Part shown: positions 1 to 64,000 of the stretch, in pieces
Position numbering within the stretch: the first letter of the stretch is position 1
Layout of the letters: the number at the start of each line of letters is the position of its first letter
Assembly (NCBI GenBank): GCA_907163375.1
Contig: CAJQUW010008706.1
Location: 248,001 to 312,000 of the forward strand
DNA length: 64,000 bases
From: Prostheceraeus crozeri
Taxonomy: Eukaryota; Platyhelminthes; Polycladida; Euryleptidae
Direction: 5' to 3'
Made by a program: the position numbers and the translations under genes
The notes under the pieces: model-generated
Databases searched by the model: none
The model's input: only the letters and a program-made list of their open reading frames with translations
Told to the model about the DNA's origin: nothing

Positions 1-1625
1 TGTTTAGAAAAGTTGAAACTTAATAAAAATAAATGAAGTAAAATAACAAATAAACGAAAATTTTCGCAATAATTCGCAACATTGTGGTAAAATGTGGTAT
101 TTACCACATGTGCTGTGGTGTAGTGTAATTAGATCCTTGGTTTTACAAAATTTGATAAACTTTGTTATCAATTTTCTATCAAGTAGAATATGACCATAAT
201 TTTTGGCATGGGTTATCGTCAGGTCATCTTCTATCATTTGTATGTGTATTACTATTCCGCTTCTGATCGGCGATGCATGTGAGAATGTGGTTAAAAATAT
301 TAAGCCTTAATGCTGTGTTGTATGCTTGCTGATGCTAAGATCACAGATATATCTAGATGTTTTAAGATTCATAAACAAAGGCACTTGAACACATGACTGC
401 ATGAGCTGAGGACTTCTCATGCCTTCAAATGTTTTGGCTGTAGGTCAACTTTCTCTCTTAAACCTTCTCTCTTAATCAGAGAAAACGCGAGAAAAAATCA
501 TTTTTACCCATAGCTTCTGTCTGTTTCCCATTGGATATACATGTGGTTTCCTTAATTCTTTGTAACAAGAAAGGGATCAACATTAAACTCAACATACACA
601 CGAATTCGTGGAAGCCAAAAGATGAATATCATTCTGTGGAAGTCTATTGTTTGGTTATGCTCCCCACAGAAGCTTTTGATGACACCTGTACATGTAGGTG
701 TACGATGTGCTGTGAGGATTTCTGCTCTTTTGCTCAATGCTATTTAAGTGACTAAAGTGTGAGGGGCTTTCAATGCATAGATAAGAAAACCAAAAAGTCT
801 ATAATAAATTAAATTTTATAATTAATTAGAATAAAATTTCTTTATCGAGAGTTGTGATTAAATTGAGACCAAGACATTTAACTTTCGCATCATTGCATGC
901 TGATATGATAATTGAATAAATCCTCAAAAGTAGACTTTGATATTTTCCACTAAAATGTTTAATGATGTAGTACCTACTGGCTCCAGTGACTTCACTGTCC
1001 CTTTGCGCACGAAAGCCATGAGGATAAGTCGATTTATTATTAAATAAATTCATTAAATCGTGCGGATAACGACCAATCAACACATTGACGTGCTTACCAA
1101 AGAACTAATTCTAGCTGAATCATGTTGTAATTAAGGTAATAAATTGTGATCTGAAGATTCGATTATGAGTTCACTAAAACTAAATAAAACGTACAGTAAT
1201 AGTCACATTGCGTGCCTCTACATTTATCGTGCGATCACCTTTCAACTGAATAAAAACATTAAGCTGCAAAAATTCAAACCCACAGTGTGATAGGGTTATT
1301 GTCTTTACCTCAGCTGTGGCATCTGTGATCTCAATTTTAGCGCTTCAATAATATTTACGAAGGTTTTTGATCAAGAGGTTTTGACGAGTACGTGAGGCAA
1401 GCAATTTTTTCTACTTTAAACGGATGACATGAACACGCGATTAGCGATGAAACAGATCATTTAATCATCTTATTGCTATGATACGCTACTTTTTGTCTTA
1501 AAGGCTGTTTCAAACTATGGGAGAAGCATATTTTTATGAGAGCACCGAGACTCAACTTAACTAATCAAATATGAAGCAGATGAATTTTGATGTGAAAATT
1601 TCATTTCCCTGATTGCACCGTCTTC

Positions 1626-1770
1626 GGTCTCAGCCACACTGGAAGCAGAGGAAACACGAGCGTTCCGAGCAAACGTATTTCCGCAAGCTATTAATCGCTC
1701 TGGTCAATGCTGACTCTATGTTTGCTGCGAAGCGCTTTGCTCGGAAGCGCTAGTAGTGTGACTAAGGCCT
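1626..1770. repeat. Short foldback MITE-like element, copy 1
   Basis: The left end reads GGTCTCAGCCACACTGG and the right end AGTGTGACTAAGGCCT, which are imperfect inverted repeats of each other. The interior is rich in GCGTTCCGAGCAAACG-like words that also occur in a second copy at 8948-9149. No coding capacity is seen. It is probably a non-autonomous DNA transposon; the superfamily cannot be assigned from these ends. Confidence 0.6.
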
Positions 1771-3596
1771 TATATTGAATGTAGGCATGTAATTCATCAT
1801 GGTGATATTCCAATAGGTCAGTAGACTAGCAATTCATTAATGCTATCAAACAACTCGATATACCCGGTAGCTATCGTGTTTCGGATGCTTTCTTGACATG
1901 TTAGGGAGTCGTCGACAGTCGATTATGTAGCGGTAAACGAGTATCCCTTGGTCTGACCAGCAAGTTATCTTCTCTATTAGTACGAATTCTCACGATGCGG
2001 TTGGCTAACTTTTCAAGTGAAAATGATTAAACAGTAGGCCTACTATAAAAAAACTCTAATTTCGAACACAGTAGTAGCGATAGATGATTTCTCAGCTATT
2101 TATTGATAGAAGGCTTAGGAAGGCAAGGAACCTAGCTATGCAACGTAATGTAAAGTAAACGATGTTGTTTGACGTTTTGATTCAAATCGATAGGCAAACA
2201 AAGTAGATGAATGGTGCTAATGATTCATCACGTACATTCAAAATGGTCATTTACTTTTTCTAGTTGGATCTCAGAGTAAAATGATGGAGGACATGATAGT
2301 AGAAGGCTTCATTATTTGGCGATAGGGACAGGCAATCAGCTTGACCAAGTCTTGTTTACGAAGTCATGAAAATCTTTTTTCACATCATCATTTGCTTCCT
2401 ATCACGCCGTGAAGAAGCAGCACCCAATTATTACTACAGCATTAGTGGCGGCTCGTCCAAGTGGCCAGGTGGGGTACGGCCCACCTAGAAAATGATGAAT
2501 TATTCCGTAATCTGTAAACCTGACAATCCTGAACTTCAATGAACGAATAATTCAATAATTATTATGTCAAATGAGAAAGAAGCCTTCAGCTACAGACGCA
2601 GCATCAGTGGAATTAAATATTTACAATATAAATATTTATGCGCACTAAGGTTTCGGAGCCGTGGTCCAGCTAACACGGCTCCGACTCTCTACCAAGGTCC
2701 CGGCTTCGACCCAAGGCCCTTCGACATTTTTGACGCCCCCTCCCCCCGGAAGAATGATACACCCGATGGCAACGACGAAACTGCACATCTGTCGAGGTCT
2801 ACCTGGCACCTCTTCTTGTCAGACAAGATCAGGAAGCACATACGTATATATACAATGGAAGCAGGCTGAGGCTTTCGGTAAAATGACATTTGTCTGTGTT
2901 TTCTGTTATTAAGTAAGAAGACGATTTGTAGAACCATCTCAAGGTCATGCAGTTCATACTATTTAAAAGCTAAACACATTTAGATTTATCAAATCACTAT
3001 TTTTGTCGTAAAACACAGCATCTTGATTAAGTTTTAGCTGAAATTTATTTGGTCCTCCAATACATTTTCGTACATATCACTGATTGGAGATATAAACACA
3101 AGCAGGATAGAAAAGTCACAACTATGCTTAAAATGATGAGCAATGTGACTTAACTTGTGCTTCCCGCTTAAGACATTTCATAAACCATGAGTCGCAGAGG
3201 GAGCCATGAAAATTTTCTCTACTTGCACATATGGGACTGATGGAAGTCTGTGATTTAGTCCGCTACCGCTACCGCTCTTAGCGCTTGATCAGAGGCGAGA
3301 AGAACTTCATTCTTCCAGAGTGAGGTGTCGTTGATTTAAAAGAGGTATTTCAGTCACACACATCGAGGTATTTTAGTCAGTGTAGGGTTTTGCAAAAAGC
3401 TTTAATCCGCACACTGATGGGCATGCATGTGCACTTTTTATTGATCGTGTCTAATAAGAACGGGAACCGGATAGAACTATGCACACGGGCAGATTCGCAG
3501 CAGCCATGGATAGGGTGCACTGAATTCTCTGAAAGTCCAATTTTCAACCTCGCTCTCTGCAGAAACAATGTACTGCCGGTCGGATGAGATTATTCA

Positions 3597-3642
3597 ACCA
3601 CTTAGCTTAACCATTTAGCTTAACCACTTAGCTCAACCACTA
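3597..3642. repeat. 13-bp tandem repeat, about 3.5 units
   Basis: The word ACCACTTAGCTTA is repeated with single substitutions at 3597, 3610 and 3623, followed by a half unit. It is a simple minisatellite. Confidence 0.7.
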
Positions 3643-6600
3643 ATATTCATCAATCAAGTGAACTACATTTCAACATTGAACTAAAATTCTCTTTATATCA
3701 AAACTACTTCATCTAGCTATTTTATTGAGAATGAGACACCTATAAAGTGACCATACATTTTTTAAGGAATAATAATTAAGTATCAATAAGTGCATTAACT
3801 CTGTCGCGAAGAATGCACATGCATGTTTTTCGACAAGAGTTTTTCGCCCGACAGCTGCGTTTTTGGCTGGAACACAATCTCAAGGAAGTCCGCGATCTCC
3901 TTTAAAATCCAAATAAATGATTCGCAGTAGTCTTTGTATTGAGAGGAGCTGAAGGCTAGCAGGTTTCGAGAGGTCTTCAACGATAACCTACAATGATGAC
4001 ACGCTTGTATTCATTTCAGCTGCACTGTCAAATAATACCACTTTATCTTCCAAAGTGACTGAATTCTTAATACATAAAACTTCAAACCGGAGCCAGAACC
4101 GTGGTATTTCCTGCCGGCTCCGGTTCCGGGTGGCTCCGGCTTCGAAACCCTGATACGCACACCCTTCCATCGGTATTGACATTGCATTACTCGAAGTCGT
4201 CACGCGTGATAGAGAACTATTCACATTCAGCTCTGTACATGTAGAAAAACGTGCAAATGGGCAGAGTGGAAGGAGCCCTCAGCCAGCACCTCTCATTGGT
4301 TAATCCTGATTCCGCTATCATCAATAGACTCGGAGGTCATGAAGCATTAATGCAGTGCGGGATGCGCAGTTTATTTATTCTTCGAGACTGTATGGATTCA
4401 AAAGTCTAAGAGCAGAGCATTACTTTGTTAATTGAGGATCGAAGAATTCCGTTGAGATACTTACCATATCATGACACCGCTTGCATTTCTCTCGCACTCT
4501 TATATTTAAATCTCAGAATTAATCGATCGTGATCACATAATTATTATAATCATGCAGGTGAAGCTGTGTGGAACAGGACACAGAGTTAATCTATAAGTTA
4601 ATCAAAAATTCACATAGGCAGTCTGAATGAAGGAAGCATTTGGCCGGTCCTTCCTTCGTCACAATCCTTTATAAGCCTCAAGTCATAAGTCATTTTCACA
4701 ACACTTTTATCATCGATTGATACTGCAAGCAGGCAGAAAAAGAATATTTATGAAATTTTTCTAATTTTTGTTAGAGCATAAAGCATAAGCATAATTATGA
4801 CGCTTTCTAAGAATGATGCGCTATGTCACTACGTCAGTACTATTGAAGCTCATCGCCCGGGTCTCAGCCGGGTGACGGCTTATGGCTTATGGTTTGTCAT
4901 GTGTGCCTCTGTAATCAAAGCTGGCTTGTGGCTGATGACTTACTGCAAACGGCTTATGGCTTACAGCTCTTATTGGAACTCAAGTGTTGGAACTCTGTTT
5001 GCTCATGGCTTGCGCTTTACGGCTAAACGTGTGAGTCTCCGGCCTTATAGGCTAAAGATGTACGTCAATCGAAATCAAAAAGTTACAAGTAGATTCGACT
5101 TTGATGATCGTTTTCTCGAAGTGTGTGTGATATTGCATTAAAAAAACAGGCACGAGCCGCCACCGACAGTCTATCCCATTGCGTGTAGACAGGAACATCT
5201 GAACAGGAACATCAAGTGTTGAATTAATCCCTTGACATCCAGGATTATAATAAAATGTTCGCAGTATTTGTTAGAAACTTCAACGAGCTTCATTGGCTCG
5301 TCATGAGAACATGAAATGAGTCAGGACACTTCATGTTCATGAATAAATATACACAATGCAAATACATGCTCGTTCCCTCACATTGAGACGATGTGAATGA
5401 TTTCTGTTTTTCTTGATGTATGAAATTATGCGTGCCGACTTTGAATGCTGAACTTTATCTCAGTAGGAGATGTTTTCTTTTGTTTTCGAGAATAAACCAG
5501 TGAATATCTAATCATTGCATGAAAAAGAGCAGGAAGAGAAAAGCTTTAATTGTCTTGAAATTTTCTTTGAAATATTCATTGTACGTCTCAGTTTATCAAA
5601 ATCTTTTCGTCTCGTCAACAGTTGTGCAAAGACTACTTTAATTAACACATACACCTTCCAAGACCCCAACTTAGAAATGCTTTATGATGCTATGAAATAC
5701 TAGGCTTATAGTTATACCGCAGTCATCGCATCGCTAGTTATATCAGTATTAGCATGAAGATGCTTAAATATACATTTTTACTAACCGAAGATGCTTCATT
5801 GGATGTTTTCAAGAAAATAATACAGATTTAGAAAAAATATAAGTGAATGTAAGTTGACATCGAATTAAACAGCAATGTCAAGAGAATGTTGTTTGATTAG
5901 TAGTCACATTGACAGGTCGATCACATCATAAAGTCCAGAAATATTACAAAATCTTGAAATTACTGCATTATCCTATTTCTACTTACATTCCATTATAAAT
6001 TCACATCATTTTCCAAATCTATTGAAAGATCCATCGATTTATTTAAAACTACTGCAACATCATCAAAAAGGCTAGTCAATGTTGTAAGCAAAATTTGTGA
6101 AAATGATTTCCACAATGAATCTTCTTCTAATCGCGAAATCAAAGAACTTGTCATTTCCGTTTTATTTTGCTTGATATCCTCAAAATAGATTTATTGTAAT
6201 GCAGCCGATAAGAGCATGTGGGCTTTCTTTTATATTTATATAAAGTTTCATATTTGTCAGTCATAGTAGCCTTTAACATTGTTTATTGATCATTATTGTC
6301 ACAATTAGTTACATCTGTTATTTATTAGGCCTCCCAAAATTATTATTATTATTATGTCATTATAATGATGTATATTCATTATTTTTATTAATTATACATT
6401 TATATATTTATTGTGTATATCTTACCGTATATTTTCAATCGTATATTTAGTGATTATGTACACAGCATGAGGTTTATGAGCAGAAATAGGAAAATCAGCA
6501 TATCCCAATGCATCGGAGAAAAGGTCAAATGAGAAATATGTTCAAGCAACTGTAAAATCCATGACAGTAAGCGCTTTAATTCTCACTGTTGCCAATAGTT

Positions 6601-6792
6601 AATGCTTTGAATATTTCACTGATAGTCAATGTTAAAATGAAATGGAATCGATAAGAAAGCCATCAATCAATGCTTTAAATATCACATCATGAATACTGAT
6701 TGTCTAAAACAAGCATCATGGCAACTACTAAAATTTGAAAATTTCAGGAAAACGGTTTCGTATATTCCCAGGAAAGCTTAAACTGTAACGTC

Positions 6793-7111
6793 ATGAAGTG
6801 GGGCACTACTGCAGTTTAGTGCACCCTCTATGAAAGAGACGGAAACGCGCCTACTGCAGTTTAGTGCATCCTAAAACAACGGCGCATTCTCCCGCAAACG
6901 ATGACTACGCACATTACACCGAAGCGCGCTCGGTGTAATGTGCGAAGACGAAGACGAAGACACAAAGACACTCATTTATAACTATAGGGAAGAACGAACG
7001 GCATTCATTCTGTTGATTAAATCATGTTGTTCTCACATGCATTTTAGGGTGCACTAAACTGCAGTAGGGGTAAAAAAGGGTGCACTAAACTGCAGTAGTG
7101 CCATGAAGTGG
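6793..7111. mobile_element. MITE with long inverted ends and a 9-bp target duplication
   Basis: The element at 6802-7102 starts GGCACTACTGCAGTTTAGTG and ends with the reverse complement. It is flanked on both sides by ATGAAGTGG (6793-6801 and 7103-7111), a 9-bp target-site duplication. Each end carries the core CTACTGCAGTTTAGTGCA twice, so the inverted ends are themselves tandem duplications. The interior holds a perfect 15-bp hairpin. There is no transposase. A 9-bp duplication fits Mutator-like or Merlin-like elements; the family is inferred only from duplication length and the GG start. Confidence 0.85.
6908..6944. repeat. Perfect 15-bp stem hairpin inside the MITE
   Basis: Left arm CGCACATTACACCGA (6908-6922) and right arm TCGGTGTAATGTGCG (6930-6944) are exact reverse complements separated by the 7-base loop AGCGCGC. 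It is more GC-rich than its surroundings. Confidence 0.9.
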
Positions 7112-7922
7112 TTCCCAAAATGCTTCAGTGTTCCTTTTTGCATATTGAATATTATTAAAATATTGCATGACAATCAGCATATTACATAGAATATTAGAAC
7201 ACATAAGACATCACATCTTTTCTTAAACTTTGTGTATCATGGTGTGACGGTCAACTCCGCTTCTTAAAATCACATCGAGCTAAAGTGAAGGGATTTCATT
7301 AAACGAATTTTCTATGATCAGAAAGGGATGAATTCGTCAAATTTTTATCAACCACCATTTGAATAAGTAGAATTTATCATAATGGCAATCGCAAAATATT
7401 ATGAGGCAACAATTAACAAAGGGCATTGTTGATTCTGTTTCATTTGACGTAGGTTGCTGATGAAAACTGAAGGACGATGAGATAAGGTCATTTAATCATG
7501 TAGAGAGCATTTATGACACAGGATCTAAAAACCTAGAATGATGAATAAACAAAGTAATTATATGAACAGTTCCTGTATTAGCTGGATGACGTGATCACCA
7601 TGGAAGTCTATTGTCAGAAGCAATCATGTTTGGAGAAAGCTTGTGTTGTTAGTAAGAATTATCTGCATCAAAGGAAGAATTTTAAGATGTCTAGGTAGAG
7701 AGAAGTCCTTTAAGTTAGAAGATCAAGTTACTTGGCATGAGGATTCGATGTCCAGATCTTTGCTTTAAATAGCATGGTTAAACAACTTCCCTGGATTCTC
7801 GATATGCCTCCCGAAATTTCGAAGCATGAATGTATCAGGGATTTCCAGAGACGAAACTCTCCTACTATTGGATTTGGCTTGTGCTGTCTGACATTCGTTC
7901 ATTTTTTCTCTACAAATGTTTG

Positions 7923-8637
7923 TCTGGCAGTCAGAGTGAGTTTCTGCAGGGAACAAGGCCGAAACTGAGACTTTCACAGTATTATGCACAGCACCCTATT
8001 ACCCTTGCAAATCTGTGCATCTACCGAGCTCTACCAGGTCCCTCTTCCTATCAGACAAGATCAAAGAAAGACACATGTAAATACAATGGGAGGCAGAAAG
8101 AAGTTTTTGGTAAAAATGTTTCCGTATATGTTTTCTCTGATTACATGAAAAGTTCTAAATCTAGTGCCATAAATTTATACATGGAATGGCTTCAGGCAAT
8201 TCCTTATTGTGATGTGTTGGTGATGCATGCGACAATGATGTTCAATGCGTCAAAAATTAGCCAAAATATTGTGTTTGCCGACATACGGAGGCGAACCAAA
8301 ATCTGAATGTGTTTCACTGCATAGACAGAAGTGCATGAGCATGGCAGGAGATGACTTGAAGATGTTCCATGCCAGAATCTGTGACTCTAAGTTTTGTAAT
8401 TTTCATATAATCAGAGATATAGAATAAATAGAAATAGAAAATCCCATTTTTACCGAAAACGTCAGTCTGCTTCCCATTGGACTATCGTTCATTTTCCTTG
8501 ATCCTGTCTGACAGGAAGAGGAACTCACTAGAACTCGGCAGACGTGCCGATTCGTAGCTGGCATAGGTGCACATCATTCTGTGAAAATCTCATTTTCGGC
8601 CTCGCTCCCTGCAGAAACTCGCTCTGGCTGTCTGACT
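7923..8637. repeat. Foldback copy of an interspersed repeat family (GTTTCTGCAGGG family)
   Basis: The left arm (7923-8170) and right arm (8372-8637) are diverged inverted copies. Both contain a GAGTTTCTGCAGGGA word, a TCAGACAAGATCA-like word, a GGTAAAAATG word and a CTCTGATTA word, in opposite orientation, around a ~200-bp unique centre. Further copies lie at 29678-29900 and 30890-31130, with partial ones near 478-577, 2783-2912 and 3445-3566. Open frames across it are not conserved between copies and are not annotated as genes. It is a non-autonomous element of unknown class. Confidence 0.65.
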
Positions 8638-8947
8638 GTACAGAGTAAATTGGACGCAATTAAAGCAAGCGCTCGAAAACGAGAAAAACTAAGCGATTGT
8701 ATCGTTGCTCGTGCTCAATCACTGCAAAGCGTTTTGGCTTCGCATTGGTCAAAATTGCACAGGTCAGATTATTTCATGGCCAAGTTTGTTTTTTCTGTAA
8801 GAAGGCAAATCACTTTCTTAGCAAATGAGCTTCATCAATACATGTAGGTACCATAGACATCCGATACTCTTAAGGGGTCAGAGCGGATATGCACATTGGG
8901 AACAATACAATGACATCACGTGACAACAATAGCTTATGTAGAGAGTA

Positions 8948-9149
8948 AGGCCTCAGCCACACTGCGAGCTTTTCCAAGCGTTTCCGAGCAAAACGTTTTG
9001 CAGCAAATATAAAGTCATCATTGCAGCAGTTGTAGACTGCCACACTGCAAGCAAAACAAACCAGAGCAATCGATAGCTTGCGGAGATACGTTTGCTCGCG
9101 CTTGCTCGGGACGCTCGTGTTTGCTTTGCTTTCAGTGTGGTTGAGACCT
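8948..9149. repeat. Short foldback MITE-like element, copy 2
   Basis: The ends AGGCCTCAGCCACACTG and CAGTGTGGTTGAGACCT are 17-bp imperfect inverted repeats. The interior contains GAGCAAAACGTTTTGC and similar partially palindromic words shared with the copy at 1626-1770. The immediate flanks share a TA-like step, so a TA target is possible but not proven. Confidence 0.75.
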
Positions 9150-9541
9150 AAGGGAAAATCAAGTGGAAAACAGTGACCTCTTGCCATTGTTTTCATTTCT
9201 TTTTAATACCCCTTTAATTCTGTTGCTAATTTTAACTTGCGTGCCAGTCATCTGATATATAAAAATGAAAAATGGTATTTTTCAGCCATTTCTTTTTGTA
9301 TTTAGAACACTATGTAAGCTTATTTTGCTTCTGCAGTTGTGGCCAAAAAGTTTCCTGGCAGTACCATCTTTCCTGATTAGCTTCGCAAATAATATTGTCG
9401 TTATCAAAAATATGATTGATCAGATAATCCAGTCGTTTACTTTGGTTTCTTGGGAAGTCCCAGTTGTTAAATATAATATACAAACTAAGAATTGAAGCAT
9501 ATAAGGCATCTGTGCAGACACAGTATTATATCATTCATAAT

Positions 9542-10501
9542 GTCATTTTTCATGAGAAAACGTGAAATTGCTTACACAAAGCAAGCTCAAATAGACGTGC
9601 TTACAGAAGAAGGTTATTCTGAGCGACAAATTTCAGTCTGCCTCGAAATTGCATTATCAAATCATGTTCGATCTATCGGTGATTTCAAACCAAATTCGAC
9701 TTAATTTCAACCCCTTTAACGAGAAGAGCAGCAGTGTGTTCACCGACTGCTTCAAGTACATTCATCCTCAGTTGTCCTCGGAAGACATACTACCAGGCAC
9801 TCGTCCGATTCGACGAAGATTGAGCAAGGAATTCAACTTGCGCTCTTTTAAAGCAGCAAACCATTTCTAAGTGCACACCACATTCGGGATCGATTGGTGT
9901 TTGCAGGAAAATATGAACGATTTACTATTGATTAGTGGAATCAAGTCCTTTTCACCGACGAAGCGCAAATAAATCAGTTCTCTCCCAACAATTTAAGAGT
10001 TCATTGACCATCTGGTAATCGTTGTAATCCTAGATATATTGTGCCCACGGTGAGAGCAGCTTCTTCCATAATGGTGTGAGTCTGTATGACTGCCTCAGGC
10101 AGCGGTGGTCTTTGGTTCATGCCGCAGGAAACCAGAATAAAAGCGCATTCCTATCTTGAAATTTTTAGAGAGAAGCTTTCCAATTGGCTTTCCAACACGA
10201 TTCAACGAGATGAACTCCGCTCACCGTGTGAACTTAGTTTTGGCTGGCAAGACAAAGCTTTAACAGTTTGTGACCGTGGCTATGTAATTCGCCCGAACCA
10301 AACCCAATCGAACGTTTGTGGACTGTTTTAAAGAGGAAAGTAAATGAGATGAATTCGACGTCGTACGAAGACCTCAAGAACAAGATTTTGTTATCACGGA
10401 CTGAAGAAGTGACCCCTTCACTGTGTCAATCTTTGGTGGAATCCATGTCGCAGCGAGTGAGAGCAGTTCTGGCTGCAAAAGGTGGACGATTTACTAAATG
10501 A
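9542..10501 (+). pseudogene. Decayed Tc1-like transposase
   Basis: Fragments in changing frames together cover a Tc1 transposase. They comprise an N-terminal helix-turn-helix part with EEGYSERQISVCL (near 9612), a middle part with RPIRRRLSKEF and SFKAANHF (near 9805-9868), the catalytic-core motifs INQFSPNNLRVH and RYIVPTVR (9970-10060), SGSGGLWFMPQ (10090-10130), and the C-terminal stretch TVLKRKVNEMNSTSYEDL to RVRAVLAAKGG (10320-10490). Stops and frame changes separate all of these, and the block holding the second catalytic Asp is damaged. It is non-functional. The 3' end abuts the microsatellite tail of the neighbouring LINE. Confidence 0.85.
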
Positions 10502-10525
10502 TGATGATGATGATGATGATGAGGA
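10500..10525. repeat. (TGA)n microsatellite, tail of the LINE on the minus strand
   Basis: A run of about eight TGA units lies exactly between the end of the Tc1 pseudogene and the 3' untranslated part of the minus-strand LINE. It reads as (CAT)n at the LINE 3' end. Short microsatellite tails of this kind are usual for CR1/L2-type elements. Confidence 0.8.
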
Positions 10526-12445
10526 CGATTTTTATTAAAATGACAACTAACTAAAAAGCTTCAGGGTCAGTTCACAAAATTTAAAAGCATAAGAAAGCTC
10601 ACAAAATAAAAGACCGATCAGCTGCTTTTGCATATAAATATTAGCTTGACATATGACTTAAAAAGTTTAACTGTCTCTTGAGATCGACATTTGGGTGGCA
10701 GGCTATTCCATATATGAGCTGCACTGGAAGAGAATAGTTTCCTCTGTGTAAATTTCAGTCTGCAGCGTGGTTGGAGGAGTTGCTCTTTTGATGAAGAGCG
10801 GAGTCGAGATCGATTGTGAAGGTCACTCACAAGCTTCACTCGCTCTCCAAGGTACGATGGAATAGATCCATGAATACACTTATAGGCCAAGGTGGCTAAG
10901 CGAAGATCAACTCGATGCCTCATGGATAACCAGTCCAGTTCTTTCGCGGCTCCTGAAACATGGCCAAAGTACGGGATGTTCTTCACGAGACGAACTGCAG
11001 CATTGATCACGCTCTGAAGGCGGTTCATCGTGACTTCAGGCAACCCATTGAAAATACCGATGCAATACTCGAGCACAGGGAACACCAATGACTCAACCAG
11101 ATAGGCAGTATGAGAACGAGTAATTGATCGGCGGATTGAGCGGATTTGTCGGAGTATACTGAAGCACGATGACACTGTTTTTGAAACTTGTGATGTTAAG
11201 GACAATGTGTTGTCAATTATGAAGCCGAGATAGCGAAAAGAGGCCACAGGAGTAAAATGATGGTCCATAATGGAGATAGGTTGCTCGTGGAAAGCCGATA
11301 AGCGCTGGCGTAGTCCACACCACATAATATTTGTCTTCTCCATGTTCATCACCAACTTGTTAGAGTTCAGCCAACTTTGAATAAAATGCATACCATGTGA
11401 GATTTTTGAAGTCAATGAAAGTTCTTTACCATGTGGACAAGAGACAATGTCGTCGGCGAAGATGTGGACTTTCAAGCCAAAATTTTGTGAAACTTGGGAA
11501 ATTTCGGCAGTGTAGAGGGCATACAGAATTGGCCCGAGGACAGTTCCTTGTGGAACACCATTGACCACTGGCACAACACTAGAATGGGATCTTCCATACC
11601 GAAAGTACTGTGAGCGCCTTGTAAGAAAGGACCGAAACCATTCCAACACGAAACCTGTCAAACCATACGTCGTTGAAAGTCGTTCCATAAGTATATCATA
11701 ATTCACTGAATCGAATGCCGCTGACACGTCGAGTGCTGCTAGAAGATTTACTTCTCCCTCATCAATGGACTCAAGAAGATCACTCATGACATCAGTAATG
11801 ACAGTTTCCGTAGAATGATGTTTCCGGTATGCTGATTGGTAAGTCGGAAGAAGATTGCTTGTATGCAGATAAGAAATCAATTGGCGCAGGACAAGTCGTT
11901 CTAGCAGCTTCGACAGAACAGGGAGGCTGCTGATAGGACAATAAGATGACACATCATCGACATTCGATTTCCCTTTCTTGATGACAGGAGTAACACATGC
12001 CAAGCCCAAGTTGGATGGAAACGATCCTCGAAGTAGTGATTCATTCACCAAGTGTGTTAGAAATGGCGAGAGAAGGCCAAGGCATTCCTTGAGAATGCGA
12101 GTTGGCATGGGATCTGCCAGGGACTGTTTATTGGGCAACGATCGTATTGTGGAGGAGATGTCGGGAATTGAGACGCACCGGAATGTTGACAACGAGCATT
12201 CTTTATCCAAAACGGTAAATGAAGGCTGTACGCGTGATGGATGTAATTTTCCTAATCTTGTCGAAGTAGTCTGCAAACTGTGTAGCATCAAGGTAATCCG
12301 AGGAAAGTTTAACATCGCGACCCAGCAAGGTGTTTATTGACCGCCAAAGTTTTTGAGAGTCTTTACTTTCAGATTGTATTGACAAATGTCGACAAAATGA
12401 TCTTATGAACGAATAGAAAATTGGTGTTTTGTAGCTGCATCACTT
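10505..12445 (-). mobile_element. 5'-truncated non-LTR retrotransposon (CR1/Jockey-like) with reverse transcriptase
   Basis: The main open frame (10618-12315, 565 aa) is a LINE reverse transcriptase. Visible blocks include LADPMPTRILKEC, PVIKKGKSNVDDVSSYCPIS, YQSAYRKHHSTETV, the palm block LDVSAAFDSVN, GVPQGTVLGPILYALY, the catalytic FADD box (about 11450), and the thumb and C-terminal region with FRYLGFIIDN. A short upstream piece in another frame (12203-12385; SQKLWRSINTLLGR) is the linker that normally precedes the RT, so there is a frameshift near 12300. The apurinic endonuclease domain is missing, as in typical 5' truncations. The catalytic aspartates are intact, but the element cannot be autonomous. 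Confidence 0.9.
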
Positions 12446-13623
12446 ATCTTGCAGCAGTTGCAAATATAATAATAAAGGGATTTCCGATTACTGGTATCCG
12501 TCTTTTTCATAACAGCGTTTTTCGTTTACTTTCATTAAATATCTCAACTCCCAGATACTTCAGTACATAAAGTAATGAATTATTCCTATTGATTACCGTA
12601 ATTAGAATTTCTTCTTAACACGAGTATTCATTTTTAGTGTATAGCATCAAGTCTTCAATACATAGCCTACATATGCATTTGCAATAAACAAAAGCTTGCT
12701 AATTGTCTTGGTACGCCGTAAAACATTGTCCCATGCAAAGTCCCGGCTTTGATACGCATGCAGCTCAATGATTCGAGTATCCTCTCTAATGCTATTGCTG
12801 CAATAACACATTTTGCATCGTTTCGAAGGGCGTTGTTTGCAGTATGTCGATGACATTTTTTCAATGGGATATTGCAAGACCCCAGTTTTAATTGCTTTGG
12901 GCTCTGAAGGCTGTCATTTTTTAGGGAATCTGTGGGACTACTCCGGTAAAATGCCCAACTGCAAAGAGAGAGAAATCAACAGAAGTTACTTTGGAGTTTT
13001 TCTCTACCATCTTTCTTACAAACGTGGTCAAAAGTAATCTCTGCATGAGATGAACCAACAATGGCTCCTGAGTGTGTATGTACAATCGGCTGATGCGGTG
13101 TATTGGTCAGCTATTCCATCCACTTGATGGTTGTAGATTTCAATGACTCAGTTTTAACGTTGCCTGGTGTGCATCTTGTCTTTGGTGGACTTGCTTTCAT
13201 GGATTGACAGTGCAGTGCTAAAGAGCCGTTAAGATAGTCTGACGCACACCGTACGTCAAAGAAGCAGTGCAAAATAACTTCGATGAAATAATTTACAGCG
13301 TACCACCTTGACAAGAATATACATCTATCGTCTGTTTTACTGATTTCGTTCCTTGTAAGATCTAGCAACATTTACTTAGATCAATGCTTAAGTGTGACCA
13401 TCAGCATACAGCTGGTTTTCTATTCTAGTCCTCTTCACTCACAACCAGAAGTGAATTCATCATCGTCATCAAAGATTTTAAATTCTAATACCAAAAGTTT
13501 AATTTATAAGTAGAGCATTGTCTAAATTGTCGCATGCAAAATTATGAGGAAAATCATTTTGCTTGGATGCTTTGTCAAAACATGATTAAAGTCACAAAGA
13601 TTGCGACTGCAAGTTCGCCTGGG
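12446..13623. other. No gene recognised
   Basis: AT-rich sequence with only short open frames (the longest 86 codons at 13111-13371, minus). None has recognisable motifs. The LINE fades out at about 12445 without a clear target duplication. Confidence 0.5.
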
Positions 13624-14003
13624 CATTGAATAGAAAATGTCCTTAGATTTGAACAATTTAAGCACAATAATTCCTTGGCAGCCTCATGCAGTGCGTTTCG
13701 CCCTAAAAGGGCTCGTCAGTGCAGCTCGGAAATGGCCCAAACTAGCTTAAGATATCTAGAGTGGCTGAACAGGCACTCTGCAATCTTAATGATTATCAGC
13801 TGCACGGCAAGGCCAGGATTAACAAACGCAGAGCAGCCTGTTGTCCTTCATCAGCTTGTTCAGCCATTCTAGATATTTTAAGCTAGTTTGGCTATTCCAA
13901 GCTGTACTGACGAGCCCTTTTAGGGCGAAGCGCAGCATCTGCGGCTGCCAAGGAATTATTGTGCTTTAATTGTTCAAGTCTGAGTATAGCTTTCTATTCA
14001 ATG
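13624..14003. repeat. Long-arm foldback element (~150-bp arms)
   Basis: The left arm (13624-13775, starting CATTGAATAGAAA) and right arm (13852-14003, ending TTTCTATTCAATG) are imperfect reverse complements over about 150 bp. Both contain GCACAATAATTCCTTGGCAG and CCCTAAAAGGGCTCGTCAGT or close versions. The centre is ~75 bp. There is no coding capacity. It would form a cruciform in DNA or a long hairpin in RNA. Confidence 0.85.
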
Positions 14004-16960
14004 ATCGCAGTGTGTCTGGAACTTCTTTAAAGTTTTATTTTTTACTTCAAGTGACAAGATGATCGAGTTGGTTAAAACTGATATAAATGCAGGGAAGAAC
14101 ATCCACCCAATGTATTCAACTTCAGGCTTCAGGTATATTGATTCATTGAACCATCAAAATCAGATGTGTACCCATCCCCGGGTCTGCCGACGCCAAATAG
14201 CCCGGTCTTAATATTTTTAAGGACTATAATTAAATGCACTAAATATTAGCATTATAGTGTCTCATGCCATAAAATTGCGAAAATCTTCATAAGTTCACAA
14301 TTAATTCACTTCATAATTATGAAAATATATTCTTCATAAGGTCAAGTTCACTGTAAATGTAGGTGCTGAAATCATGTGTTCCGGAGAACAGTGTACAAAC
14401 GGTCAAAATGCATGCGTACAAAAATGTGTTACAATATAGTGCGTATATCAATCACATCAATGAGTAGAAAATAATATGCGCGCAAATGATCCTGCAATGG
14501 GGTGAAACCACAGGGATAAATTGCCTTGCTGCGTGCTTGAGTCTAGAGATGACTTTCCTCAATACTGATGGTCATGAACAGAACTACATGTAGTTTCGAG
14601 GGCAAGAAGATAAATTTTCCATTTATCGTTATGTAAATTCAAGTCTGAATTCTAACGAGCGAGAAGATTGACGCCACATTCAGCGTACACAGTCAATAGA
14701 TTAAGATCATAAATAGTCGAACAGTGTGAATACATGTATACTTTCATTTGACAAATTTATCACTAAGAAAAATTGAGTCAAAGATGCGTACTTTTCACTT
14801 GACAGGCCTGCCGTCAATCTGACCGCTTAAGTTCGTGGGTTTTCAGATAACAGTAGCTGCTGCTTCTGCAATGCGCGCGCTTGGCCAATCACACAAGCCA
14901 ACGAGAGACGAATATTTATGTCAATCTCTTTTGCTTACTGATATTGCATACAATGGATGTGATGCAATTATGTCCGCTCTAGACTAACCCACACGCAAAA
15001 GAATCCATCTCTGTGGCTGAAACCCAAAAACTTCTGAAGTGTTTCTAAAAAGGTTTACAACGGTGGTTATGTCTGACAGATTGATGCCAAATTTTGCGGC
15101 ACTTTGTTAGGTCTCATTCTCTGAAACAGGATTAGATCATCAACAAACTCCATTTGTGATTCATTCTGCCATACATTTTGAAATTCCTTGGAATTCCGTG
15201 GTTTTGACAGACCATTAAGCATTAAATGAAGCTGCTATCAGTCCAATCAGTCCAGCCTTGACGTCATGATGTTCAATGTAATATGTTGAGTTTTTATAAA
15301 ATTGCGGCATTTCACTTGTTGAGTTATCATGTGATCTCAAAGCACACAGTAAATTAGGGCGTCCACACCAAGTATATGGAATTAACTGCTGCCTAGTCTG
15401 TAACCGAATCACCTGTGGTCTGCATTTTCTTCAGTGAATTACACGTTGTTGATAAAGTGAATTCTTTGAAACTGCAATAGGCACATCACTTCAGATAATG
15501 CATGGTTTTTCATTTATAACGCCTTCCACGAATTTGCCACCCATGAAAAGCGTTGACCCACCATCGAGCAAATGGGAAGAAATTGATAAAGGCAGGTAAA
15601 CATGATTAAGAAAATTGAGAGTAAAGCAGAAATAGTCGAAATCGCCACCGAAAACAACAAATAAATATGGAGCAGTCATGCAAGGTTCTGCTTCACTATT
15701 TGCACAAAGCGAGATATCAATTTTATATGGGAATACTTTTCTATTGAAAATATGCAACTCTATTAATAGCATTTCTTACCGATTTTTGCGCTATCATTAA
15801 CAGAGGCTGAAGTAAGAAAACATTGTTTACATACAGTGAAGTCTAGAATGTCTCACTGGTGTTGCTCCTTATCAATCAGTAGCAACAGAAAATTCGCTTA
15901 ATTATGTTAATCTGACCATTTAGCAGAAATAATGCAATAATAGACCTTAGAACTGCATGTCTTCTGATAAGCCTACTCTTATATATATATATATATATAT
16001 ATATAAATATTAATGCTCTTATACGATCTTGCACCTTACATTTATCAACACACTTTTCATGATGTTTTGCATCCACTAAACTACCAACTTCAACAGATAT
16101 TAGACATGTTGCTTTTACGTGGGAGCCAGTTCATTCATTGCAATTTTGCAGTTCTGGCAGGATAATGTAGAGATAGGAGACCATCCGAATTATAATTGTT
16201 CAATAAAATATACAAGGTAGCTTTGAAAATGAGCTTGCTAGTCATTGATTCAGATTTTCACATCAGTAAATGCACCAAATTAATAAATTTTAGCATAAGT
16301 CGACTTCTTGTGACCCAAATGAACGGAGTGTTTATTAAGTAAATTTCTGCCGCCAAGAATGATCGGTCTAATTTTCTGGCGGCAGAATTTTAAATAACGA
16401 ACAGTCCCTATATCACTTTAAAGAATTGCCAGCGATGTGATTCATCAAAATTCTGACTTGGTTTAACAGTTTAACTGGTCTTCTGAGTGATCACACAGAG
16501 AACTAACTAATTGTTGCTATAAATGTCCATACATTGAATTCCGAATGCGCAACACAATATACCTTATCATCCAATCAAATTTATGGACAGACATTCAGGG
16601 ATAATTTGAGACATGTTGAAAGTAGGCCTATAGTTATCATGGGCATTTGTGACCAGCAAATTTCGAGGTAAATATTGTAATGTTGATCGATCGCTTATCA
16701 AATTTCAACAATGCCAAATGCTTAGTTCATCAATGAATGTATTCAAAATGATAGAAAATTAAAGTGAAGCATTAAAAACATGATCGAGTGAAACGTCAAC
16801 TTAACAGCTTTGCTTCTATATCTCAATTTATCTTGAAGAATCTTTACAGCCTCCTCATCAAGTAATATTGACATCTGTCACACACACCCTCGGCACTCCT
16901 TCATCATTTTCTGAACAGTTTTGAAGCCTCAGCTTCACGCCATTGTTTCTAACTTATCAT
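14004..16960. other. Intergenic, no gene recognised; one AT microsatellite
   Basis: Only short open frames without motifs are present (longest 93 codons, 15491-15772, minus). An (AT)n run lies at 15979-16005. The receptor exon begins just to the right. Confidence 0.5.
15979..16005. repeat. (AT)n microsatellite
   Basis: Uninterrupted TA dinucleotide run of about 27 bases. Confidence 0.95.
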
Positions 16961-17331
16961 TTAAGTGGTGCGAAAGTTGACAGGTATCACAGGTCTGCTA
17001 TAGCACTTGCCGAAAAGATAGGCGAAAGCGAAGATGACTAGAAGTGATGTAATCAACAGTCCGAATCGGTCATTGATGCAGCCCATCTCATGCCACGTTC
17101 GTAGCGGGTCACGAGTTTCCTTGGTTCGCTCAGTTGACTCAGTTTCTTCTTCCTCAACATAAACTGTTCTTCCACGGCATCGCATGCAGCAGATAGGAGC
17201 CATTATTCGGAAGTAGATAAATGTGAGAGGTCGGGGAACTTGGGAGCGCCGACACATATATAGATTGATGGAAATCGTCTGGAATAATTCAGTCAAAACA
17301 CATGAGCCGAGGAGGACAGCGTAGACTTGAC
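16961..17331 (-). CDS. Nicotinic-receptor-like Cys-loop channel subunit, last exon
   Basis: This is the 3'-terminal exon of the gene whose preceding exon is at 20124-20778. A polypyrimidine-AG acceptor ends at 17332, and the phase (one base from the previous exon plus two here) joins the two exons in frame exactly at the TM2-TM3 linker. It encodes TM3 (VYAVLLGSCVLTELFQTISI), a short cytoplasmic loop with an acidic run (YVEEEETESTERTKE), TM4 (FGLLITSLLVIFAFAYLFGK) and the stop. The TM3-TM4 loop is short for a nicotinic subunit. It acts as part of a pentameric ligand-gated ion channel in the plasma membrane. Ligand and ion selectivity cannot be read from this exon. Confidence 0.82.
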
Positions 17332-20123
17332 CTGGAAAGGAATAAGATATGCTTCCGATAAAGAATGAAATCTGAAGTGAATAATCTCGAGAATCTAGTA
17401 AGAATATGGTTTCACAAATATATTCTATAAAGGACAACATTGACTCACTTTACTAACAAGCAATTGGGGTGACATGTTGTGACTGTATTGATTCATGGTC
17501 CTTACATGGAAGAGGTTTGAAAACTCTTCATATAAGTTCAGATATTCGTCATATAAGATTTCTGAATGATTAATTAGCGTCAAACGCCATAAAGCACATT
17601 TCTGTTAAAAATAAATAGTGTAGAAAGAGCACAATTATTTAGACTTCTAGTCGATTGTACCAACGAAATTCTATGACATGATATTTTCAAAATTGATGTA
17701 CAAGAATGCATGTTCAGTTATTCAGATGAAAATAAAAATAAACAGTTTCAACTATTTCATGTAGTAAAACACGCCGCGTGATCATTTAATCTTCATTATT
17801 ACTTATGAGTTAAAGCGTTTCACTGAAAACATTGTGTAAAATCGATGTGCTCCATTTATATTCCAAATTTATATTTGACATTATAATTCATGTATTACCG
17901 ATTAACACTGCGAAGTTTTAATGAGTTAGAACATGCGAAAAACACAAATGAAAACCCAACACCAGGTTGTTATAAGGGCTTGGGTTGGGCTACCCGACCA
18001 AGCGGCTTGGGTTTTGTTTGAGTTAGCAACCCAAGAAAGAATTGTGATGACCCAAGGCTAAAATGATGCAAAATTCTAGCTACCATAGGCCCATACCATT
18101 ATTATAGGCCTATACCATACATTAATTATGATATATAAGCCTACGCATTAACCTAGTTGTACAGTAACCGGGTCATGCACTGGCACTGTATCTAGGCCTA
18201 TTTAGAACATGTGTTTAGGCTATGGGCAACCGGTGGCCTATGCATGGGCTTGCGAATCAGACTTAGGTTCTGTATCACCCCACCAAGCCAAGCGAAATGG
18301 ATTTTTCGTCCATATAGTTGCGCCTAATGAATCGTGTTTATAGTATAAATCGCAGGCTGTAGCAAAAGGCGACCGTCATGATGTTGCATTTTTTAAGTCT
18401 AGCTTACCTTCCCGATAACTAGCCTAGGCCTACATTACAGGCTACGACTTACTAATTCATTGATTCTTGATAAGTTTATGAATAATGTCGTGGGTTGGGA
18501 CTTATTATGCACAGACATTATCTACGATGAAGATGAAGGTTGTACCAGCACAGTGTACATGTACATGTAGGCATAGCCTAGATATTTTGGGCATATCTAT
18601 CAATTGGCCTCATATTAGTTGTCTTTTGTTGTATACCTGTATTTAGTTCACTGATGAATCGAAACTCATGCCTACCTAGGTAGGCCTACATGTATGCTCA
18701 AACAATACGTAGTCTAACTACTTAATTAGGCTCAGACTATATATTAATTAGGTATTGTCTGCTGCATAAAGTATCAGCTTACGTGTGTACCTTTAGTTTT
18801 TTATATGCTTGCTTAATAAGTTATATACGCCACTACTGTATGATTAGTTCAGCCTCATCGTAAAAATGTGCAGTATAGGCTATACAGTACACTGTAGTAC
18901 ATGATAAGCCTAAGCTACATGCTGGATATTATCACAAAACAAAAACTTCAATTATGTGCTTGCACAGACTTACAGCAGAAGTTTTACTTCGTCCTTTAGA
19001 GGTGGGCTTGGATCAAGCTTGGGTTTGACATCCAAGCCTTGGGTCCAAAACCCAAGCAACCCCAAGCAAACCTAAGCAGCAAACTTGCCCAACACATTCA
19101 AGCTGCACTGTAAGCTGTAATCAGTCAAATACCACACAATTTATCAGTCATAATGATCAGACAATATGAGACAATTATCGGTCAAAATATCAGACAATGC
19201 TGTCCACTTTTTTTTATAGATATTGTCTCTGAAAAGGTTTAACACCAGGTACTTGTATCTAGACACTCCTCATCACGTTTGTTCTAAATCTGTTCCAATC
19301 ACTCACACTGGCACTCTTGCATGCACAGTATGAACTACTTTGGTACCTTGTAAGTTGTCTTTCATTTTAACGAAAATAACTTTGGGGAAATAAATTGTAA
19401 AAACAAAATTAAAAGATGGTATCAATATGTCGAACATCAAGACATATTATTGCCATGCATCTAGGTCTATAAAACCCCACTTGTTTTAAACATAGGATAT
19501 TCTTATAACTGAAAATTATCAAGGATGACATCCAATTTTGATAAAGGTGCATATATTAGTCATATTAAGTAGCATGATATGCAGTAAACGCAATAAAATA
19601 AATTTGTCCGTGCGATGAGACAATGATTGTCTGATAGCATCAGCCAAAATACTGATTTGGCTGACACATTGTCTGTTAAGTGATTGCTTACGCTTTACAT
19701 AATTATGAATTTTGTATCTCTATGCGCTTCAGAGCACGGTTAAGGTTAGGATAAGATTGGAAGCTTAAGTTTTCTACATTATTCACGGTATGCAAATCTT
19801 TAATCTCTGACAAGTAAAAGCAGTCAGCAACTACAAGAAAAATGTAGTTGAAAAGTCATGCCATGATGATCGGATAAGTTGCTCATGTCGATTATTATCT
19901 TTCTTTCTGATAAATGTAATAATTGCTATTTCAATGCATTTTTCTATTAGAAATCATCAATTCATTTATTTCAAATAAATAAAGCATGAGCATTTACAAT
20001 ATTCAGGAGAAACGATTGCTCAGAAATTAAGAAGACGCTCTAGTAGAGGATAAATGAAGAATTTCCTACAATTAACTATATTATGATAAATGATATCCCC
20101 GCATGATTCCATGTGACACTCAC
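17332..20123 (-). other. Intron of the Cys-loop receptor gene
   Basis: A GTGAGT donor directly follows the upstream exon (reading minus at 20123) and an AG acceptor precedes the last exon. The ~2.8-kb intron contains a repeat with many CCCAAGC/GCTTGGG words at its two ends (about 17950-18060 and 19005-19090) and palindromic TACATGTAGGCCTA-type words. No open frame is supported inside it. Confidence 0.75.
17950..19090. repeat. Possible non-autonomous element with GCTTGGGTT-rich ends
   Basis: Clusters of GCTTGGGTT and its complement AACCCAAGC occur at 17965-18055 and again at 19005-19085, in mixed orientation, separated by ~950 bp of AT-rich DNA. A clean terminal inverted repeat or target duplication is not evident, so element boundaries are approximate. 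Confidence 0.35.
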
Positions 20124-20778
20124 CCAGAACCGGAACTTCTGACGCCTTTGGTAATGACCGCTCTAACAGGAGCATGTAGATGTTGAAAGATAGGAAAGTA
20201 GAGACGGGGATGAGCAGTTTTGGATTACATTGAGTTGGAGGAATTACGTGAGGCAGAAGAACAACGACGGATAATAGAAGGGATGGTAAAATAATGGTTA
20301 GGAAGTAGAAAGCATGATTTCTGTACATCAAGAGACAGAGGTGATAAGCAGGCACAGATATCTGAGTTCCGTTTGGATGGTACAGCTTCTCCTGCATAGC
20401 TTTTTGATTGGTTGCAAGAAGAGTCCATTCTTCACCTACACTCCTCGAAGTCGGATGAGAAACACTTTTCATTGGCTTTGGGACAACAAAGTCTCGATAT
20501 GCGATCGATGGCGAGAATGACAATGAGCAGAGCTGAATATCTTTCGGGAAAAATTCTACATCCACTTCACATGCGACGCTCACTTTGACAATTCTCTCAA
20601 GGACGACTTCACCGTTGAATCGCATGTGTACAGATTCCCAAGTAGACATTGCAGAACGAAGACTGAAATCTGTTGAAGTAGAGAGACTCAAGTCCGGAAT
20701 CCAAATCTTCGTCACAGGCATTACGATATAGTCGGGACCAGAAGATGCGGGCCATTTGAAGCGTTCATCTAGCCATGA
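20124..20778 (-). CDS. Nicotinic-receptor-like Cys-loop channel subunit, ligand-binding and TM1-TM2 exon
   Basis: This internal exon runs from an AG acceptor (reading minus, exon starts 20778 with SWLDERFKWP) to a GTGAGT donor after VPVLG. It encodes the block MPVTKIWIPDLSL, the signature Cys-loop (CEVDVEFFPKDIQLC, 13 residues between the cysteines), an N-glycosylation-type NGT, TM1 (HAFYFLTIILPSLLLSVVVL) and a TM2-like segment. The C-loop region (about residues ATNQKAMQEKLY) has no vicinal cysteine pair, so this is not an alpha-type subunit. The intracellular TM1-TM2 turn (PPTQCNPKL) lacks the usual glutamate of cation-selective channels. The 5' exons, with signal peptide and the first part of the ligand-binding domain, were not found in the window. 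Confidence 0.85.
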
Positions 20779-22682
20779 CTGTAAACAAGAAGTCAGAAGT
20801 TAGAGCGATTTTATAACGCAAACTCACACACAGTTTTTAGAGAAGGTTGTCTGTTCTTTGTAAGTGCAAGAGAATGAATTTTCCTTAATTAGGAAATGAA
20901 AAAACTCCTACTAGAAGTGTGGACTTCAAGTTCACTCCTCCGCGCTGTGAAAGTTGAGCCTTAGACTTGGTACAAAATTGATTCAAATATGACCATAGAT
21001 TCATATATCTACACTTTCTCTCGGTCAAAATGTTTTTTAAATTGATTCAATAGAGCCGACTTGATAGAATGGTTTCAATGCTTTAGAAAATCCAAAAGTA
21101 CGTTAAACACACGGTCTTAGTTAAATAGTCGTCATCTATGGCACGCACACAATGAAGGGCCATAACCTTTGTCTTGGGTACACCAAGACTAAGATCAATT
21201 TTGGGGACACTCCTAAAAGCATGGTAACTATCAAGACAATTCTTGAGTGCACCCAGGACCCAAGGATTAACACCTGTCTAGTGAATTACGAGTAATTACA
21301 AGCCTACATTTCTAATGATTTGTTTTGAAAACTTCGGCTCAGATCGATGCTATTCAAAATTGTTGAATTGTTATGCATGCATGCGTTGTTATTGTGTCAT
21401 ACAGTGACTTACAAGTAAGTGCATATAACGTACGAATGTCACATTTACATAATCGTCATTTATTTGCTTTTGGGTACTTTTATTCTCCCCCCCCCACATT
21501 TTCCAATTTTTCCAAATTCATCAAATTTCGTCAAACTTAATCATATTGGATTTAGAAAAGACTTGATCTGTCACTGAGTGATAGCACAACACCACTGAGA
21601 AGTCTTACTTAAATCCTGGGATGAAGGATTGGTGCCTTGGATTCTCAGTTTAAATACAAGGTACAGCTGTGATCATGAACTTCGTGGGATTGTTCTCTAC
21701 AATAAGCGACAAAGCAAGTGTTGTGAATTTTCTGCAAACCAGAGGAACTTTACACACTTAACGCTTTTGCGACGGTGTTGAGGCCAAAGATTGGATGAGA
21801 CTGCACTTAGGAGCAAGAGAAGATCGTTGACTATGCAACACTCGCGGGTGTCAACAGCAAAAATGTGGGGGAAGAATAGAAGTACCAAATTGAAATCAAT
21901 CAAAAGTCACACTAGAATAGTTAATCACGAATCACAAAGTTGTCGTCATCGTTGAGCAAAAGCTCGATCACATGATATTGTAAGTTGTACATGCTACGCA
22001 ATCTGAAACCTGCTTCACGTCCATTGGTTGGATGATAATAAATCCGTGCGAGCTTTGTGGCTTCCAAGCGGTATATTCCGGTACTGAGTCAGCATGTTCT
22101 TAACCATCTGGGCCTCTACCCATACAATTGCTGCGCGTGCGTAACTCAGCATAAGATGCATGTGCAAATGTTGTAGCTAGGCCCATCCATTGCACACCAT
22201 TTGAATTTTGGTGTAGCTAAAATGATCTCAATATCATTTTCAGGGATTAGTTTCCAAATCCAAAATTTTCTTCATAGTACAATTAATATTTCTTCAGAAT
22301 GAGTGCATAATATTCATTTTGAAAGCATAAGATTTCACTAGATATCGATGTCAAACAGTTGTCACATGAATTGTGTAAATGAATGACAGACGTTTCTGTC
22401 TTGAGAACATGGACAAGTCACAATTCCCTTGATATTCAACAAGCAGATGGCGGAGGCAAGAAACTCAATGGAGACTCATCGCTGGTGTAGCTCCAAGTTA
22501 GAGCTGCAAAATGCAAAAAAGTCTGGCTAAGAAAACCGTCCCCGCCGTTATCACAGCTTCTTGTCCGTCTAGGCCGGCATTGATTTTAACGGAAGCATCG
22601 ACACTACAGTTCCGTCAAAGCGTGGAAAAAATTAGGTGAACTCTGATTTAATCAGCGGAGAGAGTCTTATCAAACAATATGG
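20779..22682. other. No gene recognised; expected location of further receptor introns or exons
   Basis: The receptor needs upstream exons on the minus strand, but no open segment with receptor motifs and splice sites could be identified here. A short hydrophobic open frame at 21697-21903 (minus) has no supporting motif. Confidence 0.4.
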
Positions 22683-22704
22683 TTCAGCCATCCTACACGA
22701 ACGC

Positions 22705-22948
22705 GACAGGACCAGAAACCCAACCCGAATGTGACCGGACCAGAAACCTGACCCGAACGTGACCGGACCAGAAACCTTCCTCGAATGAGACCGGACCAGA
22801 AACCTGACTGAAATAAGACCGGATCGGAAACCTGACCCGAATGCGACCGGACCAGAAACCTTCCTCGAATGAGACCGGACCAGAAGCCTGACTGAAATAA
22901 GACCGGATCAGAAACCTGACCCGAATGCGACCCGACCCCGATCGGACC
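22705..22948. repeat. 28-bp minisatellite with an 84-bp higher-order period
   Basis: Eight units of 28 bp start at 22705, 22733, 22761, 22789, 22817, 22845, 22873 and 22901, each beginning GACCGGACCAGAAACC or a close variant. The last 12 bases follow three types (CTGACCCGAATG, CTTCCTCGAATG, CTGACTGAAATA) that recur in order, giving a three-unit 84-bp superperiod. The long open frames across it (both minus) are by-products of the repeat, because 84 is divisible by three. Confidence 0.9.
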
Positions 22949-23061
22949 AATGTGCTTAGATAGCCCGGGTTCTACAATTTTGAACAATTCAGAACAATTT
23001 TGAAGTCTGGTCGGAGTATCTCTTGTCATAAACCCGAGAAACCCCGAAGAACCCTAACTCG

Positions 23062-24655
23062 GATTTATAATAATAATAATAATACTTTATTCGTCAGTTA
23101 CAAAGGGCGGTAATGACAGAGGCGGGGTGACAATATCATGAGTACATCGAAAATTTCACAAAACTGTTATTATACAAAGCAAGTCGCCTATTCAAAGGTC
23201 GTAAAATCCGTGAATGTCTCACACCACTTTGGTTTTTTCTCAATACAAAAAATTCCGATAAGGGATGATTTTCTTTCGCACATGAAATCTTTTTTATAAT
23301 CCTAATACAAGTCTTGTCAAGTCTGCTTTGCAGACTGGGAATGTCATTGACTTTTGCCCATCTTTGGGCAACACGATCTAGCTGAACAAGTTTTTTCAAG
23401 TTTGTCTTTGAAACATTACAAATGGCTGGCCAGCAAAAAGACATGTGACAATACACAAGAGACGTATAAGCCTGCCAAACAACACTGCCGCGGTTAGAAT
23501 TACATTTCAGGTGTTTTACTATTGACATTGCCCGACAGCACCTATTATACAGTTCGCTAAACTGTTTATCCCATTTCGCATCAAATGAAAAAAATACTCC
23601 CAATATTTTCAAATTTTCAACCTCTTCAATACATGCGTTATTGATATAAATAGGAGAGACAGTGGGATTACAGTTTGTTCGAGAAATAGTCATACACTTC
23701 GTTTTATCAACATTTACTACAAGCTTTCTATCAGACACCCACTTTGTGAAAACATCGACATCACTCTGAAAGCAATCAGAACACTTCAGCTCATTGAGAT
23801 AGATCAGAGTCATATCATCCGCATATGCAATGATTTTCGTTTCACGTAGTTGTGAAAGGTCATCTATCAAGGTAACAAAGAGCAGTGGTCCCAAGATTGA
23901 GCCTTGTGGGACACCACTGGTGACAGGCTTCCATGGAGTAACAACATTACTAGTGATGACACGTTGAAAACGATTAGCTAAAAAATCACGAATAACTTTA
24001 AGGACAAATGTATTACAACCAAAGTTATCACTGAGAACCTTCAAAAGAGTAGCATGGCTCACGGTGTCAAAGGCCTTACGAAAATCAACGGCAAGGACTC
24101 TAGCATAATGTGAAGAACTTTTTGAAATGTGTTGAAGAATTGACAGTCTGATGGCAATCACAGCATTCGTGCAACCACCATTGCAGGGATAAAACCGAAT
24201 TGTTGGAGATTAAGGCCATGGTTCATGGAAGGGAGGAGAATACGATCTCTTATGAGCCTTTCTAAGACTTTACTAAGGAACGGGAGGATAGAGATTGGGC
24301 GATAATCAGTTTTGCCTTTTGGATGAGGCAAAATGTTATCACACTTCCAGAAATCAGGAAATACACCAGACTGAAGACAGCGATTATAAATTATCGTAAG
24401 AGGAGCTGCCAATTCGTCAACAAAGGATCTAATGAAGTAGCCTGGAATACCGTCAGCACCAATCGAATTGGATTTACGTTGCCTTATCATAGACACTACT
24501 TCTTCCTCGGTGGTAGGTGTGAAATAAGGACAAATTCTATGATCGTCGTAAGATTCAGGTAGGTCGGGGGGAGTGAAAGTCGAAAAAAACTTATCATTCA
24601 GATCGTGAACTTGAGCACACCGATTTTGTACATCTGTCACAAATGATGCACCTTT
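23062..24655 (-). mobile_element. Second 5'-truncated LINE with reverse transcriptase
   Basis: Two minus-strand open frames, 24158-24640 and 23136-24161, cover one RT split by a one-base frame offset near 24175. The first holds the N-terminal RT blocks (DGIPGYFIRSF, DYRPISILPFLSKVLE). The second holds the palm block VDFRKAFDTVSH, GVPQGSILGPLLFV, the catalytic AYADDMT box (about 23820), LVVNVDKTKCM and a C-terminal thumb region. The 3' end carries an (ATT)n-type tail at 23067-23086. The sequence differs from the LINE at 10.5-12.4 kb, so this is a separate family of the CR1/L2-like group. The endonuclease part is absent. Confidence 0.88.
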
Positions 24656-27232
24656 TTCTCAGAAAGGTTGATACACTATCGTTCTTACATGTAATGCAAT
24701 GGTATGGGCAATTGCTGTATACTTTTGCTTCCTGCATTGTTCTGATCAAATAATAAGGGGAATTCTTATTTCTTGCTACTACATATTCACCTTCAATTTT
24801 TGTTATGTTTCTTCTTATCGAAGTTATGTCAGAAATGTTATGTCTTTGATGGAAGTGACCAATGCTACGATACTCAGCTTTGTCAATAAGACCACTTTCT
24901 TTAGCTTGATCGTGTCACAAATTACCTGACTGAGGTTAAAAGAGTAAAATCAACGAGAGACATAATCAAACAGAGTGAGCAATAGTCAGATAAACAGCAA
25001 AACTGGATTAAATGAATCATAAGATAATTACTAAGAAAACAGAAAAAATTCGCATATTAAATTGAATTCTTACAGAGTATTATGATTTCAACAATTTTTA
25101 TCTCAATTCTGTACAATAATTTATATTGCCCACAGAGTACATGTAATCATTTAATAATCTGGACAAGTTCACTAACTGAAAGGATCCATTTAGGTTTAAG
25201 ACTGTATGAAAAAAGCTGTAACTGAATTTATTAAGTCAACAAGCTCAAACATTCTGCCAAATGGAAACAGAACTTTTGCATGAGAACTTCAATTATAACT
25301 TCCCTGATAGCTAATCATCCAAATTTCCTTGTAATTAAGCTTCTTATCAGTAATTTTCCATTATTTTGATACTTTGTAAGTTTCATGCTACTTAAATGTC
25401 AATATCTCAAGTATCAAATCGCTAGTGTAAACACAAGAATAATTTACAAAACTTCACTTTCTAAAAATTGATCAAATAGGTTTTAGACATCTGCGTAAAA
25501 AGCTTAATTTTTTGATACAAAAATTTTTCATGCCGACATTTTTTGGAGTTGACAATCTACCTAATATAAACTTGCTGTACAACATGGTTTGTAATTGTTT
25601 ACTTTCTTCTGATGTACATCTCTAATCACATAAAATGGATCATGCTAACTTTATTTTGTTTCGAAACAAAATTCAAATGACAACACACTGTTGTGATGCA
25701 ATGATTGATATTTCCCTACTCTATAATCAATTAGTTAATGAAGCAGAAAATAGATGGATAATCAAGCAGCTATGACAAATATAAAATGACATTCGTGTCA
25801 ATTTGTTTCATAGGATTTCCTAATATTTCATTGTACGAGTGCAATACATTTCTTCGAAATTTTTCTTCAATTTTGCTGTTTTGTCGTCATTTCTATTCTA
25901 TAGAACGACTCGCAGCAATGCTTGTCCTCGAAAGGCATATAAAAGTATGGCAATGGGTATATAAATAGATCAACCTGAACCTGGGAAGCATAATGTTACG
26001 AATGATTTTCTGAACTAATCGGGTCGGGTCGGGTTGGATTTGGCTCGAATGGGGTAAAAGTTTGTCGATTTTGCTGCATTTTGTGTATATTCCTACATAA
26101 TAAAGGAGGCTATCAAATTATTTCCAACATAGCGATTGTTTTTCTTCATACAATTCATTCAACAGAAGTGTACGATCTCCACTCTTATTTTCACGATTTT
26201 GATTGTAAAAGCCATCAATAACTGGATTTATGAAATAAATGTTCAATACAAGCAATATGTGTTATATAGCTAGCCTTACAATTGTAAATGCACGTTGGAC
26301 GTGTGTCCAGTCTTGTCCATTCTTACCCCTCTTCCCTTCCTCCCCCCCCAAGTATGGATTGGGCAAAAGCAAACAACTTGGCTAAAACTCTAAACTTTGA
26401 TTTCTAAAAGTTGATGGCTGGAGAAAACATGCACACCAATTTCAAATTCTAATTCCCAATATTCAGCAATTCTTTAAAATTTCACTTAAATTTGTTTAGA
26501 ATCGCTTAAAATCTGGCACCTACATTGCTTAACTGATTATAGATGTGGCATGTACCTTTGAATACTAAAACTCTTGATGAGATGAATTCGGAAACTAAAT
26601 ACAATTCAAGCGCATGAAAATGAAATATGGATTAGTTTCTTTCAAATATTCCATTATTTCTGTGAAATTGTTCTACACAGAGAAGTAGAGTACCTTTCAA
26701 AAGGTTTAGTCAGTTTCCGGAGAAAAGGCGATATGAATTGTCGAAGTCAACTTATTCAACATCTATGCCATAAGCGATCATCATTTTACGCTTTAAAGAT
26801 CCAAATATCTAAACTGCTGAAGCAATATTAATCCTTGATAAGCTTCATTGGCAGTTTTCATACGAAATGTTTGGAAGATCAACAAAGTTCAGAACATTGA
26901 CATTTTCGAAAGTCAGTCTCATGATTTCTAGAGACAACTTTCAGAATAGTCTACAGTGAAAGTCAATGAGATTTAGGTCAAGTGGCTAATTAAAAAGTCT
27001 TTAAATATACTCTATGACATTAAAAACGATCCACTTGATATAGAAAATCTCAATGGAAGTGGACGACTTTTATTTCATACTGCACTGACCAGGATGTCTA
27101 TGCATCAAATTTGTCATGCTAATATAAAGCAGCTGTCCATTGTCGATATCTTTGGCATAGTTGATGCATTTCAAATTCGACCTTTTATCACTATCAAGCA
27201 ATTCTTTCTGACTAAATTTTGAAGCAAAAAAA
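24656..27232. other. No gene recognised
   Basis: AT-rich sequence with only short open frames lacking motifs. A GGGTCGGGTCGGGTT word near 26020 resembles the minisatellite theme at 22.7 kb, and a C-run sits near 26341. Confidence 0.5.
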
Positions 27233-27600
27233 ATGTCGCAATCAGAGTTTATAAAAGGAATGGCTGTTGTAATGCTACGATGTCGAGAGAGTTGTAGGTT
27301 TGTTGGACGGAAGTTTGGTGTGTCACACTCCACTGTGAGCAGGTGGTGGAGTCGATGGAACAATGATGGAAATGTTAAAAGAAGGAAAGGATCAGGGAGA
27401 CCGAGATTGACAAACAATGCTACCGATAGGAAGTTGGTTATCTCAGCAAAGCGCAATCGCTTTAAGAGTGCTCCTCGACTGACCATCAGCTGGAAAGCTG
27501 CAGCAGGAATTGCATGCAGTATACGAACAGCATATCGCCGTCTAGCAGAAGCAGGCCTGAGGTCATACCGACTTGAGAAACCACATTGTTTGTTCGTTTT
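27233..27600 (+). pseudogene. Truncated Tc1/mariner-type transposase, DNA-binding part
   Basis: The reading frame starts with a paired-type helix-turn-helix (MAVVMLRCRESCRFVGRKFG then VSHSTVSRWWSRWNNDG), a GRPR-type hinge (GSGRPRLTN), and the second HTH-like domain (SIRTAYRRLAEAGLRSYR). It loses similarity after about 27590, before any catalytic aspartate. The remaining codons to 27667 are hydrophobic and unrelated. It is a 5' fragment of a transposase gene and is non-functional as a transposase. Domestication of the DNA-binding part is possible in principle, but nothing here shows it. Confidence 0.75.
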
Positions 27601-28439
27601 GAAACTGCAAATTATAATTAATATTCACTTCTTATTTGTTCTTCTGTCCTCTAGGTTGCAAATTTGAGATTATGATTTCAAATTCCTTGTTGCATCAACC
27701 GAAGTAATAATCATCCTTGAACAAATTAGGATTGCATGTCTAATTTCGCAATATTAGCATTTCGATATCGAAAATGACCATGTTCTAACTGAAAGATGTT
27801 TGAGAGCAAATAAATGATGGTCGCTTTTGCTCTTGTTAATTAAATTCGATAAACAAACTGCAAAACGTGACATTTCATATTTGCTAAATCAAACTTCTCT
27901 CTTTCAACACGATGCAGAATGAAGAATCTTACACAACAAAGAGAGACTCATTGGAGTCTCATTGAAGTTCTCATTGGAGTATTTATGATGTTGAAGCATT
28001 ATACTCTTGAGTCATTCAAATGATTTTTGGGAAAATTACATTTCGAATCATTTCCCAATATTTTTAAAATCCATTTATTGAATTATCGAATTTATTGAAT
28101 ATCATGGAATCATATGATGCAATAAATCAAATTTTCAATAAATTGCCTGCCAAAAAGCTAAATTGAAAATAAAATGACACAGCTAAAACTTTTGATTTCA
28201 GTCTTGTAAAATTTGAAATTAGATTTTGCATGTAAAAAGTCATGCTTCTGCTAGCTTTGCTTGTAATCAACATGTCATTAAAGCCAAACACTTGATTCAA
28301 CAATGTACATTTAACTTCAACTATACTGTATACAGATTACTGAAATCAATGAGTGGATGCAGGTCGTTCAGTAGATATTTAGAGTTTGAAGGTATTACCT
28401 AAGTAAATAAAACGTAAATGAAAGCTGATTTACCAACAC

Positions 28440-29135
28440 GGAAGCCTGTTCTTCGGCGTCGGACTTCCATCAGTCAATAACGTAATAAACGATAAACTTA
28501 AGATTCTTGGGATTACGTTGAACTCAAGTTGGACCTGCAGTGACCATTTTGATAACGTTTTATCTGCATGTTCCCGCCGCTTATATGCCTTACAGGTGTT
28601 GAAACAATCGGGTTTCTCTACATCATCTTATTAAGACGTATGATTCTTTCATACGTTCATGTATTGAGTATTGTTCTCCGTTGTTTTTAACTTTCTTCAT
28701 GTGACTCCACCTGGCTTGATATGTTTCAGAAGCGTGCTCATCGTGTCATCTGTGGTGCTGACTGTCGGAAGGACTGCTTATGTCCCTTACCTCAAAGGCG
28801 ACAGATGCTGTCACTAAGGTTCTTGGAATAAGTAGCATCAGAAAGTCACATTCTTAATTATCTGTTACCTCCGATATCATCTTCTGGTAGATTCCTGTTA
28901 CCTTATCGTCGCACGAAACGACGTGGTGATTCGTTCTTTCTGACGACTTGCGAAATATACAATTACGAATGTCCAAAACCATAGCATTAATTCCGACTTG
29001 TAAATGTTCAAATTACTCTACAAGTACACTGTATGCAACCTTTCTTCACTTAACTTCTAGTTATTTGTAACCACTTCTTGATTTAATGTAATGCATCGAT
29101 TTTCATTTGACAAAATATACATTCATTATCATTAT
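28440..29135 (+). pseudogene. LINE 3' fragment (RT thumb to C-terminus), decayed
   Basis: Frame-broken plus-strand translation gives LKILGITLNSSWTCSDHF (about 28499), SRRLYALQVLKQSGF, a central block around FQKRAHRVICGADC (28730) and CPLPQRRQMLSLRF, then LLPYRRTKRRGDSFF (28890-28945). This is the usual order in the C-terminal region of CR1/L2-like ORF2 proteins. Stops interrupt it several times. An ATT-rich tail follows near 29115-29135. Confidence 0.7.
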
Positions 29136-29677
29136 TATTTGCATATAAGCAGACCATCGAAATCTGGACAAAAGCGTCTCAATGTAGCTGCTTGACATCA
29201 GTATATTCTATCAGTACCTATATTATGTTTCCTAACAAATATGAAGGAATGGTGAAGATGAGTGACAGTTGTGCGCAAAATCTTTTTCTAAACCATAGTC
29301 TTACCAATTGAAGAAATTCATGATCACTCATGCATGTAAATGTCAGACATACAAGCCTTTTTTGAAAGAAATTCCATTGTGATTATCTTTGCCAATTTCA
29401 TATTATCTCATGCGCCCCTTCGCGACCTCTCACAGCGTATTCCTTTTCGTCCTCCGAAGAACACTCATTTACACATGTTTCAAGGAAATTCAATACAGCG
29501 CACGCAGTTCCATATGACACAAAAAAAGGTGATTCAGAAATTCGTAATCTTTTTCCAAATTACTAGGAAGTAGGTCGAAGTCACCCCTTTCTTCTGTCGC
29601 TCTGACCACTCCCAGAAACACACGTATCAAGGCGCGCGTAAAGTGTCATTGTTCTATATACTTTTCCACTGATAGTT

Positions 29678-31130
29678 CGGCAGCCAGAGCGAATTTCTGC
29701 AGGAAACGACGCCAAAAATGAGACTTTCACAGAACGTACACACGCTATGCCTACTACTAATTTTCACTTTTGCAGAGTTCTTTCTGGTTCCTCTTCTTGT
29801 CAGACACGATCACAGAAAACCACATGCTAGTCCAATGAGTGCAGAATTAACGTCGTTTTCTCTGATTAAGTGAAAAATACTGAACACAGAATAATAATTT
29901 TTGACATGGATTGTTCATGTAGATAACTTTCTGACTTGTGTATAAATCAATTGTGTTGTCTTTGCAATTGTATGCAGAACCCCTTCTTGCATGGCTGCCT
30001 CTAGGAATTGAGAACAAGATAGCATTTTAGATAGAACAAGATAGACAAATTTCAGAGACGCGCACATTGTGACTGTGCCGATTTTCCGACAGTTCCTAGT
30101 TTGAGGACAGCTACAGCCTGTTCTTTTGTGTTAAATGAGAGTCTGTTGATGTACACTCCTTCACGACTTTGTACCTCCACGTTTATAGAGATCTGGACTT
30201 TTTCAACAGCCAGGCGCACACATTTCTCGTTGCTTCCATTTACTTTTCCTCTAAACTTGTAACTTAATGAACAGGTAACGTTCATGTGCTCTTCTATGCA
30301 CTTCCAAGAGATTATTTCAAAATTTTGCATTCAATGCATTCTGAGGATGTTGCTTACTCCACCTGCGATAGCATTATTTTCTTACGCTACGCACCTGCTG
30401 CCAAAATTATGTATATGGTCTATAGTATTGATATCCTATATTGTGATTTTTGCAATTGTACTCGTAAAGAACGATTTTCATTTATTCAGAATATACGCTT
30501 CCTTTCCTTCTTCTTTTCTATCAATGAAGCTAAATTTTTGTGTTTTGGCCATCGGTCGGCAGAAGAGATTTAATATAAGCTGGAAGACTAACTTTTCTCG
30601 ACCGAAAATGCATTAAAAATAAGATTTCAATATCCTGCGCTATATATTGCTATCCTATTTTTAATACATTGTCGGTCGACAAAAGTTAATCTTCTAACTT
30701 ATATGTAATATGAAGCTAAACACATTCAGATTTGGCAAGCCTCCCAATGTCGGCATACAATCATTTTGAGCAACTTAATCAACAATTTAACCACATTCTC
30801 GCATACATTGACGAACAGAAACATAACAGAAACAGAAAAAAAGATGCATGCACATAATAGAAGATGACCTGAAAGCATTTCATGTCAAAAATCATGCCTC
30901 TAGATTTAGTATTTTTACCATTATAAGCGAAAATATGAAACATTTCAATTTTGTCAAAAAGTGCAATTGGATTAACTTGTGATTATCTATAATCGTGTCT
31001 GACAAGAAGGGGAACCAGATAGAACTCGGCAGACGTGCAGATTCGTAGTAGGCATAGGGTGTACGCAGTGCAACATTCTGCGAAAGTCTCACTTTCGACC
31101 TCCCTCCCTGCAGAAACTCGCTGTGGCTGC
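29678..31130. repeat. Inverted pair of the GTTTCTGCAGGG repeat family enclosing ~1 kb
   Basis: A forward copy (29678-29900, starting CGGCAGCCAGAGCGAATTTC) and a reverse copy (30890-31130, ending with CCCTGCAGAAACTCGCTGTG) face each other around 990 bp of non-repeat sequence. This is the same family and arrangement as the foldback at 7923-8637 but with a longer centre, which suggests captured or inserted DNA between the arms. Confidence 0.65.
30052..30330 (-). CDS. Unrecognised 92-codon open frame inside the inverted repeat pair
   Basis: The predicted product has a cysteine pair early (SWKCIEEHMNVTCSLSYKF) and alternating hydrophobic residues (VEKVQISINVEVQSREG) suggestive of beta strands. 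There is no signal peptide at the Met and no recognised domain. It could be an exon of a secreted protein captured between the repeat arms, or chance. Overlapping plus-strand frames (30284-30616) are no better supported. Confidence 0.2.
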   Translation of the reverse strand: MQNFEIISWKCIEEHMNVTCSLSYKFRGKVNGSNEKCVRLAVEKVQISINVEVQSREGVYINRLSFNTKEQAVAVLKLGTVGKSAQSQCARL

Positions 31131-33925
31131 AGGACGATAATGTATTTGCATTTTATATTTTGTGTCATGCCAATGTTCTTCATGCTTTGATGTTCTTTCA
31201 TTCCAACCTCTGCCTTCAAAACATTTCAAAATTAGAAATGTCTCTTTTCTTATTTGCAATACATCATGCAACACCCCCTCTCATTGTGATGAAAAGGCTT
31301 GAAATGCATTGTACATCTTGCACAGTGTCAATGTTTCATCGATTAATCATCTCTTTTCAGTTCATCTGACCTTTGTTTGTGAAGTTTGTCGCTCTTTTAT
31401 CAAGTATTCAGCTCATTTAATGCTCTATCGCCAATCCTACCAGATAACTTGTAGCTATCAGCTATGTCCTTTGTCTTGTCGGCTTAATGGGGCAGGACCG
31501 AGAGAGTTTAGTGTGCTCACTTGGGCTAGAATTTAGCTGCTCTGAATTCCGTCTTGTATAACCTTCGAATGTTTCTATCTATGTGTCCGTAAATTATTGT
31601 CGATGGCGTGTGACAAAGATTTGAAAATGTGGTCCTAAACGCTTTAAAACAAAATATTTTATCAGCATTTTGTTGTTTCTTTAATTCCAGTATTTCTTAT
31701 CGCTTCATTAAAATTGAACAGCCTATTCAATGTGCCAGTAAACCTCAAAAGCAGTCCCCAGGTAAAATAGGGATAAAGACAATATTTATTAGCTTGCATA
31801 AGTAAATCTTATCACGAATGTCATTATTTGGAAATTTCTAAAAAATACAAAGAGGCATGTTCTTGCGATCTACATAGTCCTACAACTACAATAGGAACAG
31901 AATCTGCATGTCTATATGTTTAAGTCGAAGCAGTGATGGCCTGGCCCATGTCATGAGAACCGGAAAAGCGTAAAGACAAAAAAGCACAGTTATTCTTTAT
32001 AGTCTACTAAAATAAAAATAATGATTTTATCGCTTCAATTGACTTAGATAGAAAGTAATTCTCTTACCCTTGCATTTCTGCAACGGTAATGAACAACCAT
32101 GAACAACAATGAATATGCAATAATACAAAGAAATTTATTAAGGAATAAGATATTATTTCACATCTATAAAGTCATATAATACATTAGATAAGAGGCAGTC
32201 TAGCCTTTCTCGTGAGCTCTATACATGGGAAAGACATTGGAAGGAAGCTACATTGTCAAAGACAATTACTGCGGCGTCATAGCTACAATGTCCTTGTATC
32301 ATGTCATCCATGATTAAAACAATAATTTGTTGAGAAAACTCAAAGGAGCATACATAATCAATGGAAAATCATGAGCATGTTTCTACTTCACGTGAATCTG
32401 ACAAATGATTCATTGTCTTGTTGTCTATAAATGGAAACAACAGCTGGATACTACTCAAGCGATACTCAAGGAAAGATATCTATTGTTTTAATAAGATGAA
32501 ATTTGCTACAATTGTAACAAAACGACTTACAATGCGGATTAACCCGGACACTTCTAGAGTAGCAGAATCCGAAATCTACAAATACAATAAACAGATAAAT
32601 AAATTAAGAAACAAGAAAAGTAAGAAATTTCTGATTTACCAATGAGATGATGCGATGAAGCTGGAAATATATCTCAACTGGAATTTTCCCATTTTCTGTA
32701 AACGGAGGAACCATTGGGCTGACATTTTTGGCAAGCATTTCTTCAAAACGCGTGTTGTAGAGGCTTACTACAAGGCAGGAAGGAAATCATAATTTTACTG
32801 AGTTTAACCCCGTGTTCATTTGTATTTTGCCTTCAGTTTGCATTTGAAAGACGAGCATGATGAAATCAGTCATCACTTGCTTCCTATCATGCTTCCAGTT
32901 TAGTTTAACTCCTGGAATAGCAGAACTAAAAAGTTTTAGACACTTTATGTGTTGTTATCGCTTTCTTAGAAATAATATAAAGTTTCGGTAATCTATCTTT
33001 CGCACAAAACAATTTTCTGAATTTCTCTGTTTTGCTCTGTGTTCTATGCATAAAATGGCACTATGTCTTCCAATAATTTTTAGAAATAAACAACTTTTGA
33101 CTTGTTAAACATTGGTATTGTGCAATGTGTTTCATAAAAATCATTAGACATCATTAGATTGATTGGCAACATTTAGTAGACACCATGCAGATTTGGTAGC
33201 TGTTATATACTATCTACATGAATTTGGTGGCTTTATTATAGGCATCCAGGATCAGCTAGCTCTCTGCTCTTGTTTAGCTGGCTTCAAATTGCACACTGAT
33301 TACATATAACTTTCAATTAATGAAGACAATCAATAAATGGAAATATATATTCGCAACTTTGGGTCAGTTTCCGAAATTTGAGATAATTTAACGCTTGTAC
33401 TACGGATAGTAATTGTGACTGTGGTTGGACCATAAGCCAATTTAATCTTGAAATCATCTCATTTTGCATCTGTAATAGATTACAAATGCAACTTCTATGA
33501 GCCTCAGTTTTGTTATCTCAAACTGATCTGCTCTAATTTGTTGTGTTTATTGCGCTTGGTTAATAAGTTTTAAACATCTGGTTACGCAATATGTACTTGA
33601 TAGATTTTAGTATTGATATTGACATACTTTAATCAATTGCCCTCTCAGATATTGATCTGAAGTTCTAGAGCGTCATGATATCGATGAATGGTTAATTGAA
33701 TCAATAAATAGTTTATCGCAAGAAAAAGTATACCGATCACTTCATGCTAGCAATTCAGAAATAACAAACGGCATGGCAATATAAAAATACAAGCGTCACG
33801 TAAATTGTTGATTAAGATATTGCTAGATCATTCAATTAATTTGATAGCAAATTGAAGAATTAATTTCGTTTTTTAATTTTGTTTAATTAATTAATTAATT
33901 ATAATTAATTAACAATATATATATC

Positions 33926-33993
<68 letters not shown>

Positions 33994-34359
33994 GATATAC
34001 AATTGAAATGCCCTGAGCAACTTAATGATTATGCACTAGCTATAGAATTTAGAAAACATACATGCATATAGAATCTAAAATACTCAAAGTTCATAGCAAT
34101 AAAAGTAGGTCGCCTCAGAAAAATCATTCAATGTCCTTATGTTGTGCAGAATCTTTCTGACTGTTTAGGAATGGCCTTTGCATTTGAATATGAAGCATAT
34201 CACAGATCTAGAGATCACATAAAGACTGGAACATCTATGATTAATATCAAATATATAAGCAGACAGAGAATAGAAAAGATAAAGTAACTTGATGCAAGTT
34301 GATTATTAGAACAAAAACATGCATTAACACATACTCTTCGTTTTAAAGGCAATAAGTCA
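31131..34359. other. No gene recognised; AT microsatellites near the right side
   Basis: Long AT-rich stretch. Open frames are short and lack motifs. TTAA-rich and (AT)n tracts occupy 33880-33989. Confidence 0.5.
33929..33989. repeat. (AT)n microsatellite
   Basis: About 60 bases of uninterrupted TA dinucleotides, preceded by TTAATTAA-type words. Confidence 0.95.
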
Positions 34360-34839
34360 TCATTGTAAAATGTCATCTTTAGCAATGCAACGCAGTAAAT
34401 AGGATTGGGAATGGTGAAACCAAGCAGAACATTTCGCCTGAGTTATGGTCTCAAGACCTTGTTCAACCAATTGAGCAAGAATTGACGTTCTGTGCTGCCT
34501 CCTGTTGATATTTGAGGGTATTGGACCATTTAATTGATCCCTGACTTCTACCAGTGATCGCTTTACGTTGGCTTTCCATGCACTGATTGTCATTTCGGTG
34601 ATATTAAGAAATGGTGAATATGAAGGAAGCCGTTCGATGTTGTGCAAAGAAGACTCAACGCTAGCCCTACAATGAGCCGGAGCCATGGCCGGAGCGTTAT
34701 CAAAAATAATATGAGCTTCAATGCCGGTGAGGAGGGTGGACACTTCTTTCAGAAATTCATTGAATCTTTCATTTGCCATTCCACCCTCATAAAACTGGTG
34801 GTACACTAACCCGGTTTGTGGCGAAACTGCACAGCACAC
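34360..34839 (-). pseudogene. Transposase catalytic-domain fragment (Tc1/mariner-IS630 type)
   Basis: The 159-codon frame contains the second catalytic block (AHIIFDNAPAMAPAHC) and the third (RLPSYSPFLNITEMTISAWK), the usual D...N and PxxSPxLNxxE pattern of Tc1/mariner-IS630 DDE transposases. The N-terminal half with the first Asp and the DNA-binding domain is missing upstream. It may belong to the same family as the N-terminal fragment at 27.2 kb, but they lie 7 kb apart on opposite strands, so this is only a possibility. Confidence 0.7.
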
Positions 34840-35384
34840 GGTGAGTGTGCTATCGTGTGAGTCTGATATCGTTGTGTGCGCATATGAGTCTGATATCGTC
34901 TGATTATTGCATATGTAGTCTTATGCTTTTTTATGTCCAAAAGTCTCGCCAACTCTACGTAATCATCTCCATTACGGTGGCACTCAATAATTCTTTTCTT
35001 ATCAGATTCAGTGATTTTCTAGTACATTGTTGTCTGTCTCCGTTCTGATTTTAAAATGATTTGAAATTTAATTTTCTTTGTAGATAAATATTGAAAGTTA
35101 AAAGATGTCATATCTCTTCGACATTTGAATTGCATATTTCTACATTCGATCACGATCATTTCTATGCAAAAAAAATCTCATTTTATTGTAATATTTAGCC
35201 AAATTGTTCAGTTTTATAATTGATTCAACAGTCATTCCGTCTAATTTCGACTGCGGCATCATGTATATATCACCAAAAAGTGTCAAAGATCCAAGCATAT
35301 CCGCTAATACAAGAGGTATAACTGTCAGCACAACACTTACCAAAAATCTTTAAATTATAATTTTGAATGAATTACGGAGAGAAA

Positions 35385-35582
35385 TACCGATAAGTTCTTC
35401 TCAATATGGATTTCGGAAAAATGCTAGGACGGATATGGTTTCTGTTGCAATAAATGAATGTATCAAGCACCACGTCTTAACCAAATCACCATTATGAATA
35501 GCATCCCCAGATGCTGAGAAGTGCTTTGAGACAATATGGCAAGATGGTTTGTTTAATAGACTCTTAATAATCCTTCTGTAAA
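35385..35582 (+). pseudogene. Small LINE reverse-transcriptase fragment
   Basis: Plus-strand translation gives SSQYGFRKNARTDMVSVAI, a stop, then a palm-like block PDAEKCFETIWQDGLFN. These are the QxGFR and AFD/AEKCFD blocks of non-LTR RTs. It lies directly beside the Penelope fragment on the opposite strand. Confidence 0.6.
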
Positions 35583-35604
35583 TAAAATATTCAATCTATT
35601 ACCC

Positions 35605-36440
35605 TCACATACAATGAGGGTTACATATAATGAACGTGTAACCGACATATCGGTTGTAGAACGCACAGTTGTCGACAATAAATTGAGAGAGATCAGATTT
35701 CATGTAATCCATGAATATATTGCTCATCTTGCAACTCAGTGGACTTCCCATGCAGAGACCATCAATCTGCCGAAGCATTTTACCATTGAATATAAAAGGG
35801 ACATTTTCTGTGCAAACACTCAACAGTCTTGCGAAATCATCAGTTGATACTGGTAGTCGCATGCCTTTTTCTTTGAGTGTCGTTATTATTACTTCAATGT
35901 TGTACGTCAGAGGAATATTCGTAAATAGACCAATAACATCAAGAGAAACCATCTTATGATGTGAAATATTCCGATCCTGCATTTCTTTCACGGAGCCAAA
36001 AGAATCTTTGGTATCAAATTTACACAAAATGTCCTCAGTGGCCTTCAGTAAATCTGCCAACCACTTTGAAATGCTGTATATCGGAGAGCCAGTCATAGAA
36101 AGAACTGGTCTAAATGGTAGACCTACCTTGTGGATCTCAGGTGATCCATAGGGTCTTGGCATCATTGAACCTACTGATTTAAACTCCTTTGCCTGCTCCA
36201 TAGAAATTCTATTTCTCTTTAATAAGTTCGATACAAGGTTGTTCGCATCAGCTTCCCATTTCTGTAGAACATCAGCTTTCGCATTAATTTCCATGAATTT
36301 CTTGCCATCGCCAATTATCCATCTTATCTAATATTCCATTTTATCCACAATCACTACACCAATTACCTTTGTCTGGTCTTATAACCACGATAGAATCATC
36401 TTTCTTGATGCCTTTCAAAGCATCCAGATGCTGAGAGCAA
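35605..36440 (-). pseudogene. Penelope-like element, N-terminal RT half
   Basis: Minus-strand frames hold Penelope-type RT blocks. A broken N-terminal part (KKDDSIVVIRPDKGN near 36380) is followed by an intact frame, 35605-36294, with MPRPYGSPEIHKVGLPFRPV, the palm motif A SLDVIGLFTNIPL, and motif B LCMGSPLSCKMSNIFMDY. The catalytic box expected as YVDD reads RYVGYTF, so one aspartate position is lost. It is therefore non-functional. The C-terminal half lies immediately to the right but on the plus strand. Confidence 0.82.
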
Positions 36441-36449
36441 TGCAATCCG

Positions 36450-37158
36450 TCAGAATGGTCGAGGTCGAACTGCGGTCTACCGTAAGCCAACATTTACAGG
36501 ACTCTGCACTCATTTTAGGAATTTTGTCCCTTTTCAGTACAAAGTTGGTCTCATCAAAGGTTTATACCACCGTGCAAAGATGATTTGTTCTCCTGACGCA
36601 TTAGAAGTTGAAATAAGTTTCTTGTGGAAGACGATGGAGAGCAATGGGTATCCAGCTAATTTCCTGGACAAATATTTGACAGGCAATCAACATGAAAGAG
36701 TGGAAGGCACCGAGAAAATGAAAATATGGATTAAGATTCCCTATCTTGGTGAGCCCTCAAATTTGCACAAGAGGAGACTGAAAGCTGCAATTGAAGATGC
36801 TTTTCTCGTTGTCCAAGTAATGGTTATGTATACCACGGTTCCTGCCCTGAGAAAGTCGCCTAAAGATCCTATTCCCGTATCAGCCACATCAAATGTAATT
36901 TACAAATTTTCTTATAATTGTGGAGACAATTACATCGGCAGAACGAGAAGACAATTGGGAGACAGAATCAAGGAACATGTGCCAAAGTGGTATGTTGACG
37001 GCAAGAAGAAAGCAGGAGTGTCAGCAGTTACGAGACATTTAGTTTCCTGCTCCGTTTCGCCAAATGATCCATTAAAAGTTGTCAAACGAGTCAGAACCTT
37101 CAGAGAACTGCAGATATTGGAGGCCTTGCTCATCAAGAGAGAACAGCCTAAACTGTGA
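36450..37158 (+). pseudogene. Penelope-like element, C-terminal half with GIY-YIG endonuclease
   Basis: The frame opens with the RT thumb-type block TAVYRKPTFTGLCTHF (about 36467) and continues through a linker to a GIY-YIG endonuclease: VIYKFSYNCGDNYIGRTRR with the two tyrosines, a following arginine, KEHVPKW, and the terminal EALLIKREQPKL that supplies the usual catalytic Glu. RT plus GIY-YIG is the defining architecture of Penelope-like retroelements. This half reads cleanly, while its partner half is inverted next to it, so the junction at ~36440-36460 is a rearrangement point. Confidence 0.82.
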
Positions 37159-39016
37159 ACCCAGATGGATTATGTGATTTCTTTGTACCTTGACTTTTAG
37201 CTTTCATTCATTGTCTTTATTGCATTTATTTCTATTTTCTAAGTTTTCGATAACTTATTAACTTTTGGCTTTAAAACCTGCATGATCTTATTGCTTAAAT
37301 ATTAATGAGTAGAGTGATAGACACCGGTTGAATGTAGATCTCATCATCACATGACATGATTGTAGACACACGTGCATGAAGCATGTGAATTCGCTTGACG
37401 TCATTCCATCTCTCATCACTCTTTATTAGTTAATTGCAATGTAGATCCTTGATGAGAATGGCCGAAGAGGTTCGGGTCAATTTTCTTGTTTTGAATTTTC
37501 TCTACAAACTGATGCCAGTGAGAAGCTGCTTCAAAAATTTATATTTTATATCATTATAGCTAACATTTGAATTAATTATCATCCATGATAAGTAATAAAA
37601 GGTTAATATCATCCCACACCACACCTTCCTCTTGTTTCTTGCTTATTAATGCGAGAAAATAGTTATTATGTGATCATGAAATGCCTGTTATTCAGAAATT
37701 AAAAAAATCTTAGACAGAAATTCTTTCTTTGCAATCATGCGTCACAAGGTGATGTTAGCCACACCTATTTAATCATCAATAAATGTTTGAAGGTGGCTGA
37801 AGATGGCGATGTGATGGTTAACGCCCACGTTCTATGATGATTCTCAGTTGCACTTTTGGTTTTCTTCAAATTTTTTAACCTAGTTGAGAAGATTCTTTTC
37901 CAGATGTTGCTGTTGGTATCAAAACATTATCAAAAGACATCAGTCGCCATCTTTGGGGGTGTATGTCTGGGAGACACCCTTGCTTAACGACTTTCAGTCA
38001 TGAAATTTTTATCGATGGATCGCTTTTTACTCTGTTTGAAATACAGTCCGCTACTTCAGCAAAGAAATGTGATTTCATGTCAATTTAAACAATAGAGCGC
38101 TTTCTCAAGTTATTGGGACGCGTTTCAACGTGATTTTTTGCAAAGATTTCACCCGAAAGTTTTAGCGATGGCGAACCTTTCATCGCTTTTTAAGCGACGT
38201 AAAACAAAATTCGGAGATTGCTAGCTCCAATATGAGGAAATTCTCACACACTGGATCATAGGAATATTTAAGTGATCAGTATAAAGTTTCATGGTCACTT
38301 AACTGCATGATCGTGCTAGCTTCCGCTACAAGCGAAAGTGGACTTTGTGCATCGGGGTTTGTCACAAGTGATAAAAGGTTCACTATCAGTCCACAGCATT
38401 TTGAAAACAGCTATTTATGAGATCGGCAGAAGGTCTGCAGCCCATTGACAGTTATCAATGTGCTTTCAAGCTATTATTTTGTAATTTCTTTATTAAGCTG
38501 GTGCAATCTCGCAGTCAACTATTGATTTGTATTGAATGTCATTATCTAATTGAATTGCTGGCAAGCAGTGGCGGCTTTAGCGATCATGCCCTTCATGCTC
38601 AGCATGACGAAGTATTTTGTCTAATTTTCCTCCACACAAATCAACGATGTCAACCACAAGAAAGGGAAAGATAAAAAAAGAAAAGTTATTTTCGTGTTAG
38701 GAGTAGACGGCTTGAATTTCGTGCTCATGTCGTGTTGAGGGCTAGTTCCCGACGACAGCAGACTTCTAATACCATAAACAAGTCACAGTGAAAAAATAGC
38801 AGTTAAATTTAGAATTTTGATTTTGTCATGAACTGATTTTTGATGTGACGGAATCAGTCATCAAATTCATTAAAATCATGCAATATTGATGGACATTTTG
38901 CTAAGAGACAGAACTGTTCATTTCGCTGCTTGTTGAAGCTCTCGGTGCTATGAGTGGGTTACTGTTTGTTGCATTCTTGCCGAAGTCCGTGGGTCACAAA
39001 GATAATTCATTGTATT
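37159..39016. other. No gene recognised
   Basis: AT-rich, short open frames only. A repeat-like fragment AGCAGTGGCGGCTTTAGCGA occurs near 38566. Confidence 0.5.
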
Positions 39017-39159
39017 GCAATCAGGGGTGTGGAGTCGGAGTCCCGGAGTCCTATCATTTTTGCTGGAGTCGGAATCAGAGTCCTATTAAAAGCCGGAGTT
39101 CTATCAACCCCCGGAGTCGGAGTCCTATCAAAATGATAGGACTCCGCATCCCTGATTGC
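39017..39159. repeat. MITE with CAATCAGGG/CCCTGATTG ends and GGAGTCGGAGTC interior
   Basis: The left end GCAATCAGGGGTGTGGAGTC (39017) is inverted at the right end GACTCCGCATCCCTGATTGC. The interior is built of GGAGTCxGAGTCCTAT words. Related partial copies lie at 40967-41025 and 41610-41660. Confidence 0.8.
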
Positions 39160-39681
39160 AACATCATACACACTTCGACAAAGCCATAATAAAGCACCTC
39201 TACCTAAATCGAATTTACATGTGACTTCTTTACTTCGAATGACTTAAATTTTTACCGACTAATGTTTCATTGAGACCAATATAATTTCTTATTAACCTTT
39301 TGATTAACTATGTGTCCTGTACCACACAGCTTCGATTAGAATTTTGATAATCAATCACATACATTATAATCGACTAATTTTAATATTTACATGACTGAAC
39401 AGATGCAAGCAGTGTCATTGCATGTGTGAGAAAGAGATACGTTTACTGATTCTTGTAATGATAATCCAAATATTTAATATATGAAGTGAAAATACAAATT
39501 GTGATTTGAAAATCATAAAATGAAGTAAGTGACTCAATCATGAAGTGCAGATGACGCGATTATACACACTGATGGCAAAAAAGAATTGCGATGCAAGGAA
39601 GTTCTGCAAAAAGGCATTGAGATACGACCACTTGATAGAAACACGGAACTAAGAAAATGTAACCAAAAGAAATGTACTGTA

Positions 39682-39886
39682 AACCAGCGTCTCCTAAAAT
39701 CGCGGAAACCTGCATCCTAAAGCGCCATACACTAGAATTTTAGGAGGTTGCGTGAAATAGAATGTTGACGTACTAAAGAGAACAATGATCCTAATGCGCT
39801 AACCTCCTAAAACGCTTTGCTTCAGGATTTTTTTATTAGTTACGAATAGTGTCTTGCTTTATTATGTGATTTAGGAGGTGCTGGTT
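39682..39886. mobile_element. MITE with TA target site (Tc1/mariner-type ends)
   Basis: The ends AACCAGCGTCTCCTAAAATC and GATTTAGGAGGTGCTGGTT are inverted repeats flanked by TA on both sides (39680-39681 and 39887-39888). An internal inverted AGGAGGTT/AACCTCCT pair is also present. It is about 205 bp with no coding capacity. A TA duplication fits Tc1/mariner-type mobilisation. Confidence 0.78.
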
Positions 39887-39899
39887 TATATCGATCGAT

Positions 39900-40350
39900 C
39901 GAGATCTTACTATAGTAGTAGAGATTTGGCATTGGAAATATCTCGCAGAATGTTCAGCGATAAGCGAGACCTTCTCGTGGAAAGATCTTCTAACATGGTT
40001 ATGCCCTTGATTTTTAGGCATCGTCTTTGAATTTCATCTAAGGAGTATGATTGATCTTGATAATTTCCGATGAAGGTAGGGCAGGCGCACTCAATGATGA
40101 TTCCATTAAATATCATCAAGAATTCCAATCAAAGATTTAATTCTGGGCAGAATATAGATGCGTTGAGTACATTTTCGGTCAATCGGCTGGATATCACTTT
40201 TACACTTCAAATCACTGTCCATCATAACTCCTAAAAACCACACACCGTTTTCAAATATCATCGACGGAATCTTTGATTCGACATGTAGTTGATTATGACT
40301 TGCACCTCGATAGTAGACGAAGCCTCTTGTCTTGCTGACATTCAATTTCA
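39900..40350 (-). pseudogene. LINE fragment (RT thumb region), decayed
   Basis: Minus-strand frames at 40106-40345 and 39910-40128 give NVSKTRGFVYYRGASHNQL, ENGVWFLGVMMDSDLKCKSD and a following block SLDEIQRRCLKIKGI. This matches the order NxxKTxxx, FLGVxxxSDL, then the C-terminal cysteine-rich helix region of CR1-like RTs. The two frames overlap with a frameshift. Confidence 0.7.
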
Positions 40351-40966
40351 GGCTGTTTTAATCTGAACAATGAAAAATGTTATGAATTTCAAAATTTACT
40401 TGCTCTGTCTGAAATTTATTTGTTCCGTGAAATTTCTCAACAGAACTCATACCAGTTCGCCAATTCTCAATTAACAGCAGGACAGAGTAATGCTCTGCTC
40501 TCAGACATTCAATGCAGAAGCTGTCAGTCTTGAAGAAAGAAACTGCACATGCAGAAATACATTGATGCATATTTACTTCACTGCCTAAAAAACGGAAAAA
40601 ACGGAATTAGAATTGATCAATGAGAGGCGAAGAAGGCTCCTTCTACTCTGCCCATTTGATCACGTTTTCCTGCAGGGTTGAATCTGACAATTTCTCTGTC
40701 AACGTGTCAACGGTAGTTATCAGCTCGGTCACCTTGCTACTATAAATAGCAATTTAAAATTTGATTCCAATACTCATTCAGAAAATGTACTTTTGATCAT
40801 CTGTTGGAAATTGATGATAGATGATCGGAGTTGATAAGTTAACGCGCTACATGTTTATGATGCATATTAACTAGTTAAACTACGTGATACCTGTCATTAA
40901 AAAGCCAATGTAGAACTTAGAACATATTACTTACTTACATACCAAATAAATTACCTAGAACAGTCC

Positions 40967-41025
40967 AGGGATGCGGAGTCATATCATTTTGATAGGACTC
41001 CGACTCCGGGTGGCAAGTATGGATA
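40967..41025. repeat. Partial copy of the GGAGTC-type MITE
   Basis: CAGGGATGCGGAGTCATATC followed by GATAGGACTCCGACTCCGGG forms a short palindrome and matches the ends of the element at 39017-39159. Confidence 0.65.
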
Positions 41026-41106
41026 GCCTAGTTTTTCTTAAAATTAAACTGGTAGCATACATTATAGATCATTATAGGCTTACCTGAACCTACTTTCATT
41101 GCTGTA

Positions 41107-41313
41107 TCAATAATCACTCATCTTCGATGAAAGTTTATCAAATGTCGCTTTAAGTTGGATGCAGACGACTCGGCTCCTCCTATCTTGTTGATGAGTGCTC
41201 CACACTGCTTTTCTCCAGTCTCTAGTCTCTACCAGGCAGGAAAATCCCCCATCCTTCTTCAAAACATATGAAAACACTTTCGATTTTAATATGCGCTTTG
41301 GAGGAGCCATCAC
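41107..41313 (-). CDS. Weak BED-finger-like fragment
   Basis: The 68-codon frame contains KSKVFSYVLKKDGGFSCLV, which resembles the start of BED-type zinc fingers of hAT transposases and host BED proteins, but the second cysteine and the histidines are not evident. It could be a decayed transposase piece or chance. Confidence 0.2.
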   Translation of the reverse strand: MMAPPKRILKSKVFSYVLKKDGGFSCLVETRDWRKAVWSTHQQDRRSRVVCIQLKATFDKLSSKMSDY

Positions 41314-41609
41314 ACACGATTAACGTGCAGGTAGGAGGGAATGTTCTCAAGCAAACTAGTATTTCATTTTTGTCTCTGATGTGACCGTTGGTGCGTAGGT
41401 GTGATAGAGGCTAGTAAGGTTTGTCTTCTCTACTAAAACCGAGTGGAAAGACAATCCTTTTTCAACATCACGGTTCATTCCCTCAACTATTACAATCTTT
41501 ACATGCACTGATGTCTCGGTACTTTTGTTTGACGGGTGAAGTTGACATCAAGACAGTGACAGCTATATGCACGGGGATAGATAATTTGCTTGCATCATAT
41601 TTCGGATCT

Positions 41610-41660
41610 AGTTATAGGCCGGAGTCCGGAGTCCTATCATTTGATGGGACTCCAGTAGTA
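41610..41660. repeat. Partial GGAGTC-type MITE copy at the left flank of the Polinton region
   Basis: GGCCGGAGTCCGGAGTCCTA followed by GATGGGACTCCAGTAG repeats the MITE theme. The Polinton-associated tandem repeats begin shortly to the right, so the element may have inserted beside or into this copy. Confidence 0.55.
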
Positions 41661-41811
41661 AGTAAAACTCCACTTCTGGATAGCGCAAGATGGCCGCCGT
41701 CGCTGACGTCCCCCCCCTGGACCGTCAGAGTGTCGTGGTCGGCCGCCGTGGTGTTTCGGGTCTGACGTCCCCCCCCCTCTGGTCGACCGTCGTGTAGCGC
41801 GCGGTGATGTG

Positions 41812-41875
41812 GTGTCCAGGTTGGCGTGGTGTGCCGGCCAGGTTGGCGTGGTGTGCCGGCCAGGTTGGGAGGGGT
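41812..41875. repeat. 22-bp tandem repeat
   Basis: The word CCAGGTTGGCGTGGTGTGCC recurs about 2.7 times at 22-bp spacing. It is far more GC-rich than the surrounding DNA. Confidence 0.85.
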
Positions 41876-41889
41876 GGACTGTCGTAGCT

Positions 41890-43480
41890 CACCTGAAAAA
41901 TCCTAAGTGTCAGAGTGGCTTTGTATGGGTATGTATTTTCCAAAGTGTGGAATTTCGACCTGGGACCGTCACCAAAACATTTTTCATCAAATTTCACTGA
42001 CCTCCCCCCCCCGACAGCAATCTTCTAACTTTGGTTCTAGTGAACGGATTTTGTTCGTTCGAGTTGCATTGGAAAGAGGAGAAAAAACTGCTCAACAACA
42101 TTTTTTGTTGCGAGTCAATCGGACCAGCCGTTCAAAAGTTAGAGCTGTTACAAGATTTTAGGTCGGAGCTCGCTCACCTGAAAAAATCCTGTGTCAGAGT
42201 GGCTTTGTATGGGTAAAATTTTGAAAATTTTCCAAAGTGTGGAATTTCGACCTGGGACCTTCACCAAAACATTTTTCATCAAATTTCACTGACCTCCCCC
42301 CCCCCGACAGCAATCTTCTAACTTTGGTTCTAGTGAACGGATTTTGTTCGTTCGAGTTGCATTGGAAAGAGGAGAAAAAACTGCTCAACAACATTTTTTG
42401 TTGCGAGTCAATCGGACCAGCCGTTCAAAAGTTAGAGCTGTTACAAGATTTTAGGTCGGAGCTCGCTCACCTGAAAAAATCCTGTGTCAGAGTGGCTTTG
42501 TATGGGTAAAATTTTGAAAATTTTCCAAAGTGTGGAATTTCGACCTGGGACCTTCACCAAAACATTTTTCATCAAATTTCACTGACCTCCCCCCCCCCGA
42601 CAGCAATCTTCTAACTTTGGTTCTAGTGAACGGATTTTGTTCGTTCGAGTTGCATTGGAAAGAGTAGAAAAAACTGCTCGACAACATTTTTTGTTGCGAG
42701 TCAATCGGACCAGCCGTTCAAAAGTTAGAGCGGTTACAAGATTTTAGGTCGGAGCTCGCTCACCTGAAAAAATCCTGTGTCAGAGTGACTTTGTATGGGT
42801 AAAATTTTGAAAATTTTCCAAAGTGTGGAATTTCGACCTGGGACCGTCACCAAAACATTTTTCATCAATTTTCACTGACCTCCCCCCCCCGACAGCAATC
42901 TTCTAACTTTGGTTCTAGTGAACGGATTTTGTTCGTTCGAGTTGCATTGGAAAGAGTAGAAAAAACTGCTCGACAACATTTTTTGTTGCGAGTCAATCGG
43001 ACCAGCCGTTCAAAAGTTAGAGCGGTTACAAGATTTTAGGTCGGAGCTCGCTCACCTGAAAAAATCCTGTGTCAGAGTGGCTTTGTATGGGTAAAATTTT
43101 GAAAATTTTCCAAAGTGTGGAATTTCGACCTGGGACCGTCACCAAAACATTTTTCATCAAATTTCACAGACCTCCCCCCCCGACAGCAATCTTCTAACTT
43201 TGGTTCTAGTGAACGGATTTTGTTCGTTCGAGTTGCATTGGAAAGAGGAGAAAAAACTGCTCGACAACAGTTTTTGTTGCGAGTCAATCGGACCAGCCGT
43301 TCAAAAGTTAGAGCGGTTACAAGATTTTAGGTCGGAGCTCGCTCACCTGAAAAAATCCTGTGTCAGAGTGGCTTTGTATGGGTAAAATTTTGAAAATTTT
43401 CCAAAGTGTGGAATTTCGACCTGGGACCGTCACCAAAACATTTTTCATCAAATTTCACTGACCTCCCCCCCCTCTGGACA
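41890..43480. repeat. ~292-bp tandem repeat, more than five units
   Basis: The anchor word CAAAGTGTGGAATTTCGACC recurs at 41941, 42233, 42526, 42819, 43111 and 43402, that is every 291-293 bp. Units are nearly identical and include a run of C (CTCCCCCCCCC). Open frames of 60-90 codons on both strands repeat with the units and are not genes. Tandem repeats in the terminal region are common in Polintons. Confidence 0.95.
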
Positions 43481-43965
43481 GCTAGCTTCGATCTTGGCTT
43501 CTAGTGGACGGATTTTGTCGTGCCATAGCTCGTTTGAGAGCTAAGAGTGAGACAAATTCAGTGAAAGAAACGGCTTGTTCATATCTGTCTTCGTTTAGAT
43601 GTGAGGCGCCATTTAAGATTTTGGGAGACTGTCGAAAAACGATAGAGTTAGAATTTTGGACGTTTTGGGCTGTAGCGTCAAAACGAAGCATCGGATGGGA
43701 AAACGGAGGCCAGATTCGGATTCAGCGTGAAATTCTGCATCGGTATGGTGAGTTTCAAGTCAATCGGAGAGAAAAATTTTCGCTGACGTCCCCCCCCCTC
43801 TGGACAGCTAGCTTCGATCTTGGCTTCTAGTGGACGGATTTTGTCGTGCCATAGCTCGTTTGAAAGCTAAGAGTGAGACAAATTCAGTGAAAGAAACGGC
43901 TTGTTCATATCTGTCTTCGTTCAAAAGTTAGAGCGGTTACAAGATTTTAGGTCGGAGCTCGCTCA
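43479..43965. repeat. Second tandem motif mixed with the 292-bp repeat
   Basis: A ~130-bp segment beginning CTCTGGACAGCTAGCTTCGA occurs at about 43472 and again near 43798, interleaved with pieces of the 292-bp unit (GTTCAAAAGTTAGAGCGGTT at ~43919). Confidence 0.8.
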
Positions 43966-44215
43966 CCTGAAAAAATCCTAAGTGTCAGAGTGGCTTTGTA
44001 TGGGTAAAATTTTGAAAATTTTCCAAAGTGTGGAATTTCGACCTGGGACCGTCACCAAAACATTTTTCATCAAATTTCTCTGAACGAGGGGGGAGGTCAG
44101 TGAAATTTGATGAAAAATGTTTTGGTAAAGGTCCCAGGTCGAAATTCGGAAGTTTTAAATTTTTCAAAATTTTACCCACACTGGAGCTCTCACACTTAGG
44201 AATTTTTTCACTTGT
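43965..44215. repeat. Inverted repeat of the 292-bp unit (large hairpin)
   Basis: The forward piece (from CACCTGAAAAAATCCTAAGT to CATCAAATTTCTCTGAACG) is followed directly by an inverted piece (AGTGAAATTTGATGAAAAAT to CTTAGGAATTTTTTCACTTG). Arms of about 120 bp face each other around ~44088 with almost no spacer. Confidence 0.88.
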
Positions 44216-44382
44216 GGCATGTTACATGGACATGTGCTGACGGACCAACTTCCCGTGGTCATATGAGAATGGTTCAGGTGTCATATGATAGAGAATGATG
44301 AGACGAATCGTTTGCAACAAACCGCATGTCGCTACGATGAATACTTTCGGAGATAGAGCCATTTTAAGTTTTCTTCCGAGCA

Positions 44383-44389
44383 TATATAA
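44383..44389 (+). promoter_or_regulatory. TATA box of the first accessory gene
   Basis: TATATAA lies ~600 bp upstream of the ATG at 44982. A GTAAGC donor at 44431 and an AG acceptor at 44962-44963 suggest a ~530-nt intron in the 5' untranslated region between this promoter and the coding start. Confidence 0.5.
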
Positions 44390-44672
44390 CCCCTGACAAC
44401 GTAAGTCTGATCACTTCATCGAAAGACGAGGTAAGCGACGGTCGTCGCTCTGAGCTCCCGATATCGGGTGTTTCAAAGGACTCTATCTTTTGAAGTAGGC
44501 AAGCTATCTTCTTACTTCAAAGTTTGTATGATAGAGTTTGATAGTGTCTTTACTACTGATAAAATTTTTTAAAAGTAGTATGAGTAGTAAAATGCGGAAT
44601 TTTTTAAAAATTCTTAATTTTCAGTTTTTTCAAAGTTTTAACATATAGACTAAGGTTTTCAAGTATCCTGAG

Positions 44673-44696
44673 TTCAAATCTGCTATCAGATTTGAA
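44673..44696. other. Perfect 10-bp hairpin
   Basis: TTCAAATCTG, loop CTAT, CAGATTTGAA. The words ATCTGCTATCAG are shared with the third hairpin of the cassettes at 46.2-47.4 kb, so this may be a degenerate relative inside the putative leader intron. Confidence 0.6.
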
Positions 44697-44981
44697 ATTT
44701 AACTAAGTCTAAGGCAGCTTTGAGGGGTTAGATCCCAGCTACTGATCACTACCTTTGACTCGGCGTTCCTGTTACCACTTCGGGGCAGTGACAATGATGT
44801 CTTCAGCTGTAAAGAACGGGTATCGGGGAAGATCTCTCACTTCCCTAGTGATCAGTACAAGGCCTTCGGGCTGTCGACGGGATCGAGTGCCACTCACTAC
44901 ACTCTTTAGGAATATGACTGTACTACATGATTCCAAACTTATACAAATTTCATTATCTTACAGTTAACAATAAAATCAGGC

Positions 44982-45488
44982 ATGGCTAACGACAAAAATC
45001 GTAAATATCACATCAAAATGTGCTCATGTGGGCGAGTTAATCGCAGTGCGGACGCCAAGGCTCATGTCAAGAAGGCGGGCACCGGCCACATGATTATCTT
45101 GAATAGGGTTGCGTGCGTGAAGTGTAGAGTGCTGAAGGGTGATGAGGATGAGGCGCGTTTTTACAGAGTGCATGCTGACTGTAGTGGTGGTTTAGTGACT
45201 GATTTGAGATTTATGCAGTTGATTGTGGAAGAGAGGGAGCGAATGTTGGCGATCGAGCGAGAGGGTAAGGCTGAGAATGTTGTTGAGAATGATGAGTTGG
45301 CGAGAGCGGTTGCGTCGTTGGAGGGTGAGATTGAGCAAAAGAGAGTGCTTGAGAGTGATGATGAGGATGATGTGGATTTAGATAGGGAGCGTGTGAGGAA
45401 GCGTGTGAGGAAGTTGAGCTCTTCGTCGTCGGAGGTGTCAAACATCGTCATCACCGACCCCCGAAGAGCTCATCTTCCCCAAAAGTGA
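44982..45488 (+). CDS. Accessory protein with putative zinc-binding N-terminus
   Basis: The 168-aa frame starts at an ATG 18 bases after a splice acceptor. It has an N-terminal cysteine/histidine pattern (MCSCGRVN, later GHMIILNRVACVKC) compatible with one zinc site, a middle helical part (LIVEERERMLAIEREGKAE), an acidic run (ESDDEDDVDLD) and a basic-serine tail (RKRVRKLSSSSSEV). The frame ends in TGA overlapping the next open frame by four bases. The next frame has no ATG for ~75 bases and continues the charged-helical style, so the two are probably one gene with a frame offset or unrecognised splice. Function unknown. Confidence 0.55.
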   Translation: MANDKNRKYHIKMCSCGRVNRSADAKAHVKKAGTGHMIILNRVACVKCRVLKGDEDEARFYRVHADCSGGLVTDLRFMQLIVEERERMLAIEREGKAENVVENDELARAVASLEGEIEQKRVLESDDEDDVDLDRERVRKRVRKLSSSSSEVSNIVITDPRRAHLPQK

Positions 45489-46147
45489 AGAGTGGTGGGA
45501 TTCGTGTGCAGTCGGCGAGGTGGTTGAAGGATGAAGAGAAGAGGCATGTTTCGCAGCAGATGGCGCATGATTTGTTGGTTAATAAGTATGAGAGTTTGAA
45601 GAAAGTGAAGGATGAAGTTGTGAAGGAGTTGGATGAGTTGAAAAAGAAGGAACTGAAGTCGAAGGAGGTAGCGGATGAAAATATTAGAATGAGGCGTTGT
45701 GTGACTGATTTGAAGAATAAGACGCGAGAGTTGGAAGAGAAGAATGATGAGTGTGAGAAGAGGTTGAGTGCTGCGGAGAGAAGAATGAGAGATGCAGAAG
45801 CGAAGTTTGAGGAGATGATGAAGGAGATGAGTGTGTTGAGAGCGAGGAATGTTGAGTTGGAGAGGACTGTGGCTCGGCGGGGTGATGAGAGGCAGGCGTA
45901 TGAGAAGTTGGAGCGCATGAGGGATGAGTGGGAACGTGTGAATGAGGATCGTTTGTTTGAATTTCACATCCCTATTCGGGATAATCATTTGGCCGGCGAA
46001 GTACTCGTAAACCAGAATTTAGACGAATCCATCCTATGCTACAATGGTCATCCCACGAAAAAATGCCTCCACGCCAGCCTACGAATGCGCGGCCATCTCC
46101 ACAAATTTTCGATTCGGAAACGCGCGAGACTGCCAAAGGATGACTAA
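45485..46147 (+). CDS. Coiled-coil continuation of the accessory gene
   Basis: The frame opens at a GTG inside the end of the preceding frame and encodes about 150 residues of nearly continuous coiled coil (for example KVKDEVVKELDELKKKELKS and NKTRELEEKNDECEKRL), then a non-helical tail. A GT-AG intron (46152-46212) lies just after its stop. Splicing there would keep another frame open into the following cassette, so the true C-terminus is uncertain. Long minus-strand open frames opposite (45451-45988) mirror this charged repeat and are not genes. Function unknown; possibly a scaffold or regulatory protein. Confidence 0.5.
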   Translation: MKSGGIRVQSARWLKDEEKRHVSQQMAHDLLVNKYESLKKVKDEVVKELDELKKKELKSKEVADENIRMRRCVTDLKNKTRELEEKNDECEKRLSAAERRMRDAEAKFEEMMKEMSVLRARNVELERTVARRGDERQAYEKLERMRDEWERVNEDRLFEFHIPIRDNHLAGEVLVNQNLDESILCYNGHPTKKCLHASLRMRGHLHKFSIRKRARLPKDD

Positions 46148-46245
46148 CTTGGTAAGTGAAAAAGTAAATAAGATAGTATATCCTATTCTAATACATATCA
46201 TTTTCATTGCAGATCTTTGCCAGCCTTCACCACCCCATCAATTCA

Positions 46246-46388
46246 CTCCCGAGAACGAACCATCGGCTCTCTTAAGGGCCACCTAGGGGCAAGACATGAT
46301 AGAACCTCCACGCGGTTTGCCCTGGGCAGTCTTCGGACTGGCGAATACTATCATTAAGTTGAATCTGCTATCAGTCAACTTGAACGTT
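46246..46388 (+). promoter_or_regulatory. Cassette 1: histone-like 3'-end stem-loop plus two further hairpins
   Basis: This is the first of three near-identical ~135-145-nt blocks. GGCTCTCTTAAGGGCC at 46265-46280 forms a 6-bp stem and 4-base loop and is followed by ACC, as in replication-dependent histone mRNAs. A purine-rich GGGGCAAGACATGATAGAAC follows about 5 nt later, where the U7-binding downstream element would be. Then come a CAGTC-TTCG-GACTG hairpin (46327-46340) and an AAGTTGA/TCAACTT stem (46356-46381). It lies directly after the first accessory gene. Confidence 0.7.
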
Positions 46389-46405
46389 GCGTCGCGTTAG
46401 AGGGG

Positions 46406-46413
46406 TATATAAA
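46406..46413 (+). promoter_or_regulatory. TATA box for the 88-aa gene
   Basis: TATATAAA sits 32-39 bases upstream of the ATG at 46445, which would leave a very short 5' leader of about 8-12 bases rich in CATTT. It is positioned between cassette 1 and the gene, so each cassette ends one unit and the next unit starts with its own TATA box. Confidence 0.7.
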
Positions 46414-46444
46414 CCACTGCCTCTCATTTCATTTCATTTCAATC

Positions 46445-46711
46445 ATGCAGACGCCGAACAGTCAAGTCAGCTCTCCTCGCGGACCGCAGTTAAGGCCGCG
46501 AAATTTATTTGAGGAGTTTGTCAGGCTAGAGGAGCAAGACAGAGTTTTTAATAATCTTGCTCGGATTGGCAATCCGATGACAGCAACTGCTGTCAATCCA
46601 ACGGAATGGCGCTACATTCCACTTTTTAGCCATGTACCAGCTAGTGTGGAAGTCGACAGTGCTACCAAAGAGAGAGTCAAAGACTCTCTCAGCAGAATTG
46701 GTAGGGTGTAA
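46445..46711 (+). CDS. Small accessory protein, 88 aa, unknown
   Basis: It starts at the first ATG after a TATA box and is followed 20 bases later by cassette 2. The product begins with a Pro/Ser/Arg-rich segment (MQTPNSQVSSPRGPQLRPRN), then a helical acidic part (LFEEFVRLEEQDRVFNNLAR), and ends with a lysine/arginine-containing tail. There are no cysteines, membrane segment or recognised domain. The unit layout (TATA, short gene, cassette) matches the next gene, so it is likely an expressed accessory gene. Confidence 0.6.
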   Translation: MQTPNSQVSSPRGPQLRPRNLFEEFVRLEEQDRVFNNLARIGNPMTATAVNPTEWRYIPLFSHVPASVEVDSATKERVKDSLSRIGRV

Positions 46712-46730
46712 GATGACGTTACTCCCGAGA

Positions 46731-46861
46731 ATGAACCACCGGCTCTCTTAAGGGCCACCATGGGGCAAGACATGATAGAACCTCCTCGCGGTTTGCCCTG
46801 GGCAGTCTTCGGACTGGCGAATACTATCATTAAGTTGAATCTGCTATCAGTCAACTTGAAC
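46731..46861 (+). promoter_or_regulatory. Cassette 2: histone-like 3'-end stem-loop block
   Basis: The same block as at 46246, with stem-loop GGCTCTCTTAAGGGCC at 46741-46756, the purine-rich downstream stretch, the TTCG hairpin (46803-46816) and the third stem. It differs from cassette 1 by a few substitutions. It begins about 20 bases after the stop of the 88-aa gene. Confidence 0.7.
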
Positions 46862-46929
46862 ATTATGCAGTCGATTGCTATCCCTGAAGCATTCTGATTC
46901 GCTGTTGAGCAATTCATTGTTGAAAACCC

Positions 46930-46936
46930 TATATAA
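46930..46936 (+). promoter_or_regulatory. TATA box for the 84-aa gene
   Basis: TATATAA lies 42 bases upstream of the ATG at 46978, at the position expected for a core promoter with a short leader. Confidence 0.7.
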
Positions 46937-46977
46937 GCCAGAAGATTGTAGCGCTTCTCATTCAATTTGAAGTCACG

Positions 46978-47232
46978 ATGGAAGCGACATCTGCCGACAA
47001 CATTCCCGTCTTCACCGATGAAGACAACGCCATTCCCGAGTTCGTCATCCTCGACGAGTGGGATGAGGAGGATGAGAAGAAGGGGAAGATCAAGAGGATC
47101 GTTTGGACGGATGAGGTGTGGACTCCAAATACCACCCGCATCCGAAAGGTGCCAGATGCACCACCACGGCTTAGGCGGTATAGGGTTTATGACAACCTAA
47201 CTGTCATACCTATTGACTATTCAAGCCAATAG
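46978..47232 (+). CDS. Small acidic accessory protein, 84 aa, unknown
   Basis: It starts at the ATG 42 bases after a TATA box and stops 15 bases before cassette 3. The product is acidic in its first half (EFVILDEWDEEDEKKGK), then contains VWTDEVWTPNTTRIRKV and a basic segment PPRLRRYRVYDN. It has no recognised domain. An overlapping frame (46967-47200) is a shadow. The acidic-tryptophan composition would suit a transcriptional or protein-binding role, but that is only a guess. Confidence 0.6.
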   Translation: MEATSADNIPVFTDEDNAIPEFVILDEWDEEDEKKGKIKRIVWTDEVWTPNTTRIRKVPDAPPRLRRYRVYDNLTVIPIDYSSQ

Positions 47233-47247
47233 TCAACTTAATTGTCA

Positions 47248-47392
47248 CCGAGAACGAACCATCGGCTCTCTTAAGGGCCACCATGGGGCAAGACATGATA
47301 GAACCTCCTCGCGGTTTGCCCTGGGCAGTCTTCGGACTGGCGAATACTATCATTAAGTTGAATCTGCTATCAGTCAACTTGAACGTTGCAAA
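47248..47392 (+). promoter_or_regulatory. Cassette 3: histone-like 3'-end stem-loop block
   Basis: This is the third copy, with stem-loop at 47264-47279, purine-rich stretch, TTCG hairpin and AAGTTGA/TCAACTT stem. It shares the terminal TTGAACGTTGC with cassette 1. It starts ~15 bases after the 84-aa gene. Confidence 0.7.
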
Positions 47393-47399
47393 TGAAGTT

Positions 47400-47614
47400 C
47401 GGTGTAATACTTCCTTTCGACGGGCGTTCCTGTAAAGGGCGGCGGTGAAACCCGTAGCTATGTATACCGCAAGGGACATTCGGCAATGGTCAATCTTGTT
47501 TAACCTCTCTGCGTCATGTTTGCAAGTGATTGCCTCTGTCTCAACGTAGTATGCATTCGCGCCAGGGCGACATTTAGCCAACTGTCGAAGGTTGCCTAAA
47601 ACTTTCCATTGCAT
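47400..47614 (-). CDS. Possible minus-strand accessory open frame
   Basis: The frame starting at 47614 reads MQWKVLGNLRQLAKCRPG and then a Cys/His-containing segment (AITCKHDAERLNKIDH). Only the first ~70 codons are outside cassette 3; the remainder to 47210 is merely the antisense of the cassette. There is no recognised domain. It could be one exon of a minus-strand gene together with the segment at 47694-47833. Confidence 0.25.
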
Positions 47615-47693
47615 ACGTTATGAGAACCATGAGTTCTACCTGTCTCTATCAATGAGACGAATTGATGAATGGAATGAAATGGGAGGACACTCA

Positions 47694-47833
47694 CGTGCCA
47701 CACGCAACATAACACACTTCTCTCTTCCGTAGTCTAACAAGCTCTTTACACATGGATCGCAGTCGATTGCTATCCCTGTATCAGAAGTGTAAGCTATCTT
47801 AATTTTATTTGACACTATTTCATCTATCATCAT
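47694..47833 (-). CDS. Possible exon of a minus-strand accessory gene
   Basis: The frame includes TSDTGIAIDCDPCVKSLLDY and reaches a GTGAGT donor-like site near 47690-47695. The central word GCAGTCGATTGCTATCCCTG occurs three times in the region (46867, 47760, 47966), and the segment is partly duplicated at 47932-48134, where the frame is broken. Function unknown. Confidence 0.3.
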
Positions 47834-48134
47834 CGTCCATATGAAATGTTTTAAGATTTACAAGTTAGACTAAGCGTGCTACTATTTCCAAATGAAAAAG
47901 TATACATGGTTAAATCATCCACTTAAGCCCATCCGTAGTCTAACAGGCTCTTTACACATGGATCGCAGTCGATTGCTATCCCTGTATCAGAAGTGTAAGC
48001 TATCTTAATTTATTTGACACTATTTCATCTACCATCATCGCCCATATGAAATGTTTTAAGATTTACAAGTTAGACTAAGCGTGCTACTATTTCCAAATGA
48101 AAATGTATACATGGTTAAATCATCCACTGAAGCC
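47726..48134. repeat. 206-bp direct tandem duplication
   Basis: The unit starting TCCGTAGTCTAACA at 47726 is repeated from 47932 with about 96 percent visual identity, through to ACATGGTTAAATCATCCACT. The first copy carries the possible exon at 47694-47833; the second has lost part of it. Confidence 0.9.
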
Positions 48135-48167
48135 CCATTCAGTAAGATAATACGAAATAAAAATTTA

Positions 48168-48563
48168 TTATGGCATGTATTTCAAAAGGTCTTCATCGTC
48201 AATATCGTCCCAGAGTCTGGCTTCACATAGATAACAAAAACAGTTCAGTTGCTTTAATCGTTCTTCCACTGCGAGCCTCACTTTATCAATATACTCCCAC
48301 TCCTCCATAGTTCGTGGCTGGGAGTTAGGGTTGTACCACTCCCATAATTGGTGGAGGAATTTCGTGCTGGTGATCTCCATCACATCGTCAGTATCGTACT
48401 GGAGATACTTCCACCTCACGCCTGTTAAGTCGGGACACTCCTTCTCACATACACTCTCTTCGTTGTCCGCTGGTAATAACACCTTCTCTACCTTCGTTGG
48501 AGCGTTTGGTGTTGAGGATGGAGAAGAGAATTTTGTGTTTGGTGTTGTCGGAGGGCTTGTCAT
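48168..48563 (-). CDS. Accessory protein, 131 aa, unknown
   Basis: The ATG at 48563 opens a frame with a Thr/Pro/Ser-rich N-terminus (SPPTTPNTKFSSPSSTPN), then a compact part rich in Trp, Tyr and acidic residues (LHQLWEWYNPNSQPRTMEEW), and a C-terminal CxxC (CFCYLCEARLWDDIDDEDLL). The stop codon overlaps an AATAAA polyadenylation signal, as in other genes of this element. A TATATA word lies about 100 bases upstream on the minus strand (48659-48669). No domain is recognised; a late or regulatory accessory gene is possible. Confidence 0.6.
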   Translation of the reverse strand: MTSPPTTPNTKFSSPSSTPNAPTKVEKVLLPADNEESVCEKECPDLTGVRWKYLQYDTDDVMEITSTKFLHQLWEWYNPNSQPRTMEEWEYIDKVRLAVEERLKQLNCFCYLCEARLWDDIDDEDLLKYMP

Positions 48564-48658
48564 GTTGACTGTGAATAATAACTTTGAAATGTTTTCTAAT
48601 TCTTAAGTATCAACAAGCAACCAATCAGAATGAACATCCAATGAATGATGAATATGAA

Positions 48659-48669
48659 AGTATATATGT
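48659..48669. promoter_or_regulatory. Palindromic TATA word between divergent genes
   Basis: AGTATATATGT lies between the minus-strand 131-aa gene (ATG 48563) and the plus-strand polymerase gene (first ATG 48841). It can serve either strand. Three imperfect repeats of TTTGAGACGTA or TTTGAGGCGTA follow at 48700-48800. Confidence 0.45.
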
Positions 48670-48840
48670 AAAGTGACATTCGTGTCATTTCACTCTGTCT
48701 TTGAGACGCATAAGTGAACTGTTGTCTAGCGAATTCTGTTATTATTTGAGGCGTACAAGTGAATTCCAAATTTGAGACGTATTATTTGAGTGAAGTCTCT
48801 ATCTTGTTGAAGTATCAAGCTTAAACATAATTTCGTTGAA

Positions 48841-49335
48841 ATGGTAAGTTGAAAATTTCTTCACTCATCTCCCTCAAACGTGTGGCTAATAGCATCTTCC
48901 TCAATTTCAGGCATCAACTTCATCACCAACACCCTCCCTTCTCGAGGAAAGTTTAGAGTTGTTGAGTCAAGGTAGGTTGTAACAATACACTGAGACTTGA
49001 ACAGAGATGAAAGAATGATTTCTCTTTCAGGTGATGTGAGTTCCAGCTCAGGACTCTCGCGGCAAGGCAACGAGTGGGAATGTGCCGACTGCGGACATAT
49101 GTTTACAAGGAAGCACAGTCTCCTTCGACACATCAAACAACGTGTGTGTCAACGCAAAGCGGTGTCAATCTCCGGAGGTGAAGTTGATTCTGACGATGAC
49201 ATCTCCTTTCCTTGCGATTTGTGCCCTCTTTCTTTTGATAGTCACTTTCAGCGATCTTCGCACAGACTTCAACACACGCATGCAAATGATCACTACACCA
49301 ACGGTACCTCTACCATCTCCCTCATTAATGTTTAA
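48841..49335 (+). CDS. Zinc-finger 5' exons of the polymerase gene
   Basis: The open segments are joined by two small GT-AG introns. The ATG at 48841-48843 is followed at once by GTAAGT (intron 48844-48910). The second exon is 48911-48971, then intron 48972-49030 (GTAGGT to TTTCAG), then an exon encoding two C2H2-type fingers (WECADCGHMFTRKHSLLRH and FPCDLCPLSF with HRLQHTH). A third candidate intron, 49304-49348 (45 nt, GTACCT to TTTAG), would remove the stop at 49333-49335 and keep the frame open into the segment at 49363. Polinton polymerases often carry N-terminal zinc fingers, so this is probably the 5' end of the polymerase gene; a separate DNA-binding protein is the alternative. Confidence 0.6.
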
Positions 49336-49362
49336 CATAATAATTTAGTACGCGACTACTGC

Positions 49363-49584
49363 ATGGAGTCCAATACTCAAATAGTAGATTTTCCTGAGTG
49401 GCTCCTTCAAAATTCAAACATTATCGAAGCGCTCTTCAACAATTTAGACAATTTTAGAATGAAGGCGCTCATCTACCTTAAACTAAAATATATTAAGATA
49501 GATTTTCAAACGGGTCAAGTGACGGAGAGAATACAGTTTCATGTTCCTTCCTCTTCCGAAGTTGTAGACTGCGAGTCTTGCTAA
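49363..49584 (+). CDS. N-terminal domain segment of the DNA polymerase, before a frame offset
   Basis: The 73-codon frame (MESNTQIVDFPEWLLQNSN, later LKLKYIKIDFQTGQVTERIQ) is similar in order and spacing to the first half of the stand-alone protein at 62832-63242 and to the N-terminal domain of other Polinton polymerases. It ends in a TAA at 49582, while the rest of the same domain continues in the overlapping frame that starts at 49578. A one-base frame offset therefore lies near 49570-49582. No canonical slippery heptamer is visible, so a mutation or sequence error is more likely than programmed shifting. Confidence 0.6.
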   Translation: MESNTQIVDFPEWLLQNSNIIEALFNNLDNFRMKALIYLKLKYIKIDFQTGQVTERIQFHVPSSSEVVDCESC

Positions 49585-52500
49585 ATTTTCACATTCAATG
49601 TTTAAAATCAAATGTAGATAAATTCAATCAACGCGACAGCGCTCTCATTTTTGATGGTGTGGACTCAGCCATATTCAAAATTTCACTATTAGAAAGTCAT
49701 GCAGCTCGAGGTACATTTAAACTACCAAAAACGTTGTATAATAAGAAAGCTGTCATCAATGTCGATTGTAAATCACAGTGTTTCAAATATGCAGTCCTAT
49801 CCATCCTTCACTATAATGATATCAACGCGAATCGAAATCATACCTATAGCTATAGACAGTGGGAGGATGAACTAGACTTTGAAGGTTGTGATAGTAACAA
49901 CATGAAAATCAAAGATGTAGAAACGTTCGAAAAACATAATAAGATTAAAATTGTCGTTCACGTGTGGGAGAAGGGGTTGAAGGGTGCCCGCTATAATTCA
50001 CGTTCAACTTGTTATGAACGTGTAGTCAACCTCTTATTAGTAAAACAAGATGATAGCGAGGAATGGCACTACTGTGGTATTCCCAAAATCTCTCGCTTGT
50101 ACACTCACTTGGGGCACTCTAAAAGAGGTGAACATTTTGTATGCGACCGCTGCATCCGCTCCTTTTGGAGTAAAGATAAATTTGAAACTCACTATGAATG
50201 GTGCAAGCGAGGTAAATTACAAATGGAACGCATGCCCAAAGATAAAATATTTTCACATAGGGATAATGGTGACCAATTAAGTCCCCTGCGTGTCATTTAC
50301 GCAGACATAGAATGCTACATTGATGATATCATGCACAAGCCAGCAGCCATATCCTGCTATGAAGTATGGCATGACCACTTTAGGAATAGACAAAACAAAA
50401 TGCATACTTGGCAAGGTGAAGATTGCATTTCAAAATTTCTAGAATTTCTCGATAAAGCTGCTAAATTTCAACAATCATATGATTCCCAATTGCAGTGTAG
50501 GTCACTACATATGTCAGATGAAGACAAACAAAAATTTGAAAGTTGCACATCCTGTCCTAAATGTCATAAAACGTTTGATGACGATAAAATTAAGAAAGTG
50601 CGTGATCATGATCACATCACTGGTAAATTTAGAAACGCACTCTGCTCCAAATGTAACTTTTCACTTAGGTTGAGACATCGTACACTACCCGTCATTTTTC
50701 ATAACTTTAAGGGCTATGACAGTCATATGCTCATAAAAGGAGGGTTGAGCCAGATGAAATCGTGGCAGTTTAATGTTATAGCACAAACGAGAGAAAAATT
50801 CATGGCAATGACAGCAAAAGTACCAGTAGATAAAACGAAAGAAAATAAGACAGTCTTCTTCGAAATAAAATTTTTAGATTCATTTCAATTCATGTCAGCG
50901 TCACTAGCTTCTCTCGTTCGAAATCTCAAGTTTCTTCCCCATAGTCAAACTTTGAAGAAACACTATCCAAACTTAACGGATGAAATAATCACTCGCAAAG
51001 GAGTCTTTCCTTATGCGTATTTTAGCTCAATGTCTAAACTAAATGAAACAAACCTTCCTTCCATTGACAAATTCCAAAACGATTTGACGGGTGAAGATTG
51101 TCCAGTAGAGGACTATGAACATGCTCAAGAGGCATGGTTAAAATTTGAATGTAAAACGTTTGGCGATTATATGATCGCTTACTTAGAATTAGATGTCATT
51201 TTGCTGGCTGATGTCTTTCAGGAATTTCGACAAGTGGCATTAGAAGAAGACAAATTAGATCCTGTCCACTTTGTCAGTCTACCAGCCATGTCCTTTAAAT
51301 CAGCCTTTAAAATGACTGGTGAGACCATTCATCTCTTACAAGACCCGGAGATGTATAATATATTTGAGCGCGGAATACGCGGTGGTCTCACATTTGTAAA
51401 TAAACATCATATAAAATCTGAAACAGTAGGTGATGATCATATCCACCTAAAGTACTATGACCAAAATAATTTATATGGCAGTTCACTGTCTAAACCACTA
51501 CCTCATTCCGAGTTTAGTTGGTTAAATCAAGATGAGCTTGAGTATTACTCCAACCCTTCAAACATACTGAAGATTCCAGATGAAGGTGATTGGGGATATT
51601 ATTTTGAAGTGGATTTGATTTATCCAAATAGCATTAAAAATAAAACTGCTGATTTCCCACTCGCACCTGAATCTGGTGAAGTGACTGAAGATATGTTTTC
51701 ACCATTCATGTCACAATTTCATAATAAATTAACAGAGTGTGGACAGCCAAGGTACAAACCATGCCGCAAACTTTTACTCACCCAATATGATAAGAAAAAT
51801 TATCTCGTACACTTCTGCATACTAAAATTCTATTTAGAAATGGGCATGCTTCTAAAGTCAGTTCACCGCATTATCAAATTTAGACAGAAAGCCTTCCTCA
51901 AACCCTACATAGATAGTAACAGTCAAAAACGTGCACTCGCCCAAAATAATTTTGAAAAGGATTTTTATAAATATAAGAATAACAGTCTTTTCGGAAAGAC
52001 CATGGAGGATGTTAGAAAACGTATGAACTACAAACTAGTCGTTGATGAACAAAAATATCACAAATTGACCTCATCACCTCTTTACATTGATAGAGACATC
52101 ATCGATGAGGATCTTGTAGGTGTTAAAATGATAAAATCAGAAGTTGAGTTGTGCAAATCCATCTATATTGGGCAAGCCGTTTTAGATTATTCCAAGCTTG
52201 AAATGTATCAACTCTTTTACAAAATATTAAAACCATGCCCTCTTGTAAAAGAGGTTCGCTTGCTGGGTGGTGATACAGATAGTTTCTTTTTAGGAATTAC
52301 CACTCAAAAAGATTTAAATTTTAATGAAGTAGGCAAGTCATTAGAAAAATATTTCGACACATCTAACTACAATCCCACTCATCCACTCTATTCCATACAG
52401 AATAAAGCCAAACTTGGTTGTTTTAAGGATGAAACAGCAGGAAAGGAAATAGATGAAATGATTCTCCTCCGTCCTAAAATGTATTCCATGAAATTAAAAG

Positions 52501-52808
52501 AATGTGCAGATAGTATTAAGCGTGCTAAAGGTATATCAAAATCCATTGTTCATAAAATGAAACATCGCTCCTATAAGAAGGCCTATAAAAATAAAAATAT
52601 AACGTTTGTCAATATGACAATCTTAAAATCTCAAGTTCATACTGTGAAAACGTACACCTTCAAGAAACGAGCACTTTCAGCATGGGAGGATAAGAGGTGT
52701 TGGATAGGACATAACACATCTCTTCCACATGGACATCCTGACACAAACATACCACCACCCAAAAGAATAAAACTCACGGTACCACATTCAGGAGATGTAT
52801 TGACATAA
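49578..52808 (+). CDS. Protein-primed type B DNA polymerase (Polinton PolB)
   Basis: This 1076-codon frame replicates the element's linear DNA by protein priming. In order: the end of an N-terminal domain, a conserved block with Cys68 and His164, a CCHC zinc site (C189, C192, H205, C209), the exonuclease motif I YADIECYID (D243, E245), an HNH/endonuclease-VII-like insert with CPKC and RDHDHITGKF (343-348), Exo II FHNFKGYDSH (D381), Exo III YLELDVILLADVF (D539, D545), polymerase motif A YYDQNNLYGSS (D628), motif B KNNSLFGKTMED (800 onward) and motif C GGDTDSFF (D899, D901). All catalytic aspartates are present. The frame opens without an ATG because it continues the preceding segment. An AATAAA lies at 52967-52972. 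Confidence 0.93.
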   Translation: MLNFHIQCLKSNVDKFNQRDSALIFDGVDSAIFKISLLESHAARGTFKLPKTLYNKKAVINVDCKSQCFKYAVLSILHYNDINANRNHTYSYRQWEDELDFEGCDSNNMKIKDVETFEKHNKIKIVVHVWEKGLKGARYNSRSTCYERVVNLLLVKQDDSEEWHYCGIPKISRLYTHLGHSKRGEHFVCDRCIRSFWSKDKFETHYEWCKRGKLQMERMPKDKIFSHRDNGDQLSPLRVIYADIECYIDDIMHKPAAISCYEVWHDHFRNRQNKMHTWQGEDCISKFLEFLDKAAKFQQSYDSQLQCRSLHMSDEDKQKFESCTSCPKCHKTFDDDKIKKVRDHDHITGKFRNALCSKCNFSLRLRHRTLPVIFHNFKGYDSHMLIKGGLSQMKSWQFNVIAQTREKFMAMTAKVPVDKTKENKTVFFEIKFLDSFQFMSASLASLVRNLKFLPHSQTLKKHYPNLTDEIITRKGVFPYAYFSSMSKLNETNLPSIDKFQNDLTGEDCPVEDYEHAQEAWLKFECKTFGDYMIAYLELDVILLADVFQEFRQVALEEDKLDPVHFVSLPAMSFKSAFKMTGETIHLLQDPEMYNIFERGIRGGLTFVNKHHIKSETVGDDHIHLKYYDQNNLYGSSLSKPLPHSEFSWLNQDELEYYSNPSNILKIPDEGDWGYYFEVDLIYPNSIKNKTADFPLAPESGEVTEDMFSPFMSQFHNKLTECGQPRYKPCRKLLLTQYDKKNYLVHFCILKFYLEMGMLLKSVHRIIKFRQKAFLKPYIDSNSQKRALAQNNFEKDFYKYKNNSLFGKTMEDVRKRMNYKLVVDEQKYHKLTSSPLYIDRDIIDEDLVGVKMIKSEVELCKSIYIGQAVLDYSKLEMYQLFYKILKPCPLVKEVRLLGGDTDSFFLGITTQKDLNFNEVGKSLEKYFDTSNYNPTHPLYSIQNKAKLGCFKDETAGKEIDEMILLRPKMYSMKLKECADSIKRAKGISKSIVHKMKHRSYKKAYKNKNITFVNMTILKSQVHTVKTYTFKKRALSAWEDKRCWIGHNTSLPHGHPDTNIPPPKRIKLTVPHSGDVLT

Positions 52809-52955
52809 TCATCTTTAACTCAGTATTTTGATGTTGCTTTTTGTAGATATACATGGTTGTTTTATGTATCGCATGAGATCGTTTCTTCCTTGTGAATATA
52901 TGCCTACAGTTAGCTCATTCCCCCTATATCTGTGAAAAGACTTTTTCATATACAT

Positions 52956-52975
52956 ATTTTTATTTCAATAAACAT
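52956..52975. terminator. Overlapping convergent polyadenylation signals
   Basis: AATAAA on the plus strand (52967-52972) serves the polymerase gene, and AATAAA on the minus strand (TTTATT at 52959-52964) serves the structural gene ending at 52988. They are three bases apart, so the two convergent transcription units share one short 3' region. Confidence 0.75.
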
Positions 52976-52987
52976 ATCACAATGACT

Positions 52988-54509
52988 TCACTTTGTTTTC
53001 CGAAACACTAAAGTTACGAGGGATTTAGTATCTTTCACCTGGATGCACTCTTGTAAACCATTGGTAATTTTGATAGCAATAGAGGGTATAGTTTGTTTGA
53101 CGACGGGATGATAGAAAATAGATTCAAACATCTTCTCGACTATTCCATATGAAGCGTCTTTATCATGAATGAAATCACGTAAAATGTATTCTTTTTTCTC
53201 ACCAACAGAAATAGGTAGAATCAAATCACTTTGAATGTAAAGGTGCTGTTCATGTTTATCAAGTGTCATTGGTGTTTCTATACCAATCGTATGCGCAGCA
53301 GCAAACACTGTTTGTAGCATTGTAAAACCAAAGAGTTTTTTTCAAATTTTTACTCAATTGACATTGAATGTCATCACCCAGTCTCAGAACAACGCGTTGA
53401 TTTTCAATTGAAAACGAAATGTGGTGTGTCTTTACATCATATTTACTTTTCATCACATGCTTCAACTTCTGTTGTATATAAGGATTTACTACATGAATGA
53501 AGCTTTCAACTGTATGATATAGACGCGGCATTATATTGATAGCAACTTTAGATTCTTCATAAGACTGGTAAATTTTCTTGATGCGATCGCCATAGATGTC
53601 CACCCACCATTCATCATTAACTGAATCAGCTTTAGTGTGATATTCATGAGAAGCATACACCACACCGCTTCCAATAATAGGTGTATAATGTCTTACAAAA
53701 TGACGCAAGGTTGGAGAGAAATAAACTGTAAGTTTGTCATTATATTTCTGAATAACCAACTTATTTTTGTTCGCCATAATTTTCTCTCCATACTTCTTAC
53801 CCACAGTCTCATTCCATCGTTTTACTAACTCAATAAGTGATAAAGGTTGAACACCACGCTTTTTCAAAATGATGCGTTCTTCGCATTCTACAACATCTTC
53901 ATCAAATATTTTAAATCTATAATGAAATTTGTTGATTCGATTTGAATAAACTTTTTTAACATTTGCAGTAGCAATTGATGTTAGATGTAGTCCATGACCA
54001 AAACCAAGATGTGGATAGAATTCATTATCCAACCTCAGCGTAAGACCTTTAGTAAAAGAATGAAAGCGGAGGAACTGTCTCCCACTCCAATGATGGATAG
54101 TAAATTCATAAGCTTTCTGATTTTTATTCTTCATGATGGAAGTATTACCACTGTTGAATGCCTTAATAATTTTCTCATTCCCAAATGGTTCATAAGAATC
54201 TGATTTTATCTGAATCCATTCATAGTTCCACTTTCCATCTGATGTTAAATTGTATGGGAACTGAAATGCATTATTCATCGTTATTCCATCATGGGTGCGA
54301 GGAGTCAATATCATTTCTTCCAAATCATTCACATTCTGAATATTGCTATCATAGCAAATACTAGAAACGCCAACCTCCCATTCACCTTCTAAATGCAGTG
54401 GCCGATTTAATTCTACTCGATAGTCTGATGGTTTATTTTTGGGAAATTTATTCATAGAAGCATTACTGGGCAAGTAGATTAGAAACGAGTCCTTATTTTC
54501 ACTTTCCAT
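52988..54509 (-). CDS. Conserved Polinton virion-type protein A (paralogue of B)
   Basis: The likely start is the ATG at 54509 (MESENKDSFLIYLPSNASM). The N-terminus carries the conserved Polinton block LPSNASMNKFPKNKPSDY followed by LHLEGEWEVGVSSICY. A run of seven A near 53336-53342 coincides with a one-base frame offset: the frame from 54509 stops at 53259, while the C-terminal part continues in another frame from about 53320 to 52988 (HLYIQSDLILPISVGEKKEY). The gene directly upstream (54549-55946) has the same domain order, so these are tandem paralogues. The family is widespread in invertebrate Polintons. A minor capsid, penton or fibre role is plausible but unproven. Confidence 0.75.
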
Positions 54510-54548
54510 ATTATTCACATTGGAAAAATATATTAGCATACGTTTGCA

Positions 54549-55946
54549 TTAACTCTTCATTCGGAAATGGAGTGTGATACTTGTCACAGCATCTTCATGA
54601 AAAGGAATCAACGCACCAGCATCGTCATAAATGGCAATATCAATTTGTGGGATGTAGTTTGATTTCAGCTTTGTATAATGCATTTTCTTGAAAGTATGCT
54701 CAGATAAAATACTGCAGCTTTTTGGCTGGTATGGTATCATTGCTAGCAATGGAGCTTCAACATCTCCCACACGTACATCTTCACCAATATTGGAATATAT
54801 CTGAAAATAGTTAATACGACGCGATAGCGACATGTCTGCGCTAGCTTTGGTTACAGTACCACTTTTAAAGATATTTTGATCAAAACCCAAAATGTCCATT
54901 AGAGTTTTATCCATAATTAGTTCAATACCTTTTCCACTTATAGTGAGAGACAAAGTACCTTCTTTTTCAGAAAATGAAATATGTTGCTCATTAATCACTT
55001 CATTTAAATAATCTACAACCAATTTCACCGAAGTAATAATGCGAGGCATCAACACTCTTGTTTCATGTAAGATAACACCTAAAGGCTGTACACACTTTCT
55101 GTATAAAGATACGGTCCATTCTGTATCAAATTGATTTGACCTTTCACATGGTAAATGTTGCATATCAGATTTTCCATGAACAGCTGCAGAACGATGTCGT
55201 AAGAACTGATGAAAATCTTTTGAACAAACTAATACTAGATCATCATCATTTAATTTGCTTATTGCAATATGATTAGATGATTTAATATAAGTCAATGTTG
55301 CCACTTGTTTGCCATCAACTCGAAGGAGATAATTAAATTTCTTCAATAATGTTTCAGGAGTCATGTTTGTCTTTCTTGGCTTAATCACAATCTTCTTCAC
55401 CAACGTCTTCTCATTTCTTGGAATAAGATCTACATAATAAGCTTCCTCTCGATATATTAACTGTTTATGACCACTTATGTGGTAATTAACGTTAAAATTA
55501 TCATAGCTTGTTAAGGCGCTAGCGAGGTAACCTAAATCATTTCTTAAACTTGGACTTAAACCAACAATCCAATCTTTCTCAACTATATGATGTACATAAT
55601 TGTAATCATCATTGTGCGGAGTAAATTGGACAATATGTTTACTCGCTTTATTCAAGAAATCATATATAAACTTTTTACATGATAAGAGATCTTTCTTTGG
55701 CCACTGTGGAATGTATACTCGGCACCCCTTTTCACATTGATAAGCAGCTGTACGCCTCATATTAATAGTCATCACCTCATGATCAAAAGTATAGACACAG
55801 TTGCTATAAACAAGTTGAGTGACACCCACTTCCCAATTTCCATTTAGCTGTTGTGCATGATCAATGGGAGTAGAAAAGAGTGCGGCTCGATTACTAGTAA
55901 ATCTCTTTGTAGCCGCATTGCTAAGCAAAATATGATAAAACGACAT
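54549..55946 (-). CDS. Conserved Polinton virion-type protein B (paralogue of A)
   Basis: The chosen start is the ATG at 55946 (MSFYHILLSNAATKRFTSNR); an ATG at 55967 is the alternative, and a TATAAAA word sits directly before 55946. The product of ~465 aa shares with protein A an N-terminal block ending NGNWEVGVTQLVY, a central region, and a C-terminal part with RRINYFQIYSNIGEDVRVGD and a terminal beta-rich stretch. It is intact, unlike A. The gap to A is about 40 bases. The divergent plus-strand gene starts at 55982, only 36 bases away. Confidence 0.8.
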   Translation of the reverse strand: MSFYHILLSNAATKRFTSNRAALFSTPIDHAQQLNGNWEVGVTQLVYSNCVYTFDHEVMTINMRRTAAYQCEKGCRVYIPQWPKKDLLSCKKFIYDFLNKASKHIVQFTPHNDDYNYVHHIVEKDWIVGLSPSLRNDLGYLASALTSYDNFNVNYHISGHKQLIYREEAYYVDLIPRNEKTLVKKIVIKPRKTNMTPETLLKKFNYLLRVDGKQVATLTYIKSSNHIAISKLNDDDLVLVCSKDFHQFLRHRSAAVHGKSDMQHLPCERSNQFDTEWTVSLYRKCVQPLGVILHETRVLMPRIITSVKLVVDYLNEVINEQHISFSEKEGTLSLTISGKGIELIMDKTLMDILGFDQNIFKSGTVTKASADMSLSRRINYFQIYSNIGEDVRVGDVEAPLLAMIPYQPKSCSILSEHTFKKMHYTKLKSNYIPQIDIAIYDDAGALIPFHEDAVTSITLHFRMKS

Positions 55947-55981
55947 TTTTATATTGCTGATCTGCAACTTTGCATAACATC

Positions 55982-56338
55982 ATGAAGACTTGGATTTTGG
56001 ACTCTCTACAATATATCAGAGTTGATCGTGATGGAAACGTACATTTCAAAAATTCTCATGGTCATACATCAAGAGGAATTACATCAACATGGCGAAAATT
56101 TGTCAACCTCAATGATATCATGAGGGATTTGGAATATTTTGAAACATTAAGATTCATCTCCTTGGGTGATCAAGTTTGGCTTCAACATTACAGAAATGAA
56201 ATTCAAATCTACCATTCTCATTCCGCAAACTGTTTCTCATTTCGCAAATACAATTGGGAGAAGTATAGAAGATATATACATCGCTCCATCATGACATTTA
56301 TTCGTCGTGAGTTCATCGCCCTACTATGCAAATCTTAA
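55982..56338 (+). CDS. Small protein with two PC4-like modules, copy 1
   Basis: The ATG at 55982 gives 118 aa. Two consecutive modules of ~45 residues each look like strands followed by a helix: residues 11-50 (YIRVDRDGNVHFKNSHG ... FVNLNDIMRDL) and 59-104 (ISLGDQVWLQHYRNEIQIYH ... NWEKYRRYIHRSI). The second matches the pattern of the PC4/p15 C-terminal domain, that is LGxxxxVxVxxxxxxIxIxx followed by a W-containing helix. PC4 is a single-stranded-DNA-binding coactivator of RNA polymerase II. The assignment is by pattern only. The gene is followed 22 bases later by a paralogue and then by the TBP-like gene. Confidence 0.6.
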   Translation: MKTWILDSLQYIRVDRDGNVHFKNSHGHTSRGITSTWRKFVNLNDIMRDLEYFETLRFISLGDQVWLQHYRNEIQIYHSHSANCFSFRKYNWEKYRRYIHRSIMTFIRREFIALLCKS

Positions 56339-56360
56339 TCAGACATGACTACCACACATC

Positions 56361-57011
56361 ATGAGTTGGAAATTAGATTCCCTACAACGTATTGAAACGG
56401 ATCATGATCGAAACGTCTATTTCAAAGATTCAACTGGAAATGTGAGAAGAGAGTTTGCTTTATCTTATCGTCATTTTCAATCTCTACATCATATCATGAA
56501 GGACTTGAAATACTTCTATATGAAAAGACATTCACGTATTGGAAATCGCATCTGGCTGCGCGTCAACAATCGGCGAATTCAACTCTATCATTCCCAACTT
56601 CATACTAACTTCACATTTCATCAAGGTAGTTGGGAAAAGTATAAAAGGAAGGTACATCGCTCAATTTACTCATTATTTCATCATGAAGCGCCATCGCTAC
56701 ACCATCGTCAACATTCTCCGCCGCTTCAGACTCTACACCAAAATCGATCTCACAACATTACACCAACAGCTTCCAAACAGCAAGTATTACCCGGGCCGTC
56801 CTCAAATGTTAGTGGTGAAGATGAACAATTCACGGAATCTTCAACTCTTCCCAAATGGGACTGTACAGATTCTCGGCGCCCTTTCTCATTCATCGGCGCA
56901 GTCAATGCGCTTAGAGCTACAAAGACTACTACGTCGGATATGGAAGAGGGAGAGGTGTGTGATGTCGAATCTGACTGTGGACAATATGGTGATCTCTACT
57001 CAATTGAGTGA
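56361..57011 (+). CDS. PC4-like small protein, copy 2, with overlapping C-terminal extension
   Basis: The first ~105 residues are a paralogue of the preceding gene (MSWKLDSLQRIETDHDRNV; IGNRIWLRVNNRRIQLYHSQ; GSWEKYKRKVHRSI). After that the frame continues for ~110 residues over the start of the TBP-like gene, which uses another frame (overlap 56683-57011). The extension is rich in His, Ser and Pro and then acidic (DMEEGEVCDVESD). The extension is either a real overprinted tail or a fortuitous run-on; the TBP-like frame is clearly the conserved one in the overlap. Confidence 0.6.
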   Translation: MSWKLDSLQRIETDHDRNVYFKDSTGNVRREFALSYRHFQSLHHIMKDLKYFYMKRHSRIGNRIWLRVNNRRIQLYHSQLHTNFTFHQGSWEKYKRKVHRSIYSLFHHEAPSLHHRQHSPPLQTLHQNRSHNITPTASKQQVLPGPSSNVSGEDEQFTESSTLPKWDCTDSRRPFSFIGAVNALRATKTTTSDMEEGEVCDVESDCGQYGDLYSIE

Positions 57012-57228
57012 CAGTCTATCATTTTTGAAGATTCGTACCAGCAGTTACAATTTGTGTTATGAACCCGAACTTTTTCCTGCAGCTCTCATTAGTTGTTGGT
57101 TACCTGTGCATGTGGCAATCTTTCATAATAGTAAAGTGATCATTACTGGACTAAAATCTCATGTACAAGCAAATGTGATCCTAGACTATCTCATTGAGTA
57201 TGTACGTACCCAGCGGATTGTAAAATAA
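56683..57228 (+). CDS. TATA-box-binding protein (TBP) core homologue
   Basis: The ATG at 56683 (MKRHRYTIVNILRRF) gives 181 aa, the length of a TBP core, with the two-fold repeat. Repeat 1 (residues ~6-88) has N10, YYPGRP and LQLFPNGTVQILGA. Repeat 2 (~95-178) has VDNMVISTQLS (N101), CYEPELFPAAL and AIFHNSKVIITGLKS. In TBP two phenylalanines per repeat intercalate into DNA; here F56, F131 and F147 are kept and the fourth position is P40. Both central asparagines (N10, N101) are kept, and one of two groove threonines (T155; the other position is L64). It should bind promoter DNA in the nucleus. The stop overlaps an AATAAA. It could recognise a TATA variant or replace host TBP on element promoters. 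Confidence 0.88.
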   Translation: MKRHRYTIVNILRRFRLYTKIDLTTLHQQLPNSKYYPGRPQMLVVKMNNSRNLQLFPNGTVQILGALSHSSAQSMRLELQRLLRRIWKRERCVMSNLTVDNMVISTQLSDSLSFLKIRTSSYNLCYEPELFPAALISCWLPVHVAIFHNSKVIITGLKSHVQANVILDYLIEYVRTQRIVK

Positions 57229-57259
57229 AAAACAATTTTTCCAACATGATGTTTTTATT
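57224..57259. terminator. Polyadenylation signals overlapping two convergent stop codons
   Basis: AATAAA at 57224-57229 (plus) contains the TAA stop of the TBP-like gene. On the minus strand AATAAA (TTTATT at 57254-57259) contains the stop of the protease gene at 57255-57257. Twenty-six bases separate the two coding ends. Confidence 0.8.
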
Positions 57260-57716
57260 TCAAATCATGATAGAACTTACAAATCATTTTTTCATTAGAG
57301 GATGGATTACATGAAAAGTTTTGAATAATAGATGCAAATCGAGATACATGTAAACGTTTTAAGATGAAGTACAGTACAAAAGCACCACACGTTGATGAAA
57401 GTGGATGTTGTAGTATGCGTTCATTTCGCTGATATTGACGCGTATGTTTTCTCAACCACTGCTGTGTTGGTATATTTGGAGGTTGAGCAAGAGAGTCAAA
57501 TAGTTCACCACGTCGGTCTTCTCCAATAAAGATCGCTTTCCAATGCTCACCGCCTAAATTCTGCGAATGAGTGCTTAGCACAATAAAGATGGGATAGTGA
57601 TTTACTGCAGGTGGTAAGGTATCGAGTGAATAGACATTATCGAAAGCTTTCAACGTCGCTTCGTCTGCATTACGCTGCACTTTAGTCTTAATATCGTCAG
57701 CAGTCAACCAACTCAT
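57255..57716 (-). CDS. Adenain-like maturation cysteine protease
   Basis: This 153-aa protein belongs to the Ulp1/adenain (C5/C48-type) cysteine protease family used by Polintons and adenoviruses to mature virions. The catalytic order is visible: His58 in GGEHWKAIF, Asp74 in GELFDSL, Gln103 before the cysteine loop (LQHPLSSTCGAFVLYF) and Cys110. The start ATG overlaps the stop of the major capsid gene (TAATG arrangement), which fits co-regulated late genes. The frame is intact with no missing key residue. Confidence 0.9.
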   Translation of the reverse strand: MSWLTADDIKTKVQRNADEATLKAFDNVYSLDTLPPAVNHYPIFIVLSTHSQNLGGEHWKAIFIGEDRRGELFDSLAQPPNIPTQQWLRKHTRQYQRNERILQHPLSSTCGAFVLYFILKRLHVSRFASIIQNFSCNPSSNEKMICKFYHDLK

Positions 57717-58993
57717 TAACGATTATACTGAAGAATCACGTCACGATACTTTGTAATTTCAATGTTTGAATCGAAGACTGCATAAATTAATACATTGATC
57801 GTCTCAGGTAGTGTTCTTTTGAACGTCAAATCCAAACGAATATTATGAGGCACGTTCGCTTGACGATAGGGTGCACTAATATCGCTGTCAGCAGTCAAAT
57901 CAAATGCATAAATAGTATATCCACTCTTAAACTCTTTCATAGTCAGTCCGTTGGTGTCATCCGTATTGTAAAAGCCAAAGACATCCATAAAATCAACATA
58001 ACTGCGCATAAATTGATCCGCAGCAAAATCTGGTTTGTAGGGTGGACCAGGATGACTCACACCATTTACACGTAAAGCAATTTCACTTAACTGATTGTGT
58101 TTAAAATTGAAAGGATTCTTCTTTATATTACCATTAAATGCGTCATTTTCAACCATTGCCACCATGAGGAGCTTCGGTGCTTCCGATGGAAAGAGGCCAT
58201 CTTTCATGAAACTCTTTTGATCTTTAGGAATTGTAAAGGTGAGAAGCTTTGTATGCTGAACGGGGTAAATGGCATTTTGGCGGTTAAGACCTTCAGCATG
58301 TCCTCTAATGACACTTGGATTCGGTATTACTCGACGAATGTAAAGTGCAATATCTTCCACATGAATTCTAAAATTGTCAACTTTAGCAAATGCATTCAGC
58401 GCAAATTCAGGCTTATTCAATGTCAGCTTGAGTCGCATGCTTGTATTACAGAGTAAAAACTTTGACTGTCTAAAGAAGTCTAAATTTAGCGGACCATATA
58501 GCTGACATACTCTACTATCTTTAATCATAGCAGATCGCTTTACAAAGCCACTGTTTGTTTCAACATCAAATTTTCCTGCTTCATCTCTGTACCATCCCAT
58601 GGCTTCCATATGACTTTTTTGTGCTGCTGGATGAAACTGTGATACATGATTGAAATATGATTTATAGGGATAATCGCTTTGACCACCTTCCACCTGCTGC
58701 TCTCCAATCGTTATAGAAACATCACGAAGTAATGTAGTCAATGGTAAATTGTTCAGCCCAACTTTATGTGCATCGTCAATAGCAGTTCCATCTGCTTGCT
58801 GAATTCTAAACCTCAAATCAAGCATCGCATAACTCAAATCTATGTAGTCATCACTACCACCAGGAATAACAAATTCAATGGGGCCAGCATTCTCAGCTGT
58901 TCGAGGATGATAATCTACAATACTTGAACTAAGAATATCTGTCTGTATGGCTTGTTGATCGAACAAACAAAAACCAGAAGTTTTACACTCCAT
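57716..58993 (-). CDS. Major capsid protein (F54H12.2 family)
   Basis: This 425-aa protein is of the family often annotated F54H12.2-like in invertebrate genomes, the Polinton major capsid protein, expected to be a double jelly roll. Recognisable blocks are SSIVDYHPRTAENAGPIEFV near the N-terminus, PGGSDDYIDLSYAMLDLRF, GGQSDYPYKSYFNHV, KKNPFNFKHNQLSEIALRVN and SGYTIYAFDLTADSD near the C-terminus. The length is close to that of small double-jelly-roll capsid proteins. The frame is intact. It lies between the protease and the pVI-like gene, each joined by overlaps or gaps of under five bases. Confidence 0.9.
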   Translation of the reverse strand: MECKTSGFCLFDQQAIQTDILSSSIVDYHPRTAENAGPIEFVIPGGSDDYIDLSYAMLDLRFRIQQADGTAIDDAHKVGLNNLPLTTLLRDVSITIGEQQVEGGQSDYPYKSYFNHVSQFHPAAQKSHMEAMGWYRDEAGKFDVETNSGFVKRSAMIKDSRVCQLYGPLNLDFFRQSKFLLCNTSMRLKLTLNKPEFALNAFAKVDNFRIHVEDIALYIRRVIPNPSVIRGHAEGLNRQNAIYPVQHTKLLTFTIPKDQKSFMKDGLFPSEAPKLLMVAMVENDAFNGNIKKNPFNFKHNQLSEIALRVNGVSHPGPPYKPDFAADQFMRSYVDFMDVFGFYNTDDTNGLTMKEFKSGYTIYAFDLTADSDISAPYRQANVPHNIRLDLTFKRTLPETINVLIYAVFDSNIEITKYRDVILQYNR

Positions 58994-58995
58994 GA

Positions 58996-59451
58996 TTAGA
59001 AGTTATAGCAGCGTCGTCGTTTAGCGCCTGATGAATGATTAGAGCCTCTGCGACGTTTGCGTGAATGCCTTTTGACTGAAGATCGCACCTTACCAGCTCC
59101 GCGATGTTTCCTCCTTCCTTCTTTCATTCGTTTAGGTGGTTTCTTTCCTTGAGTAACACCAGCAAAGGTCTGCTTCAATGTTTTTAAACCGCGTTCTTTC
59201 CCACGATTCAACAAACTGCTCTTGAAACTTCTACCTCTGGAAAGATCACTAGCAACATCACCAGCAAAGCCAACGGCATTACTTAAAACATTTCGTTTTA
59301 AAGATCTACCGACATTGGATATGAGAGGTGCTACAACAGATTTCAGTGCACCAAGTATGCTACCTCCACGTTGGCGGCGAGCGCCGATGTAAATTTGTCC
59401 TCCACCACTTACATAGGAGGGTCGTGAATAAAATGAGGCAGTTGGATTCAT
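58996..59451 (-). CDS. Basic minor capsid protein (pVI-like Polinton family)
   Basis: The 151-aa product has a Tyr/Gly-rich N-terminus (SYVSGGGQIYIGARRQRGG), an amphipathic stretch (SILGALKSVVAPLISNVGRS), the conserved helix region NAVGFAGDVASDLSRGRSFK and a strongly basic tail (RKHRGAGKVRSSVKRHSRKR). This layout is typical of a small Polinton virion protein compared with adenovirus pVI or core proteins: membrane-active amphipathic helix plus DNA-binding tail. It is two bases upstream of the capsid gene in the same orientation. Confidence 0.78.
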   Translation of the reverse strand: MNPTASFYSRPSYVSGGGQIYIGARRQRGGSILGALKSVVAPLISNVGRSLKRNVLSNAVGFAGDVASDLSRGRSFKSSLLNRGKERGLKTLKQTFAGVTQGKKPPKRMKEGRRKHRGAGKVRSSVKRHSRKRRRGSNHSSGAKRRRCYNF

Positions 59452-59492
59452 AGCTCAAACCCTAAACATTGTTAGTTACAACTTTGCATGAA

Positions 59493-60759
59493 TCACTGTC
59501 GATCACTTAGATGAAAGATGTCGGCACGACGCATCCAAGAGTTCATACTTGAAGGATAACCAGTCCATTTAACAAGACACCATTCTTCACCTTGCCGTTT
59601 TTTACATCGAATGATTTTCTCTACCAAATATGTTTCACTTTCAGTGACTACCTCAATCTCATCGCGGTAAAAGCTACCCTCAATTTCTTCATTATCGTAA
59701 TCTTTCAACTTGTAGGAGGTCGGAGAGTCTTTTTGATTAATCCTTGATACTGTAAATACCTCCTCTGTCCAATTCGGAAGGTACCCTTTAGCAAAAACAC
59801 TTTTCACTTTTGAGATACGAACTTTATCACCAATTTTCACATCACTTTTCACATGAGTGCGTTTACGTTGGAATGATTCGTGCACTTTATCTACATTGTC
59901 AGCATTTACATCTACTGGTCTGAGTCCAATAGAACGATGGATAGAGTGATTGTAGGCATGGAGTGTATCTTGTAGAACCTTTGTCCAATTTTGTGTCAAG
60001 TTGGCAGTAAAATGTCGCCATAAGCGATTTTTTCATGTGCGATTAAAACGTTCAACGAGTGCAGCTTTATAAGCACTCTTTACACTAAACAACTCAATGT
60101 CATGCCTCTCAAATAATCTTGTCACATGCTGATTTTCAAACTCTTTTCCTTGATCACTCTGAATTCTTTTTGGAATGCGACCTTCTCGAAAAATTGTTTG
60201 GAATGCTTTTGCTACTCCTTTCCCTTCTTTAGTTTTTAAAGGTTGAGCCCACGCATAACGCGAGAAAATATCAATGACGGTTAAAATAAAATTATTGCCC
60301 GAGTTATGTTTTGAAATGGAGGCAACATCACACAAATCTGCTTGCCACTCTTCATCGATGTCATGAACAATATAATGGCGGGTGCGGTACTTCTTTTTCG
60401 CTTGTTTGTGGAGTGTATAGGTAGCCTGACCCTTTAACCATCGTTTCACTTGTGATTGTGGAAGACCACTCGCTTTTGATAATTTCTTGATAGATGCAAA
60501 TCCTGCCGGATGTTTTACATCATAATAGATTGACTTCAAACGTTCAGTCGATGACGACTGACTCTTTTTCCTCCTTCTCATCTTTTTGTTTTCTTGCCTT
60601 TCTACATTTACAACAACTGCAGCATTTAGCTTTAGCGGTTTTGCGATCGTGTTCACATTGCTTAGGGGTTTCATTATGAGCGCTGGCGCAGCAAGTGCAA
60701 GTGACAACGACATTCACCTCTGGCGGCTCATTACATGGCAAGCAACACATCTGCTTCAT
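59493..60759 (-). pseudogene. Retroviral-type integrase with chromodomain, frame-broken
   Basis: The gene likely starts at ATG 60759 with a cysteine-rich segment (MKQMCCLPCNE; later CCSCCKCRKAR), then shifts frame by one base near an A-rich run at ~60560-60600 into the main integrase frame. That contains an HTH-like block (ASIKKLSKASGLPQSQVKRW), the catalytic core with D in WQADLCDV (~60337), D in IQSDQGKEFEN (~60154) and E in LVERFNRT (~60052), 33 residues between the last two. An in-frame TGA at 60033-60035 follows. The C-terminal part reads on in the same frame to a chromodomain (YLVEKIIRCKKRQGEEW; LVKWTGYPSSMNSW). It integrates Polinton DNA into the genome. The two breaks make this copy doubtful as a functional enzyme unless they are sequence errors. 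Confidence 0.85.
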
Positions 60760-60760
60760 A

Positions 60761-61453
60761 TTAATAGTCTGAGAACATGTATTTCCTAGGAGGAGCTGTT
60801 TTACGTTTTCCTTTTACTAGTTTTAGTGGTGATGTAGATCTACGTCGAGTTCTTCCTCTTGTTTGCTTAGTGAGTGTGGGAGGGGATGTAGCAGGTGACG
60901 TCTTAAACCAATTTGTTGGCATTTTCATCGCCTGAAGCATTGGAGCAGTAGCCACTGTTGAATCAAGTCCTTTCAATGTCTCATTATTTAAAGCAAATTT
61001 TGGCACATTATGCTTTTTCAATAGTTTAAGAAAGTATGACCAACCAGGTGGAACATAGCCCTGACGGCGCTTTCTACGTGTCGCATACTGAATCAAGTCT
61101 TCATAACGTGAAGCATCAATCACTTTATTTTCATCTGTAATGATTTCTCCTCTTTCATTTACATTGAGATGGGGTTCAATACTCTTGAAAAGAGATATGG
61201 CATGTGCGCGAGATGCTAAAAGTGTAGCAGTCGATACAGAGTCACGCATCTTATTCTTCAAGTTTTTCAATTGCTCAACAGTTTCCGATTGTAATAATAC
61301 AGCACGATGTGGATCTTTGATGTGAACATTTTGCTGATAATCTATTTCTTTCCTATACATTTGATTTGCAAGAGGTTGCTTTACTTGCTGCATGGCAGTC
61401 AATTGTACATATTCATCCTGAGGAATAACAATCATGCGAGAATAAGAACTCAT
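60761..61453 (-). CDS. Conserved Polinton basic protein of unknown function
   Basis: The 230-aa product starts MSSYSRMIVIPQDEYVQLTA, contains a DPHRAVLLQSETVEQLKN block with predicted helix, a middle domain (YATRRKRRQGYVPPGWSYFL) and a basic proline/serine-rich tail (TKQTRGRTRRRSTSPLKLVK). This arrangement next to the packaging ATPase recurs in invertebrate Polintons. Its start overlaps the ATPase stop (ATGA). It is likely a virion or DNA-packaging accessory protein, but no function is assigned. Confidence 0.65.
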   Translation of the reverse strand: MSSYSRMIVIPQDEYVQLTAMQQVKQPLANQMYRKEIDYQQNVHIKDPHRAVLLQSETVEQLKNLKNKMRDSVSTATLLASRAHAISLFKSIEPHLNVNERGEIITDENKVIDASRYEDLIQYATRRKRRQGYVPPGWSYFLKLLKKHNVPKFALNNETLKGLDSTVATAPMLQAMKMPTNWFKTSPATSPPTLTKQTRGRTRRRSTSPLKLVKGKRKTAPPRKYMFSDY

Positions 61454-62067
61454 GGTTTGTAGATAATCATGGGAGTTTTCAAAATATCACTTCGAAATCT
61501 AAATTCTTCCGGACACTCTTGCGTAAAGTCAATGAATAAGTAACCGTATGGTTTTTCAGTAGCTGCTTGAAAAATTTCAATTAAGGCTTTTGATCCTCTG
61601 GGTGCAACTTGTCGCGCTAAAATTTCAAATTGACTTTTATCTCGCGGATTCTTGAAAATAGCATAATAGTGTGTATTCAGGTTTCGTGTACGAGCTTTTT
61701 TTCCATCAGGAAACAAATTTTGTGTGATATAGATGATAAAACACCTTTTATGATGTGCTGCACGAGTGAACATATCTGTAACATCTTTGAATTCTTACTT
61801 TCTTTTAATAAATCATCCAATACAACAACATCATTAGACTGAAGTTTATCCACTGGAATAATTCCTTCATGTCGAATAAAGTTGCGACTTTGCAATTCCT
61901 GAAACAACGACGGTTGATAAATACCATAACACCAAATCACTCGATTGATAGGTTCCTTAAACAACTCCCTTCTTTTATCCAATAAATTCAGCGTGAAAAA
62001 CAGTTTTACCTGCATGAGATGGACCTGATACAGTCAGAACTTTATCACATTGAAGTCTGAAATCCAT
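61450..62067 (-). pseudogene. Genome-packaging ATPase (FtsK/HerA-type), two frame offsets
   Basis: The start is ATG 62067 (MDFRLQCDKVLTVSGPSHAG). Walker A (SGPSHAGKT) is just before a one-base offset near a T-run at ~61999. The next frame holds NRVIWCYGIYQPSLFQELQ and the Walker B strand NDVVVLDDLL (61806-61835). A second offset near 61785 leads to the last frame, MFTRAAHHKRCFIIYITQNLF, TRNLNTHYYAIFKNPRDKSQ and the end. This is the A32-like motor that packages viral DNA into capsids. All diagnostic motifs are present but spread over three frames. Confidence 0.85.
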
Positions 62068-62098
62068 TTTATTACTTTGAGATTCAACATTTGCATAA

Positions 62099-62455
62099 TT
62101 AACGCTTAGAGCCAAAGATATTACCCAATAGGTTGCCCACGGCAGGAGCTATCATTGGAAGTATTGCTGAAAGGAAACCACCCTTTTGTGTTAGAGTTTT
62201 CCTCTTTCTTTGAAGGGCGACTTTAGGATTGGAGATGAAACGCAATTTCGTAGCATATCGCTTAAGTAACTTTCGTTGTTTTGGCGCTAATTTCTTCGTC
62301 CTTAACTTCCTCACATGAGAAATAATTTCACGGATGAATTTATCATTAGCATGTCGTATAGCATTGTATCGCTGATTTGCTTTCATTCGTCGGAGAGCTT
62401 GAATGGCTGAAGAAAACTTTTGACTTTTACGTTTCGCCATTTTACGTTTCGCCAT
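62099..62455 (-). CDS. Small basic minor protein with QKGGFL motif
   Basis: The 118-aa protein has a duplicated start (MAKRKMAKRK), a basic helical body (AIQALRRMKANQRYNAIRHA; LAPKQRKLLKRYATKLRF) and the conserved C-terminal signature LTQKGGFLSAILPMIAPAVG followed by LLGNIF. Proteins of this layout are present in most invertebrate Polintons and are thought to be virion components; the hydrophobic Gly-rich end recalls adenovirus core protein X-like products. The frame is intact. Confidence 0.78.
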   Translation of the reverse strand: MAKRKMAKRKSQKFSSAIQALRRMKANQRYNAIRHANDKFIREIISHVRKLRTKKLAPKQRKLLKRYATKLRFISNPKVALQRKRKTLTQKGGFLSAILPMIAPAVGNLLGNIFGSKR

Positions 62456-62505
62456 TTTCCGTGTTAGTCTTTGCTAAACCTATCTTTACCACATTTGCAT
62501 AGGTA

Positions 62506-62829
62506 CTAACTATTGCAACATAAGTGACACTCGAAATGAGCAATGTCACATTGGCTACATTTGCAAAGTTGAATGCAATTACGTATGAAACAGCGTTGAC
62601 AAAAAGCATGCTTACATCTCTTGAAGATGCGCTTTTCATTTCCATCCTTTCGCTTACATACATCACAGCACATAGTTTCACCGTTACTGATGTCTATAGC
62701 AAGTCTTTTTGAAGATATGAATTTGCTAGCCTTTTCTAAATAATAGACACATGTACAGAAGGAATATACTTCGAGAGTGAGCAGACATAGCTCGAAAACC
62801 AGTTGTGCTACAATCAAGTACCACTGCAT
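62506..62829 (-). CDS. Membrane-anchored RING-finger protein
   Basis: The first ATG (62829) gives 107 aa. The N-terminus is one hydrophobic segment (WYLIVAQLVFELCLLTLEVY), a likely signal anchor. The C-terminal half has a C3HC4-like RING pattern: C55xxC58, C72-x-H74, C77xxC80, C91xxC94, with extra cysteines at the very end. RING domains recruit E2 enzymes for ubiquitin transfer; small membrane RING proteins in DNA viruses often down-regulate host membrane proteins. That role here is inference. An overlapping frame (62442-62681) is a shadow. Confidence 0.7.
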   Translation of the reverse strand: MQWYLIVAQLVFELCLLTLEVYSFCTCVYYLEKASKFISSKRLAIDISNGETMCCDVCKRKDGNEKRIFKRCKHAFCQRCFIRNCIQLCKCSQCDIAHFECHLCCNS

Positions 62830-62831
62830 TT

Positions 62832-63242
62832 TCAATTTTTCTTTATGGAAAGTTGAATGTGAATATCTGAAATCGCTTCAATCACTAGACTGCTACCATG
62901 ATGGTTGAATGCGTTAAGACGTTCAGCAATTTTTATCATATGTCTTTTAAAAAATTCTTCGGGGTGATCTACCACTTCCATTGAATAAGAAGCAAAATGG
63001 AAAGAGCGACTTTCCACCTCTTCCTTTCCAAAATGACTAAACTTAATTTTCGCAACTAATCGCGCCATGACAATGCTATCAGAGAATGTATTCATTAACT
63101 CTAGAAATAGAGTGCTAGCATCATCGACCACTGCTTCGATGTCGGTCTCATCTTTATGAAAATTTATCACATAATCTTGAACAGCTCCTTTTAAACTTCG
63201 CCTATGAAAATGTAATGTTCCGCAGTTGTTTGAGAAAGACAT
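62832..63242 (-). CDS. Stand-alone relative of the polymerase N-terminal domain
   Basis: The 136-aa protein (MSFSNNCGTLHFHRRSLKG) contains in order ARLVAKIKFSHFGKEEVESR, FHFASYSMEVVD and LNAFNHHGSSLVIEAISDIH. These match, with the same spacing, the polymerase N-terminal segments LKLKYIKIDFQTGQVTER and FHVPSSSEVVD, and then DKFNQRDSALIFDGVDSAIF in the continuing frame. It is therefore a paralogue of that domain without the catalytic parts. The function of the domain is unknown; a role in binding the polymerase, terminal protein or DNA end is conceivable. The stop is directly before the RING gene. Confidence 0.7.
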   Translation of the reverse strand: MSFSNNCGTLHFHRRSLKGAVQDYVINFHKDETDIEAVVDDASTLFLELMNTFSDSIVMARLVAKIKFSHFGKEEVESRSFHFASYSMEVVDHPEEFFKRHMIKIAERLNAFNHHGSSLVIEAISDIHIQLSIKKN

Positions 63243-63326
63243 GATCGCCCTTTAACTAACCCATCCATTGCATGAAAACAACTCTTCTCATAGTAACATT
63301 TATTGAATAACGGTAACAAGCATGCA

Positions 63327-63857
63327 TTATAAATCAATGGTTTGAAAGAGATAAAATAGATACAGCTGGTAACTATCATACAGCGAGCAATGATAACCAT
63401 ATAGGACTTTGGCAGTGCTGAGGTAAGGAGGAAAGAAGCATTGGTTATGAACGTAGCTACTACAACGAACAGACAAAATAGGAACACACAAATCCTTAAA
63501 ACGTTTCGTGACTTCATGATAATGTTGATTCACTCTACTATCCCAAGGTGGGAGCAAAATATCATTAATGACTAGATTGGGAAATACTTTCCTCTCCTTA
63601 CCAGGATTATTACAAAAGATGCGTATAACATTGAAAGCAGCTAACCATCGTTTAAAGTCAATAAGAAGAGCACTCTCACAAGAAAAGCCATAGTCTTGCA
63701 AATATTTCAGATTAAGTCCATGAATGTGTTTTCTCGCCCATTGATCAACATTGGGATTGCAGTTGGCATGTTGATGATAGACACTGACAATCTGATATGT
63801 CCAATTGTTCATAGCAATAGCACTGAGCTCCTGTACAGGTTCACCCTCACAATCCAT
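63327..63857 (-). CDS. DEDDh-exonuclease-like Polinton protein
   Basis: The 176-aa frame starts MDCEGEPVQELSAIAMNNW. The D-x-E at the end of a hydrophobic strand (open codons for ASIIIF precede the ATG), the central block WARKHIHGLNLKYLQDYGF, the NDILLPPWDSR region and the final YHCSLYDSYQLYLFY (H followed by D after four residues) fit the order of DEDDh 3'-5' exonucleases. The family is recurrent in Polintons. Just upstream a TTTTAG before GCTTCT could be a splice acceptor, so the gene may have an earlier exon beyond 63880. The overlapping hydrophobic frame 63191-63517 is treated as a shadow. Confidence 0.6.
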   Translation of the reverse strand: MDCEGEPVQELSAIAMNNWTYQIVSVYHQHANCNPNVDQWARKHIHGLNLKYLQDYGFSCESALLIDFKRWLAAFNVIRIFCNNPGKERKVFPNLVINDILLPPWDSRVNQHYHEVTKRFKDLCVPILSVRCSSYVHNQCFFPPYLSTAKVLYGYHCSLYDSYQLYLFYLFQTIDL

Positions 63858-64000
63858 AAAAATGATGATAGAAGCCTAAAACGGAAATTTACACATCTAA
63901 GGAAACGTTCTATAACATATTACAAAATGAAGAATTACATCGATGCTTTTCACGACAAAATACACAAATGATATGATGGCAACGAAGAAGTAAAATGTAT
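63858..64000. other. Right edge of window inside the Polinton
   Basis: No complete gene is seen. The Polinton continues beyond the window; its right terminal repeat is not included. Confidence 0.5.

Follow-up and report, generated by a model that had tools for sequence, protein, structure and literature searches.

Polintons, or Mavericks, are placed near the root of the eukaryotic dsDNA viruses, and to our knowledge there is no account of how a Polinton switches from dormant insertion to virion production. The element described here shares with animal Polintons/Mavericks (adintovirus-like) an rve integrase. It also has a probable C48-like protease and candidate genes for PolB, an ATPase and a capsid-like protein (the latter three recognised by eye), and terminal inverted repeats occur in related copies; it differs from the animal Polintons in that it carries a gene for a TATA-binding protein (TBP). 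Virus-coded factors that serve late promoters together with host Pol II are known from KSHV (ORF24) and EBV (BcRF1); these are described as TBP mimics that act with other viral proteins, whereas the Polinton protein is a homologue within Pfam family PF00352. The late box of gammaherpesviruses is a TATA variant. Compared with eukaryotic and archaeal TBPs, the element protein has the two-lobed core of 180 amino acids, N10 and N101, three of the four Phe, the C-lobe Thr and the TFIIB glutamates in common, but in nearly all of the 139 sequences compared its N-lobe carries the exchanges F to P, L to Q, V to Q and T to L. According to PMC7221094, the TBPs encoded by giant viruses, by other dsDNA viruses and by poxviruses are variable at the TFIIB-contact glutamates (C.L3.2/C.L3.4) and, poxviruses apart, mostly accompanied by a viral TFIIB; the Polinton TBP is likewise virus-borne and two-lobed, but keeps these glutamates, and a TFIIB gene was not detected in the element. 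TBPL1/TLF is, according to the same source, also a diverged TBP paralogue with a changed N-lobe residue (L5.1 is Trp; PMC7221094), but it is a host gene, and the element TBP keeps L5.1 (F56, by alignment) and has Pro at the other N-lobe Phe. Mirusvirus-like elements of a green alga carry TBPs (PMC10675990). In the main text of the related-virus preprints PMC11071308 and PMC11071296 TBP is absent, and the main text of PMC12220804, checked for TATA and TFIIB, does not mention TBP. Among the titles and abstract starts covered, which include subscription journals only slightly, a Polinton TBP was not found.

The window, i.e. the whole stretch of DNA analysed, comprises 64,000 nucleotides of the polyclad Prostheceraeus crozeri (assembly GCA_907163375.1, contig CAJQUW010008706.1, positions 248,001 to 312,000). 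An open frame of 181 codons at 56683..57228 (+) encodes the TBP homologue. A preliminary description made from the sequence alone had already proposed an intact TBP gene of this length, and N10, N101, F56, F131, F147, Pro40, Leu64 and the blocks CYEPELFP and VIITG are all found at the positions it gave. Homology and two-fold repeat, hitherto judged by eye, are now borne out by profiles: PF00352 matches in two stretches with an E value of 9.9e-21 and 73.8 bits (cut-off 22.9), and ten NCBIfam models for the TATA-box-binding protein match (best E 1.2e-18), all of them under their curated cut-offs. A phmmer search of the PDB gave 35 distinct chains (best E 4.2e-13), named TBP, TFIID-1 or TBP fusion with the exception of 4wzs_D ("ECU04_1440 protein"). 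The profile of the TBP family alignment (A1), all 62 members of which match PF00352, finds 2z8u as best PDB entry (E 1e-24, span 2-176), and a profile-to-profile comparison with three cellular TBPs gave a probability of 99.4 and an E value of 2.2e-21. The host has a canonical TBP gene of its own elsewhere, on contig C9306. Identity of the window protein to a 154-residue fragment of the host TBP is 26% over 151 residues, which confirms the strong divergence that had been noted.

Outside the host genome, 61 of 97 candidates match the window TBP and 1144 of 4906 match the TBP profile; the best 120 of these 1144 all have PF00352, and the remaining ones may include cellular TBPs. Metagenomic contigs are among the carriers of such homologues, for instance those of P0021, P0022, P0046 and P0047, the longest of which measure 16-25 kb. 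IMG/VR, scanned with the window TBP, profile A1 and the capsid protein, and prokaryote contigs, scanned with profile A1, gave no relatives. The phage records contain a single weak match (E 0.09), annotated as the TBP of a haloarchaeal virus. Cellular TBPs used as queries brought up two viral TBPs, on the IMG/VR contigs L074 and L075, which are of cellular type and 50-51% identical to the query TBP.

The window copy represents family A of these elements. As had been stated, the TBP gene lies inside the virion gene block; it is located between the genes for vp465 and the protease. A terminal-type tandem array with units of about 290 nt occupies 41887..44210. It is followed by PolB (49902..52808, +), which we take to be a DNA polymerase B of the protein-primed type from its exonuclease and DTDS motifs, recognised by eye; Pfam, PHROGs and PDB contain no polymerase match to it, and the libraries give an endonuclease VII finger. 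The putative virion protein vp465 (54549..55946, −) is named by position; vp426 (53259..54539, −; probable start codon at 54509) is partly similar to it. ORF118 (55982..56338, +), with five database homologues of 41-98% identity, is a paralogue of the N-terminal half of ORF216 (56361..57011, +), and the C-terminal half of the latter overprints the TBP gene. This overprinting of the TBP start was discarded as a general feature, being copy-specific: in copy L044 the ORF ends at the TBP start. The tandem paralogues (55982-57011) are kept beside the TBP gene in family A, and a relative of ORF118 is found in family D (25% identity, E 0.001). ORF118 and ORF216 might conceivably be ssDNA-binding proteins of PC4 type. 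On the other side of the TBP gene lie the probable cysteine protease PRO (57255..57716, −; Peptidase_C48 E 0.0021, below cut-off, its family D orthologue reaching 6.9e-5, above cut-off), the putative major capsid protein MCP (57716..58993, −), which is named by position and recall and has no match in Pfam or PDB, and p151 (58996..59451, −), by eye a small, basic, Gly-rich protein of virion type that heads the p151-MCP-PRO run. The integrase core (60033..60713, −; rve E 3.6e-10) is interrupted, with a chromodomain-like tail, recognised by eye, in another frame at about 59.5-59.6 kb; this tail (59500-59610) is directly upstream of p151. Then come p230 (60761..61453, −), the putative packaging ATPase (61450..62067, −; Walker A motif GPSHAGKT by eye), which is in two frames in the window copy, and the basic protein p118b (62099..62455, −), with a weak Adeno_PX match below cut-off (E 0.0023). 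The right end of the element lies beyond the window; terminal inverted repeats were found in a family C copy and in a family D copy. A fragment of a ligand-gated channel is also present in the window. A COX1 match elsewhere in the genome contains eight internal TGA codons read through in the manner of animal mitochondria, and from these two features the host is taken for an animal.

The TBP gene is an integral part of the element. The window TBP finds at least 150 places in the genome, all at 99-100% identity and stop-free; among the matches listed, 99, the window's own included, are identical to it. For the window capsid protein 99 places were listed, and on all eight contigs common to both match lists the TBP and capsid genes are 494-495 nt apart. 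Twenty copies chosen by their capsid gene all have the TBP gene, and in 17 of them it is gap-free and of full length. These 17 copies contain 8 distinct nonsynonymous and 10 distinct synonymous changes at 420 and 123 sites, respectively, a departure from neutrality (binomial p 0.0025) which indicates that the gene is under purifying selection. Pairwise dN/dS in family C is 0.13-0.44 for six of the ten copies tried (three dropped for gaps, one for being a base short), values that are biased downwards, since all ten were picked from protein-score lists.

Related families keep the gene as well. Family B (L040) has the gene order of the window, with 42.7% identity in TBP and 54% in the capsid protein, and in families B and E the TBP gene is at the same place with about 30-45% identity; in family E (L078) it stands between protease and vp465, frame-broken in this copy. 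The conservation at the same locus that the preliminary description had suggested looking for by tblastn is thus found in B and E, and family C has the gene beside PolB. At the family C loci L039, L041, L042 and L043 identities per aligned piece are 38-57% for TBP and 58-72% for the adjoining PolB, the TBP frame being split in L041 and L043. The homologue P0022, used as query against the genome, gave at least 150 further places at 45-47%, with a stop in 5 of the 150 listed; the copies examined from it belong to family C. In the one whole family C copy (C1819), which is bounded by inverted repeats, tblastn with the window genes detected no capsid, protease, ATPase or integrase. A search with the family B capsid gave 100 matches, 95 of them at 58-60%, and the two such loci examined represent a further family, D. 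Between the terminal repeats of a family D copy on C3940 virion genes and integrase are present and tblastn found no PolB or TBP; the TBP profile, run in six frames on every family D piece, gave nothing, and the same profile finds the genes of A, B, C and E. The array by the right terminal repeat of this copy shares up to 95.9% identity with the window array at 43.8-44.1 kb. The gene sets of the two families are complementary: D (L080-L083, C3940) has virion genes and integrase, C (L043/L065/L066, C1819) has PolB and TBP. Such complementary copies, both bounded by inverted repeats, could possibly be split or helper-dependent Polintons.

The window TBP and its 138 homologues, 139 sequences in all, were compared residue by residue. 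Their C-lobe keeps the canonical residues (N101 139/139, V103 139/139, F131 138/139, F147 139/139, T155 137/139), and the glutamates of the TFIIB contact, which PMC7221094 names C.L3.2/C.L3.4, are kept (E127 in 135/139, with D in the other four; E129 in 139/139). At position 10 a residue is present in 116 sequences, and in 115 of these it is Asn. The DNA face of the N-lobe is uniformly altered, with P40 in 133/136, R51 in 135/139, Q54 in 135/139, Q62 in 139/139 and L64 in 122/139; the corresponding residues of three cellular references are F, T or V, L, V or N, and T, respectively. In TBP these positions face the DNA, and the C-lobe lies on the 5′ half of the TATA box. Three of the four DNA-intercalating Phe are present and the first N-lobe site is Pro40, which is a departure from canonical TATA binding and leaves the homology unaffected. 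TFIIB gave four matches on two host contigs (seven candidates, all scored); since these are the only ones found in the genome, none was detected within the element. The parallel to large DNA viruses drawn earlier applies to the virus-borne TBP, but it does not extend to the glutamates, which are kept here, or to TFIIB, which was not found outside two host contigs. From the conserved residues, the element TBP is likely to be a promoter factor.

Candidate promoter boxes were found in front of virion genes. Six of the 16 window genes have the heptamer ATGCAAA in the 100 nt upstream of them: vp465 (55969..55975, −, within TATGCAAA, 30 nt before the ATG), vp426 (54543..54549, −, 41 nt before the probable ATG), ORF216 (56326..56332, +, 36 nt), p151-MCP-PRO (59483..59489, −, CATGCAAA, 38 nt), ATPase-p230 (62090..62096, −, 30 nt before the probable ATG) and p118b (62494..62500, −, 46 nt). 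As we read the map, these six genes head virion gene runs. In 1000 random sets ATGCAAA never reached five upstream regions, and some 7-mer reached six in 6 of the sets. The stricter motif (T/A)A(A/T)GCAA at −55..−28, which the p151 box fails, is present in 5 of 16 window genes, the starts of vp426 and ATPase having been placed by eye before the count (five or more in 0/5000 random sets), and in 5 of 11 genes of family B (four or more in 0/5000), where the starts of p136 and p176 are approximate and non-ATG and one of the five boxes (MCP) is within Lys-rich coding DNA; the GCAA motif, with the forms TATGCAAA and TAAGCAAA, was itself derived by inspecting families A and B. Of two boxes predicted for family B before further sequence of this family was read, that of p118b was found and that of ATPase was absent, and of the TBP genes predicted, along with the box, for D and E only that of E was found.

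A matrix built from A and B, applied to E and D sequences that had already been viewed, gave a Fisher p of 1.5e-4 for four heads in E (0.0013, 0.0091, 0.046 and 0.38; inner genes 0.39, 0.47 and 0.88) and of 7.9e-7 for five heads in D (0.0024, 0.0037, 0.0047, 0.0071 and 0.17; inner genes 0.09, 0.55 and 0.44; other genes 0.99, 0.033 for p112, 0.85, 0.09 and 0.42), a D copy on C8677 in low-complexity DNA being excluded from the promoter counts. In family C, in whose one whole copy no virion genes were detected, three of nine genes are below 0.04 (0.007, 0.009 and 0.035). The fit is poor at the ATPase heads of B, D and E and at the p151 head of E, and E has the exact motif at one head only. Altogether, of the virion-gene heads tested, most in A, B and D and fewer in E are preceded by a (T/A)A(A/T)GCAA-like box, at a distance of about 30-50 nt from the ATG. 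Three of the six window boxes match the POU octamer ATGCAAAT perfectly; the boxes in B, D and the single exact E head read AAGCAA, unlike that octamer. The TBP gene itself is preceded by TATAAAAGG (56640..56648, +), 43 nt before its ATG, and the TATA form TATAAAAG recurs before TBP at −43 in A, −46 in B (L040) and −43 in C (L043); this conservation is not independent of coding, because the bases overlap the Tyr-Lys-Arg codons of the upstream ORF.

The rebuilt N-lobe and the shared box are two patterns that fit each other, from which we infer that the element TBP may read the GCAA box. The reading that we favour is that the Polinton uses a working TBP paralogue as a core-promoter factor of its own, which would serve the late virion genes together with host TFIIB; judged from sequence, we consider this proposal to stand at even chances. 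Host TBP would read the TATA box of the TBP gene and so bring about early production of the element TBP. The latter would then bind the GCAA-like box, with the C-lobe on the kept 5′ TAW half and the rebuilt N-lobe tolerating the G-C centre, and the conserved C-lobe glutamates would recruit host TFIIB and Pol II for late virion-gene expression. Against a strict link between reader and box, the TBP-less family D carries the box, so that either the TBP works in trans or something else reads the box. The promoter recognition of its own that the preliminary description had ascribed to the element is plausible, with the rebuilt N-lobe and the box at virion heads in its favour and the box of family D against it. 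An element TBP with a rebuilt DNA face and a box at virion heads would make the switch from dormancy to virion directly testable and, if the proposal is true, a TBP with half its saddle changed and the TFIIB face kept would make TBP's own promoter specificity testable.

A less probable, though serious, alternative is that the element TBP binds ordinary TATA-like sites and raises the TBP supply or evades regulators of host TBP, the GCAA box being read by another factor, either a host factor or a DNA-binding protein of the element. In its favour are the box in TBP-less family D and the TATAAAAG that precedes the TBP gene in A, B and C, and the POU octamers in half of the window boxes would fit another reader; but nearly all 139 sequences share the same substitutions at the TATA contacts of the N-lobe, and the AAGCAA boxes of B, D and the one exact E head speak against a reader of POU type. 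Should the protein bind DNA poorly, as Pro40 in place of a DNA-kinking Phe might suggest, it could, with its TFIIB glutamates retained, be a decoy that titrates host TFIIB or blocks host promoters. This is unlikely: the protein retains both Asn, the C-lobe Thr and all but one of the four Phe, the gene is under purifying selection, and an invariant new DNA face would be needless for a decoy. Slightly less likely again is a role outside transcription, as a protein that bends DNA in replication or packaging, for which the TBP gene adjoining PolB in a family C copy without virion genes could be quoted; a pure bender would hardly need E127 and E129, which are near invariant. The probability of an assembly chimera or a host TBP pseudogene, the danger raised at the outset, is negligible. 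The at least 150 near-identical places and the homologues in other element families rule it out, all 20 sampled copies are in element context, and the gene is distinct from the host TBP on C9306.

Returning to the element TBP as promoter factor, a wider version of it would be a multipartite Polinton system with its own promoter code, in which a rebuilt TBP that reads TAWGCAA is supplied by A, B and E, which have both sets of genes, and by C, which has PolB and TBP but no virion genes. Family D, which bears a capsid gene but lacks PolB and TBP, and by whose terminal repeat there is an array about 95% identical to that of A, would depend on these elements in trans for its expression and replication, by virtue of the box and ends that it shares with them. 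We put this forward as a doubtful extension only, somewhat less probable than the reading with ordinary TATA sites.

Copy L044 is 85% identical to the window at the PolB end and mostly 95-100% identical in the genes from vp426 rightwards, a step that suggests recombination between element lineages. Contigs C1764, C6222, C381, C2643, C12105 and C2762 contain family C-type TBP copies arranged as inverted pairs with a spacing of about 2-8 kb, and locus L042 contains an inverted pair of PolB genes.
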